Source: Methyloversatilis sp. RAC08 (GTDB lineage Bacteria; Pseudomonadota; Gammaproteobacteria; Burkholderiales; Rhodocyclaceae). From it: 64,000 bases of DNA. The notes below the pieces were generated by a model. That model was given only the letters and a program-made list of their open reading frames with translations. It did not search any database and was not told the DNA's origin. Within the stretch, counting starts at the first letter, position 1; the number at the start of each line of letters is the position of its first letter. The DNA is taken from NCBI RefSeq assembly GCF_001713355.1, contig NZ_CP016448.1:3720001-3784000 (forward strand). The letters are read 5' to 3'. A program made the translations under genes and the position numbers. Below, one piece after another: positions 1-64,000 of the stretch.

Positions 1-900
1 CGCCTGGCGCTTGAATCGGTGGTCGAGCAGCGGCGCAAGCGCCGCTGGGGGATATTCTTCAAGCTGGTCGGCTTCGCCTACCTGGGGGTACTGCTTTTCG
101 CCCTGGTCGACTGGAGTGCGTTGTTCAGCCAGGCGGAACACCGCAAGCACACCGCGCTGGTCGAACTGAGCGGGGTCATCGCCCCCGGCGCCGAGGCCAG
201 CGCCGAGAGCGTGATGGCATCGCTGCAGTCGGCATTCGAGGACAAGAACACCCAGGGCGTCATCCTGCGCATCAACAGTCCGGGCGGCAGCCCGGTGCAG
301 AGCGGCATCATCAATGACGAAATGAATCGCCTGCGCGCCATGTACCCGAATGTGCCGCTCTATGCGGTGGTCGAGGACATCTGCGCCTCGGGCGGTTACT
401 ACGTTGCCGTCGCTGCGGACCGCATCTATGTAGACAAGGCGAGCATCGTCGGCTCGATCGGCGTGCTGATGGAAGGTTTCGGTTTCACCGGTCTGATGGA
501 CAAGCTCGGCGTGGAGCGCCGGCTGCTGACCGCAGGTGAAAACAAGGGTTTTCTCGATCCGTTTTCGCCGCAGGACGAAGGGCATCGCGTGCACGCCCGG
601 GAACTGCTCGGTGACGTGCATCAGCAGTTCATCGATGTCGTGCGCAAGGGGCGCGGCGAGCGGCTGAAGGAATCGCCCGACATGTTCTCAGGTCTGATGT
701 GGAGCGGCACCCGCAGCATAGAACTCGGGCTGGCCGACGATCTGGGCAGCGTGGAATTCGTTGCGCGCGAGGTCGTCAAGGCGGCAGACATCGTCGATTT
801 CACCCAGCGGCAGAATCTGGCGGAACGTTTCGCCAAGCAGTTCGGCGCCGATGTCGGAGAAAGTGTCGCGGGCGCCTTTTCGCGCATCGGTCTGCGCTGA
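1..900 (+). CDS. sppA: Signal peptide peptidase SppA-like S49 serine protease (5' end outside window)
   Basis: Membrane-anchored S49 peptidase that degrades cleaved signal peptides. The reading frame is open from base 1, so the true start lies upstream. A GTG at 19 is only an internal candidate. A basic stretch is followed by one hydrophobic membrane segment (FKLVGFAYLGVLLFALVDW). The family core follows: INSPGGSP, the Ser region ICASGGYYVA with the likely nucleophile, SIVGSIGV, and GENKGFLDPF with the likely general-base Lys. This is the short, single-domain SppA type (about 300-330 residues), not the 67-kDa E. coli form. The gene ends 29 bases before a convergent rsmI-like gene. Confidence 0.93.
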   Translation, partial: RLALESVVEQRRKRRWGIFFKLVGFAYLGVLLFALVDWSALFSQAEHRKHTALVELSGVIAPGAEASAESVMASLQSAFEDKNTQGVILRINSPGGSPVQSGIINDEMNRLRAMYPNVPLYAVVEDICASGGYYVAVAADRIYVDKASIVGSIGVLMEGFGFTGLMDKLGVERRLLTAGENKGFLDPFSPQDEGHRVHARELLGDVHQQFIDVVRKGRGERLKESPDMFSGLMWSGTRSIELGLADDLGSVEFVAREVVKAADIVDFTQRQNLAERFAKQFGADVGESVAGAFSRIGLR

Positions 901-929
901 AGTTCTCTGCGACCCGGGTCAGCCGCGGG

Positions 930-1658
930 TCAGGTGCCGGCCAGCAGCAGAAAGAGGGTGGGGCGCCGGTCGATGCGTGCCACGTCTGCCGCCTTCCACT
1001 GCGCCACCGTCAGCGTGCGCACGTATTGATCGGGCGCCGTCAGCGCGCTGGCGATGCACAGCAGCGTGTCGCCGCGGCAGTGCGCGCGGAGGGTCTCGAA
1101 CATTTTCAGATTGCGGTAGGGCGTTTCAATGAACAGCTGCGTCTGGCGCAACTGAGCCGACGTCTTTTCGAGGGCGGCCAGTGCGCGCGCGCGCTCCGCG
1201 TCATCCACCGGCAGATAGCCGTGAAACGCAAACGACTGGCCGTTCAACCCGGAGGCCATCAGGCCGAGAAGGATGGATGACGGACCGACCAGCGGTACCA
1301 CTTCGATACCCATGGCGTGTGCAGCGCGTACCACCAATGCGCCGGGGTCGGCCACGCCCGGACAGCCGGCATCCGAGATGACGCCAGCGCTGCGTCCTGC
1401 GCGTACCGGTTCAAGCAGCGCACGCAGCGGAGAGCCGCCGCGCTCGGGGGGCAGTTCGACGATGTCCAGTTCGCGCAGCGGCGTCGGATGTTCCAGTCGC
1501 TTCAATGTCGCCCGCGCGGATTTGGCGCTTTCGACCAGAAAGTAGTCGAGCCGGTGCGCGCACTCGCGCACCGTTGTAGGGGTGTCGGCGTGCCACAAGG
1601 CGCGGCTGTCGAGTGCACTCGGCAACATGTAGAGCACGCCCTGCGGCGGTGCGCTCAT
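930..1658 (-). CDS. RsmI-like SAM-dependent methyltransferase (tetrapyrrole methylase fold)
   Basis: A 242-residue protein of the tetrapyrrole/RsmI methylase superfamily. The motif SDAGCPGVADPGALVV and the following VPLVGPSS match the SAM-binding and substrate-loop signatures of RsmI, which 2'-O-methylates C1402 of 16S rRNA. The N-terminus (GVLYMLPSALD) differs from the usual RsmI GTLYVVATPIGN, and the protein is about 40 residues shorter than RsmI. I therefore read it as the RsmI paralogue seen beside maf in betaproteobacteria, with an unproven target. Its start overlaps the end of maf by 4 bases (ATGA), implying translational coupling. Confidence 0.8.
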   Translation of the reverse strand: MSAPPQGVLYMLPSALDSRALWHADTPTTVRECAHRLDYFLVESAKSARATLKRLEHPTPLRELDIVELPPERGGSPLRALLEPVRAGRSAGVISDAGCPGVADPGALVVRAAHAMGIEVVPLVGPSSILLGLMASGLNGQSFAFHGYLPVDDAERARALAALEKTSAQLRQTQLFIETPYRNLKMFETLRAHCRGDTLLCIASALTAPDQYVRTLTVAQWKAADVARIDRRPTLFLLLAGT

Positions 1659-2245
1659 GGCAGCTGATAACCGATGCGGCGCAGCATCCGGCTCAGCTCG
1701 ATCAGAGGCAGGCCGACCAGTGCAGTCGGATCGTCTCCGCTGAGCCTTTCAAGCAGCGCGATGCCGAGGGACTCGGATTTCGCGGCGCCGGCACAATCGA
1801 CCGGATCGTCAAGCTCGACATAGCGTTCGATTTCCGTTTTCGACAGCGTCCGGAATACGACTTCGGTCGGAACGACTGCTTCATGCAGCGCGCCGCTTCG
1901 CGCATCGATGACACAGAGCGCGGTGTCGAAGGTCACTTTAGAGCCGCTCAGTTCGAGCAACTGGGCGATCGCAGCATCACGCGTGCCGGGCTTGCCGTAG
2001 CGGCGGGTGCCGCACCAGGCGACCTGGTCAGAGCCGATGATGCAGCTGTCCGGATACCGCAGGGCGATCGCCTGTGCCTTGTTCCGGGCAAGCCGCGTGG
2101 CCTGCGTACGCGGCGATTCGTCACCGACGCACGATTCGTCGATGTCCGGCGAGGCAGTCGTGAAAGGCAGGCGCAGGCGCGCCAGCAATTCGCGGCGATA
2201 GCGCGAAGATGAGCCAAGAACGAGCGGAGGCGGGGTGTCGGACAT
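1655..2245 (-). CDS. maf: Maf/YceF-type nucleoside triphosphate pyrophosphatase
   Basis: A 196-residue Maf-family protein, which hydrolyses non-canonical or modified nucleoside triphosphates (the YceF subgroup prefers m7GTP) in the cytoplasm. It shows the N-terminal LGSSSRYRRELL motif, SPDIDES, an IIGSDQVA segment and the late VGLPLIELSRML helix. These together span the whole fold at normal length. It is the first gene of a two-gene reverse-strand operon with the rsmI-like gene. It is divergent from yceD across about 200 bases that contain the yceD promoter. Confidence 0.92.
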   Translation of the reverse strand: MSDTPPPLVLGSSSRYRRELLARLRLPFTTASPDIDESCVGDESPRTQATRLARNKAQAIALRYPDSCIIGSDQVAWCGTRRYGKPGTRDAAIAQLLELSGSKVTFDTALCVIDARSGALHEAVVPTEVVFRTLSKTEIERYVELDDPVDCAGAAKSESLGIALLERLSGDDPTALVGLPLIELSRMLRRIGYQLP

Positions 2246-2280
2246 GGGCGGGACGGGGCGGCGCGTTGTTGCGGAACGCT

Positions 2281-2310
2281 TTGACAGTATTACGTGCCGG
2301 ATAGTATCAT
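2281..2310 (+). promoter_or_regulatory. Sigma-70 promoter for yceD-rpmF-plsX-fab
   Basis: A perfect -35 TTGACA at 2281-2286 is followed, after 18 bases, by TATCAT at 2305-2310. An overlapping TAGTAT lies at 2302-2307. The element sits in the maf/yceD divergent gap. It shows that an in-frame GTG at 2294 cannot be the yceD start, because that codon is inside the promoter. Confidence 0.65.
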
Positions 2311-2449
2311 TTTGGGTTTGATTCTTCGCCCGGATGCGCCCCGCGAGCCCGCCGACAGGTGGGCTGATTACAAGCAGGGTGCGGTAGAGGTACCCGTGAC
2401 AGGCATGGATGAAAGCGACCGGCAGCAGGCGCCCGGGAAAGGTGACGGC

Positions 2450-2941
2450 ATGCCGCGGCAGCTTGACGCAATACAGTTTGCACGAACGTCCGGTGTCCTT
2501 GACGGCTGTACGGATGTTGCGTTGCTTGATCGTGTTGCGCAGGAGTGCTCTGCAGTGCCTGCACGGATAGACTGGTCGATCGTCGGGCAGGTTGATGACG
2601 AAGGTGCATGCTGGCTTGAGCTGGCGCTCGCGGGATCATTGATGCTGCAGTGTCAGCGCTGCCTGGACGACGTGGCGGTCGGTGTGCGCAGCCGTTCGCG
2701 CTTCCGTCTGGTTCCGGCCGGTGAAGACTGGGGTGACCAGGACCTCGATGACGACAGTTATGAGGCGCTTGAGCTGGAAGGGCCGCTGGATGTGCGAACG
2801 CTGATCGAGGACGAAGTTCTGCTGTCGCTGCCCGCCATCGCACTGCACGATCAGTGCAGCCCGCCCGGCATCGATGTCGATGTCGATACGGCCAGGCCGT
2901 CGCCATTTGCCGAATTGGGCAGGTTGAAGCAGGGACAGTAG
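2450..2941 (+). CDS. yceD: YceD/DUF177 protein (23S rRNA accumulation protein family)
   Basis: A 163-residue DUF177 protein. Members sit directly upstream of rpmF throughout the proteobacteria and are linked to 23S rRNA or large-subunit biogenesis. The family's CxxC pair is present in LQCQRCLDD, followed by an acidic region and a C-terminal CSPPG segment. I chose ATG 2450 because GGGAAAGG lies at Shine-Dalgarno distance and the family normally starts just before the conserved FAR block. An ATG at 2405 is the alternative; longer starts would run into the promoter at 2281-2310. Confidence 0.85.
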   Translation: MPRQLDAIQFARTSGVLDGCTDVALLDRVAQECSAVPARIDWSIVGQVDDEGACWLELALAGSLMLQCQRCLDDVAVGVRSRSRFRLVPAGEDWGDQDLDDDSYEALELEGPLDVRTLIEDEVLLSLPAIALHDQCSPPGIDVDVDTARPSPFAELGRLKQGQ

Positions 2942-3102
2942 CAATAGTCGTAGGGGCTGGCGGCTGAGGGCGCCGGTGGTGTGCAACAAGCAGGGTCGGC
3001 GTGTAATGCGCACCCCGAAGGTTCGGCAGTCGCCGAGCGGTCGGGAAAGCAGCGGCGATCCATCACGTTTTATTGATCCGGTTTTCCGGTAGGAGTGGTT
3101 CC

Positions 3103-3282
3103 ATGGCAGTCCAGCAAAACAAGAAGTCCCCGTCGAAGCGCGGCATGCATCGCGCGCACGATTTCCTGACGGCACCGGCGACGGCAGTCGAGTCGACGAC
3201 AGGTGAGGTGCATCTGCGCCACCACATTTCCCCGAGCGGTTTCTATCGCGGCAAGAAGGTGCTCAAGACCAAGGGCGAGTGA
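3103..3282 (+). CDS. rpmF: 50S ribosomal protein L32
   Basis: A 59-residue L32 (bL32) of normal size. It begins [20 protein letters not shown] and ends with the basic [11 protein letters not shown] tail. The start is fixed by AGGAG at 3091-3095. An in-frame upstream ATG at 3073 would add a non-conserved extension and is not used. The placement between yceD and plsX is the classic proteobacterial order that links ribosome synthesis to lipid synthesis. Confidence 0.97.
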
Positions 3283-3358
3283 TCCCCTGTTTCGACTTTC
3301 CGGCACACAGCCCGATGTCGGCAAGCTTCGGCCATCGTGACTGGACTGGACGCATCGC

Positions 3359-4372
3359 ATGAGCTACACCCTCGCCATTGATTGCATGGGCGGGGACCAC
3401 GGCCCGTCGGTCACTGTACCGGCGGCCGTTTCCTATATCCGTCGCGACCCTGCATGCAGCGTGCTGCTGGTCGGGTTGCAGGACGTTCTGAACGCCGAGT
3501 TGAAGCGCCTGGGTGCCGAAAATGAGCCCAGGCTTTCGGTCGTGCACGCCACCGAAGTGATCGGCATGGACGAGCCGCCGGCGCAGGCCATGCGCGGCAA
3601 GAAGGATTCGTCTATGCGGGTCGCCATCGATCTGGTCAAGTCAGGGCGCGTGCAGGCGGCCGTCTCGGCTGGCAACACCGGCGCACTGATGGCGATCGCG
3701 AAATTCGTGCTGAAAACGCTGCCCGGCATCGACCGTCCGGCCATCGCATCCATACTGCCGACGATGAAGGGACATACCTATGTCCTTGATCTCGGTGCCA
3801 ATGTCGATTGCACATCCGAGCATCTTTTCCAGTTCGGACTGATGGGCGCCATGCTGGTATCGGCGCTCGAATCACGCGAGCGTCCCAGCGTCGGCCTGCT
3901 CAATATCGGCGAAGAGGCGATCAAGGGCAACGATGCGGTCAAGGGCGCAGCCGAACTGCTGCGTGCCAGCGATCTGAACTTCTACGGCAATGTGGAAGGC
4001 AACGACATCTACAAGGGCACGACCGATGTCGTCGTGTGCGATGGCTTTGTCGGCAACGTGGCGCTGAAGACGTCGGAAGGTCTGGCACAGATGATTGCCA
4101 CCTTCCTGCGCGAGGAATTCAGCCGGGGGCCGTTGCGCAAGCTCATGTATCTGGCTGCCCGGCCGGTGATCCAGGCGTTCCGCAACCGGGTTGATCATCG
4201 TCGCTACAATGGCGCCACGCTGCTCGGGCTGCGCGGCGTCGTCGTCAAGAGCCACGGCTCGAGCGATGCTTACGGATTCGAAGAGGCGGTGGCGCGTGCG
4301 GCGGATGCCGTGCGCAACGACCTGATCGCCCGCATTACCCTTTGCATGACACGTACCGAGGTGGCTGCATGA
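3359..4372 (+). CDS. plsX: Phosphate acyltransferase PlsX
   Basis: Converts acyl-ACP and phosphate to acyl-phosphate, the donor for PlsY in phospholipid synthesis; a peripheral membrane enzyme. The 337-residue product starts [16 protein letters not shown] and has [20 protein letters not shown] and [16 protein letters not shown], all strong PlsX signatures at full length. Its stop overlaps the fabH start (ATGA, 4369-4372), so the two are translationally coupled. Confidence 0.97.
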
Positions 4373-5331
4373 CCTTCTGCCGTATCACCGGCACCGGCTC
4401 GTACCTGCCGGGATCGCCGGTGTCCAACGACGATCTCGTTGCGCGTGGTATCGAGACGTCGGACGAATGGATTGCCGAACGCACCGGCATCCGGCGTCGT
4501 CACTTCGCTGCTGACGACGAAAAATCCAGCGATCTGGCGCTGCAAGCCTGTCGCAGGGCGCTCGAGGCAGCGGGGCGCCCGGCGCAGGATATCGACTTGA
4601 TCATCGTCGCCACCTCGACGCCGGACCAGGTCTTCCCGAGTACCGCCTGCCTGCTGCAGAACCGACTCGAGAACCGTACCGCAGTCGCATTCGACGTCCA
4701 GGCCGTCTGCGCAGGATTCGTCTACGCGCTGACCATTGCCGAAAAATTCATCCGCTCCGGCTCGCACAAGTGCGCCCTGGTGGTGGGTGCGGAGGTCTTT
4801 TCGCGCATCCTTAACTGGGACGACCGCGGTACCTGTGTGCTGTTCGGCGATGGTGCCGGAGCGGTGGTGCTCGAAGCATCGGACGAGCCGGGCATCCTGT
4901 CGTCGGTGCTGCATGCCGATGGCCATTACCACGACATCCTGTCGGTACCCGGTACGGTGTGCGGCGGCAAGGTGTCCGGTACGCCTCTGCTGCAGATGGA
5001 TGGACAGGCCGTGTTCAAGTTTGCTGTACGCGTCCTGGGCGACACGGCAATCGAGCTGATGGACGCAGCGAAGCTGCCGATGTCCTCTCTTGACTGGCTG
5101 GTGCCGCATCAGGCGAACGTGCGAATTCTTCAATCCACCGCTCGCCGGCTCGATCTGCCGATGGACAAGGTGGTGGTCACCGTTGCCGACCATGGAAACA
5201 CGTCGGCCGCCTCGGTTCCGCTTGCGCTCGACCTGGCGGTGCGCGACGGTCGCATCCGGCGTGGTCAGCTCGTCATGCTGGAAGGCGTCGGCGGTGGTTT
5301 CACCTGGGGCGGTGCGCTGCTTCGCTTCTGA
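4369..5331 (+). CDS. fabH: 3-oxoacyl-ACP synthase III (FabH)
   Basis: Initiates type II fatty-acid synthesis by condensing acetyl-CoA with malonyl-ACP. The 320-residue protein has the complete catalytic triad: Cys114 in [10 protein letters not shown], His247 in VPHQANVR and Asn277 in [10 protein letters not shown] took ATG 4369, which overlaps the plsX stop, rather than the upstream ATG at 4342, because the conserved fold begins immediately ([11 protein letters not shown]). It lies in the fab operon, 13 bases ahead of fabD. Confidence 0.97.
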
Positions 5332-5344
5332 AGGTCTTTCGAAC

Positions 5345-6283
5345 ATGCAGAAACTCGCATTCGTATTTCCCGGGCAGGGGTCGCAGTCGGTCGGCATGAT
5401 GGCCGCCTATGGCGACGACCCTGTGCTGCGCAGCACATTCGACGAAGCGTCCGCAGCGCTGGGCGAAGACCTGTGGGCGATGGTGTGCGACGGTCCGGCC
5501 GAACGCCTTGCCCTCACCACCAACACCCAGCCCCTGATGCTGACCGCCGGCGTCGCCGTGTATCGCAGCTGGATGGCACGTACCGGTCGTCGTCCCGACA
5601 TGGTCGCTGGCCACAGCCTGGGCGAATATGCCGCGCTGGTGGCGGCCGGGGTGCTTGAGCTGGCTGACGCGGTGCCGCTGGTCCGTCTGCGCGCCCAGGC
5701 GATGCAGGACGCAGTGCCGGCGGGAACCGGCGCCATGGCTGCTGTACTCGGACTGGATGCGGCCGCGGTACAGGCCTGCTGCGACGATGCCGCGCAGGGG
5801 CAGATCGTCAGTGCGGTCAATTTCAATTCGCCTGAACAGACGGTGATTGCGGGCCATGCCGAGGCAGTGACGCGCGCCATGGCGCTGCTGTCGGAACGTG
5901 GAGCCAAGCGTACGGTGGCGCTTCCCGTCAGCGCGCCATTTCATTGCGCCCTGATGCAGCCGGCCGCAGCACGCCTGGCCGAAGCGCTGCCGAAGGTGGC
6001 GTTTGCCCGCCCGGCGATCACCCTGATCAACAATGTCGACGTTGCCTCGCCCGATGACCCCGATGCCATCCGCGACGCACTGGTGCGTCAGGCCGCAGCG
6101 CCGGTGCGCTGGGTCGAGGTCATCCAGCGCATGGCTGAGCTCGGCGCGGTCACCGTGGCGGAATGCGGGCCGGGCAAGGTACTCGCCGGACTGACCAAGC
6201 GCATCAACCGCGACCTGACCGGCGTGGCGCTGGCTGACGCGGCGGCGCTGGACCAGCTGGCACAACAGATCGGAGCACAGTGA
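5345..6283 (+). CDS. fabD: Malonyl-CoA:ACP transacylase
   Basis: Transfers malonyl from CoA to ACP for chain elongation. The 312-residue protein starts MQKLAFVFPGQGSQ, the invariant FabD opening. It has the nucleophile Ser91 in AGHSLGEYAALVAAG and the catalytic His200 in SAPFHCALM. The frame is open far upstream, but the conserved start and family length (about 310) identify ATG 5345. The stop codon shares bases with the fabG start (TGATG). Confidence 0.97.
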   Translation: MQKLAFVFPGQGSQSVGMMAAYGDDPVLRSTFDEASAALGEDLWAMVCDGPAERLALTTNTQPLMLTAGVAVYRSWMARTGRRPDMVAGHSLGEYAALVAAGVLELADAVPLVRLRAQAMQDAVPAGTGAMAAVLGLDAAAVQACCDDAAQGQIVSAVNFNSPEQTVIAGHAEAVTRAMALLSERGAKRTVALPVSAPFHCALMQPAAARLAEALPKVAFARPAITLINNVDVASPDDPDAIRDALVRQAAAPVRWVEVIQRMAELGAVTVAECGPGKVLAGLTKRINRDLTGVALADAAALDQLAQQIGAQ

Positions 6284-7029
6284 TGGGCGTACTTGACGGA
6301 CAGATAGCGCTGGTCACCGGTGCCAGCCGCGGCATCGGTCGTGCGATCGCGCTGGCCCTGGGCGCGGCAGGCGCGACAGTGGTGGGTACTGCGACGACCG
6401 AGGCCGGTGCGGCGGGCATCCAGCAGGCGCTTGATGGTGCCGGCATCACGGGGCGCGGCATCGTGCTCGATGTCACCCGCAGCGAGGACATCGCTACTGC
6501 GATGTCCGGCATCGAACAGGCGTTCGGTGCCGTCACGGTGCTCGTCAACAACGCCGGCATCACGCGCGACAACCTCGCCATGCGGATGAAGGACGACGAA
6601 TGGCAGGCCGTCATCGACACCAATCTGAAGGCGGTCTTCACGATGTCGCGCGCCGTGATGCGCGGCATGATGAAGGCGCGCAACGGCCGCATCATCAACA
6701 TCACGTCGGTGGTGGGCGAAACCGGAAACCCCGGTCAGGCCAACTACGCCGCCGCCAAGGCCGGCGTGGCCGGCATGAGCATGGCGCTGGCGCGCGAACT
6801 GGGTTCGCGCAACATCACCGTCAATTGCGTGGCGCCGGGTTTCATCGCGACCGACATGACCGATGCGCTGGCGGACACGGCACGCGAGGCCCTGCTGGGC
6901 CAGATACCGCTCGGCCGCCTCGGCACGACGGATGAAGTTGCGGGCGCAGTGGTGTTTCTCGCTTCACCGCAGGCCGCTTACGTGACCGGCAGCACACTGC
7001 ACGTCAACGGCGGCATGTTCATGCATTGA
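6283..7029 (+). CDS. fabG: 3-oxoacyl-ACP reductase (FabG)
   Basis: NADPH-dependent ketoreductase of fatty-acid elongation. The 248-residue short-chain dehydrogenase has TGASRGIG for cofactor binding, NNAG, and the catalytic Ser142, Tyr155 and Lys159 in the YAAAK context. A GTG at 6280 is an alternative start one codon earlier; ATG 6283 overlapping the fabD stop is preferred. The C-terminus (LHVNGGMFMH) is typical. Confidence 0.97.
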   Translation: MGVLDGQIALVTGASRGIGRAIALALGAAGATVVGTATTEAGAAGIQQALDGAGITGRGIVLDVTRSEDIATAMSGIEQAFGAVTVLVNNAGITRDNLAMRMKDDEWQAVIDTNLKAVFTMSRAVMRGMMKARNGRIINITSVVGETGNPGQANYAAAKAGVAGMSMALARELGSRNITVNCVAPGFIATDMTDALADTAREALLGQIPLGRLGTTDEVAGAVVFLASPQAAYVTGSTLHVNGGMFMH

Positions 7030-7116
7030 CGCCAACGCGGTCGGCGGTGTTGCCGGCCGGTCGTTGGCGGCGAAGCGGGGCAGGCTTTCTGTTACACTCG
7101 CGCCACTTTTTTTAGT

Positions 7117-7138
7117 GCCCTGACGGACTCGTCAGGGC
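7117..7138 (+). promoter_or_regulatory. Perfect hairpin in the acpP leader
   Basis: GCCCTGACG at 7117-7125 pairs exactly with CGTCAGGGC at 7130-7138 around a 4-base loop. It lies 23 bases before acpP, between fabG and acpP. It is not followed by a T-run (only TT), so it is a weak terminator candidate. A processing or leader structure that insulates the highly expressed acpP is more likely. The run of seven T at 7107-7113 lies upstream of it. Confidence 0.55.
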
Positions 7139-7161
7139 TTACACAGGGAAGGAGTTTCGCA

Positions 7162-7407
7162 ATGGAAAACATCGAACAACGCGTCAAGAAGATCGTCGCA
7201 GAGCAACTGGGCGTGAACGAGGCCGAAATCAAGAACGAATCGTCGTTCGTCGATGATCTGGGCGCCGATTCGCTCGATACCGTCGAACTGGTGATGGCCC
7301 TCGAAGAAGAATTCGAGTGCGAAATCCCGGACGAAGAAGCGGAAAAGATCACTTCGGTGCAGCAGGCCATCGACTACGTGAATGGCCATCTCGCCGGCAA
7401 GGCCTGA
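7162..7407 (+). CDS. acpP: Acyl carrier protein
   Basis: An 81-residue acidic ACP that carries the growing acyl chain. The 4'-phosphopantetheine attachment site is Ser37 in [14 protein letters not shown] strong AAGGAG precedes the start and a leader hairpin lies just upstream. The holo-ACP synthase that would modify it (acpS) is also in this window at 21435. Confidence 0.98.
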
Positions 7408-7430
7408 TCGTTCATCGGACGGAGCACGTT

Positions 7431-8669
7431 TTGGCACGTAAAAGAATTGTCGTGACCGGCTTGGGAATCATTTCCCCGGTCGGCAACACCGTAGGGCAAG
7501 CCTGGGAGAACATCCTGGCAGCAAAGTCCGGTATCAGGCGCATCACGCGCTTCGATCCGTCCGAACTGCCGGTACAGATCGCAGGTGAAGTTCGCGATTT
7601 TGACGTCGCCAACTATCTGTCCCCGAAGGAGGCCCGTCGCTTCGATACCTTCATCCATTACGGCATCGCTGCCTCGATGGATGCGATCCGCGACGCCGGG
7701 CTGACCGCATCACCTGACAACGCCGAACGTATCGGCGTCTGCGTGGGTTCGGGCATCGGCGGTCTGCCGATGATCGAGGAAACGCACAACGTCATGCTGG
7801 CAGGCGGGGCGCGCAAGGTGTCACCGTTTTTCGTGCCGGGTTCGATCATCAACATGATCTCCGGCATCATCTCGATCAACTACGGTTTCAAGGGCCCGAA
7901 CTTTGCAACCGTCAGCGCCTGCGCAACCGCCAACCATTCCATCGGTGAAGCGATGCGCATCATCGAGTACGGCGATGCGGACGTAATGATTGCCGGTGGC
8001 GCGGAATCGACCATCTGCCCGCTCGGCGTCGCAGGTTTCGCAGCGGCAAAGGCCTTGTCGGGTCGCAACGACGATCCCGAAGCCGCCAGCCGGCCGTGGG
8101 ACACCGGACGTGACGGTTTTGTGCTTGGCGAAGGTGCAGGCGTGCTCGTGCTCGAGGAGTACGAGCACGCGAAGGCGCGTGGTGCGCGCATCTATTGCGA
8201 ACTGGCCGGTTACGGCATGAGCGCGGACGCCCACCACATCACCGCACCGCGCGAGGATGGTGAAGGTGCAGCGCGCAGCATGAACAATTCGCTGCGCAAT
8301 GCCGGCATCGCAGTCGACGGCATCGACTACATCAACGCTCACGGCACCTCGACGCCGCTTGGCGATATTGCCGAGACGGTAGCCGTGAAACGCTGCTTCG
8401 GCGAGCACGCGAAGAAGCTGTGCGTCAGTTCGACCAAGTCGATGACCGGTCATGCGCTCGGCGCTGCAGCCGGAATCGAGGCGGTGGTGACGGTGCTGGC
8501 CCTGCATCACCAGGTTGCGCCGCCCACCGCAAACCTGCGCGATCAGGATCCGCAGTGCGATCTCGATTATGTGCCGCTGGTGCCGCGCGACTTGCGCATC
8601 CGCGCTGCGATGTCGAATGCGTTCGGCTTCGGCGGGACCAACGCTACGCTGGTGTTCAGCCAGCTGTAG
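7431..8669 (+). CDS. fabF: 3-oxoacyl-ACP synthase II (FabF)
   Basis: Elongating ketosynthase with a 412-residue full-length product. The active residues are Cys164 (SACATANHS), His304 (NAHGTSTPLGD) and His341 (GHALGAAAGIE). The start is TTG 7431: the product then begins MARKRIVVTGLG as in the family, and GGACGGAG lies at the right distance. Upstream ATG codons belong to the acpP region. It is the last clear fab gene of the cluster. Confidence 0.96.
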   Translation: MARKRIVVTGLGIISPVGNTVGQAWENILAAKSGIRRITRFDPSELPVQIAGEVRDFDVANYLSPKEARRFDTFIHYGIAASMDAIRDAGLTASPDNAERIGVCVGSGIGGLPMIEETHNVMLAGGARKVSPFFVPGSIINMISGIISINYGFKGPNFATVSACATANHSIGEAMRIIEYGDADVMIAGGAESTICPLGVAGFAAAKALSGRNDDPEAASRPWDTGRDGFVLGEGAGVLVLEEYEHAKARGARIYCELAGYGMSADAHHITAPREDGEGAARSMNNSLRNAGIAVDGIDYINAHGTSTPLGDIAETVAVKRCFGEHAKKLCVSSTKSMTGHALGAAAGIEAVVTVLALHHQVAPPTANLRDQDPQCDLDYVPLVPRDLRIRAAMSNAFGFGGTNATLVFSQL

Positions 8670-8679
8670 GGCCGTCGTT

Positions 8680-9156
8680 GTGGGCAATGACGGTCCAGCC
8701 GCTTTTGCCCGTATCGAACTTCAGGGGTCGCGTTGCTGCAACGCGGCCCTTTTCGTTTGCGCCGCCTCGCTGATCGTGTCGGTTTTGCTTCGGCCAGCGG
8801 TTGCGCCGGTCGCTGCAGCCGCACTCGCGCTGGCCCTGCTCGCGCGCCGGCGCGCTGCCTGGAAAGTCATTCAGTTGAGCGAAGCGGGACAGATATCGCT
8901 CTGCCGGGCCGACGGATTGATCGCAACAGGTCGCCCCGTGACAGGTCGCGTCGGTCGCTGGTGGGTATCGCTGAGCCTGCGCCCCGATCAGGGCACCGGC
9001 CGCACGCTGATGCTGTTTGGAGACCAGTTCGCCGCTGCCGACGACTTCCGGCGCCTCAGGCGCTGGCTGCGTGCAGCACTTCCTGATGACGCACACGACG
9101 CGGACGCAGGATGGTCGGGCTGGCGATCGCGCTGGTTTCCGGGTAATCGAGACTGA
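8680..9156 (+). CDS. Small membrane protein, YgfX/CptA-like
   Basis: A predicted protein of about 158 residues from GTG 8680. It has two hydrophobic stretches near residues 20-50 ([14 protein letters not shown], then an alanine/leucine-rich segment). A short soluble part follows and ends in LMLFGDQ...FRRLRRWLR. This layout resembles the YgfX/CptA family of inner-membrane proteins, but the match is by eye and weak. The start is uncertain. Its last 101 bases overlap the convergent nadB. No function is assigned. Confidence 0.55.
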
Positions 9157-10672
9157 AATGCAGTCCGCGGCTCTCGTGCCGCTGGATGGCGCTGCGCACG
9201 ATCAGGTGCGCGGTGAGCACGAGGTTGCGCAGTTCGATCAGATCGTTGCTGATCCGGAAATGGGCGTAGTACTCGTCGATTTCACGCTCAAGCAGGCGGA
9301 TCCGGTGCAACGCGCGTTCGAGCCGCTTGTTGGTGCGCACGATGCCCACGTAGTCCCACATGAAGCGACGCAGTTCGTCCCAGTTGTGAGCGATCACCAC
9401 CTGCTCGTCGGCGTCAGTCACCCGGCTTTCATCCCATGGCGGCAGTATCGTCGGCGCGACCGGCTTGCGCGCAAGGATGTCCCGCGTCGCGGCGGTGGCG
9501 TACACAAGACATTCGAGCAGTGAATTGCTGGCCAGCCGGTTGGCGCCGTGCAGTCCGGTGTATGTGGTTTCACCGATCGCGTACAGGCCATCGACGTCGG
9601 TACGTGCGCGCTGGTCGACCTTCACTCCGCCGCAGGTGTAGTGCGCTGCCGGCACGACCGGAATCGGCTGCCGCGTGATGTCGATGCCCAGTTCGAGACA
9701 GCGGGCATGAATGTTCGGAAAGTGACTGACCAGGAAATCGGCTGGCTTGTGCGACACGTCGAGATACACGCAGTCCAGGCCGCGCTTCTTCATTTCGTAG
9801 TCTATGGCCCTTGCCACGACGTCGCGTGGCGCCAGTTCGGCGCGCTCGTCGTGCGCCGGCATGAAGCGCTCGCCATCCGGCAGGCGCAGCAGGCCACCCT
9901 CGCCACGCATCGCTTCGGTGATCAGGAAGGATTTGGCGTGCGGGTGGTAGAGGCAGGTCGGGTGGAACTGGATGAATTCCATGTTGCCGACGCGGCAACC
10001 CGCGCGCCACGCCATCGCAATGCCGTCGCCGGTCGCGGTGTCCGGATTGGTCGTGTAGAGATAGACCTTGCCCGCGCCGCCCGTGGCGAGTACGACGACG
10101 GGCGCCGCGAAGGTAATGACGTCGCCGGTTTCGATATCGAGGATATAGGCGCCGGCGCAGCCGATCTCGGGGCGACCGATCTTCCATCCGACGATCAGAT
10201 CGACTGCAAGATGGCGCTCGAAGATGTGGATGTTCGGGTGACTGCGCACCTGGCCGGTCAGCGTGGTCTGGATCGCCGAACCCGTTGCATCATCGACATG
10301 CACGATGCGGCGGTGACTGTGGCCGCCCTCGCGCGTGAGGTGATAACCCAGTTCGCCCTGCGCATCACGCGTGAATGGCACGCCGCGCGCGATCAGCCAT
10401 TCGATCGCTTCACGGCCGTGCTCGACGACGAAACGGGAAGCGTCCTCGTCACACAGGCCTGCGCCGGCGACCAGCGTATCGCGCAGGTGGTGATCGACCG
10501 AATCGGCGCTGTCGAGCACGGCCGCGATGCCGCCCTGGGCCCAGCTCGAGGCCGAATCCTCAACCTGCTTCTTCGTGATCAGCGCAACGCGCTGTCCTGC
10601 CTCGGCAAGGCGGAGCGCCAGCGCCTGCCCGGCAAGTCCGCTTCCAAGTACCAGCGCGTCGAAATTCAACAC
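9056..10672 (-). CDS. nadB: L-aspartate oxidase
   Basis: Flavoprotein oxidising L-aspartate to iminoaspartate, the first step of de novo NAD synthesis. The product has FAD-binding [17 protein letters not shown], the [10 protein letters not shown] block, [11 protein letters not shown], the FHPT...RGEGG region and the late [12 protein letters not shown] motif. It is about 538 residues. I used GTG 10672; TTG 10669 is equally possible. A candidate promoter at 10700-10726 excludes the longer frame that begins at 10837. The 3' end overlaps the small YgfX-like gene. Confidence 0.95.
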
Positions 10673-10699
10673 GGGAAAGAGCCATTCGGTAAAGCGCGC

Positions 10700-10726
10700 A
10701 CTATATCGCAGCGCGCCGCCCGGCAA
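10700..10726 (-). promoter_or_regulatory. Candidate nadB promoter
   Basis: On the reverse strand TTGCCG (10726-10721) is followed after 15 bases by TATAGT (10705-10700). This is about 30 bases upstream of the chosen nadB start. The spacer is short, so confidence is moderate. It supports the GTG/TTG start over upstream ATG codons. Confidence 0.4.
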
Positions 10727-10777
10727 GCTTTTCTGCGCTAGACCGTAAACTTTTGCACCGCCGCTCATTGACCGGAT

Positions 10778-10804
10778 GAACTTTGTGGGGATGCCCCGGT
10801 CTGT
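10778..10804 (+). promoter_or_regulatory. Candidate sigma-E promoter upstream of rpoE
   Basis: GAACTT at 10778-10783 and GTCTGT at 10799-10804 are separated by 15 bases. This fits the extracytoplasmic-stress sigma pattern (GGAACTT, 15-16 bases, GTCTRA) with small deviations. It lies about 120 bases before the rpoE start, where autoregulatory sigma-E promoters are commonly found. Confidence 0.45.
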
Positions 10805-10924
10805 TGCAGCATGGACGCGACCCTTACTCCCCTTCAAGCAGTACTCAGGCCTGAGCGCTCGGATATACTGCGCGCCAGTTCAAATGCCGTACCGGTGAAA
10901 GATCCGGGCAAAGCAACCGCACAG

Positions 10925-11524
10925 ATGAGCGAGCGAGAAGTTGACCAGTTGCTGGTCGAGCGGGCGCAGCGCGGCGACAAGCAGGCCTTCGGGCTTCTTG
11001 TCACCAAGTACCAGCGGAAGCTCGGCCGACTGCTTTCCAGACTCATACGTGACCCGGCCGAGGTGGAAGACGTCGCACAGGAAGCCTTCATCAAGGCTTA
11101 CCGCGCACTGCCGTCCTTTCGCGGTGAAAGCGCGTTCTACACCTGGCTGTACCGGATCGGCGTGAATACTGCGAAGAACTATCTCGTTTCGCAGGGGCGA
11201 CGCGCGCCGACAAGCACCGAATTCGATTCGGAAGAAGCTGAAAACTTTGACGACAGCGACAATCTGCGCGACATCAACACACCGGAACGCCTGTTGCTGA
11301 CCAAGCAGATCGGCGAAACAGTGAATGCTGCGATGGATGCCTTGCCGGAAGAATTGCGTACCGCGATCATGCTGCGCGAACTCGAAGGCATGGCATACGA
11401 AGAAATTGCGACCGTGATGGACTGCCCTATCGGGACCGTGCGTTCGCGTATTTTCCGCGCTCGCGAGGCGATATCGGAAAAACTGCGGCCGTTGCTCGAC
11501 ACGGCACCTGACAAGAGGTGGTAA
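10925..11524 (+). CDS. rpoE: RNA polymerase sigma factor RpoE (AlgU type)
   Basis: A 199-residue ECF sigma factor for envelope stress. Region 2 includes DPAEVEDVAQEAFIKAYRALPSFRGESAFYTWLYRIG. Region 4 includes ELEGMAYEEIATVMDCPIGTVRSRIFRAREAI. ATG 10925 gives the family start (MSEREVDQLLVERAQRGDK); a frame opening at 10811 is rejected because it would start at the transcription start. It is followed by its own anti-sigma genes in the order rseA-rseB-rseC-mucD. Confidence 0.97.
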   Translation: MSEREVDQLLVERAQRGDKQAFGLLVTKYQRKLGRLLSRLIRDPAEVEDVAQEAFIKAYRALPSFRGESAFYTWLYRIGVNTAKNYLVSQGRRAPTSTEFDSEEAENFDDSDNLRDINTPERLLLTKQIGETVNAAMDALPEELRTAIMLRELEGMAYEEIATVMDCPIGTVRSRIFRAREAISEKLRPLLDTAPDKRW

Positions 11525-11529
11525 GACTC

Positions 11530-12054
11530 ATGAAAGAAAATCTGAGCGCGTTGATCGACAACGAACTCGAAGACCGCCAGGCCCAGCAGGTACTCGATCG
11601 CCTGCACGCAGACGGTGACCTGCGCGACGAGTTTGCACTGCAGGTTGCAGTCGGGGACGCCTTGCGTGGCGATATCGGTCTGGGTGCCGCCTTCACGGCT
11701 TCGGTCATGAGCCGACTTGACGACGAGCCGACGGTTCTTGCGCCAGTCACGCATCGATCGGCGGCGGCCGGCCCCAGGCGCATGTGGATGTCGGCAGCCG
11801 CTGCCGTCTCCGGCGTAGCTCTCGTGTCCTGGCTCGGGCTTGACCTGATGCCGGCCGGCGCGCCGGTGCAGATGGCGGCCACTACGTCGGCTGCGGGTTA
11901 TGCGCCGCAGGTGCGCGCTTCCGTCGCCAACAATGACGCACCGTTGCGTGCCTATCTTGTTGCACACCACGGCTACTCGCCCACGGGGAGCATGCAGGGC
12001 GTTGCGCTCTACGCACGCGGTGTTTCGGATGTTTCGGCCGACGACCGTCGATGA
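11530..12054 (+). CDS. rseA: Anti-sigma-E factor RseA (MucA type)
   Basis: A 174-residue inner-membrane anti-sigma factor. The N-terminal cytoplasmic domain starts MKENLSALIDNELED, the RseA signature that binds sigma-E. One membrane segment lies near residues 85-105 (MWMSAAAAVSGVALVSWLGL). The short periplasmic tail ends GVALYARGVSDVSADDRR. Regulated proteolysis of this protein releases RpoE. It overlaps rseB by 4 bases (12051-12054). Confidence 0.92.
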   Translation: MKENLSALIDNELEDRQAQQVLDRLHADGDLRDEFALQVAVGDALRGDIGLGAAFTASVMSRLDDEPTVLAPVTHRSAAAGPRRMWMSAAAAVSGVALVSWLGLDLMPAGAPVQMAATTSAAGYAPQVRASVANNDAPLRAYLVAHHGYSPTGSMQGVALYARGVSDVSADDRR

Positions 12055-13019
12055 TCTTCCGCGCAGTCTGCTTGCTGGCTGCCCTGATCGGCGGGCCGGT
12101 CGCTTGGGCGCAGAGCCAGGCTGAAGCGCTTTCCATGTTGAGCCGGGCAGTCACTGCCTCGCAAAACATGTCTTACGCAGGCACCTTCGTCTATCAAAGC
12201 GGTGCCAACGTCGAAACGTCCCGCATCGCGCACTACGTCGACGCGGACGGCAGTTCCATCGAGCGTCTCGAGGTGCTCGACGGCAGCCCACGGGAGGTTG
12301 TGCGCATCAACGACGAGGTGCGCTGCTACCTGCCGAAAGAGAAAATCGTCATCGAGGATCGGCGGGGTTCGCGCAAGACCTTCCCGTCCCTGCTTCCGGA
12401 ATCGATCAATTCGCTCAGTGAGTTCTACGCGATCAAGCGCGGAGCATCCGGCCGGGTTGCCGGTTTCGCGACGCACTCGGTGTTGCTCGAACCGAAGGAT
12501 GGTTTCCGATTCGGCTACGTGTTCTGGATAGAGGCGCAGACCGGCCTGCTGCTCAAGGCGCGCATGGTCAATGAACGCGGTGAGGCGATCGAGCAGTTTG
12601 CGTTTGCACAACTTGAAATAGGGCTTCCGCTCAGCCGCGAGGACGTCCGTTCCCGCATGGCTGCGATGTCGGAGGGCTGGGCGGTGCATTCCGCCAGCAC
12701 GACCACGGGGCAGAACGTGGATGTCGGCTGGGTCGCCAACGCACCGGTACCGGGCTTCCGGCAGATTGCCGGCATGCGCCGCTCGCTCGGTCCGGACCGT
12801 CCGGACATGGTTCACATGGTGTTTTCGGATGGCCTCGCTGCGATATCGGTATTCATCGAGCCTTTCCGCAAGGAAGACGGCAATTTCATCGGGCCGATGA
12901 AGCACGGCGCAGTCAACGTATTCAAGCGCCGCGTGGGTAATTTCATTGTCACCGCGCTCGGCGAGGTGCCACCGCACAGCCTGCTGCGCATGGTCGAGGG
13001 CGTGGAGCAGAAGCGCTGA
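12051..13019 (+). CDS. rseB: Periplasmic sigma-E regulator RseB (MucB type)
   Basis: A 322-residue secreted protein with an N-terminal signal peptide (MIFRAVCLLAALIGGPVAWA). It is a two-domain lipoprotein-carrier-like fold that binds RseA in the periplasm and protects it from DegS-type cleavage. The family is recognisable from the SYAGTFVYQSG opening and the C-terminal half (MVHMVFSDGLAAISVFIEPF). It is coupled to rseA by ATGA. Its stop shares one base with the rseC start. Confidence 0.95.
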   Translation: MIFRAVCLLAALIGGPVAWAQSQAEALSMLSRAVTASQNMSYAGTFVYQSGANVETSRIAHYVDADGSSIERLEVLDGSPREVVRINDEVRCYLPKEKIVIEDRRGSRKTFPSLLPESINSLSEFYAIKRGASGRVAGFATHSVLLEPKDGFRFGYVFWIEAQTGLLLKARMVNERGEAIEQFAFAQLEIGLPLSREDVRSRMAAMSEGWAVHSASTTTGQNVDVGWVANAPVPGFRQIAGMRRSLGPDRPDMVHMVFSDGLAAISVFIEPFRKEDGNFIGPMKHGAVNVFKRRVGNFIVTALGEVPPHSLLRMVEGVEQKR

Positions 13020-13447
13020 TGGACATCCGGCAAGGACAGGTGCGACGTGTAGCCGGTCGCCTTGCCTGGGTGGACGTCGTGCGCAGCAGCGGCTGCGGTC
13101 GCTGTGCCGACGTCGGTGGCTGCGGGCAGGCATGTTCGGCGCGTCCTACCACCTATGTGATTCCGATTTCCCTCGCGGTCGCCGAAGGTGACAGGGTCGA
13201 GGTGTCGGTTCCGCATCGCGCGCCTCTAGTGGCTGCGCTGATGACCTACGGCGTCGGACTGGCTGCGATGTTTGCCGGTGCCTTGCTCGCCCGATTCGTG
13301 CTCGGTGAATCCGATCTGGCGGTGGCGGCAGGGGCCGTCACGGGCCTTGCAGCATCCGTGCTTTGGCTGCGCCGCGTGCAGCCGCGCGCCGAACTGCTGC
13401 CGGTGATCCATGCTGTTTCGCAAACCCGAACCCTTCCGGAATCATGA
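13019..13447 (+). CDS. rseC: SoxR-reducing / sigma-E regulator RseC (MucC type)
   Basis: A 142-residue inner-membrane protein. The N-terminal cytoplasmic part has a Cys-rich cluster (SSGCGRCADVGGCGQAC) that may bind a metal or Fe-S centre. Two hydrophobic segments follow (LMTYGVGLAAMFAGALLARF and an AVAAGAVTGLAASVLWL stretch). RseC homologues modulate sigma-E output and SoxR reduction. It overlaps the upstream rseB by one base and the downstream mucD by four. Confidence 0.93.
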   Translation: MDIRQGQVRRVAGRLAWVDVVRSSGCGRCADVGGCGQACSARPTTYVIPISLAVAEGDRVEVSVPHRAPLVAALMTYGVGLAAMFAGALLARFVLGESDLAVAAGAVTGLAASVLWLRRVQPRAELLPVIHAVSQTRTLPES

Positions 13448-14895
13448 AAGCATTCATCGCCGCGCTGTTCCTGAGCATCGTCTCGAACCTTGCCATAGCG
13501 GCGCCCGCACAGGCGCCTGCGCCACGTCAGTTGCCGGACTTTTCCGAACTGGTCGAGCAGCAGGGTCAGGCGGTGGTGAACATCAGCACGACGCAGAAGG
13601 TCAGTACTCGAGCCATGCCGCAGATGCCGCCCGGCATGGACGAAAACGATCCGATGTACGACTTCTTCCGCCGCTTCGTGCCGCAGCAACCCGGCGGCCC
13701 GGGGTCGCCGGATGCGCGTTCGCTGGGTTCCGGCTTCATCGTGTCGGCCGATGGCTACCTGCTGACCAACGCGCATGTCGTTGACGAGGCGGAGGAAATC
13801 ACCGTCAAGCTCAGCGACAAGCGTGAATTCAAGGCACGCGTGATCGGTGCCGACAAACGCACCGACATTGCCGTGTTGAAGATCGACGCCAGCGGTTTGC
13901 CGATGGTGAAATTCGGTGACGCAACCAGGCTGCGCGTCGGCGAGTGGGTGGTGGCCATCGGTTCGCCTTTCGGATTCGAAAGCTCGGTCACGGCCGGCAT
14001 CGTGTCGGCCAAGGGACGTTCGCTGCCACAGGAAAATTTCGTGCCCTTCATCCAGACCGATGTGGCCATCAATCCGGGTAATTCCGGTGGGCCGCTGTTC
14101 AACCTGCGTGGCGAAGTGGTGGGCATCAATTCCCAGATCTACAGCCGCAATGGTGGCTTCATGGGGCTTTCGTTCGCGATTCCGATCGATGTCGCGATGG
14201 ACATCCAGTCGCAGTTGCGCGCCAACGGGCGGGTGCAGCGCGGGCGCATCGGCGTCGTGATCCAGGAGGTGACGAAGGAACTGGCCGATTCGTTCGGCAT
14301 GAAGCGCCCGGAAGGCGCGCTGGTCAGTTCGGTCGAGCCTCGCGGTCCGGCCGAGGTCGCCGGCATCGCGCCCGGAGATGTCATCCTGCGTTTCGACGGC
14401 AAGCTGGTGGAAGGTTCGGGCGATCTGCCGCGACTGGTCGGCGGTACCAGGCCGGGCGCATCGTCGATCGCGCAGGTGTGGCGCAATGGTGGCACGCGCG
14501 ACATCGCAGTCACCGTAGCCGAATTGAACGACGATCTGGCCGATCCGCGACGCAGTCGTCGTGGAGGCGGTGCGCCGGAAGCGGCGCCGCAGTCCAATCG
14601 CCTCGGGCTGGTGTTGTCGGAAGTGACGCCGCAGCAGCGTCGCGGCATGCAGATCGAGGGTGGCCTGCGGGTGGAAAACATCACCGGCGGCGTCCGGTCA
14701 GACCTGCGCATCGGCGATGTCATACTGGCCGTCATCGCGCGTGGCAAGCAGACGCCGGTGTCCACGCTTGAACAGTTCAACGGCATCCTGTCGAGCATGG
14801 AACCGAAGATCGGCCTGACCGTTCTGGTGCGACGGGGCACCAACCAGACCTTCCTGACATTGCGTGTGCCGAACGGTCAGGACGCGGAAAAGTGA
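13444..14895 (+). CDS. mucD: Periplasmic serine protease MucD/DegP (HtrA)
   Basis: A 483-residue Do-type protease and chaperone. A signal peptide (MKAFIAALFLSIVSNLAIAA) precedes the trypsin-like domain with catalytic His111 (LTNAHVVD), Asp141 (RTDIAVLKID) and Ser214 (GNSGGPLFN). Two PDZ domains follow (RGRIGVVIQEV and SNRLGLVLSEV regions). ATG 13444 overlaps the rseC stop. Placement at the end of the rpoE operon matches Pseudomonas algU-mucABCD. The periplasmic protease that clears misfolded proteins is thus co-regulated with the stress sigma factor. Confidence 0.96.
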   Translation: MKAFIAALFLSIVSNLAIAAPAQAPAPRQLPDFSELVEQQGQAVVNISTTQKVSTRAMPQMPPGMDENDPMYDFFRRFVPQQPGGPGSPDARSLGSGFIVSADGYLLTNAHVVDEAEEITVKLSDKREFKARVIGADKRTDIAVLKIDASGLPMVKFGDATRLRVGEWVVAIGSPFGFESSVTAGIVSAKGRSLPQENFVPFIQTDVAINPGNSGGPLFNLRGEVVGINSQIYSRNGGFMGLSFAIPIDVAMDIQSQLRANGRVQRGRIGVVIQEVTKELADSFGMKRPEGALVSSVEPRGPAEVAGIAPGDVILRFDGKLVEGSGDLPRLVGGTRPGASSIAQVWRNGGTRDIAVTVAELNDDLADPRRSRRGGGAPEAAPQSNRLGLVLSEVTPQQRRGMQIEGGLRVENITGGVRSDLRIGDVILAVIARGKQTPVSTLEQFNGILSSMEPKIGLTVLVRRGTNQTFLTLRVPNGQDAEK

Positions 14896-15155
14896 GTTTT
14901 TCGACGGATGCGCCCGAATTGACGCTCTATCTGCGTCGCTGGTGCCACCTGTGCGACGATCTGCTCGAGCAGTTGAGGCCGATGATCGCGCCGCTTGGCG
15001 TCGAAGTGCGTGAAATCGACATCGACGAGCATCCGGAATTTGAAGCCTCCTACGGCGAACACATCCCGGTGCTGTGTGTCGGCGAGCGCGAACTGTGCCG
15101 TCACCGCCTTGATCCGCGGGCGGTGCAGGCCTATCTGCTAGAATCTCGCGCTTGA
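14892..15155 (+). CDS. Glutaredoxin-family thiol protein
   Basis: An 87-residue protein starting at GTG 14892, overlapping mucD by 4 bases. A thioredoxin-fold core has a CHLC redox motif ([14 protein letters not shown]), a cis-Pro site in HIPVLCVGE and a short C-terminal helix. It matches the small glutaredoxin-like (DUF836) family found in this operon position. It may reduce periplasmic- or sigma-E-related targets, but the partner is unknown. A Rho-independent terminator follows at 15181. Confidence 0.85.
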
Positions 15156-15180
15156 TCTCGTCGGTCCGGCTGACCAGACA

Positions 15181-15206
15181 AGGGTGCCGCCAAGGGCACC
15201 CTTTTT
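15181..15206 (+). terminator. Rho-independent terminator after the rpoE operon
   Basis: AGGGTGCC (15181-15188) pairs with GGCACCCT (15195-15202) around a 6-base loop and continues into TTTT. It closes the rpoE-mucD-glutaredoxin operon. It lies only 23 bases before lepA, so it may also sit in the lepA leader. Confidence 0.8.
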
Positions 15207-15228
15207 CATTCCTGTTTCCACTCTGACG

Positions 15229-17022
15229 ATGCAGCACATCCGAAACTTTTCCATCATTGCCCACATCGACCACGGCAAGTCCACGCTGGCCGACCGTCTG
15301 ATCCAGCGTTGCGGCGGTCTGTCCGATCGCGAAATGGAGGCGCAGGTCCTTGATTCGATGGATCTGGAGCGCGAGCGCGGCATCACGATCAAGGCGCAGA
15401 CCGCGGCCCTGCGTTACAAGGCCAACGACGGTCAGATCTATCAGTTCAACCTGATAGACACCCCGGGTCACGTCGATTTTTCGTACGAAGTGAGTCGTTC
15501 GCTGTCCGCCTGCGAAGGCGCGCTGCTGGTGGTCGATGCATCCCAGGGCGTAGAGGCTCAGACGGTGGCCAACTGCTACACCGCACTCGACCTGGGCGTG
15601 GAAGTGGTGCCGGTGCTCAACAAGATCGATCTGCCGCAGGCTGACCCCGAGAATGCTCGCCAGGAGATCGAGGACGTCATCGGCATCGACGCGACGGATG
15701 CGATCCAGTGTTCCGCCAAGACCGGGCTGGGCATCGACGACATTCTCGAAATGATCGTCGTGCGCATCCCGCCGCCCAAGGGCGATCCGTCAGGGCCGCT
15801 GAAGGCACTGATCATCGATTCCTGGTTCGATAACTACGTCGGCGTCGTCATGCTGGTGCGCGTGGTCGATGGCGCATTGAAGCCCAAGGACCGGATGCTG
15901 TTCATGTCGACCGGCGCGCAGTACCAGGTCGATCAGGTCGGCGTGTTCACGCCCAAGTCCCTGCCGCGCGAAAGCCTGTCGGCGGGAGAGGTCGGTTTCG
16001 TCATCTGCGGCCTGAAGGAACTGAAGGCCGCCAAGGTCGGCGACACCATCACGCTGGCGGATCACCGCGCGCCCGAACCGTTGCCCGGCTTCAAGGAAAT
16101 CAAGCCGCAGGTGTTCGCCGGGCTGTATCCGGTGGAAGCCAGCGAGTACGACCAGCTGCGCGAGTCGCTGGAAAAACTCAAGCTGAACGACGCCTCGCTC
16201 CAGTACGAGCCGGAAGTGTCGCAGGCGCTGGGTTTCGGTTTCCGCTGCGGATTCCTCGGCATGCTGCACATGGAAATCGTGCAGGAGCGGCTGGAACGCG
16301 AATTCGACATGGACCTCATCACCACGGCGCCGACCGTGGTGTACGAAGTGCTGATGAACGACGGCAGCATCGTCATGGTCGAGAACCCGGCCAAGCTGCC
16401 CGAGGTATCGAAGATGTCGGAGATCCGCGAGCCCATCATCAAGGCGGTCATCTTCCTGCCGCAGGAATATCTGGGCGCGGTGATCACGCTGTGCGAGCAG
16501 AAGCGCGGGCAGCAGGTGAACATGCTGTATCACGGGCGTCAGGTTCAGCTGACGTATGACCTGCCGATGGCCGAGGTGGTGTTCGATTTCTTCGACAAGC
16601 TCAAGTCGGTGTCGCGCGGCTACGCTTCGCTCGACTACGAATTCAAGGAGTACCGCGCAGCCGACGTGGTGAAGCTCGACATCATGGTGGCCGGCGAAAA
16701 GGTCGATGCCCTGTCAGTCATCGTGCACCGGGCCAACGCGCAGTATCGCGGCCGCGAAGTGGCGGCCAAGATGCGCGAGCTGATTCCGCGCCAGATGTTC
16801 GATGTGCCGGTGCAGGCAGCGATCGGGGTGCATATCATTGCGCGCGAAACCATCAAGGCGCTGCGCAAGAACGTGCTTGCCAAATGCTACGGCGGCGACA
16901 TTTCACGCAAGAAGAAGCTGCTCGAAAAGCAGAAGGCCGGCAAGAAACGCATGAAGCAGGTAGGCAACGTCGAAATACCGCAGGAGGCATTCCTTGCCGT
17001 ACTGCGTGTCGACGACAAATAA
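15229..17022 (+). CDS. lepA: Elongation factor 4 (LepA)
   Basis: A 597-residue translational GTPase that acts on stalled or mistranslocated ribosomes. G1 is in [15 protein letters not shown]3 in DTPGHVDF and G4 in NKIDLP. The C-terminal LepA-specific domain includes [23 protein letters not shown] 15229 gives the conserved [19 protein letters not shown] opening. It is first in the lepA-lepB-DUF4845-rnc-era-recO-pdxJ-acpS run, a standard betaproteobacterial order. Confidence 0.98.
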
Positions 17023-17040
17023 AAAGACTGGATCCGAATC

Positions 17041-17853
17041 TTGAATTTTGCACTCATCCTTTTCGTGCTTTGCGTGGTGACCGGCATCCTGTGGGGCCTT
17101 GACCGCATGGTGTTCGCGCGCAAGCGGCCGGCCGGTGCGCCGGACCCCTGGTGGGTTGAATACGGCGCAAGCTTCTTCCCCGTCATCATCGTCGTGTTCG
17201 GGCTGCGCAGTTTTGTCGTCGAGCCGTTCCGCATCCCGTCCGGATCGATGATCCCGACGCTGCTGATCGGCGATTTCATCCTGGTGAACAAGTTCACCTA
17301 CGGCGTGCGTCTGCCGGTGCTGCACGACAAGATCATTCCGATGAATGACCCGCAGCGCGGGGATGTCATGGTGTTCCGCTACCCGGCCGATCCGTCGGTC
17401 GATTACATCAAGCGCGTGGTCGGCCTGCCCGGCGATACGGTGGCCTATCAGAACAAGCGGCTGACCATCAACGGTGTCGACGTTCCGCTGCAACCGGCGG
17501 AAGACTATTTCCACAGCGAGCGCGCCTACTACTCCAATCGCTTCAGCGAAACGCTGGGTGACGTGCAGCACCACATCCTGAACGACCGCGATGCGCGGGC
17601 CGACATCCCGACCGCACTCGATTTTCCGGGGCGCGAAAACTGCGTCTACAATCGCGAAGGGGTGCGCTGCGAAGTGCCGGCCGGCCACTATCTTGTGCTG
17701 GGTGACAATCGTGACCAGAGTGCCGACAGCCGCATCTGGGGTTTCGTGCCGGACAAGAACATCGTGGGCAAGGCTTTTTTCATCTGGTTCCACGCGGACA
17801 CCATCCTGCCGCCGAAAGGCATCGACTTCGGCCGTATCGGCAGCTTCAGGTAG
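17041..17853 (+). CDS. lepB: Signal peptidase I
   Basis: A 270-residue inner-membrane peptidase that removes signal peptides of exported proteins. Two N-terminal hydrophobic segments lie near residues 2-20 and 45-58. The catalytic Ser69 is in IPSGSMIPTL and Lys124 in YIKRVVGLPGD. The C-terminal box GDNRDQSADSRIWGFVP is present. The start is TTG 17041, 18 bases after lepA; no nearer ATG preserves the first membrane segment. Confidence 0.97.
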   Translation: MNFALILFVLCVVTGILWGLDRMVFARKRPAGAPDPWWVEYGASFFPVIIVVFGLRSFVVEPFRIPSGSMIPTLLIGDFILVNKFTYGVRLPVLHDKIIPMNDPQRGDVMVFRYPADPSVDYIKRVVGLPGDTVAYQNKRLTINGVDVPLQPAEDYFHSERAYYSNRFSETLGDVQHHILNDRDARADIPTALDFPGRENCVYNREGVRCEVPAGHYLVLGDNRDQSADSRIWGFVPDKNIVGKAFFIWFHADTILPPKGIDFGRIGSFR

Positions 17854-17879
17854 TTTGATCGCATCATGAGGAGCAACAG

Positions 17880-18245
17880 ATGCTGCGCAAGCAATCCGGT
17901 CTGAGTCTGGTGGGATTCCTGTTCGTAGCCGCCGTCGTCGGCATCGTTCTGGTGCTCGGCATGAAGACGATTCCGGCGGTCATCGAGTACTACACCATCC
18001 TGAAGAACGTGAATGCCATCGTGAAGAACGGCGAGATCAAGGGCGGCACGGTGGCTGATTACCGCAACGCCTTCGCCAAGCGATCCATCATGGATGAAAT
18101 GTCCAGCGTCACGCCGGCCGATCTCGACATCATCAAGGACTCGAATGGCATCGAGGTTTCCTTTTCCTATGACCGCAAGGTGCATATGTTCGGGCCGGTA
18201 AGCATCCTGTTCGAATTCGAAGGGTCGGCCACCGGGCCGAACTGA
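17880..18245 (+). CDS. DUF4845 pilin-like small membrane protein
   Basis: A 121-residue protein with one N-terminal membrane helix (LSLVGFLFVAAVVGIVLVLGM) and a soluble C-terminal domain. The helix resembles a type IV pilin-like N-terminus. It is the DUF4845 gene conserved between lepB and rnc in betaproteobacteria. Its role is unknown. It is well spaced (5 bases) before rnc. Confidence 0.85.
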   Translation: MLRKQSGLSLVGFLFVAAVVGIVLVLGMKTIPAVIEYYTILKNVNAIVKNGEIKGGTVADYRNAFAKRSIMDEMSSVTPADLDIIKDSNGIEVSFSYDRKVHMFGPVSILFEFEGSATGPN

Positions 18246-18249
18246 CGTC

Positions 18250-18927
18250 GTGACCTCCGCCGGGCAGATCGAGCAGGGGCTCGGCCACGTCTTCGCATCG
18301 AAGCACCTGCTGACCCAGGCGCTGACTCATCGCAGTTTTTCCGCCACGCACAACGAGCGCTTCGAATTCCTCGGCGACGCGGTGCTCGACTGCATCGCCT
18401 CAGACCTGCTGTGCGAGCGCTTCCCGGAGCTTCCGGAAGGTGTGCTGTCGCGCCTGCGCGCCAATCTGGTCAAGCAGGACACGCTGGCCGACATGGCGTG
18501 CGAACTCGATCTGGGCAGCGCGCTGAGGCTGGGAGAGGGCGAGGTGAAGACCGGTGGCCGTTCCCGGCCATCCATCCTCGCTGACGCACTTGAAGCGCTG
18601 ATAGGCGCCGTGTTCATCGAAGCCGGGTATGGCGCGGCGCGGCAGACGGTCGCGCGGCTGTTCGGCGCGCGTCTGACCGGTCTGAACCCCGACCTCGATT
18701 CACGCGACCCGAAAACCGCGTTGCAGGAATGGCTGCAGGCACGACACAAGCCGCTCCCGGTCTACGAAATCAGCGCCGTGACGGGTGCGGCACATGCCCA
18801 GGCCTTTCGCGCGCGCTGCCGCGTCGAGGCGCTGGGCCTCGCGACCGAAGGCGAAGGCAGCAACCGGCGCACCGCCGAACAGGCCGCCGCATCGCGCGCG
18901 CTCGAACAACTGCAGGGACAGACATGA
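18250..18927 (+). CDS. rnc: Ribonuclease III
   Basis: A 225-residue double-strand RNA endonuclease for rRNA and mRNA processing. The signature ERFEFLGDAVLDC lies near the N-terminus and DALEALIGAVFIEAGY gives the second metal-site region. A dsRNA-binding domain follows from about residue 155 to the end. The start is GTG 18250. The stop overlaps the era start (ATGA), which matches the conserved rnc-era coupling. Confidence 0.97.
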   Translation: MTSAGQIEQGLGHVFASKHLLTQALTHRSFSATHNERFEFLGDAVLDCIASDLLCERFPELPEGVLSRLRANLVKQDTLADMACELDLGSALRLGEGEVKTGGRSRPSILADALEALIGAVFIEAGYGAARQTVARLFGARLTGLNPDLDSRDPKTALQEWLQARHKPLPVYEISAVTGAAHAQAFRARCRVEALGLATEGEGSNRRTAEQAAASRALEQLQGQT

Positions 18928-19886
18928 ACGACACCGTTGCGGACAGCGAATTGCCGGACCCGCCGCCCGATGCACTACCGACCGCGCTTCCGGCCACTCC
19001 GCCGATCACCCACTGTGGCTTCATCGCCATTGTCGGACGACCCAATGTCGGCAAATCGACGCTGATGAACCGGCTGATCGGCCAGAAGGTGAGCATCACC
19101 TCGGCCAAGGCGCAGACCACGCGGCACCGCATACACGGAGTGCTGACACGCGAGGCCCGTCAGTTCGTGTTCGTCGACACGCCCGGCTTCCAGACCAAGC
19201 ATCGAAACGCGCTGAACCGCGTGATGAACCGCTCGGTGACGCAGGCGCTGGCCGACGTCGACGTGATCGTGTTCGTCATCGAAGCCGGCAAGCTGACCGA
19301 CGCCGATCAGGAAGTGATCGCGCTGCTGCCGAAGGACCGGCCGGTGCTGCTGCTGCTGAACAAGACCGACAAGGCGGGCGATCGCGCGAAGCTACTGCCT
19401 TTCGTCGAACGCATTGCGAAGCTGCACGACTTTCACGCCATCCTGCCGGTCAGCGCCCAGCGCGGCGACGGGCTCGATGCGCTGATGAAGGTGGCCGGCG
19501 AACTGCTGCCCGAAGGCCAGGCAATGTTCGACGCCGACGACTTCACCGACCGCAGCGAACGCTTTCTCGCTGCCGAGTACATCCGCGAGAAGCTGTTCCG
19601 GCAACTGGGCGACGAGCTGCCGTACGGTCTGGCGGTCGAGATCGAGCGCTTCGAGGCTGAAGGCAATCTGCGCCGCATCGCCGCGGCCGTCATCGTCGGC
19701 CGCGAGGCGCACAAGGGCATCGTGATCGGCCGCAATGGCGAGGTGCTGAAAACCGTCGGCAGCGCGGCGCGGCATGACATGGAAAAGGTGTTCGATTCGA
19801 AGGTGTTCCTTGAGCTGCACGTGAAGGTACGCAGCGGCTGGGCCGACGACGAACGCGCACTGAAGAGCCTGGGCTTCGAGCCGTGA
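18924..19886 (+). CDS. era: GTPase Era
   Basis: A 320-residue ribosome-assembly GTPase that binds the 3' end of 16S rRNA. The G1 loop is GRPNVGKST (residues 38-46), G3 is DTPGFQ and G4 is NKTD. The C-terminal KH domain contains IGRNGEVLKTVG. Its N-terminus has a proline-rich extension of about 25 residues before the G domain, longer than in E. coli Era. It overlaps rnc by 4 bases. Confidence 0.97.
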   Translation: MNDTVADSELPDPPPDALPTALPATPPITHCGFIAIVGRPNVGKSTLMNRLIGQKVSITSAKAQTTRHRIHGVLTREARQFVFVDTPGFQTKHRNALNRVMNRSVTQALADVDVIVFVIEAGKLTDADQEVIALLPKDRPVLLLLNKTDKAGDRAKLLPFVERIAKLHDFHAILPVSAQRGDGLDALMKVAGELLPEGQAMFDADDFTDRSERFLAAEYIREKLFRQLGDELPYGLAVEIERFEAEGNLRRIAAAVIVGREAHKGIVIGRNGEVLKTVGSAARHDMEKVFDSKVFLELHVKVRSGWADDERALKSLGFEP

Positions 19887-19944
19887 GCGCAATGGTGCCG
19901 TCTGCCGCGAGGGGGCGCACGCATCAGCGCCGGAAGGCGGGCAG

Positions 19945-20679
19945 GTGAACACGGGCAAGCAGCGGGTGGACGGTCAGCCCGCCTTCCTGCTGCAGGCCCA
20001 TCCCTACCGCGAAACCAGCCTGGTGGTCGACGTGTTCAGCCGCGATTTCGGCCGCATCGGTCTGGTGGCACGCGGCGCCAAGCGCCCGCGCGCCGCGCTG
20101 CGCGGGGTGCTGGTGGAATTCCAGCCGCTCGAACTGGGCTGGTTCGGCCAGGGCGAGTTGCGTACGCTGGCGCGCGCCGAATGGCAGCGCGCATGGCCGA
20201 TGCTGTCCGGCCCACGGCTGCTGCTGGGCTACTATCTGAACGAATTGCTGCAGCGACTGCTGGCACGAGAGGATGCGCACCCGGCGCTGTTCGACCGCTA
20301 TGCCGACACTTTGCAGAAGCTGGCACTGGCGCCGGGCGACACGGCCGGTCAGCAGGTGCTGCTGCGCGGCTTCGAGAAATCATTGCTGCAGGAACTGGGG
20401 TACGGGCTGACGCTGGACTGCGATGCACACGGCGCTGCGCTGGATGTCGACGCCGCCTATCGTTACGTGCCTGATCAGGGTCTGCTGGCGGGCGCTGCGG
20501 GCGCGCCGGACGTTGTCAGCCTCACTGGTGCGCAGGCGCTGGCGATCAGCGGTGACGATTACGGCGATCCGCAGGTCGCGCGTCTGGCCAGAACACTGAT
20601 GCGCACGCTGATCGCCCACTATCTGCAGGGGCAGGAGTTGCGTACCCGGCGTGTATTCATCGAACTACAGGATCTCTGA
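19945..20679 (+). CDS. recO: DNA repair protein RecO
   Basis: A 244-residue RecO for RecFOR-dependent loading of RecA onto gaps. The OB-fold N-terminus shows AFLLQAHPYRETSLVVDVFSR and GLVARGAKRPRAALRG. The helical C-terminal half is rich in Leu/Gln and ends in RTRRVFIELQDL. The start is GTG 19945, 58 bases after era. The product has the usual length and sits between era and pdxJ as expected. Confidence 0.95.
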   Translation: MNTGKQRVDGQPAFLLQAHPYRETSLVVDVFSRDFGRIGLVARGAKRPRAALRGVLVEFQPLELGWFGQGELRTLARAEWQRAWPMLSGPRLLLGYYLNELLQRLLAREDAHPALFDRYADTLQKLALAPGDTAGQQVLLRGFEKSLLQELGYGLTLDCDAHGAALDVDAAYRYVPDQGLLAGAAGAPDVVSLTGAQALAISGDDYGDPQVARLARTLMRTLIAHYLQGQELRTRRVFIELQDL

Positions 20680-20682
20680 CTC

Positions 20683-21438
20683 ATGATCGAACTCGGCGTC
20701 AATATCGACCACGTTGCCACATTGCGCCAGGCGCGCCGCACCTATGAGCCGGATCCGGTGTGGGCCGCCGTGGAGGCCCATCTGGGCGGTGCCGACGGCA
20801 TTACCGTGCATTTGCGTGAAGACCGTCGCCACATCCAGGACGACGACGTGCGCCGGCTGCGCGATCTGGTGCACATCAAGCTCAATCTCGAAATGGCAGC
20901 CACCGTCGAAATGGTCGGCATCGCCTGCAGCCTGAAACCGGAAATGGCCATGCTGGTGCCGGAAGGGCGACACGAGGTGACCACCGAGGGCGGGCTGGAC
21001 ATCGTGTCGCAGGAAGAGCGTCTGCACGGTGTGGTCAGCCGCCTGCGCGACGCCGGCATCGTCACCAGCGTGTTCATCGACGCCGAACTGCCGCAGATCG
21101 AGGCGGCGGCGCGCATCGGTGCCCAGGTGTGCGAGGTGCATACCGGCCCGTACGCACATGCCTTCCACGGTTTCGGCCGCGATCGCGAATCGCAGCCGGT
21201 GGCGGTCGAGCTGGACAAGGTACGCGCCGCCGGCAAGGCGATCCGCGATCTGGGCATGCGCTTCAATGCCGGCCACGCGCTGAACTACGCCAATGTGCAG
21301 CCGGTGGCCGAGCTGCCCGGCGTGCGCGAACTGCATATCGGCCACGCCATCGTCAGTCGTTCGGTGTTCGTCGGCCTGCGCGAGGCGGTGCGCGAAATGA
21401 AGCAGCTGATGCGCGAGGCGGCGGGGAGGGCGGCATGA
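20683..21438 (+). CDS. pdxJ: Pyridoxine 5'-phosphate synthase
   Basis: A 251-residue TIM-barrel enzyme of vitamin B6 synthesis. It condenses 1-deoxyxylulose 5-phosphate with aminoacetone 3-phosphate. The N-terminus [14 protein letters not shown], the LREDRRHI segment, [10 protein letters not shown] and [13 protein letters not shown] match PdxJ along its whole length. It starts 3 bases after recO and overlaps acpS by 4 bases. Confidence 0.98.
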
Positions 21439-21824
21439 TTTTCGGTGTCGGCACTGATCTGTGCAGCATTGCGCGGCTGGAACGGCTGGTCACGCGCAAT
21501 GGCGAGGCGCTGGCACGGCGCATCCTGGCCGTGTCCGAAATGGTCGAGTTCGAGCGCGCACGCGAACCGGCACGCTTTCTCGCCAAGCGCTTCGCGGCCA
21601 AGGAAGCGCTCGGCAAGGCGCTCGGGACCGGGGTGCGCGCGCCGGTGCTGCTGCGCTCCATCGCCGTGACGCATGACGACCTCGGCAAGCCGGTGTTCCT
21701 GTTCGACGAGCTGCTGACGCAGTGGCTGGACCAGCGCGGCCTGCATCCGCACCTGTCGCTTTCGGATGAGGTCGCGTACGCACTGGCTTTCGTCGTGGTC
21801 GAGCGCACGGAGACCGCGGCATGA
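21435..21824 (+). CDS. acpS: Holo-[acyl-carrier-protein] synthase
   Basis: A 129-residue phosphopantetheinyl transferase that activates AcpP using CoA. It starts [16 protein letters not shown], with the metal-binding Asp. The second motif is [22 protein letters not shown] 21435 overlaps the pdxJ stop and replaces an open frame that extends further upstream. Its substrate acpP is encoded 14 kb upstream. Confidence 0.97.
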
Positions 21825-22855
21825 GACACACCCCTCCCGGACCGGTCATGCTCGACGTGGCCGGCTTCGAGCTTGACGCCGAAGACCGCGAACTGCTCGC
21901 CCATCCGTCGGTCGGCGGCCTCATCCTGTTTGCCCGCAACTTCGCCGATGCGCGCCAGCTTGCGGCGCTGACCGAAGCCATTCACGCGGTGCGCCGGCCG
22001 CCGCTGCTGATCGCGGTCGACCATGAAGGCGGTCGCGTGCAGCGCTTTCGCAGCGACGGCTTCACCCATCTGCCGGCGATGCGCACCCTCGGCCAGCGCT
22101 ACGAAGCCGACGCCTCTGCTGCGCTGGCCGATGCACGTGCCGCTGGCTACGTACTCGCCGCCGAACTGCGCGCGCTCGGCGTCGATCTGTCGTTCACGCC
22201 GGTGCTCGATCTCGACTTCGGCGCCAGCAGCGTCATCGGCGACCGCGCCTTCCACGGCGATCCAGCCATCGTCGCTGCGCTGGCAGGCGCACTCGCCGAG
22301 GGACTGCGCGCAGCCGGCATGAAGTCGGTCGGCAAGCACTTTCCGGGGCACGGCTTCGTGGCCGCCGATTCGCATGTCGCCATCCCGGTCGACGAACGCG
22401 ATTTCGACACGATCTGGCGTACCGACATCCAGCCCTATCTGCAGCTGGGCCGGCAGATCGATGCCGTGATGCCGGCGCACGTCATCTACCCGGCAGTCGA
22501 TGCGCTGCCGGCGGGTTTTTCGCGCAAGTGGGTGCAGGACATCCTGCGCGGCCGGCTCGAATTCGACGGCGTGGTGTTCAGCGATGATCTGTCGATGGAA
22601 GGTGCATCGGTCGTCGGAGACGTCGTCGCGCGGGCCGAAGCCGCATGGGACGCCGGCTGCGACATGGTGCTGGTGTGCAATGCGCGTGATCAGGCGATCC
22701 GGCTGATCGATGGCTGGCATCCGGCGCCCGACGCGGTGCGCAGTGCGCGCGTGGCGTCGCTGCTGCCGTCGCAGCCGTTCGGTGACCGCGCGCAGCTTGC
22801 GCAGGACATGCGCTACCGCGACGCGCTCGATCAGGTGCAGCGGCTCACCGCCTGA
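21821..22855 (+). CDS. nagZ: beta-N-acetylhexosaminidase NagZ
   Basis: A 344-residue cytoplasmic GH3 glycosidase that removes N-acetylglucosamine from anhydromuropeptides in cell-wall recycling. It has DHEGGRVQRF, the GH3 signature KHFPGHG and the nucleophile Asp in VFSDDLSMEG. It overlaps acpS by 4 bases and closes the lepA-acpS transcription run before uvrC. Confidence 0.96.
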   Translation: MRHTPPGPVMLDVAGFELDAEDRELLAHPSVGGLILFARNFADARQLAALTEAIHAVRRPPLLIAVDHEGGRVQRFRSDGFTHLPAMRTLGQRYEADASAALADARAAGYVLAAELRALGVDLSFTPVLDLDFGASSVIGDRAFHGDPAIVAALAGALAEGLRAAGMKSVGKHFPGHGFVAADSHVAIPVDERDFDTIWRTDIQPYLQLGRQIDAVMPAHVIYPAVDALPAGFSRKWVQDILRGRLEFDGVVFSDDLSMEGASVVGDVVARAEAAWDAGCDMVLVCNARDQAIRLIDGWHPAPDAVRSARVASLLPSQPFGDRAQLAQDMRYRDALDQVQRLTA

Positions 22856-22888
22856 CCGGCAGGTCGTGAAGTCCCCCAATCCTGCCCG

Positions 22889-24670
22889 ATGAGCACATTT
22901 GACGCCAAGACCTATCTGCAGACGCTGAGCGAGGCGCCCGGCGTCTATCGCATGATCGGCGCCGACGAAGAGGTGCTCTATGTCGGCAAGGCGAAAAACC
23001 TGAAGCGGCGGGTGTCGTCGTACTTCCAGCGCACGGCGTCCAGCCCGCGCATCGGCATGATGGTGTCGCAGGTGTTGCGGGTCGACACCACGGTCGTGCG
23101 CTCCGAGGCCGAAGCGCTCATCCTCGAAAACAACCTCATCAAGAGCCTGCGGCCGAAGTACAACATCCTGTTCCGGGACGACAAGTCCTACCCCTACATC
23201 AAGCTCACCCAGGACGCCTTCCCGCGCATCGCCTTCTTCCGCGGCACGGTGGGGCGCGATGCACGCTATTTCGGACCGCTGCCCAGCGTGTGGGCGGTGC
23301 GCGAAACGATACAGCTGGTGCAGCGCGCATTCCTGCTGCGCACCTGCGAGAACAGCGTGTTCGCCAACCGGTCGCGGCCCTGCCTGCTGCACCAGATCCA
23401 CCGCTGTTCAGCGCCCTGTGTCGGCAAGGTGTCGAAAGACGACTATGACGAGGATGTGCGCCTGACCAGCCTGTTCCTGAGCGGGCGGCACAGCGAAGTG
23501 ATCGACCGGCTGTCCGACCAGATGAACGCTGCTGCCGAGTCGCTTGCGTTCGAGAAGGCTGCACAGGTGCGCGACCAGATCAAGGCGCTGAGCCGTGTGC
23601 TGCACAAGCAGTACGCCGACAGCGCGCGCGACGAGGACATCGACATCGTCGTCGCGGTCGAGCGCGACGGCACCGCCTGCGTCAATCACGCCATGGTGCG
23701 CGGCGGTCGCCACCTGGGCGACCACGCGCATTTCCCGGCCGCCGGGCAGGGCAGCGAAGCCGACATGCTGTGTGCCTTCCTCGCCCAGCACTTCGCCACC
23801 CAGCCGCCGCCGGGCCGCGTCATCGTGAATGTGCTGCCGGAAGACGATGCCGAAGCGCCCATCCCCGGCACGGCGCTCGCGCTGGCGCGCAATGAGCGCG
23901 AGCGCGCCTGGGCCGACATGGCGCTGAAGAACGCCGAGATCGCGCTGCGCGTGAAGCTCGACGCCGGTGCGCGCGCCACGCACCGCGTGCGTGCGCTGGT
24001 CGAGGCGCTGGAGCTCGATGTGGCCCCCGAGCGCATCGAATGCTTCGACATCAGCCACACGATGGGCGAAGCCACGGTGGCGTCCTGCGTCGTGTGGGCA
24101 AACGGCGCGATGCGCAACAGCGAATATCGCCGCTACAACATCGAAGGCGTGACCCCCGGCGATGACTACGCCGCGATGCGACAGGTGCTGACGCGCCGCT
24201 ACGAGAAGGTGGTCACCGGCGAAGGTGTGCGGCCCGATCTGGTGCTGATCGACGGCGGCAAGGGACAACTGGGCATCGCGGTCGACGTGATGGCCGAACT
24301 GGGGCTCGATCTTCCGCTGGTCGGCGTGGCCAAGGGCGTGGAGCGCAAGATGGGGGCGGAAGAGCTCATCCGACCGGGCGTCGAGGCGGGGCTGGTGCTC
24401 GGGCCGGAACATCCGGCGCTGCACCTGATTGCCGAAATTCGCGACGAAGCACACCGATTTGCCATCGCCGGCCACCGCGCGAGGCGTGAAAAGAAGCGGC
24501 TCACCTCGACGCTGGAAGACATTCCCGGCATCGGTCCGGCGCGCCGAAAACGTCTGCTGACAACCTTCGGCGGACTGAGCGGCGTGCGCAATGCCACGGT
24601 CGAAGACCTGTGCCGCGTCGAAGGCATCAGTCGCAAACTGGCCGAACAGATACAGCGGCAGTTAAACTGA
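22889..24670 (+). CDS. uvrC: UvrABC system protein C
   Basis: A 593-residue nucleotide-excision-repair endonuclease. The GIY-YIG nuclease domain is at the N-terminus (PGVYRMIG...VLYVGKAKNLKRRV). A UVR domain contains EKAAQVRDQIKAL. An RNase H-like second nuclease domain follows (ECFDISHTMGE, LVLIDGGKGQL), and tandem helix-hairpin-helix motifs close the protein (IPGIGPARRKRLL). It cuts both sides of lesions with UvrB. Confidence 0.98.
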   Translation: MSTFDAKTYLQTLSEAPGVYRMIGADEEVLYVGKAKNLKRRVSSYFQRTASSPRIGMMVSQVLRVDTTVVRSEAEALILENNLIKSLRPKYNILFRDDKSYPYIKLTQDAFPRIAFFRGTVGRDARYFGPLPSVWAVRETIQLVQRAFLLRTCENSVFANRSRPCLLHQIHRCSAPCVGKVSKDDYDEDVRLTSLFLSGRHSEVIDRLSDQMNAAAESLAFEKAAQVRDQIKALSRVLHKQYADSARDEDIDIVVAVERDGTACVNHAMVRGGRHLGDHAHFPAAGQGSEADMLCAFLAQHFATQPPPGRVIVNVLPEDDAEAPIPGTALALARNERERAWADMALKNAEIALRVKLDAGARATHRVRALVEALELDVAPERIECFDISHTMGEATVASCVVWANGAMRNSEYRRYNIEGVTPGDDYAAMRQVLTRRYEKVVTGEGVRPDLVLIDGGKGQLGIAVDVMAELGLDLPLVGVAKGVERKMGAEELIRPGVEAGLVLGPEHPALHLIAEIRDEAHRFAIAGHRARREKKRLTSTLEDIPGIGPARRKRLLTTFGGLSGVRNATVEDLCRVEGISRKLAEQIQRQLN

Positions 24671-24674
24671 CTCC

Positions 24675-25247
24675 ATGTTCACCGTACCGACCGCGCTCAC
24701 CTGGGCGCGCATCCTGCTGATTCCCCTGTTCGTCGGTGTGTTCTTCCTGCCCGAGCGCACGCTGGTGATGGCCGACAAGAACCTCACCGCAACGCTGGTG
24801 TTCATCATCGCAGCGGTGACCGACTGGCTCGACGGCTACCTTGCGCGCACGCTGAACCAGACCACCGCCTTCGGTGCCTTCCTCGATCCGGTGGCCGACA
24901 AGCTCATGGTGGCCGCGGCATTGATCATGCTGGTGCAGTTGCAGCGTGTCGACACGATCGTTGCGTTCGTGATCATCGGTCGCGAAATCACCATCTCGGC
25001 GCTGCGCGAATGGATGGCCAAGGTCGGCGCATCACGCAGTGTCGCCGTGTCGATGATAGGCAAGATCAAGACGAGCGCGCAGATGACGGCCATCCCGATG
25101 CTGCTCTACTATGAACCGTTGCTCGGCGTAGACATTGCCTCCATCGGTCGCTGGCTGATCTGGATCGCTGCGGTGCTCACGGTGTATTCGATGGTGTATT
25201 ACATGCGCCGCGCCTGGCCTGAACTGCGCGCGCGCAAGGCGATCTGA
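24675..25247 (+). CDS. pgsA: Phosphatidylglycerophosphate synthase
   Basis: A 190-residue CDP-alcohol phosphatidyltransferase for phosphatidylglycerol synthesis in the inner membrane. The full family motif is present: Asp50, Asp53-Gly54, Ala57-Arg58, Gly67, Asp71 and Asp75, in D-x2-DG-x2-AR-x8-G-x3-D-x3-D spacing. Several hydrophobic segments flank it. It follows uvrC by 4 bases, a pairing conserved in many proteobacteria. Confidence 0.97.
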   Translation: MFTVPTALTWARILLIPLFVGVFFLPERTLVMADKNLTATLVFIIAAVTDWLDGYLARTLNQTTAFGAFLDPVADKLMVAAALIMLVQLQRVDTIVAFVIIGREITISALREWMAKVGASRSVAVSMIGKIKTSAQMTAIPMLLYYEPLLGVDIASIGRWLIWIAAVLTVYSMVYYMRRAWPELRARKAI

Positions 25248-25276
25248 GTGCACGGCAAAATTCTGCGCCCGGAGTA

Positions 25277-25304
25277 TTGACAGGTTTCGTGCCGGACCTA
25301 TAAT
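25277..25304 (+). promoter_or_regulatory. Full-consensus sigma-70 promoter of the tRNA cluster
   Basis: TTGACA (25277-25282) and TATAAT (25299-25304) are both perfect, separated by 16 bases. They are followed directly by a GCGCGC discriminator, the GC-rich pattern typical of stringently controlled stable-RNA promoters. Transcription should begin near 25311, just ahead of tRNA-Gly at 25318. Confidence 0.9.
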
Positions 25305-25317
25305 GCGCGCCTGTCTT

Positions 25318-25393
<76 letters not shown>

Positions 25394-25406
25394 AGATATC
25401 CAAATG

Positions 25407-25430
25407 GGGGAAGTTCCACTTCCCCTTTTT
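25407..25430 (+). terminator. Terminator-like hairpin after first tRNA-Gly
   Basis: GGGGAAGT (25407-25414) pairs with ACTTCCCC (25418-25425) around a 3-base loop and runs into TTTTT. It lies inside the tRNA cluster, before tRNA-Cys, so it must be partial or bypassed if all three tRNAs share the upstream promoter. Confidence 0.75.
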
Positions 25431-25460
25431 GTTTGCAGCCAGTCAGATGGCGGCACCACC

Positions 25461-25534
25461 GGCGAGGTGGCAGAGTGGTCATGCAGCGGCCTGCAAAGCC
25501 GTGGACGCCGGTTCGATTCCGACCCTCGCCTCCA
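25461..25534 (+). tRNA. tRNA-Cys (GCA)
   Basis: A 74-base cloverleaf. The acceptor GGCGAGG pairs with CCTCGCC, the anticodon GCA is at 25493-25495, and CCA is encoded at 25532-25534. It lies between two identical tRNA-Gly genes. No separate promoter is evident in the 30 bases before it. Confidence 0.96.
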
Positions 25535-25572
25535 GCACACCTGTCGGATGACCCGTCCGGGTCATCCGCACC

Positions 25573-25648
<76 letters not shown>

Positions 25649-25659
25649 GAATGAAACAA

Positions 25660-25687
25660 AAATGGGAAGCTTCGCTTCCCATTTTTT
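25660..25687 (+). terminator. Terminator closing the tRNA cluster
   Basis: AAATGGGAAGC (25660-25670) and GCTTCCCATTT (25674-25684) form an 11-bp stem with a 3-base loop and extend into a T-run. The reverse strand also ends in a T-rich tract, so it may serve as a two-way terminator for the convergent antiporter gene that ends at 25713. Confidence 0.88.
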
Positions 25688-25712
25688 CGTCAGTACCGGC
25701 TTGATGCCGACG

Positions 25713-26795
25713 CTATCCTGCGGCGCGGTGCCCCCGAAAATGTCGAACCACGATGGTGACCAGCGTGATCGCGGTCAGCGGCAGCGCGATGGTCTGCATC
25801 ACGAAGGCGTAGTCGCCGAGTGCGTCGTGGTCCTTGGCGGCCATGATGAGGTAGAGCGCGTACGCGATGTAATAGGCGAAGAACAGTGCGCCTTCCCAGC
25901 GAGCGATCAGGTTGCCGGTCATGAAGATGGGCAGGCAGGCGATGGCGACAGCGGCCATCACAGGTATGTCGAAGGCCAGCATGGACGGCGGCAGGGTCAA
26001 CGCGGTCGGTGCGACCATTGACGACACGCCGAGCGCGCCCAGGATGTTGAATGTATTGCTGCCGACCACATTGCCGACCGCGATGTCGCGCTGGCCGCGC
26101 AGTGCCGCGGTGACCGATGCAGCCACCTCAGGCAGTGAGGTACCGGCAGCGACGATGGTCAGGCCGATCACCGCTTCGCTCAGGCCCAGGTAGCGCGCGA
26201 ACACGATGGCCGCTTCGACCAGCAGGTTCGAGCCGAGCACCAGCAGCCCGAGACCGACGACGATCAGTGCAATCTGCACCGGCAGCGTCGAGTCCCAGCC
26301 CGCGCCTGGGCCGACCACGCTTTCGGCGTACTCGTCGTTCAGTGCCTTCGTCTGGCGGCGGCTCTGGACGATCAGGAAGGTCGTGTAGGCGATCATCAGG
26401 CCGACGAACAGCGCGCCGTCACCGAAGGACACGCTGCCATCCAGCGTCAGCGCGACGAACAGCAGCGATATGCCGACCATGATGGGCACTTCCTGACGGA
26501 TGAGCTGCTTGTCGACCAGCAGCGGCGTGATCATCGCCGACAGGCCGAGGATGAACAGCACGTTGAAGATATTGCTGCCGACCACGTTGGCAACCGCCAT
26601 GTCCGTCTTGCCGTTCCAGGCCGACTGCACCGATACCGCCAGTTCGGGCGAACTGGTGCCGAAGGCAACGATGGTGAGCCCGACCACCAGCGGCGAAATG
26701 CCGAACGACAACGCCAGTTTCGAGGCGCCGCGCACCAGCAGCTCGGCCCCCGCGATCAGTGCGACAAGGCCGAGGCCGAACAGCAGAAAAGTCAT
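25713..26795 (-). CDS. Calcium/sodium antiporter, CaCA family (YrbG type)
   Basis: A 360-residue inner-membrane cation exchanger with about ten hydrophobic segments. The two inverted alpha repeats are clear. The first has GTSSPELAVSV with VGSNIFN near residues 45-80. The second has GTSLPEVAASV with VGSNTFN near residues 215-250. These carry the ion-binding acidic residues. Substrate specificity (Ca2+ or other cation against Na+ or H+) is not decidable here. It is convergent with the tRNA cluster. Confidence 0.92.
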   Translation of the reverse strand: MTFLLFGLGLVALIAGAELLVRGASKLALSFGISPLVVGLTIVAFGTSSPELAVSVQSAWNGKTDMAVANVVGSNIFNVLFILGLSAMITPLLVDKQLIRQEVPIMVGISLLFVALTLDGSVSFGDGALFVGLMIAYTTFLIVQSRRQTKALNDEYAESVVGPGAGWDSTLPVQIALIVVGLGLLVLGSNLLVEAAIVFARYLGLSEAVIGLTIVAAGTSLPEVAASVTAALRGQRDIAVGNVVGSNTFNILGALGVSSMVAPTALTLPPSMLAFDIPVMAAVAIACLPIFMTGNLIARWEGALFFAYYIAYALYLIMAAKDHDALGDYAFVMQTIALPLTAITLVTIVVRHFRGHRAAG

Positions 26796-26825
26796 GAAAT
26801 CGAATCCATAATTTTAAGAAGGGTT

Positions 26826-27350
26826 TCAGACCGCGACGACCAAAGAGGGTTGCAGGGCGGCCCGCCAGGCGTGCAGCTTGTCGGTTGCCGACAGGCCGGC
26901 GTGGGCCGGGCTGGTCGACGGAAGTCTAAGCATGTCGAGCGCGCGGACGTGCGGCATCACGTCTCGCCGGAAGCAGGTTTCGGCCAGCGCGCCATTGAAC
27001 AGCACGCGCCGGATGCCGGTGTGGCGCCCAAGAAACGCGGCGAAATCGTTGGCCTGGGCGGAGCGAAGATCGATCGCCGAATCCAGGCTGCCGCGTCGCT
27101 CGCAGCTCGAAAGCACGTCCCACAGCGCGAGGCCGGCGCCGGTCAGCATCGCCAGCCGTTCGGCGTAGGGCAGCGCGGGGTGGGCGCCAAACAGGGTTCC
27201 CATGATGGACCAGAACTGGTTGCGCGGATGGGCGTAGTACTGATTGGCGTCAAGCGATGCCTTGCCGGGCATCGAGCCCAGGATGAGGACGCGCGCGGTG
27301 GCCGGATCGGCCACCGGCGGGAAGCAGCGGATGCGCGAGCCCTCCGCCAT
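26826..27350 (-). CDS. DNA-deoxyinosine glycosylase-like protein (UDG superfamily)
   Basis: A 174-residue member of the uracil-DNA-glycosylase superfamily, in the branch called DNA-deoxyinosine glycosylase. It shows VLILGSMPGKASL, QYYAHPRNQFW and the late LPSTSPAHAG motif. It would remove hypoxanthine from deaminated adenine in DNA. ATG 27350 shares a base with the stop of the upstream thioredoxin-like gene (TGATG), so the two are coupled. Longer starts extend into that gene and look non-native. Confidence 0.85.
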   Translation of the reverse strand: MAEGSRIRCFPPVADPATARVLILGSMPGKASLDANQYYAHPRNQFWSIMGTLFGAHPALPYAERLAMLTGAGLALWDVLSSCERRGSLDSAIDLRSAQANDFAAFLGRHTGIRRVLFNGALAETCFRRDVMPHVRALDMLRLPSTSPAHAGLSATDKLHAWRAALQPSLVVAV

Positions 27351-28231
27351 CACTTGTTCAGCACGGCCGCCAGTTCGCGGCGGTAGTGGCGCACCAGCGG
27401 GTGGTCGCTGCCGAGCAGGTCGAACAGATCGATCAGCGTGCGCCGGCCGGCATCGTCGCCGAAATCGCGGTCGCGTCTGACCACTTCGAGCGCCTGCTTC
27501 ATCGCGCCCTCCCAGTCTTCTTCCGCCGCGTGCAGCGCCGACCATTCGAGGCGTGCCGCAAGGTCATCAGGATTGCGTGCAATGCGCGCCGCGTAGTCGT
27601 GGTCGGCGTCGCCTGGCTGGCGCCGTGCGACGGCGATGCGCGCATACAGCGTGCCGACGCGCGCGCGGTCGTTCATGTCGCCCGGCAGCGCATCGAGTGC
27701 GGCCTGAGCTTCGTCCAGCTTCGCCTGTGCAATCAGCGCCTCTACCCGGCCCAGCATGGCCGGTTCGAACAGCGGATCGAGGTCGAGCGCGGCCTCGTTC
27801 AGCGCCAGCGCCGTGTCAGCATCACCGCGCAGCAGCGCGGCGCGCGCTTCGTCGCAGGTGGGCTCGGCCGGCGATGGCAGCAGGGCGTCGATGAATTCGC
27901 GCAGTTCGCGATCCGGCAGCACGCCGGTGAATTCGTCGACCATCACGCCGCCGACGAAGGCCTTCACGTTCGGAATGCCGCGCACGCCGAAGCGACGCGC
28001 CAGTTCCGGGTTGTCGTCCGAGTTGATCTTGGCCAGCCGCACCCGACCGGCGTAGCTGATGGTCAGCGCTTCGAGTCGCGGCGTCAGCGCCTGACAGGGC
28101 TGACACCAGGGCGCCCAGAAATCGACCAGCACCGGCATGCGCTGTGACATGTCGATCACATCGCGCTGAAAATTGGTCAGGGTGACTTCGATGACGTCGC
28201 CACCTGCCGCGTCGGGGGCGTCGGGATGCAT
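27350..28231 (-). CDS. ybbN: YbbN/CnoX-type thioredoxin-TPR protein
   Basis: A 293-residue co-chaperone-like protein. The N-terminal thioredoxin domain has an intact WCQPC active site (Cys43, Cys46), unlike E. coli YbbN, which lacks the first Cys. A C-terminal tetratricopeptide-like helical region spans about residues 125-293. I chose ATG 28231 because GAGGA lies 6 bases upstream; ATG 28237 is directly against it. The 5' flank holds repeats (28399-28659) that make the open frame look much longer. Confidence 0.9.
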   Translation of the reverse strand: MHPDAPDAAGGDVIEVTLTNFQRDVIDMSQRMPVLVDFWAPWCQPCQALTPRLEALTISYAGRVRLAKINSDDNPELARRFGVRGIPNVKAFVGGVMVDEFTGVLPDRELREFIDALLPSPAEPTCDEARAALLRGDADTALALNEAALDLDPLFEPAMLGRVEALIAQAKLDEAQAALDALPGDMNDRARVGTLYARIAVARRQPGDADHDYAARIARNPDDLAARLEWSALHAAEEDWEGAMKQALEVVRRDRDFGDDAGRRTLIDLFDLLGSDHPLVRHYRRELAAVLNK

Positions 28232-28398
28232 GTTCATTCCTCGTGAAAATCGTCGATCCGGACTGCAGTCTGCAGCCCGCACCTTCAGATGCGATGGAGC
28301 ATACAAACAACAAGCCCGGGCGGGGGGCCGATGTTGCGCCGGGGACCTATGAGAACGGAGCCCCCAGCGATCGGCTCCGCCCCCGTGAAAGCGGCAGT

Positions 28399-28513
28399 TT
28401 GTAGGGGCGGCGGCTTGTGGGAGCTGTGGCTTGTGGGAGCGGCGGCCTCGCCGCGATCGTGCCGCGACCATCGTTGTACAGAGTGCGTATCGCGGCGAGG
28501 CCGCCGCTCCCAC
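28399..28513. repeat. REP/BIME-like palindromic element, copy A
   Basis: Two 25-base arms at 28433-28457 and 28489-28513 are perfect inverted repeats (GTGGGAGCGGCGGCCTCG... and its complement) around a 31-base spacer. Three 16-base units of the pattern TTGTGGGAGCGGCGGC, with substitutions, precede the left arm (28399-28446). The same arms and spacer recur at 32921-33002 and, degraded and inverted, at 44284-44350. Confidence 0.9.
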
Positions 28514-28611
28514 AGGAACAGCTCCCACAGGAACAGCTCCCACAGGAACAGCTCCTACAGGAACAGCTCCTACAGGAACAGCTCCTACAGGAACAGCTCC
28601 TACAGGTTCCG
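28507..28611. repeat. 15-base tandem repeat attached to REP copy A
   Basis: Seven head-to-tail units of CTCCYACAGGAACAG grow out of the right arm of copy A. The first three read CTCCCAC and the last four CTCCTAC, and the seventh diverges after CAGG. The array is 105 bases and in frame as five codons, which creates spurious open frames on both strands. Confidence 0.95.
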
Positions 28612-28623
28612 CGGCAACCCTGC

Positions 28624-28659
28624 GCCCTGGCGGACGGCCCACGGGCCGTCCGCCAGGGC
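28624..28659. repeat. 17-bp perfect hairpin upstream of purL
   Basis: GCCCTGGCGGACGGCCC (28624-28640) and its exact complement (28643-28659) flank a 2-base loop, AC. There is no T-run. Together with the repeats it fills most of the 567-base gap between ybbN and purL. It may end ybbN transcription or block purL readthrough. Confidence 0.85.
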
Positions 28660-28737
28660 ACGCTGACTGCGCCGCGCGCGAATTGCGAACAAAATGCCGG
28701 CGCGACGATCCGACTGCGGTGATCGGTGCCCCCTATA

Positions 28738-28743
28738 TATAAT
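28738..28743 (+). promoter_or_regulatory. -10 element of purL
   Basis: A perfect TATAAT within CTATATATAATTG lies 55 bases before the purL ATG. No good -35 is seen at 16-18 bases upstream, so the promoter is weak or activator-dependent. A 9-base repeat AATTGCGAA occurs at 28681-28689 and 28741-28749. Confidence 0.45.
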
Positions 28744-28798
28744 TGCGAATTCGGATCCGCGTGGCGGTGTCCGGCGTCCTTTCCTCCAGTTTCCCCTC

Positions 28799-31700
28799 AT
28801 GACCCTCATTCTGAAGCTCCGCGGTACCCCTGCATTTTCCGAGGCGCGTATGGCGCGTCTGGCCGACGACTGTCGTGCGACGGTCGGCAAGGTGCGCGAA
28901 GTGCGCGCAACGCAGCACTTCTTCGTCGAATGCAGTGCGGTACCTGGCGCCGACGAACTGGCCCGGCTGCACGCGCTGCTGGCAGCCGAACCTGCGGTCG
29001 CGCTAGCGGCGGGTGCGCTGCTGGTGACGCCACGGCTGGGGACGATTTCGCCCTGGTCGTCGAAGGCGACTGACATTGCGCGCAATTGCGGTCTGACCAG
29101 CGTCGCGCGCATCGAGCGCGGCGTGCTGTACGAGATCGAGCTGTCGCGCGGCCTGCTGGGCGCCGGGTCGCTTGACGCGACCGAGCGCATGGCGCTGTCG
29201 GCGAAGCTGCACGACCGCATGACGGAATCGGTGCTGGCCAGCCTTGACGAAGCCGATGCACTGTTCAGCCATGTGCCGCCGCGTCCGCTGGTCAGCGTAT
29301 CGCTCGGACAGGGTGGCAAGGATCAGGGCCGCGCCGCGCTGGTGCAGGCCAACAGCGCGCTCGGTCTGGCGCTGTCCGACGACGAAATCGATTACCTGCT
29401 CGACGCCTACACGAAGCTCGGCCGCGACCCCACCGACGTCGAACTGATGATGTTCGCGCAAGCCAATTCGGAGCACTGCCGGCACAAGATATTCAATGCG
29501 AGCTGGAACATCGACTACGCGACGCAGGACCTGAGCCTGTTCGGCATGATCCGCGAAACGCACCGCGCGACGCCGCAGCACACCGTGGTGGCGTATTCGG
29601 ACAATGCGGCGGTGATCGAAGGCGCAACGACGGCGCCGGTCGACCGTTTCTACCCGGACCGCAACGGCCGCTGGGGCTGGCATGCCGAGCCGATGCACTT
29701 CCTGGCCAAGGTCGAGACGCACAATCATCCGACCGCGATTTCGCCGTTCGCCGGGGCCGCGACGGGCGCCGGCGGTGAAATCCGCGACGAGGGCGCGACC
29801 GGCCGCGGTGCGAAGCCCAAGGCGGGTCTGGCCGGATTTTCGGTGTCCAACCTGAACATTCCGGGCTTCGAACAGCCATGGGAGCGGATCGACGGCGAAC
29901 TTTACGGCAAGCCGGAGCGCATCGCCTCGGCGCTGCAGATCATGATCGATGGCCCGCTGGGTGCTGCCGCTTTCAACAATGAATTCGGTCGGCCCAATCT
30001 GGCCGGCTATTTCCGTACCTTCGAACTGCCCTTCATGGGCGAAATGCGCGGCTATCACAAGCCCATCATGATCGCCGGCGGCATCGGCAACATCAGTGCG
30101 CGCGACGCGCTGAAGATCGTGTTTCCGGCCGGCACGAAACTGATCGTGCTGGGCGGCCCGGCCATGCTGATCGGTCTGGGTGGCGGCGCGGCGTCGAGCA
30201 TGACCACCGGCACAAACACCGCCGATCTCGACTTCGCGTCGGTGCAGCGCGGCAATCCGGAAATCGAGCGGCGCGCGCAGGAAGTGATCGACCGCTGCTG
30301 GCAGATGCAGGACGACAACCCCATTCTTGCGGTGCACGACGTCGGCGCCGGCGGTCTGTCGAATGCGCTGCCTGAACTCGCCCACGGCGCCGGCCATGGT
30401 GCGTGGTTCGATCTGCGCGCCATCCTGAGCGAAGAGTCGGGCATGAGTCCGGCCGAACTGTGGTGCAACGAATCGCAGGAGCGCTACGTGCTGGCCATCG
30501 CGCCCGAACGGGTCGATGACTTCCGCGCGTTGTGCGATCGCGAGCGCTGCCCGTATGCGGTGCTCGGCCAGGCGACGCCGGACGGCCAGCTCACGGTCGA
30601 AGACCCGCACTTCGGAACGAAGCCGGTCGACATGTCGATGGACGTGCTGCTCGGCAAGCCGCCGAAGATGCACCGTACCGTGCAGCGCCGCCCGGCCTTT
30701 GCACCGCCGATGGACGTCGGCGGCTATGACCTGAAGGACACGGCCTACCGCGTGCTGAGCATGCCATCGGTCGCCAGCAAGTCCTTCCTGATCACCATCG
30801 GCGACCGTTCGGTCGGCGGCCTGACTGCGCGCGATCAGTTCGTCGGCCCCTGGCAGATGCCGGTGGCCGATGTGGCCGTGACCAGCGCAGGGTTCAGCGG
30901 CCATCAGGGCGAAGCGTTCGCGATGGGCGAACGCACGCCGGTGGCGCTGCTCAGCGGCCCGGCATCCGGCCGCATGGCGATCGGCGAGGCGATCACCAAT
31001 CTGGTCGCAGCCGACGTGCGCAGCTTCGACCGCATCAAGCTGTCGGCCAACTGGATGGCCGCGGCCGGTCACAAGGGTGAAGACGCGGCACTGTTCGATA
31101 CGGTGAAGGCCGTGGCGATCGACTTTTGCCCCGGGCTCGGCCTGTCGATCCCGGTCGGCAAGGACAGCCTGTCGATGAAGACGCGCTGGACCGAGGGCGA
31201 AGGTCAGAACGCGCGGCAGAAGGAAGTCATTTCACCGCTGTCGCTCGTCATCACGGCGTTCGCGCCGGTCGGCGACGTGCGCAAGACGCTGACGCCGCAG
31301 TTGCTGATAGACCCTGAAGTCGACACCGAACTGCTGCTGCTCGACCTGGGCCAGATGAAGAACCGCCTCGGCGGCTCGGCGTTTGCACAGGCCTATGGCG
31401 TGGTGGGCGAACATGCACCCGACGCCGACGCGGTGCTGCTGGGCCGCTTTCTGCCGGCGATCAACCGCCTGCGCGACGAAGGCTATCTGCTGGCGTATCA
31501 CGACCGCTCGGACGGCGGCCTGTTCGCCACGCTGTGCGAAATGGCCTTCGCATCGAGGGTCGGTCTGTCGATCAACCTCGATACGCTGGCTTACGACCCG
31601 TTGCTGGTCGACGTCGATTCGCTGGCCAAGAAGCCCGACGCGGTGCGTGGCCGCTTCAATGACCGTACCTTCTCGGCGCTGTTCGCGGAGGAACTGGGCG

Positions 31701-32797
31701 CCGTGATCCAGATCCGCGTCGCCGAGCGTTCGAAGGTGATGGACGTGCTGCGCGAAGCCGGAATGTCCGGCGTGACGCACGGCATCGGCAGCCCGAACGA
31801 TCGCGACGAAATCCGTCTTTGGCATAACGCCAAGGTCATTTTCAGCGAAGCGCGCAGCGATCTGCTGAAGGCCTGGAGCGAAGTCAGTCATCGCATCGCG
31901 TCGCTGCGCGATGACGCGGGTTGCGCGGAAGAGGAATTCGCGTTACTCGACGACAAGAATGACACCGGCCTGTTCGCAGCACTGACCTTCGAGCCGCAGG
32001 AAGATATTGCAGCGTCCTTCGTGAGCAGCGGCAAGCGGCCGAAGATTGCCATCCTGCGCGAGCAGGGCGTCAACGGCCAGGTCGAGATGGCAGCCGCCTT
32101 CGACCGCGCCGGCTTCGAGGCACACGACGTGCATATGTCCGACCTGATGGCCGGGCGCGTGAAACTGTCCGATTTCAAGGGCCTGGCCGCCTGCGGCGGT
32201 TTTTCGTACGGCGACGTGCTGGGCGCGGGTGCCGGCTGGGCCAAGTCCATCCTGTTCAACGCGCAGCTGCGCGACGCCTTTGCGGAGTATTTCAACCGCG
32301 AAGACACGTTCGCGCTGGGCGTGTGCAACGGCTGCCAGATGATGAGTCAGCTGCGCGACATCATTCCGGGTGCGGCGCACTGGCCGCATTTCGAGCGCAA
32401 CCGCTCGGAGCAGTTCGAGGCGCGTTTCACGATGGTCGAACTGGTCGAGTCGCCGTCCATCCTCTTCCGCGGCATGGCCGGCTCGAAACTGCCCATCGTG
32501 GTGTCGCACGGTGAAGGCCGCGCGGTGTTCGATGACCCGCAGGCGCAGTCCCTGGCGCGCGTCGCGATGCGCTACATCGACCACGACGGCAAGGTCGCGA
32601 CGCGCTACCCGCGCAACCCGAACGGCTCGCCCGACGGCATCACGTCGGTCACCACCGATGACGGCCGCGTCACCATCCTGATGCCGCACCCCGAGCGCGT
32701 ATTCCGCACCGTTCAGATGAGCTGGCACCCGGAACACTGGGGCGAGGACAGCCCATGGATGCGCATGTTCAGGAATGCGCGGGCCTGGGTCGAGTGA
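28799..32797 (+). CDS. purL: Phosphoribosylformylglycinamidine synthase, large single-chain form
   Basis: A 1332-residue FGAM synthase of purine synthesis that fuses the synthetase and glutaminase parts, as in other beta- and gammaproteobacteria. The N-terminal PurS-like domain is followed by two AIR-synthase-type halves ([68 protein letters not shown]). The class I glutaminase holds Cys1176 in GVCNGCQMM, with the His-Glu pair in [12 protein letters not shown] 28799 gives the expected MTLILKLRG start. Confidence 0.98.
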
Positions 32798-32862
32798 TCT
32801 GGCGTCGGCGTGTTTCGGCGCGCGCCTGCGCGATTGACTTCAATCCGCTGAAGGCATTCCCT

Positions 32863-33002
32863 CTGTAGGAGCGGCCCTGTAGGAGCGGTCCTGTGGGAGC
32901 GGCCCTGTGGGAGCGGCCCTGTGGGAGCGGCGGCCTCGCCGCGATCAGTGCCGCGACCATCGTTGTGCAGAGTGCCTATCGCGGCGCGGCCGCCGCTCCC
33001 AC
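32863..33002. repeat. REP/BIME-like element copy B with 14-base tandem units
   Basis: Five 14-base units of CTGTRGGAGCGGCC lie at 32863-32932. The last one merges into the left arm (32921-32945). The right arm is at 32978-33002, with one mismatch to a perfect 25-base inverted repeat. The 32-base spacer is nearly the same as in copy A. The element sits between the 3' ends of purL and the convergent lysR-type gene. Confidence 0.9.
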
Positions 33003-33036
33003 AAGGGCGCCGGTCCAACATGGGCTGCTCCGTCGA

Positions 33037-33933
33037 CTACTCGTCGAGCAAGGGTTGCGCGCTTGCGATCAAGGCTTCGAAGGCGAGGGCGGCCGGGCTG
33101 ATCGGGCGCTCGGGCAGACGAATGCGGTAGAGCGTGCGCTGTATGGCGGCACCGCCCGGGTGCAGTCGGCGTATGCGCCCCAGGGCCAGTTGGTCGCGCG
33201 CACAGATGCGCGGCACCATGCCCAGTCCGCGACCTGCGGCGACGGTCTGAACGATGGCCTCGTTGCTGCCCACCTCGATTGCGCGTACTGGCGTCAGCCC
33301 CATTTCATCAAGCACACGATCGGTGGCGGCGCGACTGCCGGAACCGCGCTCGCGCACGATCCACGTATGGTCGGCCAGATCGGCCGGCCGCAGGGCGCCG
33401 CCGGTCGGCAACGCTGCATCGCGTGGTGCGATGATGACCATTTCGTCGCGGCGCCAGATGCGGCGGTTCAACCGCGCATCGTCCACATCGCCTTCGACCA
33501 GCGCCACGTCGACCCGGCACTCCAGCAACAGATCGGCGATCTGGCGCGTGTTGCCGCTGATCACCTGCAGTTCGACCTGTGGATGGCGGGCATGAAAATC
33601 GACCAGGAAAGGCGGCAGCCAATACGTCGCGATGGTGGTGCTGGCCCCGATGCTCAGCCGCCCGCGTTCGAGCGAGCTGAAGGCGCGGATCGTTTCGGTC
33701 GCTTCCCGTTCGAGGGCCAGGATGCTGCGGCCGTATTCGTACAGCGCACGACCCGACTCGCTTGGCTTGAAGGTTTTGCCACGGCGGTCGAGCAGCACGG
33801 TTTCAAGCTGCGATTCGAGCTCACGCACCGCCTTCGATACAGCGGGCTGCGTGATGTCCAACGCTTCGGCCGCGCGCGAGAAGCTCTGAACTTCGACCAC
33901 CTTCACGTAGATGCGAAGCAGATGCAGGTTCAA
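33037..33933 (-). CDS. LysR-type regulator, YeiE/CysB-like clade
   Basis: A 298-residue LysR protein. The winged helix-turn-helix is at residues 1-60 (SFSRAAEALDITQPAVSKAVRELE). The effector domain follows (SIGASTTIATYWLPPFL, VALVEGDVDD). It is divergent from a YeiH-type exporter, the same arrangement as E. coli yeiE-yeiH, where YeiE senses sulfite. By analogy it may sense sulfite or a related anion. An ATCAC/GTGAT palindrome lies in the intergenic gap. Confidence 0.88.
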   Translation of the reverse strand: MNLHLLRIYVKVVEVQSFSRAAEALDITQPAVSKAVRELESQLETVLLDRRGKTFKPSESGRALYEYGRSILALEREATETIRAFSSLERGRLSIGASTTIATYWLPPFLVDFHARHPQVELQVISGNTRQIADLLLECRVDVALVEGDVDDARLNRRIWRRDEMVIIAPRDAALPTGGALRPADLADHTWIVRERGSGSRAATDRVLDEMGLTPVRAIEVGSNEAIVQTVAAGRGLGMVPRICARDQLALGRIRRLHPGGAAIQRTLYRIRLPERPISPAALAFEALIASAQPLLDE

Positions 33934-33935
33934 GT

Positions 33936-33961
33936 ATCACCTGAGGTTATCAATCAGTGAT
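33936..33961. promoter_or_regulatory. Candidate LysR-type operator
   Basis: ATCAC (33936-33940) and GTGAT (33957-33961) form an inverted repeat with a 16-base spacer, between the divergent lysR and yeiH-type genes. It overlaps the -35 element of the exporter promoter, as expected for a LysR regulator site. Confidence 0.45.
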
Positions 33962-33975
33962 TTGCATGATATAGA
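33947..33975 (+). promoter_or_regulatory. Candidate promoter of the YeiH-type gene
   Basis: TTATCA (33947-33952) and TATAGA (33970-33975) are 17 bases apart. Transcription would begin near 33982. That is just after an ATG at 33979, so the internal ATG 34033 is the better start for the downstream gene. Confidence 0.4.
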
Positions 33976-34032
33976 AGAATGAATGGCTCGCCGCGTACGC
34001 TGCATTCACTTTCTGCAGCCCGCGACCCGTCC

Positions 34033-35043
34033 ATGAATTCGACGACTGCCATCACACCACCCGGCCTGCCGACCGGACTTGCCGCGTCGGTAGCGGTTGC
34101 CGGTGCATCGGCTTCGCTTTCCGCCCTGCCCGGTGTATCGGCACACGGCTTCGGCTGGCTGCCGCTGGCGGTGGCGCTGGGCATCGTGGTCGGCAATCTG
34201 TGGCCGTCTCTGCCAGCGCGTGGCGTCGAGGGATTCCGCCTGGCGCGCGGTCCGTTGATGCGCGCCGGCATCGCCTTGTACGGACTGCGCATCGGAATCG
34301 ACGAACTGGGCCGGGTGGGCTGGAGCGGCCTGCTGATGGCGATGGTCGTCGTGCTCAGTACGTTCGGACTGGCGCTCTTGCTGGGGCGTCGTCTCGGCCT
34401 CGATCCCCAGGCGGCGATACTTATCGGCTGCGGTAGCGCGATCTGCGGCGCCGCGGCGGTGGCGGCGGCCGATAGCGTGATCGGTGCGCGCGCGCGCCAC
34501 GTGTCAGCCGCGGTGCTGGCAGTCGTCGTTTTCGGCACGCTGGGTATGTATCTGCTGCCGCTTCTGCAGCCGCTGACGGGCTTGAGCGATCTGTCATTCG
34601 GTCTGTGGGTGGGGCTTACGGTGCACGAACTCGGCCATGTCGTGGCCGCTGCTGCTGCGGCCGGGCCGGCGGCGGCTTCCAGTGCGCTGGTCGAGAAAAT
34701 GATGCGCGTGATGCTGCTGGCGCCGGTCGTGATGCTGATCGCAGCCCGATGGCGCGCTGGCGGCACGACGGGTTCGCGCAGCCGGGGTGTTCCGCTTTTC
34801 CTCTACGGCTTCATCGCAACGATTGCGCTCAATGCGTCCGGTCTGCTGCCGGTGTGGCTGCACGCCCTCGGTGCCGAAGCGGCGCAAGCGCTGCTGGCAG
34901 TCGGTCTGGGGGCGCTCGGTGCCAACACCCGGCTGGCCGACATTGGACAGGCCGGGTGGCGCGTGTGGGCGCTCGCCGCGCTGCTCTGGATATGGCTTTT
35001 GCTTGCCGGCTTCGGCCTGGTCAGCCTCGGAGCGCCGTCATGA
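34033..35043 (+). CDS. YeiH-family putative sulfate/sulfite exporter
   Basis: A membrane protein of 336 residues (or 354 if ATG 33979 is used) of the YeiH/UPF0324 family. It has about ten hydrophobic segments and the family's GCGSAICGAAAV motif, followed by GLWVGLTVHELGHVVAA. Homologues are called putative sulfate exporters and sit next to sulfite-responsive LysR genes. This suggests the cell exports sulfite or sulfate made by organosulfur breakdown. The promoter position favours ATG 34033. Confidence 0.85.
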   Translation: MNSTTAITPPGLPTGLAASVAVAGASASLSALPGVSAHGFGWLPLAVALGIVVGNLWPSLPARGVEGFRLARGPLMRAGIALYGLRIGIDELGRVGWSGLLMAMVVVLSTFGLALLLGRRLGLDPQAAILIGCGSAICGAAAVAAADSVIGARARHVSAAVLAVVVFGTLGMYLLPLLQPLTGLSDLSFGLWVGLTVHELGHVVAAAAAAGPAAASSALVEKMMRVMLLAPVVMLIAARWRAGGTTGSRSRGVPLFLYGFIATIALNASGLLPVWLHALGAEAAQALLAVGLGALGANTRLADIGQAGWRVWALAALLWIWLLLAGFGLVSLGAPS

Positions 35044-35193
35044 ATGCACGAAAGCGGAGCGTCGATCGTGCGGGCGCACCGCAGCGGTATGACCCGGTGT
35101 CGCAGTGGCGCTCCGGGCAGATGACGCGAAGGCACGTCCGGCAAGGCATTGCGATGGATCGGCGGCACGTCGGCTCGCAGGTCCGGCTTTTGC

Positions 35194-35217
35194 TTGACAT
35201 TACCTGTTATGACAGGT
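35194..35217 (+). promoter_or_regulatory. -35 element and GntR-type operator before the TauE/SafE gene
   Basis: TTGACA at 35194-35199 is followed within 2 bases by the palindrome ACCTGTTATGACAGGT (35202-35217). The same palindrome, with one change, occurs at 36194-36209 by the start of the gntR operon. Binding here would sit between -35 and -10 and block initiation. No convincing -10 was found. Confidence 0.6.
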
Positions 35218-35271
35218 TTGGCGGCGTACCTTTCCGGGAAGCGCGCCGCTTGTCCCGTCCGGGAGAACCGA

Positions 35272-36138
35272 TTGGATGCTTCGCTGCTGAACACGCTGTG
35301 GCCGGACCGCGGCATCGCGAGTTGGGCGGTGATCGCCGGCGCGGTGATCGCAGGGGGCGTGCTGCGCGGCATGACCGGTTTCGGCGCGGCGCTGCTGATG
35401 GCACCCCTGTTGTCCACGGTGGCGTCGGCGCGCGACACGATCTGCATCGTGACGCTGCTCAACGCGCTGCCACTGACCCATGCACTGGCGCCGTCGGTGC
35501 GCCGGCTGGTCGATCACCGCGTTCTGCTGCCGATGCTCGGCGCTGCGTGTTTCGGCATTCCGCTCGGTCTGTGGCTGGTGAGCGTGCTGCCGGCGCGATT
35601 GTTCGGGCAGGTGATCGGCCTTGCGGTGATTGCCAGCGCAGCGGTCTTGCTGACCGGCGTACGCCTGGTGCGCGGTCGCAGCCATGCCGCTTCCATCGGT
35701 GCGGGGCTGTTCAGCGGGGTGCTCACCGGTTTCGGTGGTGTCGGCGGTCCGCCGGCCATCCTCTACCTGCTGGGCGTGGAAACCGACAGTCATCGCGCGC
35801 GTGCCAGCTTCCTCGTCTACTTCGGATGCCTTTACCCGCTGGCGCTGATTGCCATCGTGCTGTCCGGCTTGTTCGGCCTGTCGCTGCTGCTGCAGGGGCT
35901 GCTGCTGGCGCCCCTTTTTCATGGCGGCGGCCTGTTGGGCGAACGCCTGTATCGCGGTCTGGATCCGCGACATTTCCGGCGGGTCGTGCTGTGCCTGCTG
36001 ATGGCCACCGGTGCGTTCGCGGCCTGGCCGAAGCACGCGACCGCTTTGGTGCAAGCGCCTGGCGCGGTGCAGCAAACCGGTGCAGGCATCGCTGCGGAGG
36101 ATGTACTGTCAAGACATAAAAATAGTTTAAAAACATAG
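35272..36138 (+). CDS. TauE/SafE-family sulfite exporter-like permease
   Basis: A 288-residue membrane protein with about eight hydrophobic segments. The TauE/SafE pattern is seen in GGVLRGMTGFGAALLMAP near the start and GVLTGFGGVGGPPAILYLLG in the second half. Relatives export sulfite, sulfoacetate or similar anions. I chose TTG 35272, which has GGGAG at proper spacing; the open frame extends to an ATG at 35149 upstream of the operator. Its C-terminus is hydrophilic and AT-rich. Confidence 0.85.
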   Translation: MDASLLNTLWPDRGIASWAVIAGAVIAGGVLRGMTGFGAALLMAPLLSTVASARDTICIVTLLNALPLTHALAPSVRRLVDHRVLLPMLGAACFGIPLGLWLVSVLPARLFGQVIGLAVIASAAVLLTGVRLVRGRSHAASIGAGLFSGVLTGFGGVGGPPAILYLLGVETDSHRARASFLVYFGCLYPLALIAIVLSGLFGLSLLLQGLLLAPLFHGGGLLGERLYRGLDPRHFRRVVLCLLMATGAFAAWPKHATALVQAPGAVQQTGAGIAAEDVLSRHKNSLKT

Positions 36139-36169
36139 GTTTGTCCCTGTGTTGTGCGAGGCGGAAGAA

Positions 36170-36187
36170 TTGGCACTGACCTTGCAT
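36170..36187 (+). promoter_or_regulatory. Sigma-54 promoter of the gntR/AprA-like operon
   Basis: TTGGCACTGACCTTGCAT matches the -24/-12 consensus exactly. GG is at 36172-36173 and GC at 36184-36185, 10 bases apart, with the flanking TGGCAC and TTGCA complete. It implies RpoN-dependent, enhancer-activated expression. The GntR-type palindrome at 36194-36209 covers the expected start site. Confidence 0.82.
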
Positions 36188-36193
36188 AACATA

Positions 36194-36209
36194 ACCCGTC
36201 ATAACAGGT
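36194..36209 (+). promoter_or_regulatory. GntR-type operator at the gntR operon start site
   Basis: ACCCGTCATAACAGGT is an imperfect palindrome. Its complement, ACCTGTTATGACGGGT, differs at a single base from the site at 35202-35217. It lies about 10 bases after the sigma-54 -12 element, over the expected transcription start, so bound regulator should repress. Confidence 0.65.
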
Positions 36210-36229
36210 TCTCGAACAGGAGCTCGAAC

Positions 36230-37009
36230 ATGGCACCGCACCGCAAGCAGATCGCGCCCCCGGGCGCAGCGAAGGTCGAGGATGCGCTGTCGCAGGTATC
36301 GCAGATGCCGCTGTACACGCAGATCCGCGAAATCCTGCGCCGGCGCATTCTCGACGGCAGCTATCCGCCGCATTCGCAGATGCCATCGGAAAGCCAGATG
36401 ATTTCGGCTTTCGCTGTCAGCCGCATCACGATACGGCAGGCATTGGGCGACCTGCAGAAGGAAGGGCTCATCTTCAAGGTGATGGGCAAGGGCAGCTTCG
36501 TCGCCAAGCCGAAGGCCTTCCAGAGTCTGTCGCGGCTGCAGGGGTTCGGCGAGGCCATGTCGACCTCCGGCTACGAAACCTATTCGCTGCTGCTCAGTGC
36601 CCGACCGGTCGCAGCGAGTGCGCTCGTGGCACAGCGGCTGCAGCTCAAGCCGGAGGCGCCGGTGTTCGAAATCCAGCGCCTGCGCTACCTGAATCGCGAG
36701 CCGATTTCGGTCGACGTGAGCTACTTCCCGCCGGACATCGGCGAGCGGCTCGCCCAGGAAGATCTGGCCACGCGCGACATCTTCGTCATTCTCGAAAACG
36801 ACCTCGGACGCAACCTCACGCACGCCGACGTGCAGATCGAGGCGATTTCGTCCGACGAGTCGCTTGCCCGCCATCTCGACATCGCCGAGGCCTCGCCGCT
36901 GCTGCGCATAGAGCGACTGACCTGGGCCGACGACCGGCCCATCGATTTCGAGTTTCTCTACTACCGCGGCGATGCCTTCCAGTACCGCCTGCGCATCGAT
37001 CGAAGTTGA
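36230..37009 (+). CDS. GntR-family regulator, HutC subfamily
   Basis: A 259-residue regulator with an N-terminal winged helix (residues about 25-95: PLYTQIREILRRRILDGSYPP, SRITIRQALGDLQKEGLI) and a UTRA ligand-binding domain (about 110-255). ATG 36230 has CAGGAG upstream. It is the first gene of the operon it probably controls, and near-identical palindromes occur at its own start and before the TauE/SafE gene. The effector is unknown. Confidence 0.9.
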   Translation: MAPHRKQIAPPGAAKVEDALSQVSQMPLYTQIREILRRRILDGSYPPHSQMPSESQMISAFAVSRITIRQALGDLQKEGLIFKVMGKGSFVAKPKAFQSLSRLQGFGEAMSTSGYETYSLLLSARPVAASALVAQRLQLKPEAPVFEIQRLRYLNREPISVDVSYFPPDIGERLAQEDLATRDIFVILENDLGRNLTHADVQIEAISSDESLARHLDIAEASPLLRIERLTWADDRPIDFEFLYYRGDAFQYRLRIDRS

Positions 37010-37094
37010 TCCAGCGCTGGAAAGCAAAGCAGGAAGTCTTCGTTCGCAGCTGCGCGCCGAAGCGCGACAGTGCAGCCCACATCAAGGAGAGAAC

Positions 37095-38825
37095 ATGAAA
37101 CGCATTGACCTGGAATTCGATCTCGTCGTCATCGGCGGCGGGACCGGCGGCCCGATGGCCGCAGTGAAGGCGAAGGAGAAGAACCCGAAGCTGCGCGTGC
37201 TGCTGATCGACAAGGCCAACGTGAAGCGCAGCGGTGCGATCTCGATGGGCATGGACGGGCTGAACAACGCGGTCATTCCCGGTCATGCGACGCCCGAGCA
37301 GTACGTCAAGGAAATCACCATCGCCAACGATGGCATCGTCGATCAGGAAGCGGTGATGGCCTATGCGGCCAACAGCTTCGACATGATCAACCAGCTCGAC
37401 CAGTGGGGCGTCAAGTTCGAGAAGGACGAGACCGGCGACTACGCGGTGCGCAAGGTGCATCACCTGGGCAGCTACGTGCTGCCGATGCCCGAAGGGCATC
37501 ACATGAAGAAGATCCTATACCGCCAGCTCAAGAAGGCGCGCGTCGAAGTGACCAACCGGGTTGTCGTGACGCGCGTGCTGACCGGCGCCGACGGCGAGGT
37601 GGTCGGCGTCATGGGCTTCGACTGCCGCACCGCCGACACCTATGTCATACGGACCAAGGCTGCGGTGTTGTGCACCGGTGCTGCCGGGCGCATTGGTCTG
37701 CCGGCATCGGGCTATCTGATGGGCACCTACGAAAACCCGACCAACTGCGGCGATGGCCATGCGATGGCCTACCACGCCGGGGCGGACCTGGCCAATCTCG
37801 AGTGCTTCCAGATCAATCCGCTGATCAAGGACTACAACGGACCGGCCTGTGCGTACGTGACCGGCCCCTTCGGCGGCTTCACCGCCAACTCCAAGGGCGA
37901 GCGCTTCATCGAGTGCGACTACTGGAGCGGCCAGATGATGATGGAGTTCTACAACGAACTCGAAGGCGGCAACGGTCCGGTCTTCCTCAAGCTCGACCAC
38001 CTGGCCGAAGAAACCATCCAGGAGATCGAAACCATCCTGCATACCAACGAGCGACCCAGCCGCGGCCGCTTCCACGAGAAGCGCGGCAACGATTACCGCA
38101 AGCAGATGGTGGAGATGCACATTTCCGAGATCGGCTTCTGCAGCGGTCACAGCGCTTCCGGCATCCACACCAACGCGATGGGCGAGACGTCCGTGCCGGG
38201 TCTGTACGCCGCCGGCGACTGCGCCAGCGTGCCGCACAACTACATGCTGGGCGCCTTCGTGTACGGCCGGCTGTGCGGCGAGAACGCCGCCGCCTACTGC
38301 GCCGGCCATGGACACGGTGTGATCGACACCGGTGATGTTGCCGCCGAAGAGCGCCGCATTCTCGCGCCACTGGGCCGCACCGACGGGCTGACGCCTTATC
38401 AGATCGAGTACAAGACGCGCCGCCTGGTGAATGACTACCTGCAGCCGCCGAAGATCACGCGCAAGTACGAGATCGCACTGCGTCGTTTCGACGAAATCCG
38501 CGAGGACGCCGATTCGATGTTCGCGGCCAACCCGCACGAGCTGATGCGCGCGATGGAAGCGCATTCCATTCTCGACTGCGCGGAAATGGCGGCGCGGGCC
38601 TCGATGTTCCGCACCGAGAGCCGCTGGGGCCTCTACCACTATTTCCTCGATCACCCGGAGCGCGACGACGAGAACTGGTTCTGCCATTCGCTGCTGAGCA
38701 AGAGCGCGGACGGCCGCATGCAGATGCGCAAGAAGGCCATCGAACCCTACATCGTGCCGATCGACGAGGAAGAGCGCAGCGCCTACCAGCGTCTGCGCGT
38801 CGCGCACAGCGCCGAAGCCGCCTGA
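37095..38825 (+). CDS. AprA-like flavoprotein (fumarate reductase / adenylylsulfate reductase alpha family)
   Basis: A 576-residue FAD enzyme. The Rossmann motif is IGGGTGGPMAA (residues 13-23). KRSGAISMG (44-52) is of the AprA type and unlike the SHT..AQGG block of fumarate reductase. HSASGIH (352-358) and YAAGDCASVPHNYMLGAFVYG (371-391) complete the FAD and active-site regions. The next gene encodes a two-cluster ferredoxin, as in aprBA but in opposite order. The protein is shorter than true AprA (about 620-660), so an adenylylsulfate role is not assured. It probably oxidises or reduces a small sulfur or carbon substrate. Confidence 0.8.
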   Translation: MKRIDLEFDLVVIGGGTGGPMAAVKAKEKNPKLRVLLIDKANVKRSGAISMGMDGLNNAVIPGHATPEQYVKEITIANDGIVDQEAVMAYAANSFDMINQLDQWGVKFEKDETGDYAVRKVHHLGSYVLPMPEGHHMKKILYRQLKKARVEVTNRVVVTRVLTGADGEVVGVMGFDCRTADTYVIRTKAAVLCTGAAGRIGLPASGYLMGTYENPTNCGDGHAMAYHAGADLANLECFQINPLIKDYNGPACAYVTGPFGGFTANSKGERFIECDYWSGQMMMEFYNELEGGNGPVFLKLDHLAEETIQEIETILHTNERPSRGRFHEKRGNDYRKQMVEMHISEIGFCSGHSASGIHTNAMGETSVPGLYAAGDCASVPHNYMLGAFVYGRLCGENAAAYCAGHGHGVIDTGDVAAEERRILAPLGRTDGLTPYQIEYKTRRLVNDYLQPPKITRKYEIALRRFDEIREDADSMFAANPHELMRAMEAHSILDCAEMAARASMFRTESRWGLYHYFLDHPERDDENWFCHSLLSKSADGRMQMRKKAIEPYIVPIDEEERSAYQRLRVAHSAEAA

Positions 38826-38863
38826 CCCCCGATCACTTCGCCCGAATCCCGAGGAATTACGCC

Positions 38864-39097
38864 ATGACCATTGCCACAACGCAGACCCAGGTACCCGTGA
38901 ATGTCGATAACGACAAATGCATCGCCGAAAAGGGCTGCACCGTCTGCGTCGATGTCTGTCCGCTCGACGTGCTCGCCATCGACATGCTGACGAAGAAGGC
39001 TTTCATGAAGTTCGACGAATGCTGGTACTGCCTGCCGTGCGAGACCGATTGCCCTACCGGCGCAGTCAGCGTGTCGATTCCCTACCTGCTGCGCTGA
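38864..39097 (+). CDS. Small AprB-like two-[4Fe-4S] ferredoxin
   Basis: A 77-residue electron carrier with eight Cys in two groups: Cys19, 25, 28, 32 (GCTVCVDVCP) and Cys53, 56, 59, 63 (CWYCLPCETDCP). The spacing and the second motif match the AprB ferredoxin core. It lacks AprB's long C-terminal tail, which in true AprB wraps around AprA. It lies 38 bases after the flavoprotein and is its likely electron partner. Confidence 0.85.
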   Translation: MTIATTQTQVPVNVDNDKCIAEKGCTVCVDVCPLDVLAIDMLTKKAFMKFDECWYCLPCETDCPTGAVSVSIPYLLR

Positions 39098-39108
39098 GGA
39101 GCCGGACG

Positions 39109-40056
39109 ATGGATATCCAGAATTGTTCAGTCGCCGAGCGTCTCGGCAGCGCGGACGCGGAAGTCAGGCGCCTTGCCGTGATCGACTTGCCTTACGGCGA
39201 TGAGGACGACATCGTGCCGCTGCTGCTGCCGCGCCTGGCGGACCCGGATGCGTCGGTGCGGACCGAAGCGGTGCGCGCACTCGAAGGCTACGAAGAACCC
39301 GAAGTGGTGTCGGCGCTGGCACCGATGCTGCTCGATGCCGATGCGGATGTCCGGGCAGCGGCGGGCGCCGTGCTGTCCGAACTGAAGGAGAGCGCATCGG
39401 CCGCGCCACTGCTGCCGTTTCTGCAGGGCCACTCGAGCGAGGTACGCATGCTGGCCCTTCGTGCGATCCGGGCACTGCGCGTGCCTGAAGCCTTCGCACC
39501 GGCGATGGAAGCCTTGAAGGATGGCGACGCCGGCGTCAGGCGCGAGGCAGTCGGCGTGCTTGGCTACCTGCGCATGCCGGAGGCCATCGGTGCGCTGGCC
39601 GAGGTGGCGGCGCGCGACGCGGACGCCGATGTCCGGCGCATCGCCATCGGCGCCATCGGCTATTCCAGCGAGGTGAGCGTGCTGCCGGCCCTGACCCGCG
39701 GTCTGGCCGACACCTCGTGGATGGTGCGCGACGAGGCGGCACAGACCCTGGGCAAGCTGCGACTCGGTCTGGCGATTCCGGATCTGATCCGCGCCATGCA
39801 GGACGACTACTGGCAGGTACGCGTGAAGGCTGCACGCGCACTCGGCCTGCTCAAGGCGGTCGCGGCGCTGCCCGCATTGATCGACAGCCTGACGCACACG
39901 ATAGGAAACGTGCGCAAGGAAGCTGCCATCGCGCTGGGCGAAATCGCCGACCCGCGTGCCATTCCCGCGCTCGAGGCCGCGCTGGGTGATGCCGACCCGG
40001 ATGTGCGCAAGTTGTCGCGCCTTGCGCTCACCGCCATCACCCTGGCTCAGAAGTGA
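39109..40056 (+). CDS. HEAT-repeat protein (PBS-lyase type)
   Basis: A 315-residue soluble protein built of about nine HEAT-like repeats of roughly 31 residues (for example [64 protein letters not shown]). No catalytic residues are seen. Such repeats act as scaffolds or, in phycobiliprotein lyases, in cofactor attachment. Between two ferredoxin genes it may assemble the flavoprotein-ferredoxin complex or help insert its cofactor. It starts 11 bases after the first ferredoxin. Confidence 0.88.
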
Positions 40057-40066
40057 GGAAACAGCC

Positions 40067-40402
40067 ATGACCTATGTCGTGACCGAAGCATGCGTGCGCT
40101 GCAAGTACACGGACTGCGTGGATATCTGCCCGGTCGAGTGCTTTCACGAGGGCCCCGAGTTTCTGGTCATCAACCCGGACATCTGCATCGATTGCGGCGT
40201 GTGCGTCAGCGAATGCCCGGTCAGCGCGATCTATGCGCAGGACGAACTGCCACCGGGCCAGGAGGTGTTCATCGAACTCAATGCGCGGCTCGCCGCGCAG
40301 TGGCCGGTGATTGCCGAGGCGCACGAACCGCTTGCCGATGCCCAGGCCTGGGCGGAAGTGAGCGAGAAAAGGCAGTACCTCGACGCCCTTCAGGGCGCAT
40401 GA
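40067..40402 (+). CDS. Seven-iron ferredoxin (FdxA/FdI type)
   Basis: A 111-residue ferredoxin opening [19 protein letters not shown], the FdI family start. Cys9, 12, 17, 21 and 25 and Cys40, 43, 46 and 50 supply one [3Fe-4S] and one [4Fe-4S] centre. The length matches FdxA. Sitting 10 bases after the HEAT gene, it should pass electrons to or from the flavoprotein. The first gene of this type in most genomes is chromosomal fdxA; here it is part of an operon. Confidence 0.9.
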
Positions 40403-40502
40403 AGAAGCGGTGGATGGGCTGGGCAGGAGACAGGCTTCCGAAACAACAACCGCAACAGCATTTCGTCGTTTTTCATTGAACTGACAGGGAGAGGTGAACG
40501 CC

Positions 40503-41948
40503 ATGAATGCACTGAATGCAGGTCTTGACCGATTGGCCGCCGCATCGCGCATGTTCGCGCTGGGCATGTCCATCGCGGTCTGTGCGCCGGCTGCACTGGC
40601 CGAGGTGATCACGGTGGGAATCGGTACGCAGAACACGACGACCAATACCGTGACCGGCGGCATCGTCATCAAGGAACTGGGCCTGATGGAGAAGCACCTG
40701 CCGAAGACCGGCAAGTACAAGGACATTCAGTTCAAGATCGAATGGCAGAACTTCACCTCGGGTCCGCCGGTGACCAACGGCATGGTGGCCAACACCCTGC
40801 AGATCGGCATGATGGGCGACTATCCGCTGCTGGTGAACGGCGCCACCTTCCAGGCAGGGCCGGAGACTAAGAGCAGGCTGATCGCCCTGATCGCCTACAA
40901 CATAGACGGTGCCGGAAACGGCATGGTGGTGCACAAGGATTCACCCTATTTCCAGCTGTCCGACCTCAAGGGCAAGAAAGTGTCCGTGCCGTTCGGGTCT
41001 GCTGCGCACGGCATGCTGCTCAAGGCGATGGAAGACCGCGGGTGGACGTCCGACTACTGGGAACTGGCCAGCCAGAGCCCCGAGGTCGGCACGTCGAACC
41101 TGCAGGAAAAGCGCATCGACGGCCACGCCGATTTCGTGCCGTTTGCCGAACTGCTGCCGTACCGGGGCTTTGCGCGAAAGATATTCGATGGCGTCGAGAC
41201 CAAGGTGCCGACCTTCCACGGCGTGGTGGTGCGCGAGGACTTCGCGAAAAAGTATCCGGAATTCGTCGTCGCCTACATCAAGGCGATGATCGAAGCCAAC
41301 GACTGGGTGCGCAAGAACCCGGTCGAGGCGGCCACGAAGATCGAGCAATGGACACGCGTCGAGAAGGAGGTCGCCTACATGTTCCTCGGCCCGAGCGGTG
41401 TTCATACGCTGGATCCCACCATCAAGCCGAAGTGGGTCGAAACGGTGAAATACGACCACGGCGTGCTGAGCCGCATGGGCCGCGTGAAGGAGTTCGACGC
41501 TGACGCGTGGGTCGACGAAAGCTACGTGATGCAGGCTTACAAGGAACTCGGGCTGGACTACGCGGCGCAGAAGGCCGGCTATTCGAGCTACGAGATTTCG
41601 GGCACCGACCCCTTGTGCGGCGGCAGCATCACCGCACCGCGCGAAGCGGGCGAGGTGTGGATCGAGGGCGGGGCGCTGACCGCCTACAGATCGGCCAACT
41701 GCACGCTGGCGGCAGTCCGCAAGGCGACCGAGGCCGGTAAGAAGGTCGGTGTGGCCTTCGTGTTCGATCAGACCTTCAAGATCAAGCTGTTCGCCGACAA
41801 GGCTTACTACTCGCTGGTCAGCAAGGATGGTGTGACGCAGATCGTGCCCTTCCTGCTGAAGAAGGATGCCGAAGCGCACGCCGCGGCCAATGGTGGCAAG
41901 GCGGGGCTCTATGCCGACGCACTGGCCGTCGCAACGGTAAGGAAGTGA
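40503..41948 (+). CDS. SsuA/TauA-like binding protein with a NosL-like C-terminal domain
   Basis: A 481-residue periplasmic binding protein. The signal peptide ends near residue 33 (PAALA). Residues 34-360 form the NMT1/THI5-like solute-binding fold used for sulfonates, nitrate and similar anions. Residues 368-481 are an added domain (PLCGGSITAPREAGEVWIEGG, AYYSLVSKDG, LLKKDAEAHAAANGG) that resembles the copper chaperone NosL, with Cys372 and Cys400. The fusion is unusual and is conserved in length terms with no frameshift. It begins 100 bases after the ferredoxin gene, with GGGAGAGG as ribosome site. Confidence 0.82.
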   Translation: MNALNAGLDRLAAASRMFALGMSIAVCAPAALAEVITVGIGTQNTTTNTVTGGIVIKELGLMEKHLPKTGKYKDIQFKIEWQNFTSGPPVTNGMVANTLQIGMMGDYPLLVNGATFQAGPETKSRLIALIAYNIDGAGNGMVVHKDSPYFQLSDLKGKKVSVPFGSAAHGMLLKAMEDRGWTSDYWELASQSPEVGTSNLQEKRIDGHADFVPFAELLPYRGFARKIFDGVETKVPTFHGVVVREDFAKKYPEFVVAYIKAMIEANDWVRKNPVEAATKIEQWTRVEKEVAYMFLGPSGVHTLDPTIKPKWVETVKYDHGVLSRMGRVKEFDADAWVDESYVMQAYKELGLDYAAQKAGYSSYEISGTDPLCGGSITAPREAGEVWIEGGALTAYRSANCTLAAVRKATEAGKKVGVAFVFDQTFKIKLFADKAYYSLVSKDGVTQIVPFLLKKDAEAHAAANGGKAGLYADALAVATVRK

Positions 41949-41951
41949 GTC

Positions 41952-42917
41952 ATGGGAACCGCTATCAGGATTCAGCCCGCGGATGACGTGCGGTCGTTCG
42001 CATCGGAGCAGGACGAAGGTGCGACAGCGCAGCGTGAGGTGCCGGTCGTGCCCGCCGTCAGGCGCGCGGAACGGTCCGAAGCAGCGGCTCCCGTGGGCAA
42101 GCTCAGGTCATCGGCACTCTGGCGCCTGATGCGCAGCGAAGGGCCGGCGATGCTGCTGGCCCTCGTTTCGATCGGCCTGCTGATCGGCTTCTGGTACCTG
42201 GCAACCGCCTATCGCTGGGATTTCTACATCCGCTTCACGCACATCCCGGGGCCGGTCGAGGTGTACCAGGATGCGCTGGCCCTGTTCGGCGATCCGAAGT
42301 TCATGACCAACATCATGATCAGCCTGCGACGCATCATGATCGGCTTCGTTGTCGCCACGCTGCTGGGCGTGGCCTTCGGGCTGCTCATCGGCCGCTACCG
42401 CGCGGTGCGCGGGCTGCTGTTTCCCGCCATGGAAATCCTGCGACCGATCCCGGCCATCGCCTGGGTGCCGATGTCCATCATGCTGTGGCCGACCACCGAA
42501 ACCAGCATCGTGTTCATCACCTTCCTCGGTGCCTTCTTTCCCATCCTGCTCAACACCATGCACGGTGTGGCGACGATGGACAGCGTGCTGGTGCGCGCGG
42601 CGCGCTGTCTGGGGGCCAACGAGTTCGCGCTCATGACCCAGGTGGTGCTGCGCGGCGCGATGCCTCACATCTTCACCGGACTGTCGGTGGGCATGGGTGT
42701 GGCGTGGGTATCGCTGATCGCCGCGGAAATGATTTCGGGGCAGTACGGCGTCGGCTACTTCACCTGGGAAGCGTATTCGCTGATCGAGTATTCGCACATC
42801 GTGATCGGCATGCTGGTCATCGGTGTACTGGGTCTGCTGTGCAGCGGTGCCATCCGCCTGCTGGCCCGGCTCGCCATGCCCTGGCAGGTATCCGTCGGAA
42901 AGGAGAACACGCGATGA
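41952..42917 (+). CDS. ABC transporter permease (SsuC/TauC type)
   Basis: A 321-residue inner-membrane permease with six predicted segments. The N-terminus has a poorly conserved cytoplasmic region of about 65 residues. The EAA loop is in VRAARCLGANEFALMTQVVLRGAMPHIFTGL. It pairs with the binding protein upstream (3-base gap) and the ATPase downstream (4-base overlap). The family imports sulfonates, nitrate, cyanate or taurine. Confidence 0.92.
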   Translation: MGTAIRIQPADDVRSFASEQDEGATAQREVPVVPAVRRAERSEAAAPVGKLRSSALWRLMRSEGPAMLLALVSIGLLIGFWYLATAYRWDFYIRFTHIPGPVEVYQDALALFGDPKFMTNIMISLRRIMIGFVVATLLGVAFGLLIGRYRAVRGLLFPAMEILRPIPAIAWVPMSIMLWPTTETSIVFITFLGAFFPILLNTMHGVATMDSVLVRAARCLGANEFALMTQVVLRGAMPHIFTGLSVGMGVAWVSLIAAEMISGQYGVGYFTWEAYSLIEYSHIVIGMLVIGVLGLLCSGAIRLLARLAMPWQVSVGKENTR

Positions 42918-43783
42918 ACGCCGCTTCCGTCCCCGGCAAGGGGCATATCGAAATCCGCGATGTCTGCGTGCGCTTCACGCAGAACGGCGTGCCGCTCGAT
43001 GCGGTCAGCGACGTGTCGCTCGACGTCAAGCCGGGGGAATTCGTATCCATCGTCGGACCGTCCGGATGCGGCAAGTCGACCTTGCTCAACATCGTTGCCG
43101 GTTTCCTGAAGCCGGATCAAGGCATCGTTTCGGTCGATGGCTCGCCGGTCGGCGGACCAGGGGCGGACCGGGGCGTCGTGTTTCAGCAGTATTCGCTGTT
43201 TCCGTGGCTCAGCGTGCGGCAGAACGTCGAATTCGGTCTGAAGATGAAAGGCGTCAGCCGTAGCGCCCGCGAGACGAAGGCGCGCACCTTGCTCGGTCTG
43301 GCCGGTCTGCTGTCCTTCGAAAACCACTTTCCGGAGCAGTTGTCCGGCGGCATGAAGCAGCGCGTCGGCATCGTGCGCGCGCTGGCCACCAGCCCGCAGG
43401 TCATGCTGATGGACGAGCCTTTCGGCGCGCTCGATTCGCAGACGCGCGTGGTGATGCAGGAAATCCTGACCAATATGTGGCAGCAGCTCCAGTTGTCGGT
43501 GCTGTTCATCACCCACGACATCGAAGAGGCCATCTTCCTGTCGGACAAGGTGTATGTGATGACGGCCCGGCCCGGACGCGTTAAGTCGGAGATTCCGGTG
43601 TTGCTGCCGCGTCCGCGCACACCCGAAATGACCTCGTCGCCGACATTCCTGTCGCTGCATCGACAGCTCAAGGCCCTGATACGCGAAGAAAGTCTCGCGG
43701 CCATGGGCGGCGAACTGAAGGAGGGCGGGCTGGCCGGGCACGACTGGCATGTCGGCACCGAAGGTGTCGGAGCGATGCTGTGA
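42914..43783 (+). CDS. ABC transporter ATP-binding protein (SsuB/TauB type)
   Basis: A 289-residue ATPase. Walker A is GPSGCGKST (residues 48-56), the signature LSGGM is at 143-147, Walker B is VMLMDEP (163-169) and the H-loop is in FITHDIEEAI. It energises the permease above. The start ATG overlaps the permease stop. A C-terminal tail of about 50 residues (GGELKEGGLAGHDWHVG) is longer than in SsuB. The stop overlaps the DUF971 start. Confidence 0.93.
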   Translation: MNAASVPGKGHIEIRDVCVRFTQNGVPLDAVSDVSLDVKPGEFVSIVGPSGCGKSTLLNIVAGFLKPDQGIVSVDGSPVGGPGADRGVVFQQYSLFPWLSVRQNVEFGLKMKGVSRSARETKARTLLGLAGLLSFENHFPEQLSGGMKQRVGIVRALATSPQVMLMDEPFGALDSQTRVVMQEILTNMWQQLQLSVLFITHDIEEAIFLSDKVYVMTARPGRVKSEIPVLLPRPRTPEMTSSPTFLSLHRQLKALIREESLAAMGGELKEGGLAGHDWHVGTEGVGAML

Positions 43784-44094
43784 GTGCGCTGCCACGCGCC
43801 GTCACGGTACATGGTGCGTCGCGCCTGTTGCGTATCGAGTGGGACGACGATACTGAAAGCTCACTGCCCCATGCACTGCTGCGCGCGCGCTGCCGCTGCG
43901 CCTTCTGCACGAAGGCGGCGCGCGCCGGTGCGCCGCCGCAGGATTGCAGCGAGGTCGCGCTGACCGAGGCGCACGTAATGGCTGGCACCGGCCTGAATCT
44001 GGTTTTCTCCGACGGGCACCGGCGCGGCATCTATCCGTGGGCCTATCTGCGAGAACTGGGAGCGCCGCGCGAAGCCGGGGAGGTCGTATCGTGA
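43780..44094 (+). CDS. DUF971 protein (butyrobetaine-hydroxylase N-terminal-like)
   Basis: A 104-residue stand-alone DUF971 protein, starting at GTG 43780 in the ATPase stop. It has a CRCAFC motif that could hold a metal or Fe-S ion, and the VFSDGHRRGIYPWAYLRELG block. The domain occurs beside Fe-S cluster-assembly (Mrp/ApbC) proteins and as the N-terminus of butyrobetaine hydroxylase. In this operon a maturation role for the ferredoxins or flavoprotein is an inference. Confidence 0.85.
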   Translation: MSALPRAVTVHGASRLLRIEWDDDTESSLPHALLRARCRCAFCTKAARAGAPPQDCSEVALTEAHVMAGTGLNLVFSDGHRRGIYPWAYLRELGAPREAGEVVS

Positions 44095-44165
44095 AAGTGC
44101 GGGTCGCGGCGAAGCGGGCGACTGATCACAGCGTCACCATCCAACGGGATGCCGACATCAACTGA
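44091..44165 (+). pseudogene. Possible etfB remnant (24 codons)
   Basis: GTG 44091 overlaps the DUF971 stop and opens a 24-codon frame, MKVRVAAKRATDHSVTIQRD and then ADIN. This follows the start of electron-transfer flavoprotein beta (MKVLV..KRVVDYNV.I..D). It stops at TGA 44163, about 30 bases before the first REP-like sequence. It looks like the truncated 5' end of an etfB gene that once followed the operon. The resemblance is short, so chance is possible. Confidence 0.4.
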
Positions 44166-44197
44166 CCCGTCGCGCACCGCCCGTGGGCGCAGTACCT

Positions 44198-44350
44198 GTG
44201 GGAGCGGCGATCCACTGCCGGCCCTGCATGGCCGGCCGGCTCTGCGAGCGGCGAGCAATGCTCGCCGAAACCCCCGCTCCGCCCTCGCCGCGATAGGCAC
44301 TCTGCACGATGGCCATCGCTGCACGATCGCGGCGAGGCCGCCGCTCCCAC
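44198..44350. repeat. REP/BIME-like element, copy C (degenerate, inverted)
   Basis: The right 25-base arm is intact at 44326-44350, with part of the left arm at 44284-44294 (CTCGCCGCGAT) and a GTGGGAGCGGCGAT fragment at 44198-44211. The spacer, read on the reverse strand, keeps most of the spacer of copies A and B. It lies between the accessory operon and the convergent ADP-ribosylglycohydrolase gene, in a 304-base gap that holds nothing else clear. Confidence 0.8.
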
Positions 44351-44398
44351 AAGGCCGGCATGCCAGGCATCGCGCGTGCGACGCGACCTGGTCTGGCG

Positions 44399-45436
44399 TC
44401 AGCCGCCCTTCAGCGCCAGCGCCGACAGCTTTTCCAGCAGGCCCTTCAAGCGGTCATGCTCATGCAGCCCGTTGATCCACGCCTGCGGAACGGCATGCAT
44501 GCCGCCCTGCGCGCCGAGCAGCGCGCCGAGCACGACGCCGCGGTGGCAGTTGTCGCCGCCCAGTCGTGCGTTGGACATCAGTCCGGCGCGCAGGTCGGAC
44601 CCGTATTTCACGGCGAGGAAGAGCGTCGCCGGCAGTGAATCTTCCAGATAGCAGGCCGGGCTGAACTGGGCGCCGACGACTTCGTCGTCCGGCCGCGTGC
44701 GGACCCAGGAACGGTAGGGCCAGGTCAGCGCGGTGTGTGCAGCGCCGCCCGCGCGCTCGATGGCATCGTCGACCGGCACGCCCTGCAGCAGGAAATACAT
44801 CAGGTCGGCAAACACCTTCGCTGCCTCGGCTGCAACCGGCCCCTTGTGCGTCAGCTCGATGTGCGACGCCACGGCTTCGTGCATCGCGTGGCGGTTGGCC
44901 GCATGGAACAGGATGAGCGGCGTCAGCGTCGCCAGGCCGCCGATGTGGATGTCCTCGATGCCGCAGTCGCCCAGTTCGCGGCCTTCGGCGTAGTGCCTGA
45001 AGAAGGCGCGGTGGTACTCCTCGACGTAGGTATCACCATGCGTACCGGGCGTCAGCATGAAGTCGAGATAGCGGCGCGCAAAATCATCGCGGTCGTACTG
45101 GCCGCACTCGACCAGCGACTCGGCCAGCAGTGCGGCGAGCCGGATGTTCAGCGTGTTCTCGCCGGCGTGCAGGAACTGGTGGTAATGGATGCCGCGCGGC
45201 CCACCCCAGAAGCGCGCCTGGTCATGCAGGATGTCGTCGGTCGCGTCGGTGTGCTGGTACTTGCTGCGCCACAGGATGCTGTCCGGGTGCGGATTGTGCG
45301 GCGCCATGTAGTGGTCGATCTCGCCATAGTCGACGGCGATGCGGCTGCGCGTGTAGTACCAATGCACCGGCATGGCCAGTGCGTCACCGATGAAGCTGGC
45401 CCACCAGGCCGCTTCGAGGCGCGAGTGATCGATCAT
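44399..45436 (-). CDS. ADP-ribosylglycohydrolase-family protein
   Basis: A 345-residue protein of the DraG/ADP-ribosyl-glycohydrolase fold. GDALAMPVHWYYTRS near residue 18 and LGGDNCHRGVVLGALLGAQGG near residue 310 match the family's two metal-binding ends. The usual GDxLG and GGDTDT motifs are altered (GDALAMP, GGDNCHRG), so specificity could differ. The family removes ADP-ribose from proteins or small molecules. It runs opposite to the accessory operon; the nearest upstream gene in its direction is PAP2. Confidence 0.85.
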   Translation of the reverse strand: MIDHSRLEAAWWASFIGDALAMPVHWYYTRSRIAVDYGEIDHYMAPHNPHPDSILWRSKYQHTDATDDILHDQARFWGGPRGIHYHQFLHAGENTLNIRLAALLAESLVECGQYDRDDFARRYLDFMLTPGTHGDTYVEEYHRAFFRHYAEGRELGDCGIEDIHIGGLATLTPLILFHAANRHAMHEAVASHIELTHKGPVAAEAAKVFADLMYFLLQGVPVDDAIERAGGAAHTALTWPYRSWVRTRPDDEVVGAQFSPACYLEDSLPATLFLAVKYGSDLRAGLMSNARLGGDNCHRGVVLGALLGAQGGMHAVPQAWINGLHEHDRLKGLLEKLSALALKGG

Positions 45437-45466
45437 GGTTGCTGCTCCTTGTGGACCGTTGTGCGT

Positions 45467-46285
45467 TCAGGCATTTCGCCGGCCGGATGGTTGCATGATG
45501 CTGACCGAGCGTCGACGAAGCAGCGCGGCGACGGTGATGCACAGGGTCAGCCACGCGGAGCCGGATGCAAAGCCGGCCATCACATCGCTCGCGTAATGCA
45601 CGTGCAGCACGATGCGGCTCAGCGCGGTCGCGAGCGCAATCGCGACGGCGGTCAGCAGCAGCGGCAGATGCCAGCGCGCCGGCAGCAGCTGCATCAATAT
45701 CCAGGCGGCCATGCCATAGGCCACCAGCGTGCCCGAACTGTGTCCGCTCGGAAAACTCCAGCTGGTTTCCCAGGTCTGGCCGTGTTCGTGCAGGGGGCGT
45801 ACGCGTTCGAACACCGCTTTCAGCGATCGATTGAGCAGCGAATTGCCGCCGATGGCAGCCACCAGGGCAGCGGCGAGCAGGCGCTCTCTACCCGCCAGCA
45901 GCGCTGCCGCACCCACGATGCACAGCGCAGTCAGCACGACGGTGTCGCCAAAGTGCGTGACGCGGGCGAATACCCGCAGCGTGCCGGCGGACTGATGCGC
46001 TGCCATGGCGTCGGCCAGCGCATGGTCGAAGCGCACCAGTCGGCCGTCGCCGGACACCGCGGACGCGATGGCGGCGAACAGCAGCAACGCGCACAGCAGG
46101 CAGACGATGCCGGCCGTCGCGATCTGCCAGGCCGTGCGGGCGCGGGCAGGCCACAGTCGGCGGGCGCTGGTGTGGCCTGCGATGGCCAGCGCGAAGGCGA
46201 CACCGAGCGCGCCCAGACAGAGCGGCACCGCCTGCTGGGCGATGAAGACGGCCATCTGCTGCGGATCGGCAAGAAGGGCGTTCAT
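45467..46285 (-). CDS. PAP2-family membrane phosphatase
   Basis: A 272-residue integral-membrane lipid phosphatase with about seven segments. All three family motifs are seen: KAVFERVRP, FPSGHSSG, and SRIVLHVHYASD. It should act on phosphatidate, undecaprenyl pyrophosphate or a similar lipid on the periplasmic side. ATG 46285 is preferred; ATG 46306 would overlap the upstream gene by 14 bases. Confidence 0.9.
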   Translation of the reverse strand: MNALLADPQQMAVFIAQQAVPLCLGALGVAFALAIAGHTSARRLWPARARTAWQIATAGIVCLLCALLLFAAIASAVSGDGRLVRFDHALADAMAAHQSAGTLRVFARVTHFGDTVVLTALCIVGAAALLAGRERLLAAALVAAIGGNSLLNRSLKAVFERVRPLHEHGQTWETSWSFPSGHSSGTLVAYGMAAWILMQLLPARWHLPLLLTAVAIALATALSRIVLHVHYASDVMAGFASGSAWLTLCITVAALLRRRSVSIMQPSGRRNA

Positions 46286-46292
46286 CGATGGC

Positions 46293-47102
46293 TCAGTGAT
46301 GCGCATCCAGCGGCAGCGCGCTCAGCGCACCCGGCTCGAAGCGATCGCTTGCCGGGCAGTAGTCCCAGCGCTCGACGATCGCAGCGCGCGCGCCATGCAG
46401 CGTGATGGCGCGGATCAGATTGACCGAGTTTCCGGCTTCCGGTCGCGTGCGCTCCGACACGGCGGTGCCGGCCTGCACGGCCCACGCGGTGCGCAGGCCG
46501 TCGCCGTCCAGCCGGCGCACGAAAGGCAGATGAATGTGCCCGCCCAGAACGAGATCGGCGCCGGCGGCCCGCCAGCGGATGACCGCCTCGCGATGACCAT
46601 GCACGCGGTTGTGCTTTTCGTCCGGTCGGCTGACAGCCACCGGGTGATGCAGCATGACGATGCGCAGCGCACCGGCCGGTGCGCCATCGAGCGCGTGCGC
46701 GGCGGCTTCGATCTGGTCGGTCGACAGTTCGCCGTCGACATGGCGGTAGGCGCGCGTCGAATCGACGCTGACGATGCGCACGCCTTCGGCATCGAAAACT
46801 GCATCGTGCGCGGCGCCGAAGACGCGTCGATAGCTGCGGTAGGGCGTCAGCAGACGTTCGAAAAGATTGAACAGCGAAATGTCGTGATTGCCAGGCAAAG
46901 TGACCCGCCCTGCAATGCCCAGACTGTCGACGAAGCTGCGTGCTGCGGCGAACTGGCGGGCGCGCGCACGCTGCGTGATGTCGCCCGACAGCAGCAGCAC
47001 AGCAGGCTTTTGCGCCTGCGCCAGCCGGCGCAGGGCGTCACACACCGGCGGGCGTTCGACACCGAAATGGGTGTCGGAAATCTGCATCAGCAGTGTGCTC
47101 AT
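46293..47102 (-). CDS. Calcineurin-like metallophosphoesterase
   Basis: A 269-residue metallophosphoesterase with MQISDTHFG, LLLSGDITQRA, LPGNHDI, LHHPVA and GGHIHLPFV, a full dinuclear metal set. It resembles 3',5'-cyclic-AMP phosphodiesterase (CpdA) and UDP-diacylglucosamine hydrolase relatives, but its substrate is not set. ATG 47102 overlaps the kinase-like gene stop, so it is coupled to that gene. The adjacent lipid genes point to phospholipid or lipid-linked substrates. Confidence 0.88.
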   Translation of the reverse strand: MSTLLMQISDTHFGVERPPVCDALRRLAQAQKPAVLLLSGDITQRARARQFAAARSFVDSLGIAGRVTLPGNHDISLFNLFERLLTPYRSYRRVFGAAHDAVFDAEGVRIVSVDSTRAYRHVDGELSTDQIEAAAHALDGAPAGALRIVMLHHPVAVSRPDEKHNRVHGHREAVIRWRAAGADLVLGGHIHLPFVRRLDGDGLRTAWAVQAGTAVSERTRPEAGNSVNLIRAITLHGARAAIVERWDYCPASDRFEPGALSALPLDAHH

Positions 47103-48037
47103 GCCGTCGGGCCGCGCGGCACGATCAGATTCAGCGCGTTCGGCAGCGCTTCGAAATGCAGCGGGGTATTCATCCACGCCACTTCGCCGTCGGTCGCAAC
47201 CTTGATGTGCCTGCGTCGCCGTGAAGTCAGGTTCAAGGTGCGGAAACTGAAATTGACCACGCGGTCTGCGTCACCCAGCCTACCCAGCGCGCCGCGCACC
47301 AGCAGCCACAGCATCGCCAGCTTGCCGGTCGGGCGCAGGGTGATGCCGGCCAGCCTGCCGCGTGCGAGGTCCGACGCCTCGGGCACGCCAAGCTGCTCCA
47401 GTTGCAGGCGGTTGTTGCCGACGAACAGGGTCACCGTGCGGACGGTGCGTCGCGCGCCACCGTGCTCGATGTCCAGCGTCAGTCGGCGATGCTCGCGCAG
47501 CAGCGTCAGCAGACCGGCCCAGAAGGCGACGAGGCGGCTGCGGCCGAGCTGTCGTTTCCATTCCTCGCGGTTTTCCAGCAGCGCCGGATACAGGCCCAGA
47601 CTGGCATTCACCAGGAACACCCGGTCATTCACGCGACCCACCTGCACCGGCCGCACCTCACCGTCGAGCAGCAGTTGCAATGCGGCTTCGGTGTCGGCCG
47701 GAATGCCGTGTTCGCGGCTGAAGTAGTTGAACGTGCCCTGCGGCAGCACGCCGAAGGTCAGTCCGCTGCCCAGCAGCGCCTGGGCGACCGTGTTGATCGT
47801 GCCATCGCCGCCGGCCGCAACGACGATGCCGCCTGCGGCACGCGCCTGCGCGACCGCCCGCTGCGCTACTGCAGCCAGATTCTGTCCGGCGCCAGCCTCG
47901 AAAACATGGTGTGCGCGCCCGGCCCGGTTCAGCACCGAGGCGATGGTCTGGCGCGTCTGTGCGCTGTCGCTGATGCCCGAGGCGGCATTGAGCACGATGA
48001 ACAGCGGCGCTTTCTGCGACGCGAGGGAGGAAGGCAT
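47099..48037 (-). CDS. Diacylglycerol/lipid kinase-like protein
   Basis: A 312-residue member of the DAGK catalytic family (YegS-like). The nucleotide-binding motif GGDGTINTVAQALLGSG is near residue 75, and GVLPQGTFNYFSR and FVGNNRLQLEQ follow. It probably phosphorylates a lipid such as diacylglycerol. I chose ATG 48037 over GTG 48046. With the metallophosphoesterase and PAP2 it makes a three-gene lipid phosphorylation/dephosphorylation set. Confidence 0.88.
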   Translation of the reverse strand: MPSSLASQKAPLFIVLNAASGISDSAQTRQTIASVLNRAGRAHHVFEAGAGQNLAAVAQRAVAQARAAGGIVVAAGGDGTINTVAQALLGSGLTFGVLPQGTFNYFSREHGIPADTEAALQLLLDGEVRPVQVGRVNDRVFLVNASLGLYPALLENREEWKRQLGRSRLVAFWAGLLTLLREHRRLTLDIEHGGARRTVRTVTLFVGNNRLQLEQLGVPEASDLARGRLAGITLRPTGKLAMLWLLVRGALGRLGDADRVVNFSFRTLNLTSRRRRHIKVATDGEVAWMNTPLHFEALPNALNLIVPRGPTA

Positions 48038-48077
48038 CAGGTGCACGCGGAGCGGGCCGGAACCCGGAAGCGTCCCA

Positions 48078-49040
48078 TCATAGGCAAGCGCGCGCAGTAG
48101 TTAAGCCGGACGATTCCGACAGGCGCCGGCGTGCGGCCTCGTATGCCTGCAGCGCGGACAGCGCCAGGTCGAGCCGGGGTGTCGGCACGGCCCACTGTCC
48201 GGCACGCCGGACCAGATCGCCGAGCACGTGATCCGCTTCGGTCGGTGCGCCGCGCAGCACGTCGCGCAGCATCGATGCCGTCAGGGTCGAGCCGGCTTCG
48301 GTCAGCTGGGTGCGATAGCCGGCGAGACGATCGACCGACGGTGCGTGACCGCCGGCTGTCGCGATCGCTGCGCTTTCATCCAGCATGCCTTCGATGAGGC
48401 TGCGACCGGCGCGCGTATCGAGAATGTCGCCGATCGATGCACGCATCAGGCAGGTGGCGCCGGCCAGCACGCTGATGAAGACCAGCTTGTCCCACATGTC
48501 CTGTTCGATGCCGGCCGATACGGTGTAGTCGGGCGACATGCGCGTGACCAGCGCACCCAGCCAGTCGAGTGCAGGCGGGGCCGGATTCGTGCGCGCGCCG
48601 ATGATGAGGCGCTGTGTCGCGTTCAGGTGGCGGATGGCACCGGTCTCGTCCACCGTCAGCGCCAGATGCGCAACGCCGCCGGCCACGCGTGCGCGACCGA
48701 AGCGCGCATCGAGTTCGTCCAGGTGTGCGATGCCGTTGAGCAGCGGCACGACGACGCTGTGCGGTCCGACCGCGGGTGCGATGGCATCGGTCGCCGATGC
48801 GAGGTCGTAGGCCTTGCACGACAGCAGCACCAGATCGAAATGATTGCCTTCGGCCACCGCTGTCAGCAGTTCGGGCGTTACCTGGACGTCGCCGAGCGGA
48901 CTCCAGACGCGCAATCGCGTGTCGCGCAGTCGCTGCGCGCGGGCCTCGCGCACCAGAAAGCTGACGTCTGCACCGGCCTGCTGCAGCCGCGCGCCGAAAT
49001 ATCCGCCGATGCCGCCGGCACCGAGTATCAGTATGCGCAT
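48078..49040 (-). CDS. panE: 2-dehydropantoate 2-reductase
   Basis: A 320-residue NADPH-dependent ketopantoate reductase for pantothenate and CoA synthesis. It starts with the Rossmann motif MRILILGAGGIGGYFGARL. The catalytic Lys is in LLSCKAYDL and a substrate-binding Asn/Ser region in LNGIAHLDEL. The C-terminal domain includes EQDMWDKLVFISVLAGATCLMRA. A panE paralogue acting on another oxo-acid is possible. Confidence 0.88.
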   Translation of the reverse strand: MRILILGAGGIGGYFGARLQQAGADVSFLVREARAQRLRDTRLRVWSPLGDVQVTPELLTAVAEGNHFDLVLLSCKAYDLASATDAIAPAVGPHSVVVPLLNGIAHLDELDARFGRARVAGGVAHLALTVDETGAIRHLNATQRLIIGARTNPAPPALDWLGALVTRMSPDYTVSAGIEQDMWDKLVFISVLAGATCLMRASIGDILDTRAGRSLIEGMLDESAAIATAGGHAPSVDRLAGYRTQLTEAGSTLTASMLRDVLRGAPTEADHVLGDLVRRAGQWAVPTPRLDLALSALQAYEAARRRLSESSGLTTARACL

Positions 49041-49080
49041 GAGTGTGCTCCAGTCGATCCCTCTGCCCGAATGTACGCGC

Positions 49081-52000
49081 TCAGCCGGTCAGTTTCTTCA
49101 TCAGCTCGCGCACGCCCGCCACGCGGGCATCCAGGTCGACGCTCGAGCGCTTCCACGACAGCCGGTCCTGGCCGGCCAGCTTGAAGTTGCGGTCCTTCTG
49201 CACGAGCTGGATGATGCGGATCGGTTCGATCGGCGGGTTGGGCACGAAGGTGACCAGGATCTGCGTGTCGTGCGCGTCGATCTTGGTGATGCCGAGCGGC
49301 TTCGCGGCGATGCGCAGGCGGTGGGTTTCGAGCAGGGCGCGCGTCTGGTCCGGCATCTGTCCGAAGCGGTCGACCAGTTCTTCGCGCAGCGCCGACACTT
49401 CGTCGGTCGTGTCGCAATTGGCGAGGCGCTTGTACAGCGTCAGGCGCTCGTGCACGTCCGGGCAGTAGGCGGTCGGCAGCAGCGCCGGCGTGTGCAGATT
49501 GATTTCCGACACGATGTCCAGCGGTTGCGTGAGGTCGGCGTCTTCGCCCTTCTGCAGCGATTTGACCGCGCTCTTGAGCATGTCGGTGTACAGGTTGAAG
49601 CCGATTTCCTGCATTTCACCGGATTGCGATTCGCCCAGCACCTCGCCCGCACCGCGAATTTCCAGATCGTGCATCGCGAGATAGAAGCCGGAACCCAGCT
49701 CTTCCATCATCGTGATGGCTTCCAGCCGGCGGCGGCCCTGTTCGGTCGGTTTGGCGTGCGCGTCGGTCAGCAGGTAGGCGTAGGCCTGGTGATGGCTGCG
49801 CCCGACCCGGCCGCGCAACTGGTGCAGCTGGGCCAGACCGAAGCGGTCGGCGCGGTTGATGATGATGGTGTTGGCGTTCGGGTTGTCGATGCCGGTTTCG
49901 ATGATGGTCGTGCACAGCAGCAGGTTGTGCTTCCGCTGCGTGAATTCGCGCATCACGCGTTCCAGCTCGCGCTCGGGCAGCTGACCGTGGCCGATGACGA
50001 TGCGCGCCTCGGGCAGCAGGTCGGCAAGACGGGTGCCCATCTCTTCGATGGTGTCGACCTCGTTGTGCAGGAAATACACCTGTCCGCCGCGCTTGAATTC
50101 GCGCAGCACCGCTTCGCGGATCAGCCCGCGCGACCACGGACTGACGAAGGTCTTGATGGCGAGGCGCTTCTGCGGCGCGGTGGCGATGACGGAGAAGTCG
50201 CGGATGCCTTCGAGCGACATGGCCAATGTGCGCGGGATAGGCGTCGCCGTCAGCGTCAGCACGTCGACCTCGGCGCGCAGTGACTTCAGCGCTTCCTTCT
50301 GACGCACGCCGAAGCGGTGTTCCTCGTCGATGATGACCAGGCCCAGGCGCGCGAACTTCACGTCCTTCTGAAGCAGGCGGTGGGTGCCGATCAGTACGTC
50401 GATCTTGCCTTCGGCCGCTTCCTTCAACGCCTGCGTCTGTTCCTTCGCGCTCTTGAAGCGCGAGATTTCGGCGATGCGCGCCGGCCATTCGTGCGCCACC
50501 TGGGCGAAGCGGTCGCTGAAGGTCTGGTAGTGCTGCTCGGCCAGCAGCGTGGTCGGCGCGAGGATGGCGACCTGCTTGCCGTCGGCCACCGCGACGAAGG
50601 CGGCGCGCAGCGCGACTTCGGTCTTGCCGAAACCGACGTCGCCGCACACCAGGCGGTCCATCGGCCGGCCGGACGTCATGTCGCCGATCACCGCGGTGAT
50701 GGCACCCATCTGGTCCGGCGTTTCCTCGAAGCCGAAACCTTCGGCGAAGGCGTCCATGTCGTGCTGCTTGAAGCCGAAGGTGTGGCCCTTGCGCGCCGAG
50801 CGCTGCGCGTACAGCGCCAGCAGTTCGGCCGCGGTGTCGCGCACCTGCGCGGCGGCGCGCTTCTTCGCCTTGTCCCACTGACCGGAGCCGAGCTTGTGCA
50901 GGTGCACCTGGTCGCCCGGCGCACCGCTGTAGCGGCTGATCTGGTGCAGCTGCGACACCGGCACGTACAGCTTGTCGCCATCGGCGTATTCCAGATGCAG
51001 GAATTCGGTTTCGCCTTCGCCCAGATCCATGTGGGTCAGGCCTATGTAGCGCCCGATGCCGTGCTGCAGATGCACCACCGGATCGCCGATCTTCAGCTCG
51101 GTCAGGTCGCGCAGGAAGTTTTCGGCGGTGACCTTGCGGCCGTCGCGCTTGCCGCGCGAACGTGCCTGCGTCGGATACAGCTCGCTTTCGGTCACCAGCG
51201 CAATCGCGGGCGATGACAGCGCGAAGCCTTCGATCAGTGGACCGATGGCGACGGTCAGCGCGGTGTCTGCGGCGATGGCGGCGTCGAAGCCATCGACCGG
51301 CGCGCTGGCCAGCCCGTATTCGGCGAAGTAGTCGATCAGCGTTTCGCGCCGCCCGGCCGATTCGGCGATGACCACGACGCGCTGCGCCGCGACCGCGGCG
51401 CGAAGGCGATGCAGCGGGTCGGCCGCCTTGCGCTCGATGCCCAGTTCCGGCAAGGCCGCCGCACCCGCCGACACGTCCGGCGCGCCGCGTCCGAGGCGCA
51501 CGATGGCGCGATTGGCGAGCGACACGTGGAACTGCTCTTCCGACAGGAACAGTTCGCTCGGCGGCAGGATGGGCCGCGCCCGCTCACCCTTCATCAGGTC
51601 GAAGCGGCTTTTCGTGTCGCGCCAGAAGTCGGCGATCGCGTCATTCACCTCGGCGTCGAGCGCCACCAGCGCGTTGGCCGGCAGGTAGTCGAACAGCGTG
51701 TCGGTGTGTTCGAAGAACAGCGGGATGTAGTACTCGATGCCGGCAGTGGGCACGCCGTTCGACACGTCCTTGTAGATGACCGACTTCGACGGATCGCCCT
51801 CGAAAGCTTCGCGAAAGCGCGAGCGGAAGGCCGTGCGCGCCTTGTCATCCATCGGGAATTCGCGTGCCGGCAGCAGGCGGATTTCCTTGGTCGGGAACAC
51901 GGTGCGCTGCGTGTCCACGTCGAAGGTGCGGATGCTTTCCACTTCGTCGTCGAACAGGTCGATGCGGTAGGGCAGGGCGGCGCCCATCGGATACAGGTCG

Positions 52001-52530
52001 ACCAGCCCGCCGCGCACGCTGTACTCGCCCGGGGCCACCACCTGGGTGACCGGACCGTAGCCGGCCACGGTGAGCTGCAGGCGCAGGCGCTCGACGTCGA
52101 GCTTTTCGCCCTGCTTGACGAAAAAGGTGTGCGCGGCGAGATATTCGCGCGGCGCCAGCCGGTACAGCGCGGTCGAGGCCGGCACGACCAGCACGTCCAG
52201 TTCGCCGCGCATCAGCGCATACAGCGTCTCCAGCCGTTCCGACACCAGGTCGTTGTGCGGCGAGAACTGGTCGTAGGGCAGGGTTTCCCAGTCCGGCAGC
52301 TGGAAGCTGCGCAAGGACGGCGCGAACCAGCGCAGTTCGTCGAGCAGGCGCTGCGCGTCCATCGGCCGTGCCGCGACGACGACCAGCGGTGCGCCGGTGT
52401 CTTTCGCAAGGCCGGCCAGCGCCAGCGCCTGGGCGCCGCCGGGTAGCGGCGGCCAGTCGATGCGGCTGGCCGGGCGCGGGCGCGGCAGCGGGCGCAGAAG
52501 TGAGTTCAGCAGGGAGGGCGATGAAGTCAT
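49081..52530 (-). CDS. mfd: Transcription-repair coupling factor
   Basis: A 1149-residue Mfd that removes stalled RNA polymerase and recruits UvrAB. It has a UvrB-like N-terminus (VAPGEYSVRGGLVDLYP), the RNA-polymerase-interaction domain (GDPVVHLQHGIGRYIGL) and the motor with GDVGFGKTEVALRAAF, IIDEEHRFGV and LTLTATPIPRTL. The C-terminal autoinhibitory TRCF domain ends the protein. ATG 52530 fits the family length; the open frame continues upstream to 52794. Confidence 0.97.
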   Translation of the reverse strand: MTSSPSLLNSLLRPLPRPRPASRIDWPPLPGGAQALALAGLAKDTGAPLVVVAARPMDAQRLLDELRWFAPSLRSFQLPDWETLPYDQFSPHNDLVSERLETLYALMRGELDVLVVPASTALYRLAPREYLAAHTFFVKQGEKLDVERLRLQLTVAGYGPVTQVVAPGEYSVRGGLVDLYPMGAALPYRIDLFDDEVESIRTFDVDTQRTVFPTKEIRLLPAREFPMDDKARTAFRSRFREAFEGDPSKSVIYKDVSNGVPTAGIEYYIPLFFEHTDTLFDYLPANALVALDAEVNDAIADFWRDTKSRFDLMKGERARPILPPSELFLSEEQFHVSLANRAIVRLGRGAPDVSAGAAALPELGIERKAADPLHRLRAAVAAQRVVVIAESAGRRETLIDYFAEYGLASAPVDGFDAAIAADTALTVAIGPLIEGFALSSPAIALVTESELYPTQARSRGKRDGRKVTAENFLRDLTELKIGDPVVHLQHGIGRYIGLTHMDLGEGETEFLHLEYADGDKLYVPVSQLHQISRYSGAPGDQVHLHKLGSGQWDKAKKRAAAQVRDTAAELLALYAQRSARKGHTFGFKQHDMDAFAEGFGFEETPDQMGAITAVIGDMTSGRPMDRLVCGDVGFGKTEVALRAAFVAVADGKQVAILAPTTLLAEQHYQTFSDRFAQVAHEWPARIAEISRFKSAKEQTQALKEAAEGKIDVLIGTHRLLQKDVKFARLGLVIIDEEHRFGVRQKEALKSLRAEVDVLTLTATPIPRTLAMSLEGIRDFSVIATAPQKRLAIKTFVSPWSRGLIREAVLREFKRGGQVYFLHNEVDTIEEMGTRLADLLPEARIVIGHGQLPERELERVMREFTQRKHNLLLCTTIIETGIDNPNANTIIINRADRFGLAQLHQLRGRVGRSHHQAYAYLLTDAHAKPTEQGRRRLEAITMMEELGSGFYLAMHDLEIRGAGEVLGESQSGEMQEIGFNLYTDMLKSAVKSLQKGEDADLTQPLDIVSEINLHTPALLPTAYCPDVHERLTLYKRLANCDTTDEVSALREELVDRFGQMPDQTRALLETHRLRIAAKPLGITKIDAHDTQILVTFVPNPPIEPIRIIQLVQKDRNFKLAGQDRLSWKRSSVDLDARVAGVRELMKKLTG

Positions 52531-52636
52531 GGGCGGGTAGAGCGCCGCGGTACGCCAAGGTTCGCGCACCGCGAAAGAGCGGAAAGACACCGGGCGGCGA
52601 AGGGCGTGATTATCGCGGAAACGGTTGCCGGACGTC

Positions 52637-52990
52637 TCACTCGTACTCGTCGTATTTGCGCGCGTCGCCACGTACCCGTTCGGCGGGGTACTTGTCGCGG
52701 TTGATCTGCATCTTTTCGGCGATGGCGGCGGGCAGGTCGATGTCCAGCGTATCCGCCAGCCGCACCAGATACACCAGCGTATCGGCCAGTTCATGGCCGA
52801 CCGCCCGCCTTTTGGCGTCAGGCAGTTCGTGGCCGGTGGCCAGCCACTGAAAGTGCTCCATCACCTCGGCGGCTTCGATGCTCATGGCCATGGCGAGATT
52901 CTTCGGGGTGTGGAATTGCGCCCAGTCGCGTTCATCGACGAACTGGCGGATCAGGTTGCGCAGTGACAGCAGGTCGGCGGTGTCGTCCAT
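52637..52990 (-). CDS. MazG-like nucleotide pyrophosphohydrolase
   Basis: A 117-residue alpha-helical NTP pyrophosphohydrolase of the MazG-like/dCTPase type. The metal-binding pattern is ExxE...ExxD-like, in SIEAAEVMEHFQW and GHELADTLVYLVRLAD. It should hydrolyse house-cleaning nucleotides such as dCTP or modified forms. It has its own divergent gap against kup with two TTGCAAATGT repeats. Confidence 0.88.
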   Translation of the reverse strand: MDDTADLLSLRNLIRQFVDERDWAQFHTPKNLAMAMSIEAAEVMEHFQWLATGHELPDAKRRAVGHELADTLVYLVRLADTLDIDLPAAIAEKMQINRDKYPAERVRGDARKYDEYE

Positions 52991-53039
52991 GGTGTGCGGG
53001 GCGATGGTGAGTTCGACATGGGAAAAGATGCGCTGATTG

Positions 53040-53089
53040 TTGCAAATGTGCCGCAGGACAGGCGCACGATCGCTTGATCTTGCAAATGT
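53040..53089. repeat. Direct repeat TTGCAAATGT in the mazG/kup gap
   Basis: TTGCAAATGT occurs at 53040-53049 and 53080-53089, 40 bases apart (about four helical turns), each followed by a GC-rich, similar sequence. It may be a binding site for a regulator of either divergent gene, or a coincidence. Confidence 0.35.
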
Positions 53090-53130
53090 TGCGGCGCAAT
53101 ATCGGCGACCTGTCATTCACCAATGCTGAA

Positions 53131-55008
53131 ATGACTCGACAAAAAGCCGATGCGAAGGCGCTCGGACCGCTGATGCTGGCGGCGCTGGGCGTGGTGTTCG
53201 GCGACATCGGCACCAGTCCGCTGTATGCCTTCAAGGAAGCCTTTACCGGCAATCACGGCCTTCCGTTGTCGGAAGCGAACGTTCTGGCGGCGCTGTCGGC
53301 GCTGTTCTGGTCGGTCACGCTGATCATTTCCTTCAAGTACGTGTTCATCGTGCTTCGCTTCGACAACGACGGCGAAGGCGGTGCGCTCGCGCTGGCTTCG
53401 CTGGCGCAGCGGGCAGCCCGTGCAGGGGTGCGACGGCGCGTGGCAGCGGTCACCGCTGCCGGTGTGTTCGCGGCGGCGATGTTCTACGGCGATGCAGTGA
53501 TCACACCGGCCATTTCCGTACTGGCTGCGGTCGAGGGCCTGTCGGTCGTGGCGCCGACGCTCGAGCACTGGATCGAACCGATCACCATTCTGATCATCAT
53601 CGTGCTGTTTTCGGTGCAGCGTAAGGGCACGGCGCTGGTCGGCCGCTTCTTCGGCCCGATCACCATCGTGTGGTTTGCGGTGCTGGCCCTGCTCGGCATC
53701 AACAGCATCGTGCAGACACCCGACGTGCTGCGCGCGCTCGATCCGACGTACGCGATCGTGTTCGCGATCGACAATCCTGCGCAGGCTTTCCTGCTGCTCG
53801 GTGCCGTGTTTCTCGCGCTGACCGGCGGCGAGGCGCTGTATGCCGACATGGGGCATTTCGGCAAGCGACCGGTGCGGCTGGCCTGGTATTTCATCGTGTC
53901 GCCGGCGCTGCTGATCAATTATTTCGGTCAGGGCGCACTGGTGTTGCGGGCGTCCGAAACGGTCAGCAATCCCTTCTTCAATCTGGCACCCGAGGCGCTG
54001 CGCCTGCCGCTCGTGCTGCTCGCCACGATGGCGACCGTGATCGCATCGCAGGCGGTCATTTCCGGCGCCTTCTCGATCACTGCGCAGGCGTCGCGACTGG
54101 GCTATCTGCCGCGGCTTCGCCAGCTCCACACGTCGGATACCGAGCGCGGGCAGATCTACATTCCGGCCGTGAACTGGCTGATGCTGATCGGCGTGGTCGT
54201 GCTGGTGCTCGAATTCGACACCTCCGGCGATCTGGCGGCGGCCTACGGCATCGCCGTATCGGGCGACATGATCATCACGACGCTGCTGATGATCTTCATT
54301 ACCAGCATGTCGCAGCGGCGCCTGAAGATCGCATTGCTTGCCGTGCTGGGGGTGTTCTTCGTCATCGAGCTGCTGTTCTTCGCGTCCAACCTGACCAAAT
54401 TCCTCGATGGCGGCTGGCTGCCGATGCTGCTGGGCGCGGCGCTGTTCACCATGCTGACCACCTGGAAGCGGGGCAGCGAACTGCTGGCGCGCGAGCGCCG
54501 GCGCATCAACATCCCGATGGAGGATTTCCTGTCCAGCCCGATTCCCGAGGTGCCGCGCGTGCCGGGTACCGCGATCTACCTGACTTCGGATCCGGAAACC
54601 GTTCCCAGTGCGCTGTTCCACAATCTCAAGCACTTCAAGGTGCTGCACGAGTCAGTGCTGTTTCTTCACGTGCGGATCGAAGAAGTGCCCCGGGTGGCGG
54701 CGGAACAGCGGATGACCGTGCAACGGCTGGCCGACAGCACCTGGGCGATAGAAGTGCGCTACGGCTTCCGCGAGGAGCCCGACATTCCCGAAGCGCTGCA
54801 GGCGCTGCCGCCGGAAGTGCTGGAGCTCGAAGCGATGGATACGACCTATTTCGTCGCGCGCTCGACCGTGGTCGAAGGCGTGGGCGACCTGTCGGCATGG
54901 CGTCGCGCGTTGTTCGGCTGGATGCTCAGGCAGTCGGAGGGGCCGGCCAATTACTTCCATCTGCCGCCGAACCGGGTGGTCGAGCTGGGTACGCAGATCA
55001 GCCTCTGA
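53131..55008 (+). CDS. kup: Potassium transporter Kup (low-affinity)
   Basis: A 625-residue KUP/HAK/KT-family potassium:proton symporter. It begins with LGVVFGDIGTSPLYAFKEAF, has twelve hydrophobic segments over about 430 residues, and ends with a cytoplasmic domain. GGEALYADMGHFG and YFGQGALVL are typical. ATG 53131 gives the usual start; an in-frame ATG at 53083 adds 16 residues. There is a divergent mazG-like gene before it. Confidence 0.96.
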   Translation: MTRQKADAKALGPLMLAALGVVFGDIGTSPLYAFKEAFTGNHGLPLSEANVLAALSALFWSVTLIISFKYVFIVLRFDNDGEGGALALASLAQRAARAGVRRRVAAVTAAGVFAAAMFYGDAVITPAISVLAAVEGLSVVAPTLEHWIEPITILIIIVLFSVQRKGTALVGRFFGPITIVWFAVLALLGINSIVQTPDVLRALDPTYAIVFAIDNPAQAFLLLGAVFLALTGGEALYADMGHFGKRPVRLAWYFIVSPALLINYFGQGALVLRASETVSNPFFNLAPEALRLPLVLLATMATVIASQAVISGAFSITAQASRLGYLPRLRQLHTSDTERGQIYIPAVNWLMLIGVVVLVLEFDTSGDLAAAYGIAVSGDMIITTLLMIFITSMSQRRLKIALLAVLGVFFVIELLFFASNLTKFLDGGWLPMLLGAALFTMLTTWKRGSELLARERRRINIPMEDFLSSPIPEVPRVPGTAIYLTSDPETVPSALFHNLKHFKVLHESVLFLHVRIEEVPRVAAEQRMTVQRLADSTWAIEVRYGFREEPDIPEALQALPPEVLELEAMDTTYFVARSTVVEGVGDLSAWRRALFGWMLRQSEGPANYFHLPPNRVVELGTQISL

Positions 55009-55170
55009 CGCGTGCCTGGCGCCAGGTCGTTCGCAGTGCCTGTGTCGTGCGGGGAACTGCCGGGCTGCGACAATGACAGACTCTGGTTCGCCAGTCCGGA
55101 CCCGACGCCCGACGCGCAATGAATCGGGGCCAGTCGTCCCTGACCCGGCACCCGCAAAAAAAGGAAAACC

Positions 55171-55695
55171 ATGCGCTACACCCGCACCGCGATGTCCCTG
55201 CACTGGCTGATTGCCCTGATGCTGTTCGGCATGTTCGGGCTCGGCCTGTACATGACCGAACTGCCGCTGTCACCGACCAAACTCAAGCTGTACTCGTATC
55301 ACAAGTGGGCCGGCGTCACGCTGTTTCTGCTCGTGCTGCTGCGCCTTGGCTGGCGCATCACGCACGTGCCGCCCGCGCTGCCGCTCAGCACACCGGCCTG
55401 GCAGGCCAGGGCGGCGGCGGCCGGACATCATCTGCTCTATGTCCTGATGATTGCCGCACCGCTGTCGGGCTGGCTGATGAGTTCGGCCAAGGGATTCCAG
55501 ACGGTGTGGTTCGGCGTGCTGCCGCTGCCCGACCTGCTGGACAAGAACGAGGCGCTGGGTGATGCGCTGCTGCTCGTGCACCGCTTTCTGAACTACTTCT
55601 TCATGACGGTCGTGATCGGGCACATCCTGGCAGCGATCAAGCACCACTTCATCGACCGCGACGGTCTGCTGTCGCGCATGCTGCCCGGTCGCTGA
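55171..55695 (+). CDS. Cytochrome b561-family membrane protein
   Basis: A 174-residue four-helix inner-membrane cytochrome b. His11 in SLHWLIALMLF, His44 in YHKWAGVTLF and the later HHLLY and HRFLNYF/GHILAAIKHH segments supply haem ligands. It probably moves electrons between quinones and periplasmic partners. The stop codon directly adjoins the convergent rhodanese gene. Confidence 0.9.
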   Translation: MRYTRTAMSLHWLIALMLFGMFGLGLYMTELPLSPTKLKLYSYHKWAGVTLFLLVLLRLGWRITHVPPALPLSTPAWQARAAAAGHHLLYVLMIAAPLSGWLMSSAKGFQTVWFGVLPLPDLLDKNEALGDALLLVHRFLNYFFMTVVIGHILAAIKHHFIDRDGLLSRMLPGR

Positions 55696-56280
55696 TCAGC
55701 GCGCGTCCGCGGGCAGCCAGATCTGCGAACTGTCCAGCGCATAGGTCCACGGCAGGCCCGCATTCTTCCAGCCATTCACCGTGCGTTTGCCGCGATCGGC
55801 ACCCGTTGAAGCGGTATCGCCCTCAAAACCGTCAACCACCGTCCACACACGGGTGAAGCCGGCGGCGGCCAGTGCATTGACGGCGCGCGTCGTGCGGTCA
55901 CCGGAACGGCAGATCAACACCACATCGGCCGTCTTGTCGAGGCCCTTCGCCTTGAGGCGCTCCTCGACGGCGCTGACGAAAGCCGGATTCTTGTGCAGCG
56001 TGAAGCGGCGGGATTTGCTGTCGAAGTGGTCGAAATCAACCAGCATGAAGGGAATGTTGGCATCCATGCCCGCCGGCGCGCCGACGTAGCTCACCTCGGC
56101 CTGCGTGCGCACATCGAGAAACAGGACATTCGCCGCATGTTCGCTGACCATCCGGTGCGCTTCCGCGGCCGTCAGATAGCGATCGAGTGTCGTGCGCTTG
56201 TCAGCCGGAACTTCGGATACATCGATGGCCGACGCGCTGCCGCACAGGCAAAACAGAAGGGTCATCAGTAACTTGTTCAT
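55696..56280 (-). CDS. Secreted rhodanese-like sulfurtransferase
   Basis: A 194-residue protein with a signal peptide (MNKLLMTLLFCLCGSASA) and one rhodanese domain. Catalytic Cys is in ICRSGDRTTRAV. A long insert before the active site (VDFDHFDSKSRRFTLHKNPAF) distinguishes it from simple GlpE-like forms. The site of action is the periplasm. It is convergent with cytochrome b561 and downstream of the histidine kinase. Confidence 0.9.
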   Translation of the reverse strand: MNKLLMTLLFCLCGSASAIDVSEVPADKRTTLDRYLTAAEAHRMVSEHAANVLFLDVRTQAEVSYVGAPAGMDANIPFMLVDFDHFDSKSRRFTLHKNPAFVSAVEERLKAKGLDKTADVVLICRSGDRTTRAVNALAAAGFTRVWTVVDGFEGDTASTGADRGKRTVNGWKNAGLPWTYALDSSQIWLPADAR

Positions 56281-56328
56281 CGCGCGCTCCCGGATGATCG
56301 GCGTCGCGGGTACGACGCGACGCGTCGG

Positions 56329-58944
56329 TCAGGCGACGCTGAGGCGAGGCCTGCCACGCGTACGACTGCGCAGCGGGCGGTCGAGTTCGGCCAGCTTGGC
56401 GGCGAGTGCATCCATCAGTGCGTCGCGCGACACCGACTTGGCGACGAAGCAGCTGGCGCCGGCGTCAAGCGCGGCACGCTGCCAGTTGGGATCTTCGATG
56501 CCGGAGAGCATGACGATGATCAATCGCTCCGGGGCGTAGTGCTCGCGCAATGCCCGGCACGTCGCGATGCCATCCATGCCCTGCATCAGGCCGTCGAGCA
56601 GCACAACGTGCGGACACTGCTGGCCAACCATCAGCAGCGCTTCCTCGCCGCTTTCCGCTTCGCGCACGTCGGTGCAGCCGGCGTTCTCCAGCGATCGGCG
56701 CATCAGGAAACGCTCGGCTTCATCGTCATCGACAACCAGGATGTCCACCGCACCGGGCAGCGATCCACCGCCCGAGTCACCATCGGCGCTGCATTCGGCA
56801 ACACGGCGCACGGATTCCAGCTGCATGCGGCTGGCGATCGGCACCAGCGCGGTCGCCAGCGCCCAGTCCTTCTCGACGGCCGCGGCTTCGAGCCTGCGCA
56901 TCGTGTCGTGCAGGTCGAAGGCCTGAGCATGTACCGCGAGTGATTTCAGCGTGTGCGCGGCACGGCGCAGCGTGTGGTCGTCGTGGCCGCGCAGGGCTTC
57001 CTGCATCGCCACCACATTGCGCTGCGATTCCTTTTCGTACAGTGCGGCGAAGCGGGCACGGTCGTGCTGGCTGATGGCGTCGACCGAGATCGTGCCGGTA
57101 CCGGAGACTGCGTTGTCGGGCAGCCACTTGCGCACGATCGCGTACAGATCGTCCTCGCGGAAAGGCTTGGCGAGATAGTCGTCCATGCCGGCGGCGATGC
57201 AGTTTTCGCGATCGCCATCATTGGCACCGGCGGTCAGCGCGATAAGGGGTGTGGCGGGCAGGCCGACCAGTCGTTCGCGGTCGCGGATGCGTTCGCAGGC
57301 TTCGAAGCCATCCATACCCGGCATCTGGCAATCCATCAGCACAAGGTCGAAGCGGGCGTGCTCGAGCTCCTGCAGCGCCTGCCGGCCGTCGCGCGCCAGC
57401 GTCCAGCGCAGGCCGAAGGCTTCGAGCATGTTGGAAGCGACTTCGGCATTGACCGTACTGTCTTCCACCAGCAGCACGGTGCCGGACAGGCGGGGCAGGT
57501 TGGGCAGGGACAGGCTGTGCTGGGCTTCTTCCATGCCGGTGCTCACGACCTTGCACGGCAATGACAGCGTGAAAGTCGAGCCGATGCCCGAAGCACTGCG
57601 CAAGGTCACGGCGCCGCCGAGCATTTCGGCCAGTTGCCGGGAGATGGCCAGACCCAGCCCGGTACCGCCGAAGCGGCGCGATGCCGTGTTGTCGGCCTGC
57701 GCGAAGGCGTCGAAGATGCGCGCCTGGTCGGGTTCGGTGATGCCGATGCCGGTGTCGCGCACCGCCATCACCATGCGTACCGCACCCGTGGTCGGGCGAT
57801 GCTGCAGCATCAGGTCATCGTCCATCGAGTGGACACGCAGCGTGACGAACACGCCGCCGTGATCGGTGAACTTGATGGCGTTGCCGATCAGATTGACCGC
57901 GATCTGGCGCAGCCGTCCCGGATCGCCCTCGACTCGGCCGGGCACCGCGTCATCGACGTCGAGCGCCAGCGTCAGACCCTTTTCGCGTGCCTGCGCGCCG
58001 AGCAGTTCGGTCACTTCGCGCAGCGTGCGACGCGGGTCGAATTCGCTGCGCACCAGATCGAAGCGACCGGCTTCGATCTTCGACAGATCGAGAATGTCGT
58101 TCAGCAGGTCGAGCAGGTTTTCGCCCGAGCGATACAGCGTTTCGAGATAGCGCCGCTGTTCGCCATTCAGTTCGCTGCGCAGCAGCAGCTGCGCCATGCC
58201 CAGCACGCCGTTCATCGGCGTGCGTATTTCGTGACTCATGTTGGCCAGGAACTGGCTCTTTGCCTGATTGGCCTGCTCGGCGGCCTCCTTGGCTTCTTCG
58301 TTTTCCTTCGCCACGTGCGCGTGATGCAGGCGCAGGCGGATGAATTCGGCGGTGTTCTTCTGGAAGCGCTTGGCGTTGACGACAGCGATCAGCAGAAACA
58401 GCAGGATGAAGCCGCCGAGTACTTCGCGTTCCGGCTCGGGCGACATCAGGTAAAAGAAGGCGGTCGGCAGCAAGGTCGGCAGTGCCATCAGCACATAGGC
58501 CTTCCACATGCCGGTGAGCGAAAACAGTCCGACGGCCGCCACGGCCACGAGACAGAGCGGCACCACCATTTCGTAGGGGTGTCCGGGCGGCGGCATCAGG
58601 GCGACCCCGAGCGCCCCCCAGCCGCAGCCGGCGATGAACACGCCGAGCATGAACAGCCACTTCCAGATCAGCGTTTCGTTGACCCCTGGTGCGACGTGGC
58701 GCCACGCCATGATCAGCCCGAAGCGACCGACATTGATCAGCACCATGGCGACCAGCCAGGTGGTCAGTGCGTTGATGTCGACAACCTTGTGCAGCACACC
58801 CCAGATCAGGCCGGCCAGCACTATCGCCATCACCAGCGTGAACGGTGTCAGCCTGTAGGCGAGCGCGACCAGTTCCGCCTCGACCTGGCGTTCTGCGTTC
58901 TCGCTGCGCGGCGTGGTGCCGTGTGAAAGTAGGCTGGAGGGCAT
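56329..58944 (-). CDS. Hybrid histidine kinase with two receiver domains and an HPt domain
   Basis: An 871-residue membrane sensor. About six hydrophobic segments lie at residues 34-190, with no large periplasmic domain. The dimerisation domain holds His238 ([10 protein letters not shown]) and the ATP-binding domain spans about 340-465. Receiver 1 has phospho-acceptor Asp538, the HPt domain His664 ([10 protein letters not shown]) and receiver 2 Asp784. All phosphorelay residues are intact. No separate DNA-binding regulator is nearby, so its output is an orphan. Confidence 0.93.
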
Positions 58945-59059
58945 TTACGGACTCGGCATCAGGAGCGAATCGCCGCCGGACTGCTACGCCGGAGGCTGAC
59001 AGGGTTCACGGCTCCGAAGCTTCGTTCTTGAACCGGTGCGCGCCGCTCGGGCTTCATGC

Positions 59060-59689
59060 TCATTGGCCGTAACCCGCGAACTTGCCGAGCACCCGCTCCA
59101 TCTCGTCGTCGTCAAGCAGCTTCGGCGTGCCGACCTGCAGCGCGCGCCAATACTGTTCGCACAGCGTTTCGAGTTCCAGCGCGAGCGCGACTGCGTGATG
59201 CACACTGCGTCCGAAAACCAGCATGCCGTGGTTCGCCATCAGGCAGGCGCAGCGGCCCGGCAAGGCGTCGAGCACCGCGTCGGACAATGCCTGCTCGCCG
59301 AAGGTCGCATAGCGGGCGCAGCGCACGGTGCTGCCACCGAAGCGGGCGATCATGTAGTGAAAGGGCGGAATGTATTCACCGATGCAGGCCAGCGCCGTGG
59401 CGAATGGCGAGTGCGCATGCACGATGGCGTCTGCGTCGGTGCGGGCGGCGTAGATGTCCCGGTGGATGCGCCATTCCGAAGAAGGCTTGCGGGTGCCGCT
59501 GCTGCGGCCATCACTGAATACTTCCACCATGTCATCAGCGGTGCATTCGGCCGGTTCGAGTCCGCTCGGGGTGATCAGGAATGCGGGACCGCGGCGCGCG
59601 CTGACGTTGCCAGCCGCACCGCGGTTAAGTCCGCAAACTTCCAACCGGCGCGCTGCTTCAAGCACATCGCTGCCGCTGACCTCGTTCAT
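59060..59689 (-). CDS. Class II aldolase/adducin-family protein
   Basis: A 209-residue zinc-dependent aldolase of the fuculose-phosphate aldolase fold. Zn ligands are His91, His93 and His154, with catalytic Glu72 (SSEWRIH). The neighbour mtnA suggests it acts on 5-methylthioribulose or 5-deoxyribulose 1-phosphate, either as an aldolase (the DHAP shunt) or as the dehydratase MtnB. The GNVSAR motif and size are shared by both, so the choice is open. Confidence 0.83.
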   Translation of the reverse strand: MNEVSGSDVLEAARRLEVCGLNRGAAGNVSARRGPAFLITPSGLEPAECTADDMVEVFSDGRSSGTRKPSSEWRIHRDIYAARTDADAIVHAHSPFATALACIGEYIPPFHYMIARFGGSTVRCARYATFGEQALSDAVLDALPGRCACLMANHGMLVFGRSVHHAVALALELETLCEQYWRALQVGTPKLLDDDEMERVLGKFAGYGQ

Positions 59690-59790
59690 CAGGGTGTGCC
59701 CCTGTATTGTGGATTAACAGTGGATTATCCTGACCGGAGCCCAGATTACAAGCGGGTTTACATTAAAAATTGACGATACATCAGGTGTTT

Positions 59791-59807
59791 CGCGATGCAA
59801 CATCGCG
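59791..59807. promoter_or_regulatory. Hairpin between mtnA and the aldolase gene
   Basis: CGCGATG (59791-59797) pairs with CATCGCG (59801-59807) around CAA. It is in a 156-base gap between mtnA and the aldolase on the reverse strand. No T-run follows it on that strand, so attenuation or RNA stability is as likely as termination. Confidence 0.4.
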
Positions 59808-59845
59808 GAGACGCTTTGTTGTCATGGGTTTCACGCTCCTAGAAT

Positions 59846-60913
59846 TCACTTGAGGTTCTGTGGATCATTTCGCTGCAGGGAACTTGCGGAATGCATTCCC
59901 GCAGCCCGATCGACAACGCCGCGTTCGGTGATGAGTGCCGTCACGAGGTGCGCCGGCGTGATGTCGAATGCCGGATTGGCGACCCGACTGTCCGGCTCGA
60001 GCTGGCGGACGCAGCCAGCTGCCCCGCGCATCATGCGCAGTTCGTCGCCGTCGCGTGCTTCTATCGGTATCGATGCGCCGCCGACACATCCGGCATCGAC
60101 TGTCGACCACGGCGCTGCGACCCAGAACGGCAGCCCGTTGTCGCGTGCCGCCAGCGCCTTCAGATAGCTGCCGACCTTGTTGGCAACGTCGCCGTTGGCG
60201 GCGACGCGGTCAGCGCCGATGATCACCGCATCGACAAGCCCGTCGCGCATCAGCTGGCCGGCGGCGTTGTCGGCGATGACGGTATGCGGTACGCCGGCGC
60301 CGGCCAGTTCCCATGCGGTCAGCAGGCCCTGGTTGCGCGGCCGGGTTTCCGAGACCCAGACGTGCAGGTCGATGCCGGCGGTGCGCGCGAGATAGATGCC
60401 GGCCAGCGCCGTGCCCCAGCCTGTCGTGGCCAGCCAGCCGGCGTTGCAGTGGGTCATCAGGTTCAGCCGGCCGGTCCGCGGCGTGATGGCCTGCATCAGT
60501 TCGAGCGTCAGTTCGCCGATCCGCCGGTTGGCGGCGCGGTCCTCGTCGCAGATTGCCAGCGCCTCGCGCCAGGCCGCAACGGCGCGTGCGGCCTGCGGGA
60601 GCGGCCGCACATGCGTGGCGACGCGCTGCAGCGCCCACGCGAGATTGACTGCCGTCGGGCGGGTTGCGCCGAGTACGCGCACCGCCTCATCGAGCGCGGC
60701 ATCGTCGGCCGCGTCGCGCAGCGCCAGAGCCAGACCGAAGGCGCCGATGGCACCGATCAGCGGCGCGCCGCGCACCTGCATCGTGGCGATGGCGCGCGCC
60801 GCCTGCGCGCCGGTTTCAAGAGCCACTTCCTGTTCGGCAAAGGGCAGCAGGGTCTGGTCGAGGATGTAGAGGTGGTCGCCGTCGAGGCGCAACGGGCTGG
60901 GTGTGTCGTTCAT
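59846..60913 (-). CDS. mtnA: 5-methylthioribose-1-phosphate isomerase
   Basis: A 355-residue isomerase of the methionine salvage pathway, converting methylthioribose 1-phosphate to methylthioribulose 1-phosphate. It has VRGAPLIGAIGAFG, the catalytic Cys156 in MTHCNAGWLATTG, RPRNQGLLTAWEL and the Asp235 region IIGADRVAANGDV. ATG 60913 is the family-like start. The flanking aldolase and aminotransferase suggest a local salvage set; mtnK and mtnN are not in the window. Confidence 0.95.
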   Translation of the reverse strand: MNDTPSPLRLDGDHLYILDQTLLPFAEQEVALETGAQAARAIATMQVRGAPLIGAIGAFGLALALRDAADDAALDEAVRVLGATRPTAVNLAWALQRVATHVRPLPQAARAVAAWREALAICDEDRAANRRIGELTLELMQAITPRTGRLNLMTHCNAGWLATTGWGTALAGIYLARTAGIDLHVWVSETRPRNQGLLTAWELAGAGVPHTVIADNAAGQLMRDGLVDAVIIGADRVAANGDVANKVGSYLKALAARDNGLPFWVAAPWSTVDAGCVGGASIPIEARDGDELRMMRGAAGCVRQLEPDSRVANPAFDITPAHLVTALITERGVVDRAAGMHSASSLQRNDPQNLK

Positions 60914-60975
60914 GTCGGATCGGGATGGGCGAGGCTTCAAGCATAATCCTTGGATTCGCGACACAGACATCCGCC

Positions 60976-62133
60976 ATGCAGGACTTCCCCGGCCATCTGA
61001 CGTCGAAACTGCCCGACGTCGGCACGACGATATTCACCGTCATTTCGCGCGAGGCGCAGGCCTGCGGTGCGATCAACCTCGCGCAGGGGTTTCCCGACTT
61101 CAGCGCCGACACGCCGCTGTTCGACGCCGTGGCGTCGCACATGCGGGCCGGCCGCAACCAGTATTCCCCGATGACCGGCCAGCCGGCGTTGCGCGAGGCC
61201 GTGGCGCAGAAGATGCGCGCAGTGTACGGCGCTGACTACGACGCCGAAGAAGAGATCACGATCACCGCCGGCGCAACCCAGGCGGTCTATACCGCGATCA
61301 CCGCTTTCGCCGGGCCGGGCGACGAAGTCATCGTGTTCGAACCGGCATTCGACAGCTACCTGCCGGGCATCCGGCTGGCCGGCGCCACGCCGGTGTTCGT
61401 GCGCCTCGAAGCGCCGCGTTTCCTGCCCGACTGGGAGGTGGTGGCGCGCTGCATCACGCCGCGCACGCGACTCATCATCACCAATACGCCGCACAATCCA
61501 ACCGGGGCAGCGTGGTCGATGGACGATCAGCGCGCACTTGCCCGTCTGTGCGACGGCCGCGACATCGTGGTCATTTCGGACGAGGTGTATGAGCACATCG
61601 TGTTCGACGGCCGCGCGCACGCCAGTGCTGCGCGGCTGCCTGAACTGGCGGCGCGTACCGTGCTGGTGTCGAGTTTCGGCAAGACCTTTCACGTGACCGG
61701 CTGGAAGGTCGGTTTCGTCTGCGCGCCCGCTGCACTGAGCGCCGAATTCCGCCGTGTGCACCAGTTCAACGTGTTCGCGGTGAATACACCTTGCCAGCTC
61801 GGGCTGGCAGACTACCTGACCGAGCCATCGCGCTACCTTGAACTGGGCCGTTTCTACCAGGCCAAGCGCGATGCATTCCGAGCCGGTCTGGCCGGTTCGC
61901 GCTTCGAACTTCCCGACTGTGCGGGCACCTATTTCCAGCTGGCGTCGTATCGTGCAATCAGCGACGAACCGGATCAATCCTTCGTGCGTCGCCTGATGCG
62001 TGAGGCCGGTGTGGCAGCGATTCCGGTGTCGGCCTTCCACCACGACGGCCACGACGCACGGCTGATCCGCTTCTGCTTTGCCAAGACTGAAGCCGTCATT
62101 GCGCAGGCGATAGAACGTCTGCGTGCCTACTGA
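60976..62133 (+). CDS. PLP-dependent methionine aminotransferase-like (YbdL)
   Basis: A 385-residue fold-type I aminotransferase of the YbdL/kynurenine-aminotransferase group. It has GAINLAQGFPDF, NQYSPMTGQPALR, NTPHNPTGAAW, SDEVYEHIVF and the PLP Lys236 in SSFGKTFHVTGWKVGF. YbdL prefers methionine and can reverse 4-methylthio-2-oxobutanoate to methionine, the last step of salvage. It is divergent from mtnA across 62 bases, so both may share control. Confidence 0.92.
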   Translation: MQDFPGHLTSKLPDVGTTIFTVISREAQACGAINLAQGFPDFSADTPLFDAVASHMRAGRNQYSPMTGQPALREAVAQKMRAVYGADYDAEEEITITAGATQAVYTAITAFAGPGDEVIVFEPAFDSYLPGIRLAGATPVFVRLEAPRFLPDWEVVARCITPRTRLIITNTPHNPTGAAWSMDDQRALARLCDGRDIVVISDEVYEHIVFDGRAHASAARLPELAARTVLVSSFGKTFHVTGWKVGFVCAPAALSAEFRRVHQFNVFAVNTPCQLGLADYLTEPSRYLELGRFYQAKRDAFRAGLAGSRFELPDCAGTYFQLASYRAISDEPDQSFVRRLMREAGVAAIPVSAFHHDGHDARLIRFCFAKTEAVIAQAIERLRAY

Positions 62134-62142
62134 AGGATTTAC

Positions 62143-62355
62143 ATGCAAACCGTTGATTTCACGCTGACCGGCGACTACGTCGCACTGTGCGACCTGCTCA
62201 AGCTTGCCGGCCTGGCCAGCAGTGGTGGCGAAGGGAAGGTGCGGGTGGCTCAGGGCGATGTGCAGGTCGACGGGAAGACCGAAACCCGCAAGACCGCCAA
62301 GATCCGCAGCGGCCAGAAGGTCGTGTGTGACGGTGTGTGCATTGCCGTCCGTTGA
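62143..62355 (+). CDS. S4-domain RNA-binding protein (YbcJ-like)
   Basis: A 70-residue protein consisting almost wholly of an S4-like RNA-binding fold (LCDLLKLAGLASSGGEGKVRV, followed by VQVDGKTETRKTAKIRSGQKV). It matches the YbcJ type. Its RNA target is unknown. It follows the aminotransferase by 9 bases and probably shares its transcript. Confidence 0.9.
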   Translation: MQTVDFTLTGDYVALCDLLKLAGLASSGGEGKVRVAQGDVQVDGKTETRKTAKIRSGQKVVCDGVCIAVR

Positions 62356-62491
62356 GGAGCGGCGGGTTGCACCTGGATTGTGTCGACGCTTTTTACATTC
62401 GCACCAGACCGGGGGACGTTGGCCCGGGAGGCGAAAAGGGAGTGCCCGGGAAATCGCTGATTTGACGTGATTTTGTTATTTTTTTCCGCTA

Positions 62492-62508
62492 TTGGCTCGA
62501 TCTCTGCT
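62492..62508 (+). promoter_or_regulatory. Sigma-54-type promoter of the PEP-CTERM gene
   Basis: TTGGCTCGATCTCTGCT has GG at 62494-62495 and GC at 62506-62507 with 10 bases between. It deviates from consensus at only two positions (TGGCTC, CTGCT). PEP-CTERM genes in exosortase-bearing betaproteobacteria are often under RpoN with the PrsR/PrsK pair. Confidence 0.65.
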
Positions 62509-62583
62509 TGCATCCGTTCAGACAGATTTTCCTGCCTTCTGAATTGCCGCGGCTGTACTGCGGATCGCGATGTGAGGTACTCG

Positions 62584-63114
62584 ATGAAACTTTCCACCCT
62601 GTTCGGCCTGACGTCGCTCGGCGTCGCGCTGTCCTTTCCTGCGTATGCCGGCCTCAACGGAGATATCGTCACCACTGCGCTGCACGCCGAAACGGCTGAT
62701 TACGGTCAGTTTTCCGCCGTCGTCGGCGCTGGCGTGGAAGGCAGTCTGGTCAGGGGCGTGTTGCCGTTCGACTATACCGATGCAGGTTTTTTGCTGAGTT
62801 CGCCGGGCAACTTCTGTGGCATCCACAGTTGCGGCGCCGTGCGGGAACAGATGACCCTTAAACTGTCCGGTCTCGATTTCGGTCCGTCCGTCGTACTGAC
62901 CGATGTTGTGCTCACCACGACATTGAGCAACGTCACGGTGACGGTCGGTCCTACCTTCGCGGAGTTCGCCTGGATCGATCAGCCGGTCAGTCAAGGCACC
63001 TTTCTGAGTGCGGCATTCGTGACAGGAGTGCCCGAGCCGGACGCCCTTTCGCTGATGCTCGCCGGCCTGGGCCTGATCGGGATTGCCGCAGCACGACGTT
63101 CTCTGCGCGCCTGA
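62584..63114 (+). CDS. PEP-CTERM sorted surface protein
   Basis: A 176-residue exported protein. A signal peptide ends near Ala22 (SFPAYA). The middle part is a Gly/Ser/Thr-rich beta-type sequence without known domains. The C-terminus carries VPEP (149-152), a hydrophobic segment and an Arg-rich end, the sorting signal for exosortase EpsH/XrtA. It implies that the organism makes exopolysaccharide with exosortase; the sortase itself is not in the window. A sigma-54-type promoter lies about 75 bases upstream. Confidence 0.9.
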   Translation: MKLSTLFGLTSLGVALSFPAYAGLNGDIVTTALHAETADYGQFSAVVGAGVEGSLVRGVLPFDYTDAGFLLSSPGNFCGIHSCGAVREQMTLKLSGLDFGPSVVLTDVVLTTTLSNVTVTVGPTFAEFAWIDQPVSQGTFLSAAFVTGVPEPDALSLMLAGLGLIGIAAARRSLRA

Positions 63115-63116
63115 AT

Positions 63117-64000
63117 TCAGCTGTCCGGCGGGGCTTTGAGGAAGCGGCCGTAGTGCAGCAACAGCGTCGGCAGGACCAGCAGATTCAGTATCGTCGAGGT
63201 CGTCAGGCCGCCGACGATGATGGCGGCCATCGGCCCTTCGATCTCCCGACCGGGTTCGCCCGAGCCCAGTACCAGCGGCATCAGGCCCAGACCGGTCACC
63301 AGCGCGGTCATCAGGATGGACGGCAGACGCTGGGACGCGCCGAGGATGGCGGTGTCCAGGTTCCACGGGTGCCCCTCCCGCTCCACCAGGTGCTGGAAGT
63401 GCGAAACCAGCATGATCGAGTTGCGCAGCGTGATGCCGAACAGCGTGACGAAGCCGACCACCGATCCGAGTGACAGCCAGCCGCCGCCGGCCAGTGCCGC
63501 CAGCACGCCGCCGATCAGCGCGAACGGCAGGTTCACGAAGGTGATCACCAGATTGCGCGAACTCGAAAACGCCAGCATCAGCAGGATGGCAATGGCTGCA
63601 GCGGCCAGCGCCGAATGCGTCACCAGTTCGCGTCGCGCCTGTGCCTGCGCCTCGGCAGCACCGGTCACCGTGTAGTAACTTCCGGCGTTGAGTTTCACGT
63701 CTTCGCGCAGAGTGCGTTGCACGGCCTCGCTGAACGCGCCCAGATCGTGGCCGCTGGCCAGATTTGCGGTGATGGTCTGCACCCGCTTGCCACCCGAGTG
63801 CAGGATCTTGTAGCGACCGTTCTCGACGCTGATGTCGGCCACGTCGCGCAGTTCGACCAGCCGGCCATCCGGCGTGCGCAGCGGCAGACGGCCAATCTCG
63901 TTCGGCGAGCGCCGGTGGTCCGGATCCAGCGTCACGACCAGCGGTGTCGCCAGCGTGCCGCGATACACCTCGCTCACCTTGCGCCCGGCAAAGGCGGCGC
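63117..64000 (-). CDS. CzcA/CusA-type RND efflux pump, C-terminal part (cut by window end)
   Basis: The last 294 or so codons of a heavy-metal-efflux RND permease; the frame is open to base 64000. It shows the periplasmic VSEVYRGTLATPLVVTLDP end and the second membrane half with FVNLPFALIGGVLAAL, VTLFGITLRNSIMLVSHFQHL and MTALVTGLGLMPLVLGSGEPG. The metal (Co/Zn/Cd or Cu/Ag) cannot be told from this portion. Its stop lies 2 bases from the convergent PEP-CTERM gene. Confidence 0.92.
   Translation of the reverse strand, partial: AAFAGRKVSEVYRGTLATPLVVTLDPDHRRSPNEIGRLPLRTPDGRLVELRDVADISVENGRYKILHSGGKRVQTITANLASGHDLGAFSEAVQRTLREDVKLNAGSYYTVTGAAEAQAQARRELVTHSALAAAAIAILLMLAFSSSRNLVITFVNLPFALIGGVLAALAGGGWLSLGSVVGFVTLFGITLRNSIMLVSHFQHLVEREGHPWNLDTAILGASQRLPSILMTALVTGLGLMPLVLGSGEPGREIEGPMAAIIVGGLTTSTILNLLVLPTLLLHYGRFLKAPPDS

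Follow-up and report, generated by a model that had tools for sequence, protein, structure and literature searches.

A GntR-led operon joining an APS-reductase-related flavoprotein, ferredoxins and an SsuABC-like importer in Methyloversatilis sp. RAC08: a candidate sulfur-scavenging module

Introduction

P. putida S-313 cleaves aryl-sulfonates oxygenolytically. The use of sulfonate sulfur by soil bacteria is described, in those parts of the literature available to us, as an oxygen-dependent process that proceeds via the SsuD monooxygenase. For aryl-sulfonates, the accessible sections of the reports on AsfAB give this protein pair as necessary, and propose that it acts with SsuD as an electron relay to the oxygenase (PMC4267179, PMC2864759). 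A further point of reference is the PAPS reductase of Methanothermococcus thermolithotrophicus (MtPAPSR), an AprBA-type enzyme that serves assimilation according to the available text of its report (PMC10322725).

Here we analyse an operon of Methyloversatilis sp. RAC08 (complete genome, GCF_001713355.1) lying in a window of 64,000 nt, the whole stretch of DNA under study (NZ_CP016448.1, 3,720,001-3,784,000, forward strand); all coordinates are window positions, position 1 being its first letter. A literature search found no functional study of PRK08275, of PRK13800 or of the operon as a whole. We propose, tentatively and with a little less than even confidence, that the operon may encode a regulated sulfur-scavenging module in which a ferredoxin-driven reductase frees sulfite from an imported sulfonate-like anion.

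Results

Eight tightly spaced genes led by a GntR/UTRA regulator

The genes and regulatory elements of the locus are arranged as follows:

33979..35043, + strand: YeiH-type exporter (PF03601, Pfam 240.7 bits)
35149..36138, + strand: TauE/SafE-type sulfite exporter ORF (Pfam 85.9 bits)
35203..35216, no strand: second operator copy CCTGTCATAACAGG, upstream of tauE, with perfect palindromic halves
36170..36186, + strand: sigma54-like promoter TTGGCAC-N5-TTGCA (pattern match)
36194..36209, no strand: putative GntR operator ACCCGTCATAACAGGT (recurring palindromic pattern)
36230..37009, + strand: GntR/UTRA transcriptional regulator, gntR (family profiles)
37095..38825, + strand: FAD flavoprotein, PRK08275 / NF006131 (1067 bits, cut-off 587; PDB relatives, tree and residues)
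38864..39097, + strand: short AprB-like ferredoxin with two [4Fe-4S] motifs and CWxC (family profiles and motif)
39109..40056, + strand: HEAT-repeat protein (PRK13800 fusion model, matched over its HEAT half, 95.7 bits)
40067..40402, + strand: FdxA ferredoxin (NF045490, 153.9 bits, over the cut-off of 135)
40503..41948, + strand: SsuA/NMT1-like substrate-binding protein with a NosL-like C-terminal domain at about 41586-41945 (family profiles; model)
41952..42917, + strand: ABC permease, TauC/SsuC/NtrB type (family profiles)
42914..43783, + strand: ABC ATPase, SaoA/TauB type (family profiles)
43780..44094, + strand: DUF971 / GBBH-like_N protein (PF06155, 71 bits)

The tightly spaced genes that the initial annotation had placed behind a regulator were all recovered at the same positions, the gaps from gntR onwards being 85 (gntR to flavoprotein), 38, 11, 10, 100 and 3 nt, followed by two 4-nt overlaps. 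The adjoining YeiH and TauE/SafE exporters likewise keep their identities in Pfam, and the regulator is indeed a GntR/UTRA protein, but its assignment to the HutC type falls away at 138 bits against a HutC equivalog cut-off of 220. PRK13800 models flavoprotein and HEAT repeats as one fused protein, while the window has the two as separate genes.

The flavoprotein family lies beside APS and PAPS reductases

The flavoprotein is a full member of NCBIfam PRK08275, a family named fumarate reductase/succinate dehydrogenase, and stays below the cut-offs of the aprA (161.5 against 641.75 bits) and nadB (110.6 against 452.75 bits) models. Its best PDB relatives are the alpha subunits of PAPS and APS reductases, with MtPAPSR (8a8o) as the top match. 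In the tree, its family forms a group of its own beside AprA and the methanogen PAPS reductase: the 23 PRK08275-family rows are united with a support of 89/85, below the starred level and with MtPAPSR and AsfA on long branches, while AprA forms a group (100/99) that takes in MtPAPSR and leaves out the window flavoprotein. Four of the 41 rows were dropped from the final tree as unrelated long branches (OWN_146k, OWN_161k, CH34_TcuA and CH34_C4_895k); before this the split around the PRK08275 family was weak (59/89).

Residues at the active site agree with this separation. AprA and MtPAPSR share an Arg, Arg265 in AprA, which we take to have a substrate-site role; it aligns with Leu243 of the window flavoprotein, whose substrate must therefore differ from theirs. 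The motifs HPT, RDVV, PTxHY and GANRLG, presumably functional signatures of succinate dehydrogenase and fumarate reductase and shared with NadB, are absent from the PRK08275-family rows aligned, and the active-site residues do not support the family's current name. What the family has in common with AprBA is the fold family, the CWxC partner ferredoxin and the SE and KD motifs; unlike AprB, the ferredoxin of the window is a 77-residue protein without the AprB tail, and it reaches just 35.3 bits to the aprB model (cut-off 135.65). Judged from sequence, the PRK08275 flavoprotein is a separate enzyme family. The earlier label of an AprA-like flavoprotein thus holds for its nearest kin, the APS and PAPS reductases, but not for AprA proper; the tree places it in no characterised family, which leaves the initial reading standing on this point. 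A structure model of the flavoprotein (mean pLDDT 68.2, residues 237-353 below 50) is too weak to argue from because of this low confidence.

AsfA and AsfB (asfRABC of P. putida S-313; Rmet_4334/5 of C. metallidurans CH34) resemble the locus in that a two-cluster ferredoxin comes after a FAD_binding_2 flavoprotein and an SsuA-like importer is nearby. From the literature description and a taxon list, the flavoprotein had at first been taken for AsfA itself, an identification rejected on finding CH34 without a PRK08275 member over the cut-off; a candidate for CH34 AsfA near 793 kb turned out to be TcuA/TcuB. The position of the CH34 asf pair (~929 kb) comes from calibrating locus tags against six TauD genes rather than from annotation; the CH34 AsfA scores just 51-56 bits to NF006131 and, in the tree, sits on a long branch that belongs to neither the PRK08275 family nor AprA. 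In addition, the asfRABC regulator is described, in the source text available, as LysR-type, unlike the GntR/UTRA protein here. On these alignments and profiles, AsfAB is the closest system in the literature, a distant flavoprotein-ferredoxin pair different from the PRK08275 module.

A conserved trio with linked electron-input genes

The survey comprised 115 loci, 97 of which, the window among them, have more than 7 kb on either side. The AprB-like ferredoxin adjoins the flavoprotein in all 97 well-flanked loci and the HEAT protein accompanies it in 96, the exception (L018) having HEAT fused to the flavoprotein, although most of these loci (L022-L101) are nearest named relatives and hence a biased sample; among 24 loci from genomes drawn evenly over class and phylum, both proteins are present in 24. 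Given the counts in the well-flanked loci, the arrangement is not due to chance. The CWxC motif of the ferredoxin is kept in 115/115 loci. The gene set occurs in Proteobacteria, Cyanobacteria and Actinomycetota, its recurrence thus extending far outside close relatives and across phyla, and its usual neighbours are an SsuABC-like importer with the NosL-like tail, DUF971 and GntR.

Of the 115 loci, 20 have a gene for a ferredoxin-NADP reductase nearby, and a further 8 have one for an Nfn-like NAD(P)H:ferredoxin protein. One or the other is found in 22 of the 31 loci with FdxA versus 6 of the 84 without it, and this frequent linkage points to the enzyme being a reductase; 78/115 loci have neither FdxA nor a ferredoxin-NADP reductase or Nfn-like gene nearby. 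No reductase gene lies beside the operon in the window, and a 69% identical one is found 1.5 Mb away in the genome.

Importer, exporters and a recurring operator

The importer resembles SsuABC/TauABC in its subunit types and best families, but its substrate-binding protein stays below the cut-offs for SsuA (113 against 163.5 bits) and TauA (73 against 304 bits) and carries an additional tail. This extension had been noted before; its nature is added here as NosL-like, a likeness suggested by Pfam (PF05573, cut-off 24: 17.3 in the window, 25.4 in Pseudanabaena), with NosL matched at E<=0.01 in 16/32 members. The model of the binding protein is of good quality (pLDDT 90.2). A Cys pair in the tail is present in 26/29 loci with FdxA versus 9/59 without it, an association that is probably lineage-driven and for which we claim no function.

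YeiH is linked to the flavoprotein in 18/115 loci, window included, and lies within 10 kb of it in 7/25 sampled genomes, this one included, five of them from one genus; TauE/SafE was matched in just 6/115 loci. The sigma54-like pattern occurs in 21/115 promoter regions (0.009 expected per region) and the putative operator pattern in 41/115 (0.0026 expected per region), counts that are descriptive only, since both patterns were composed after viewing seven aligned promoters. In the window, the operator pattern has 2 matches (0.17 expected; at least 2 in 2/100 shuffles), while the 2 matches of the shorter sigma54 pattern alone (0.57 expected) are not significant. The palindrome, presumably bound by the GntR protein, was spotted by alignment, the repeat tool having reported no inverted repeat upstream of gntR at the settings used. 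It also recurs beside the Nfn-like gene in two loci (L073, L099); in L022 and L025, which share the YeiH-TauE-GntR order, the second operator was not found with the pattern. The true start of TauE/SafE is unsure and may fall downstream of the operator at 35203. Altogether, this context supports in part the initial proposal that the module combines uptake with redox chemistry on an organosulfur-like anion and that sulfite-type exporters take part.

The same context bears on an unlikely alternative, in which the substrate to be reduced is an anion of the NMT1 importer class, either non-sulfur or of the ring/C=C type, and the module's linkage to sulfite exporters is incidental. The NMT1 class takes non-sulfur ligands too, many C=C reductases are found among FAD_binding_2 flavoenzymes, and GntR/UTRA regulators serve many pathways; however, besides the missing succinate dehydrogenase-type motifs, the nearest solved kin act on sulfo-anhydrides, YeiH is linked in several lineages and an operator precedes tauE.

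SsuD in carrier genomes

Neither SsuD nor any luciferase-type monooxygenase was found at E<=0.001 in the complete RAC08 genome. SsuD is over the cut-off in 17/25 carrier genomes, while 8/25 have none over it, one of these (G461) having a 279-bit sub-cut-off match, and 4/25, RAC08 included, are without a PF00296 protein, one of the four being 88% complete. Local FdxA, ferredoxin-NADP reductase or Nfn-like genes are present in 8/8 SsuD-less genomes versus 7/17 with SsuD (p 0.008, uncorrected for kinship).

These distributions weaken the model in which flavoprotein and ferredoxin merely pass electrons to a sulfonate-cleaving oxygenase, as proposed for AsfAB with SsuD in the published view, so far as its available text goes (PMC4267179, PMC2864759). 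It fits the carriers that have SsuD, and some loci adjoin FMN-dependent monooxygenase genes and one a Rieske protein. The SsuD-less carriers and their local electron-input genes speak against it, as does a flavoprotein of catalytic type, kin to APS and PAPS reductases, rather than an NAD(P)H-binding reductase, and we consider it improbable.

Discussion

A reductive module releasing sulfite from a sulfonate-like anion remains our preferred reading; we infer the direction of electron flow, the substrate class, the product, complex formation and the role of DUF971. The operon would be under GntR control, and in the window's branch under a sigma54-type promoter too, and the SsuABC-type importer would take up the anion. 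The PRK08275 flavoprotein, AprB-like ferredoxin and HEAT protein may form a cytosolic complex that cleaves it reductively, electrons passing from NAD(P)H through a ferredoxin reductase, FdxA and two [4Fe-4S] clusters to FAD and the substrate. The sulfite released would be assimilated and any surplus exported via TauE/SafE or YeiH, while DUF971 (Mrp in cyanobacteria) may assist in loading Fe-S clusters. Several observations count against this reading: the majority of loci with neither FdxA nor a reductase gene nearby, the lack of a reductase gene beside the operon in the window, SsuD in 17/25 carrier genomes, the Leu in place of the Arg shared by AprA and MtPAPSR, the few TauE/SafE matches, the failure of the pattern to find a second operator in L022 and L025, and the oxygenolytic cleavage in P. 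putida S-313.

More specifically, the trio could be an oxygen-independent, ferredoxin-driven enzyme cleaving C-S bonds, a reductive sulfonate desulfonase acting independently of SsuD in ordinary aerobic soil bacteria and cyanobacteria, with an APS-reductase-type active site turned to imported organosulfonates; this we hold to be possible but doubtful. It is very unlikely that the module instead works by oxidation, on a sulfite adduct or on a sulfur compound in a reduced state, with electrons leaving via ferredoxin to NADP: AprBA does run oxidatively in sulfur oxidisers, and Thiobacillus, Sulfuriferula and Acidithiobacillus are among the carriers, but most listed carriers are, judged by their names, not known sulfur oxidisers. 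The reverse reaction of MtPAPSR is also given as not measurable in the available text of its report (PMC10322725).

The AsfAB precedent, the linked electron-input genes, the missing SsuD in RAC08, and the recurring promoter and operator with a second operator copy before TauE/SafE are additions to the initial annotation. The proposal raises the question of whether these bacteria can obtain sulfur from sulfonates without oxygen. If the proposal is true, a reductive sulfonate route paid for by NAD(P)H, present in three phyla and often plasmid-borne, would alter what genomes are taken to say about sulfur mobilisation in soil; the APS-reductase superfamily would gain a substrate class, and the misleading name 'fumarate reductase' would be corrected for a large family.

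Composition and conservation of the operon

The operon of eight tightly spaced genes behind a GntR-type regulator that the initial annotation had described (36230..44094) is present as proposed, in a genome of one contig (3.94 Mb, completeness 99.96%). By NCBIfam and Pfam profiles, its flavoprotein is an FAD_binding_2 protein of the family PRK08275 (1067 bits, cut-off 587).

Other features of the operon (assigned with Pfam and NCBIfam) and its surroundings
Regulator: GntR/UTRA
Ferredoxin beside the flavoprotein: two-cluster type
HEAT protein: HEAT repeats
FdxA: above its cut-off
Importer: NMT1/SsuA-like binding protein, permease and ATPase
Last gene: PF06155/DUF971
Upstream of the operon: YeiH and TauE/SafE
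Downstream, opposite strand: ADP-ribosylglycohydrolase
Farther away, one on each side: purL and mfd

The flavoprotein occurs above cut-off in 5 of 274 sampled genomes of the class and 21 of 398 of the phylum, this genome counted in both, and in 14 of 60 genomes in the genus of G587, a sampled genome (inferred to be Cupriavidus). Of 72,556 plasmid records, 53 match with E no higher than 1e-60; they come from Proteobacteria, Cyanobacteria and Actinomycetota. At least 589 relatives were confirmed in named genomes, the nearest among the matches listed being from an Azoarcus MAG and Variovorax. We compared 115 loci: the window, 10 plasmid loci, 24 loci of sampled genomes and the best 80 of the at least 589 named-genome relatives. 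The 97 of them with more than 7 kb on each side were used to count neighbours within 12 kb: ferredoxin (97), HEAT (96), ATPase (85, including unrelated ATPases), GntR (81), permease and binding protein (77 each), DUF971 (75), FdxA (25), YeiH (15) and TauE (3). The HEAT portion is fused to the flavoprotein in Tsukamurella, and the fusion model PRK13800 also matches the window HEAT protein. The gene set is retained across genomes but its order is shuffled: several alphaproteobacterial loci open with DUF971, and in Pseudomonas and many Burkholderia-type loci the HEAT gene lies behind those of the importer. Conservation of the operon is solid, and its parts very likely work as a single module.

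Rhizobial loci (L015, L186, L187, L188 and others) carry the operon on conjugative or symbiosis-type plasmids, where a Crp/Fnr regulator often replaces GntR. On a Nostoc edaphicum plasmid (L017, 8980-15135), five unrelated-looking genes in the same direction (hydrolases, methyltransferase, GNAT, VOC) lie between the flavoprotein gene and its ferredoxin and HEAT genes.

A flavoprotein family distinct from AprA

The flavoprotein's best relatives with a solved structure are the PAPS and APS reductase alpha subunits. A maximum-likelihood tree (37 rows) puts PRK08275 in one group (support 89/85), AprA and the PAPS reductase of Methanothermococcus thermolithotrophicus (MtPAPSR) in a second (100/99) and SDH and NadB in a third (100/99), the first two being separated from SDH, NadB and AsfA at 98/95. 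The tree called for by the initial annotation places the family apart from both the AprA/MtPAPSR and the SDH/NadB groups. PRK08275 shares the SE (Glu345) and KD (Lys245-Asp246) motifs with AprA and MtPAPSR, and His381 with AprA only; in contrast, the displayed family rows have Leu243 at the position of AprA Arg265, which MtPAPSR retains. These displayed rows contain none of the SDH/FRD/NadB motifs. The active-site motifs thus do not support the public name of NF006131 (PRK08275) and NF010374, fumarate reductase/succinate dehydrogenase flavoprotein subunit.

The partner ferredoxin carries CWxC in all 115 loci and, at 77 residues, differs from AprB in having no tail, in place of which the HEAT protein may act. 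Two sampled genomes (G239 and G247) encode a true AprA besides the PRK08275 flavoprotein; none was found in the window genome at E<=1e-150.

Probable electron input and putative regulation

In Methylobacterium radiotolerans the operon runs on into FdxA and a ferredoxin-NADP reductase, relatives of which occur in 20 of 115 loci, including three close relatives of the window locus (L022, L023 and L024) but not L025. Eight other loci have instead a relative of a 1153-residue single chain, found in Acidithiobacillus caldus pTcM1 (L012, 10574-14035; 45-48% identity to those in 7 other loci), whose two parts match the two subunits of NADH-dependent ferredoxin:NADP oxidoreductase (Nfn). One or the other accompanies 22 of 31 FdxA loci versus 6 of 84 without FdxA, although some loci end too early for either gene to be assessed. 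Neither gene lies beside the window operon; a 69% identical ferredoxin-NADP reductase is encoded at 2.23 Mb. Since two unrelated NAD(P)H-ferredoxin modules adjoin the same operon, electrons probably enter its enzyme, in the reductive direction.

A sigma54-type promoter and a palindrome, the putative GntR operator, align upstream of gntR in seven loci. Of 115 promoter regions, 21 contain the promoter pattern (0.009 expected in each), 18 of these 21 loci having FdxA, and 41 contain the palindrome (0.0026 expected in each), whose closeness to the start suggests repression. Sigma54 requires an activator, and activators of the SfnR kind respond to sulfur limitation. A second copy of the palindrome, with perfect halves, precedes tauE in the window. 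A looser form of the pattern occurs at least twice in 5 of 115 loci, and in L073 and L099 the second copy stands at the Nfn-like gene; no second copy was found in L022 or L025. The exporter gene of the window and the electron-input genes of L073 and L099 therefore look like members of one regulon.

Importer, exporters and a candidate substrate

The binding protein has an extra C-terminal domain of ~110 residues (41586-41945), modelled as a separate alpha/beta domain (~380-476; mean pLDDT of the protein 90.2). At an E threshold of 0.01, Pfam NosL recognises 16 of 32 relatives (best E 2.7e-6); of six tails compared with its curated cut-off of 24, one exceeds it, that of Pseudanabaena (25.4). A Cys pair is present in this NosL-like tail in 26 of 29 FdxA-type loci versus 9 of 59 without FdxA. 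On a Pseudanabaena plasmid (L016, 6646-8661), a LysR regulator that carries an NMT1-like domain at its C-terminus (PF13379, E 4e-4, below the curated cut-off), similar to a protein in L021, is possibly an importer-type ligand sensor within a regulator.

The original asf study reportedly dates from 1999. According to later papers, the use of aromatic sulfonates requires, in addition to ssu, the reductase-ferredoxin set asfRABC (PMC4267179, PMC2864759, PMC10441942), and asfA has served as a marker (PMC9694294). In C. metallidurans CH34, calibration of locus tags on six TauD genes placed Rmet_4334 at ~923 kb and led to a 549-residue flavoprotein gene overlapping a ferredoxin gene at ~929 kb; the opposite strand there encodes an SsuA-like protein, an ATPase and a permease. 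This AsfAB-type flavoprotein is a distant relative of ours. A full-text literature search, with most subscription journals outside its coverage, gave no title dealing with a PRK08275-ferredoxin-HEAT system.

TauE/SafE, named after sulfite export, is annotated next to the operon in Aquabacterium, Rhizobium, Pseudanabaena and Leptolyngbya plasmids. YeiH lies within 10 kb of the flavoprotein in 7 of 25 genomes including this one, five belonging to one genus (~0.1 by random placement, estimated from gene counts and genome sizes). SsuD exceeds its cut-off in 17 of the 25 carrier genomes; neither SsuD nor a luciferase-family protein was found in the window genome at E<=0.001. Local FdxA, FNR or Nfn-like genes accompany all 8 SsuD-less carriers versus 7 of 17 with SsuD (p 0.008, uncorrected for kinship).

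That two separate flavoprotein-ferredoxin pairs occur with sulfonate-type importers makes a sulfonate role for the window operon likelier. A sulfonate-like substrate is our best guess, at close to even odds, as is sulfite for the product, with about the same chance of being right.
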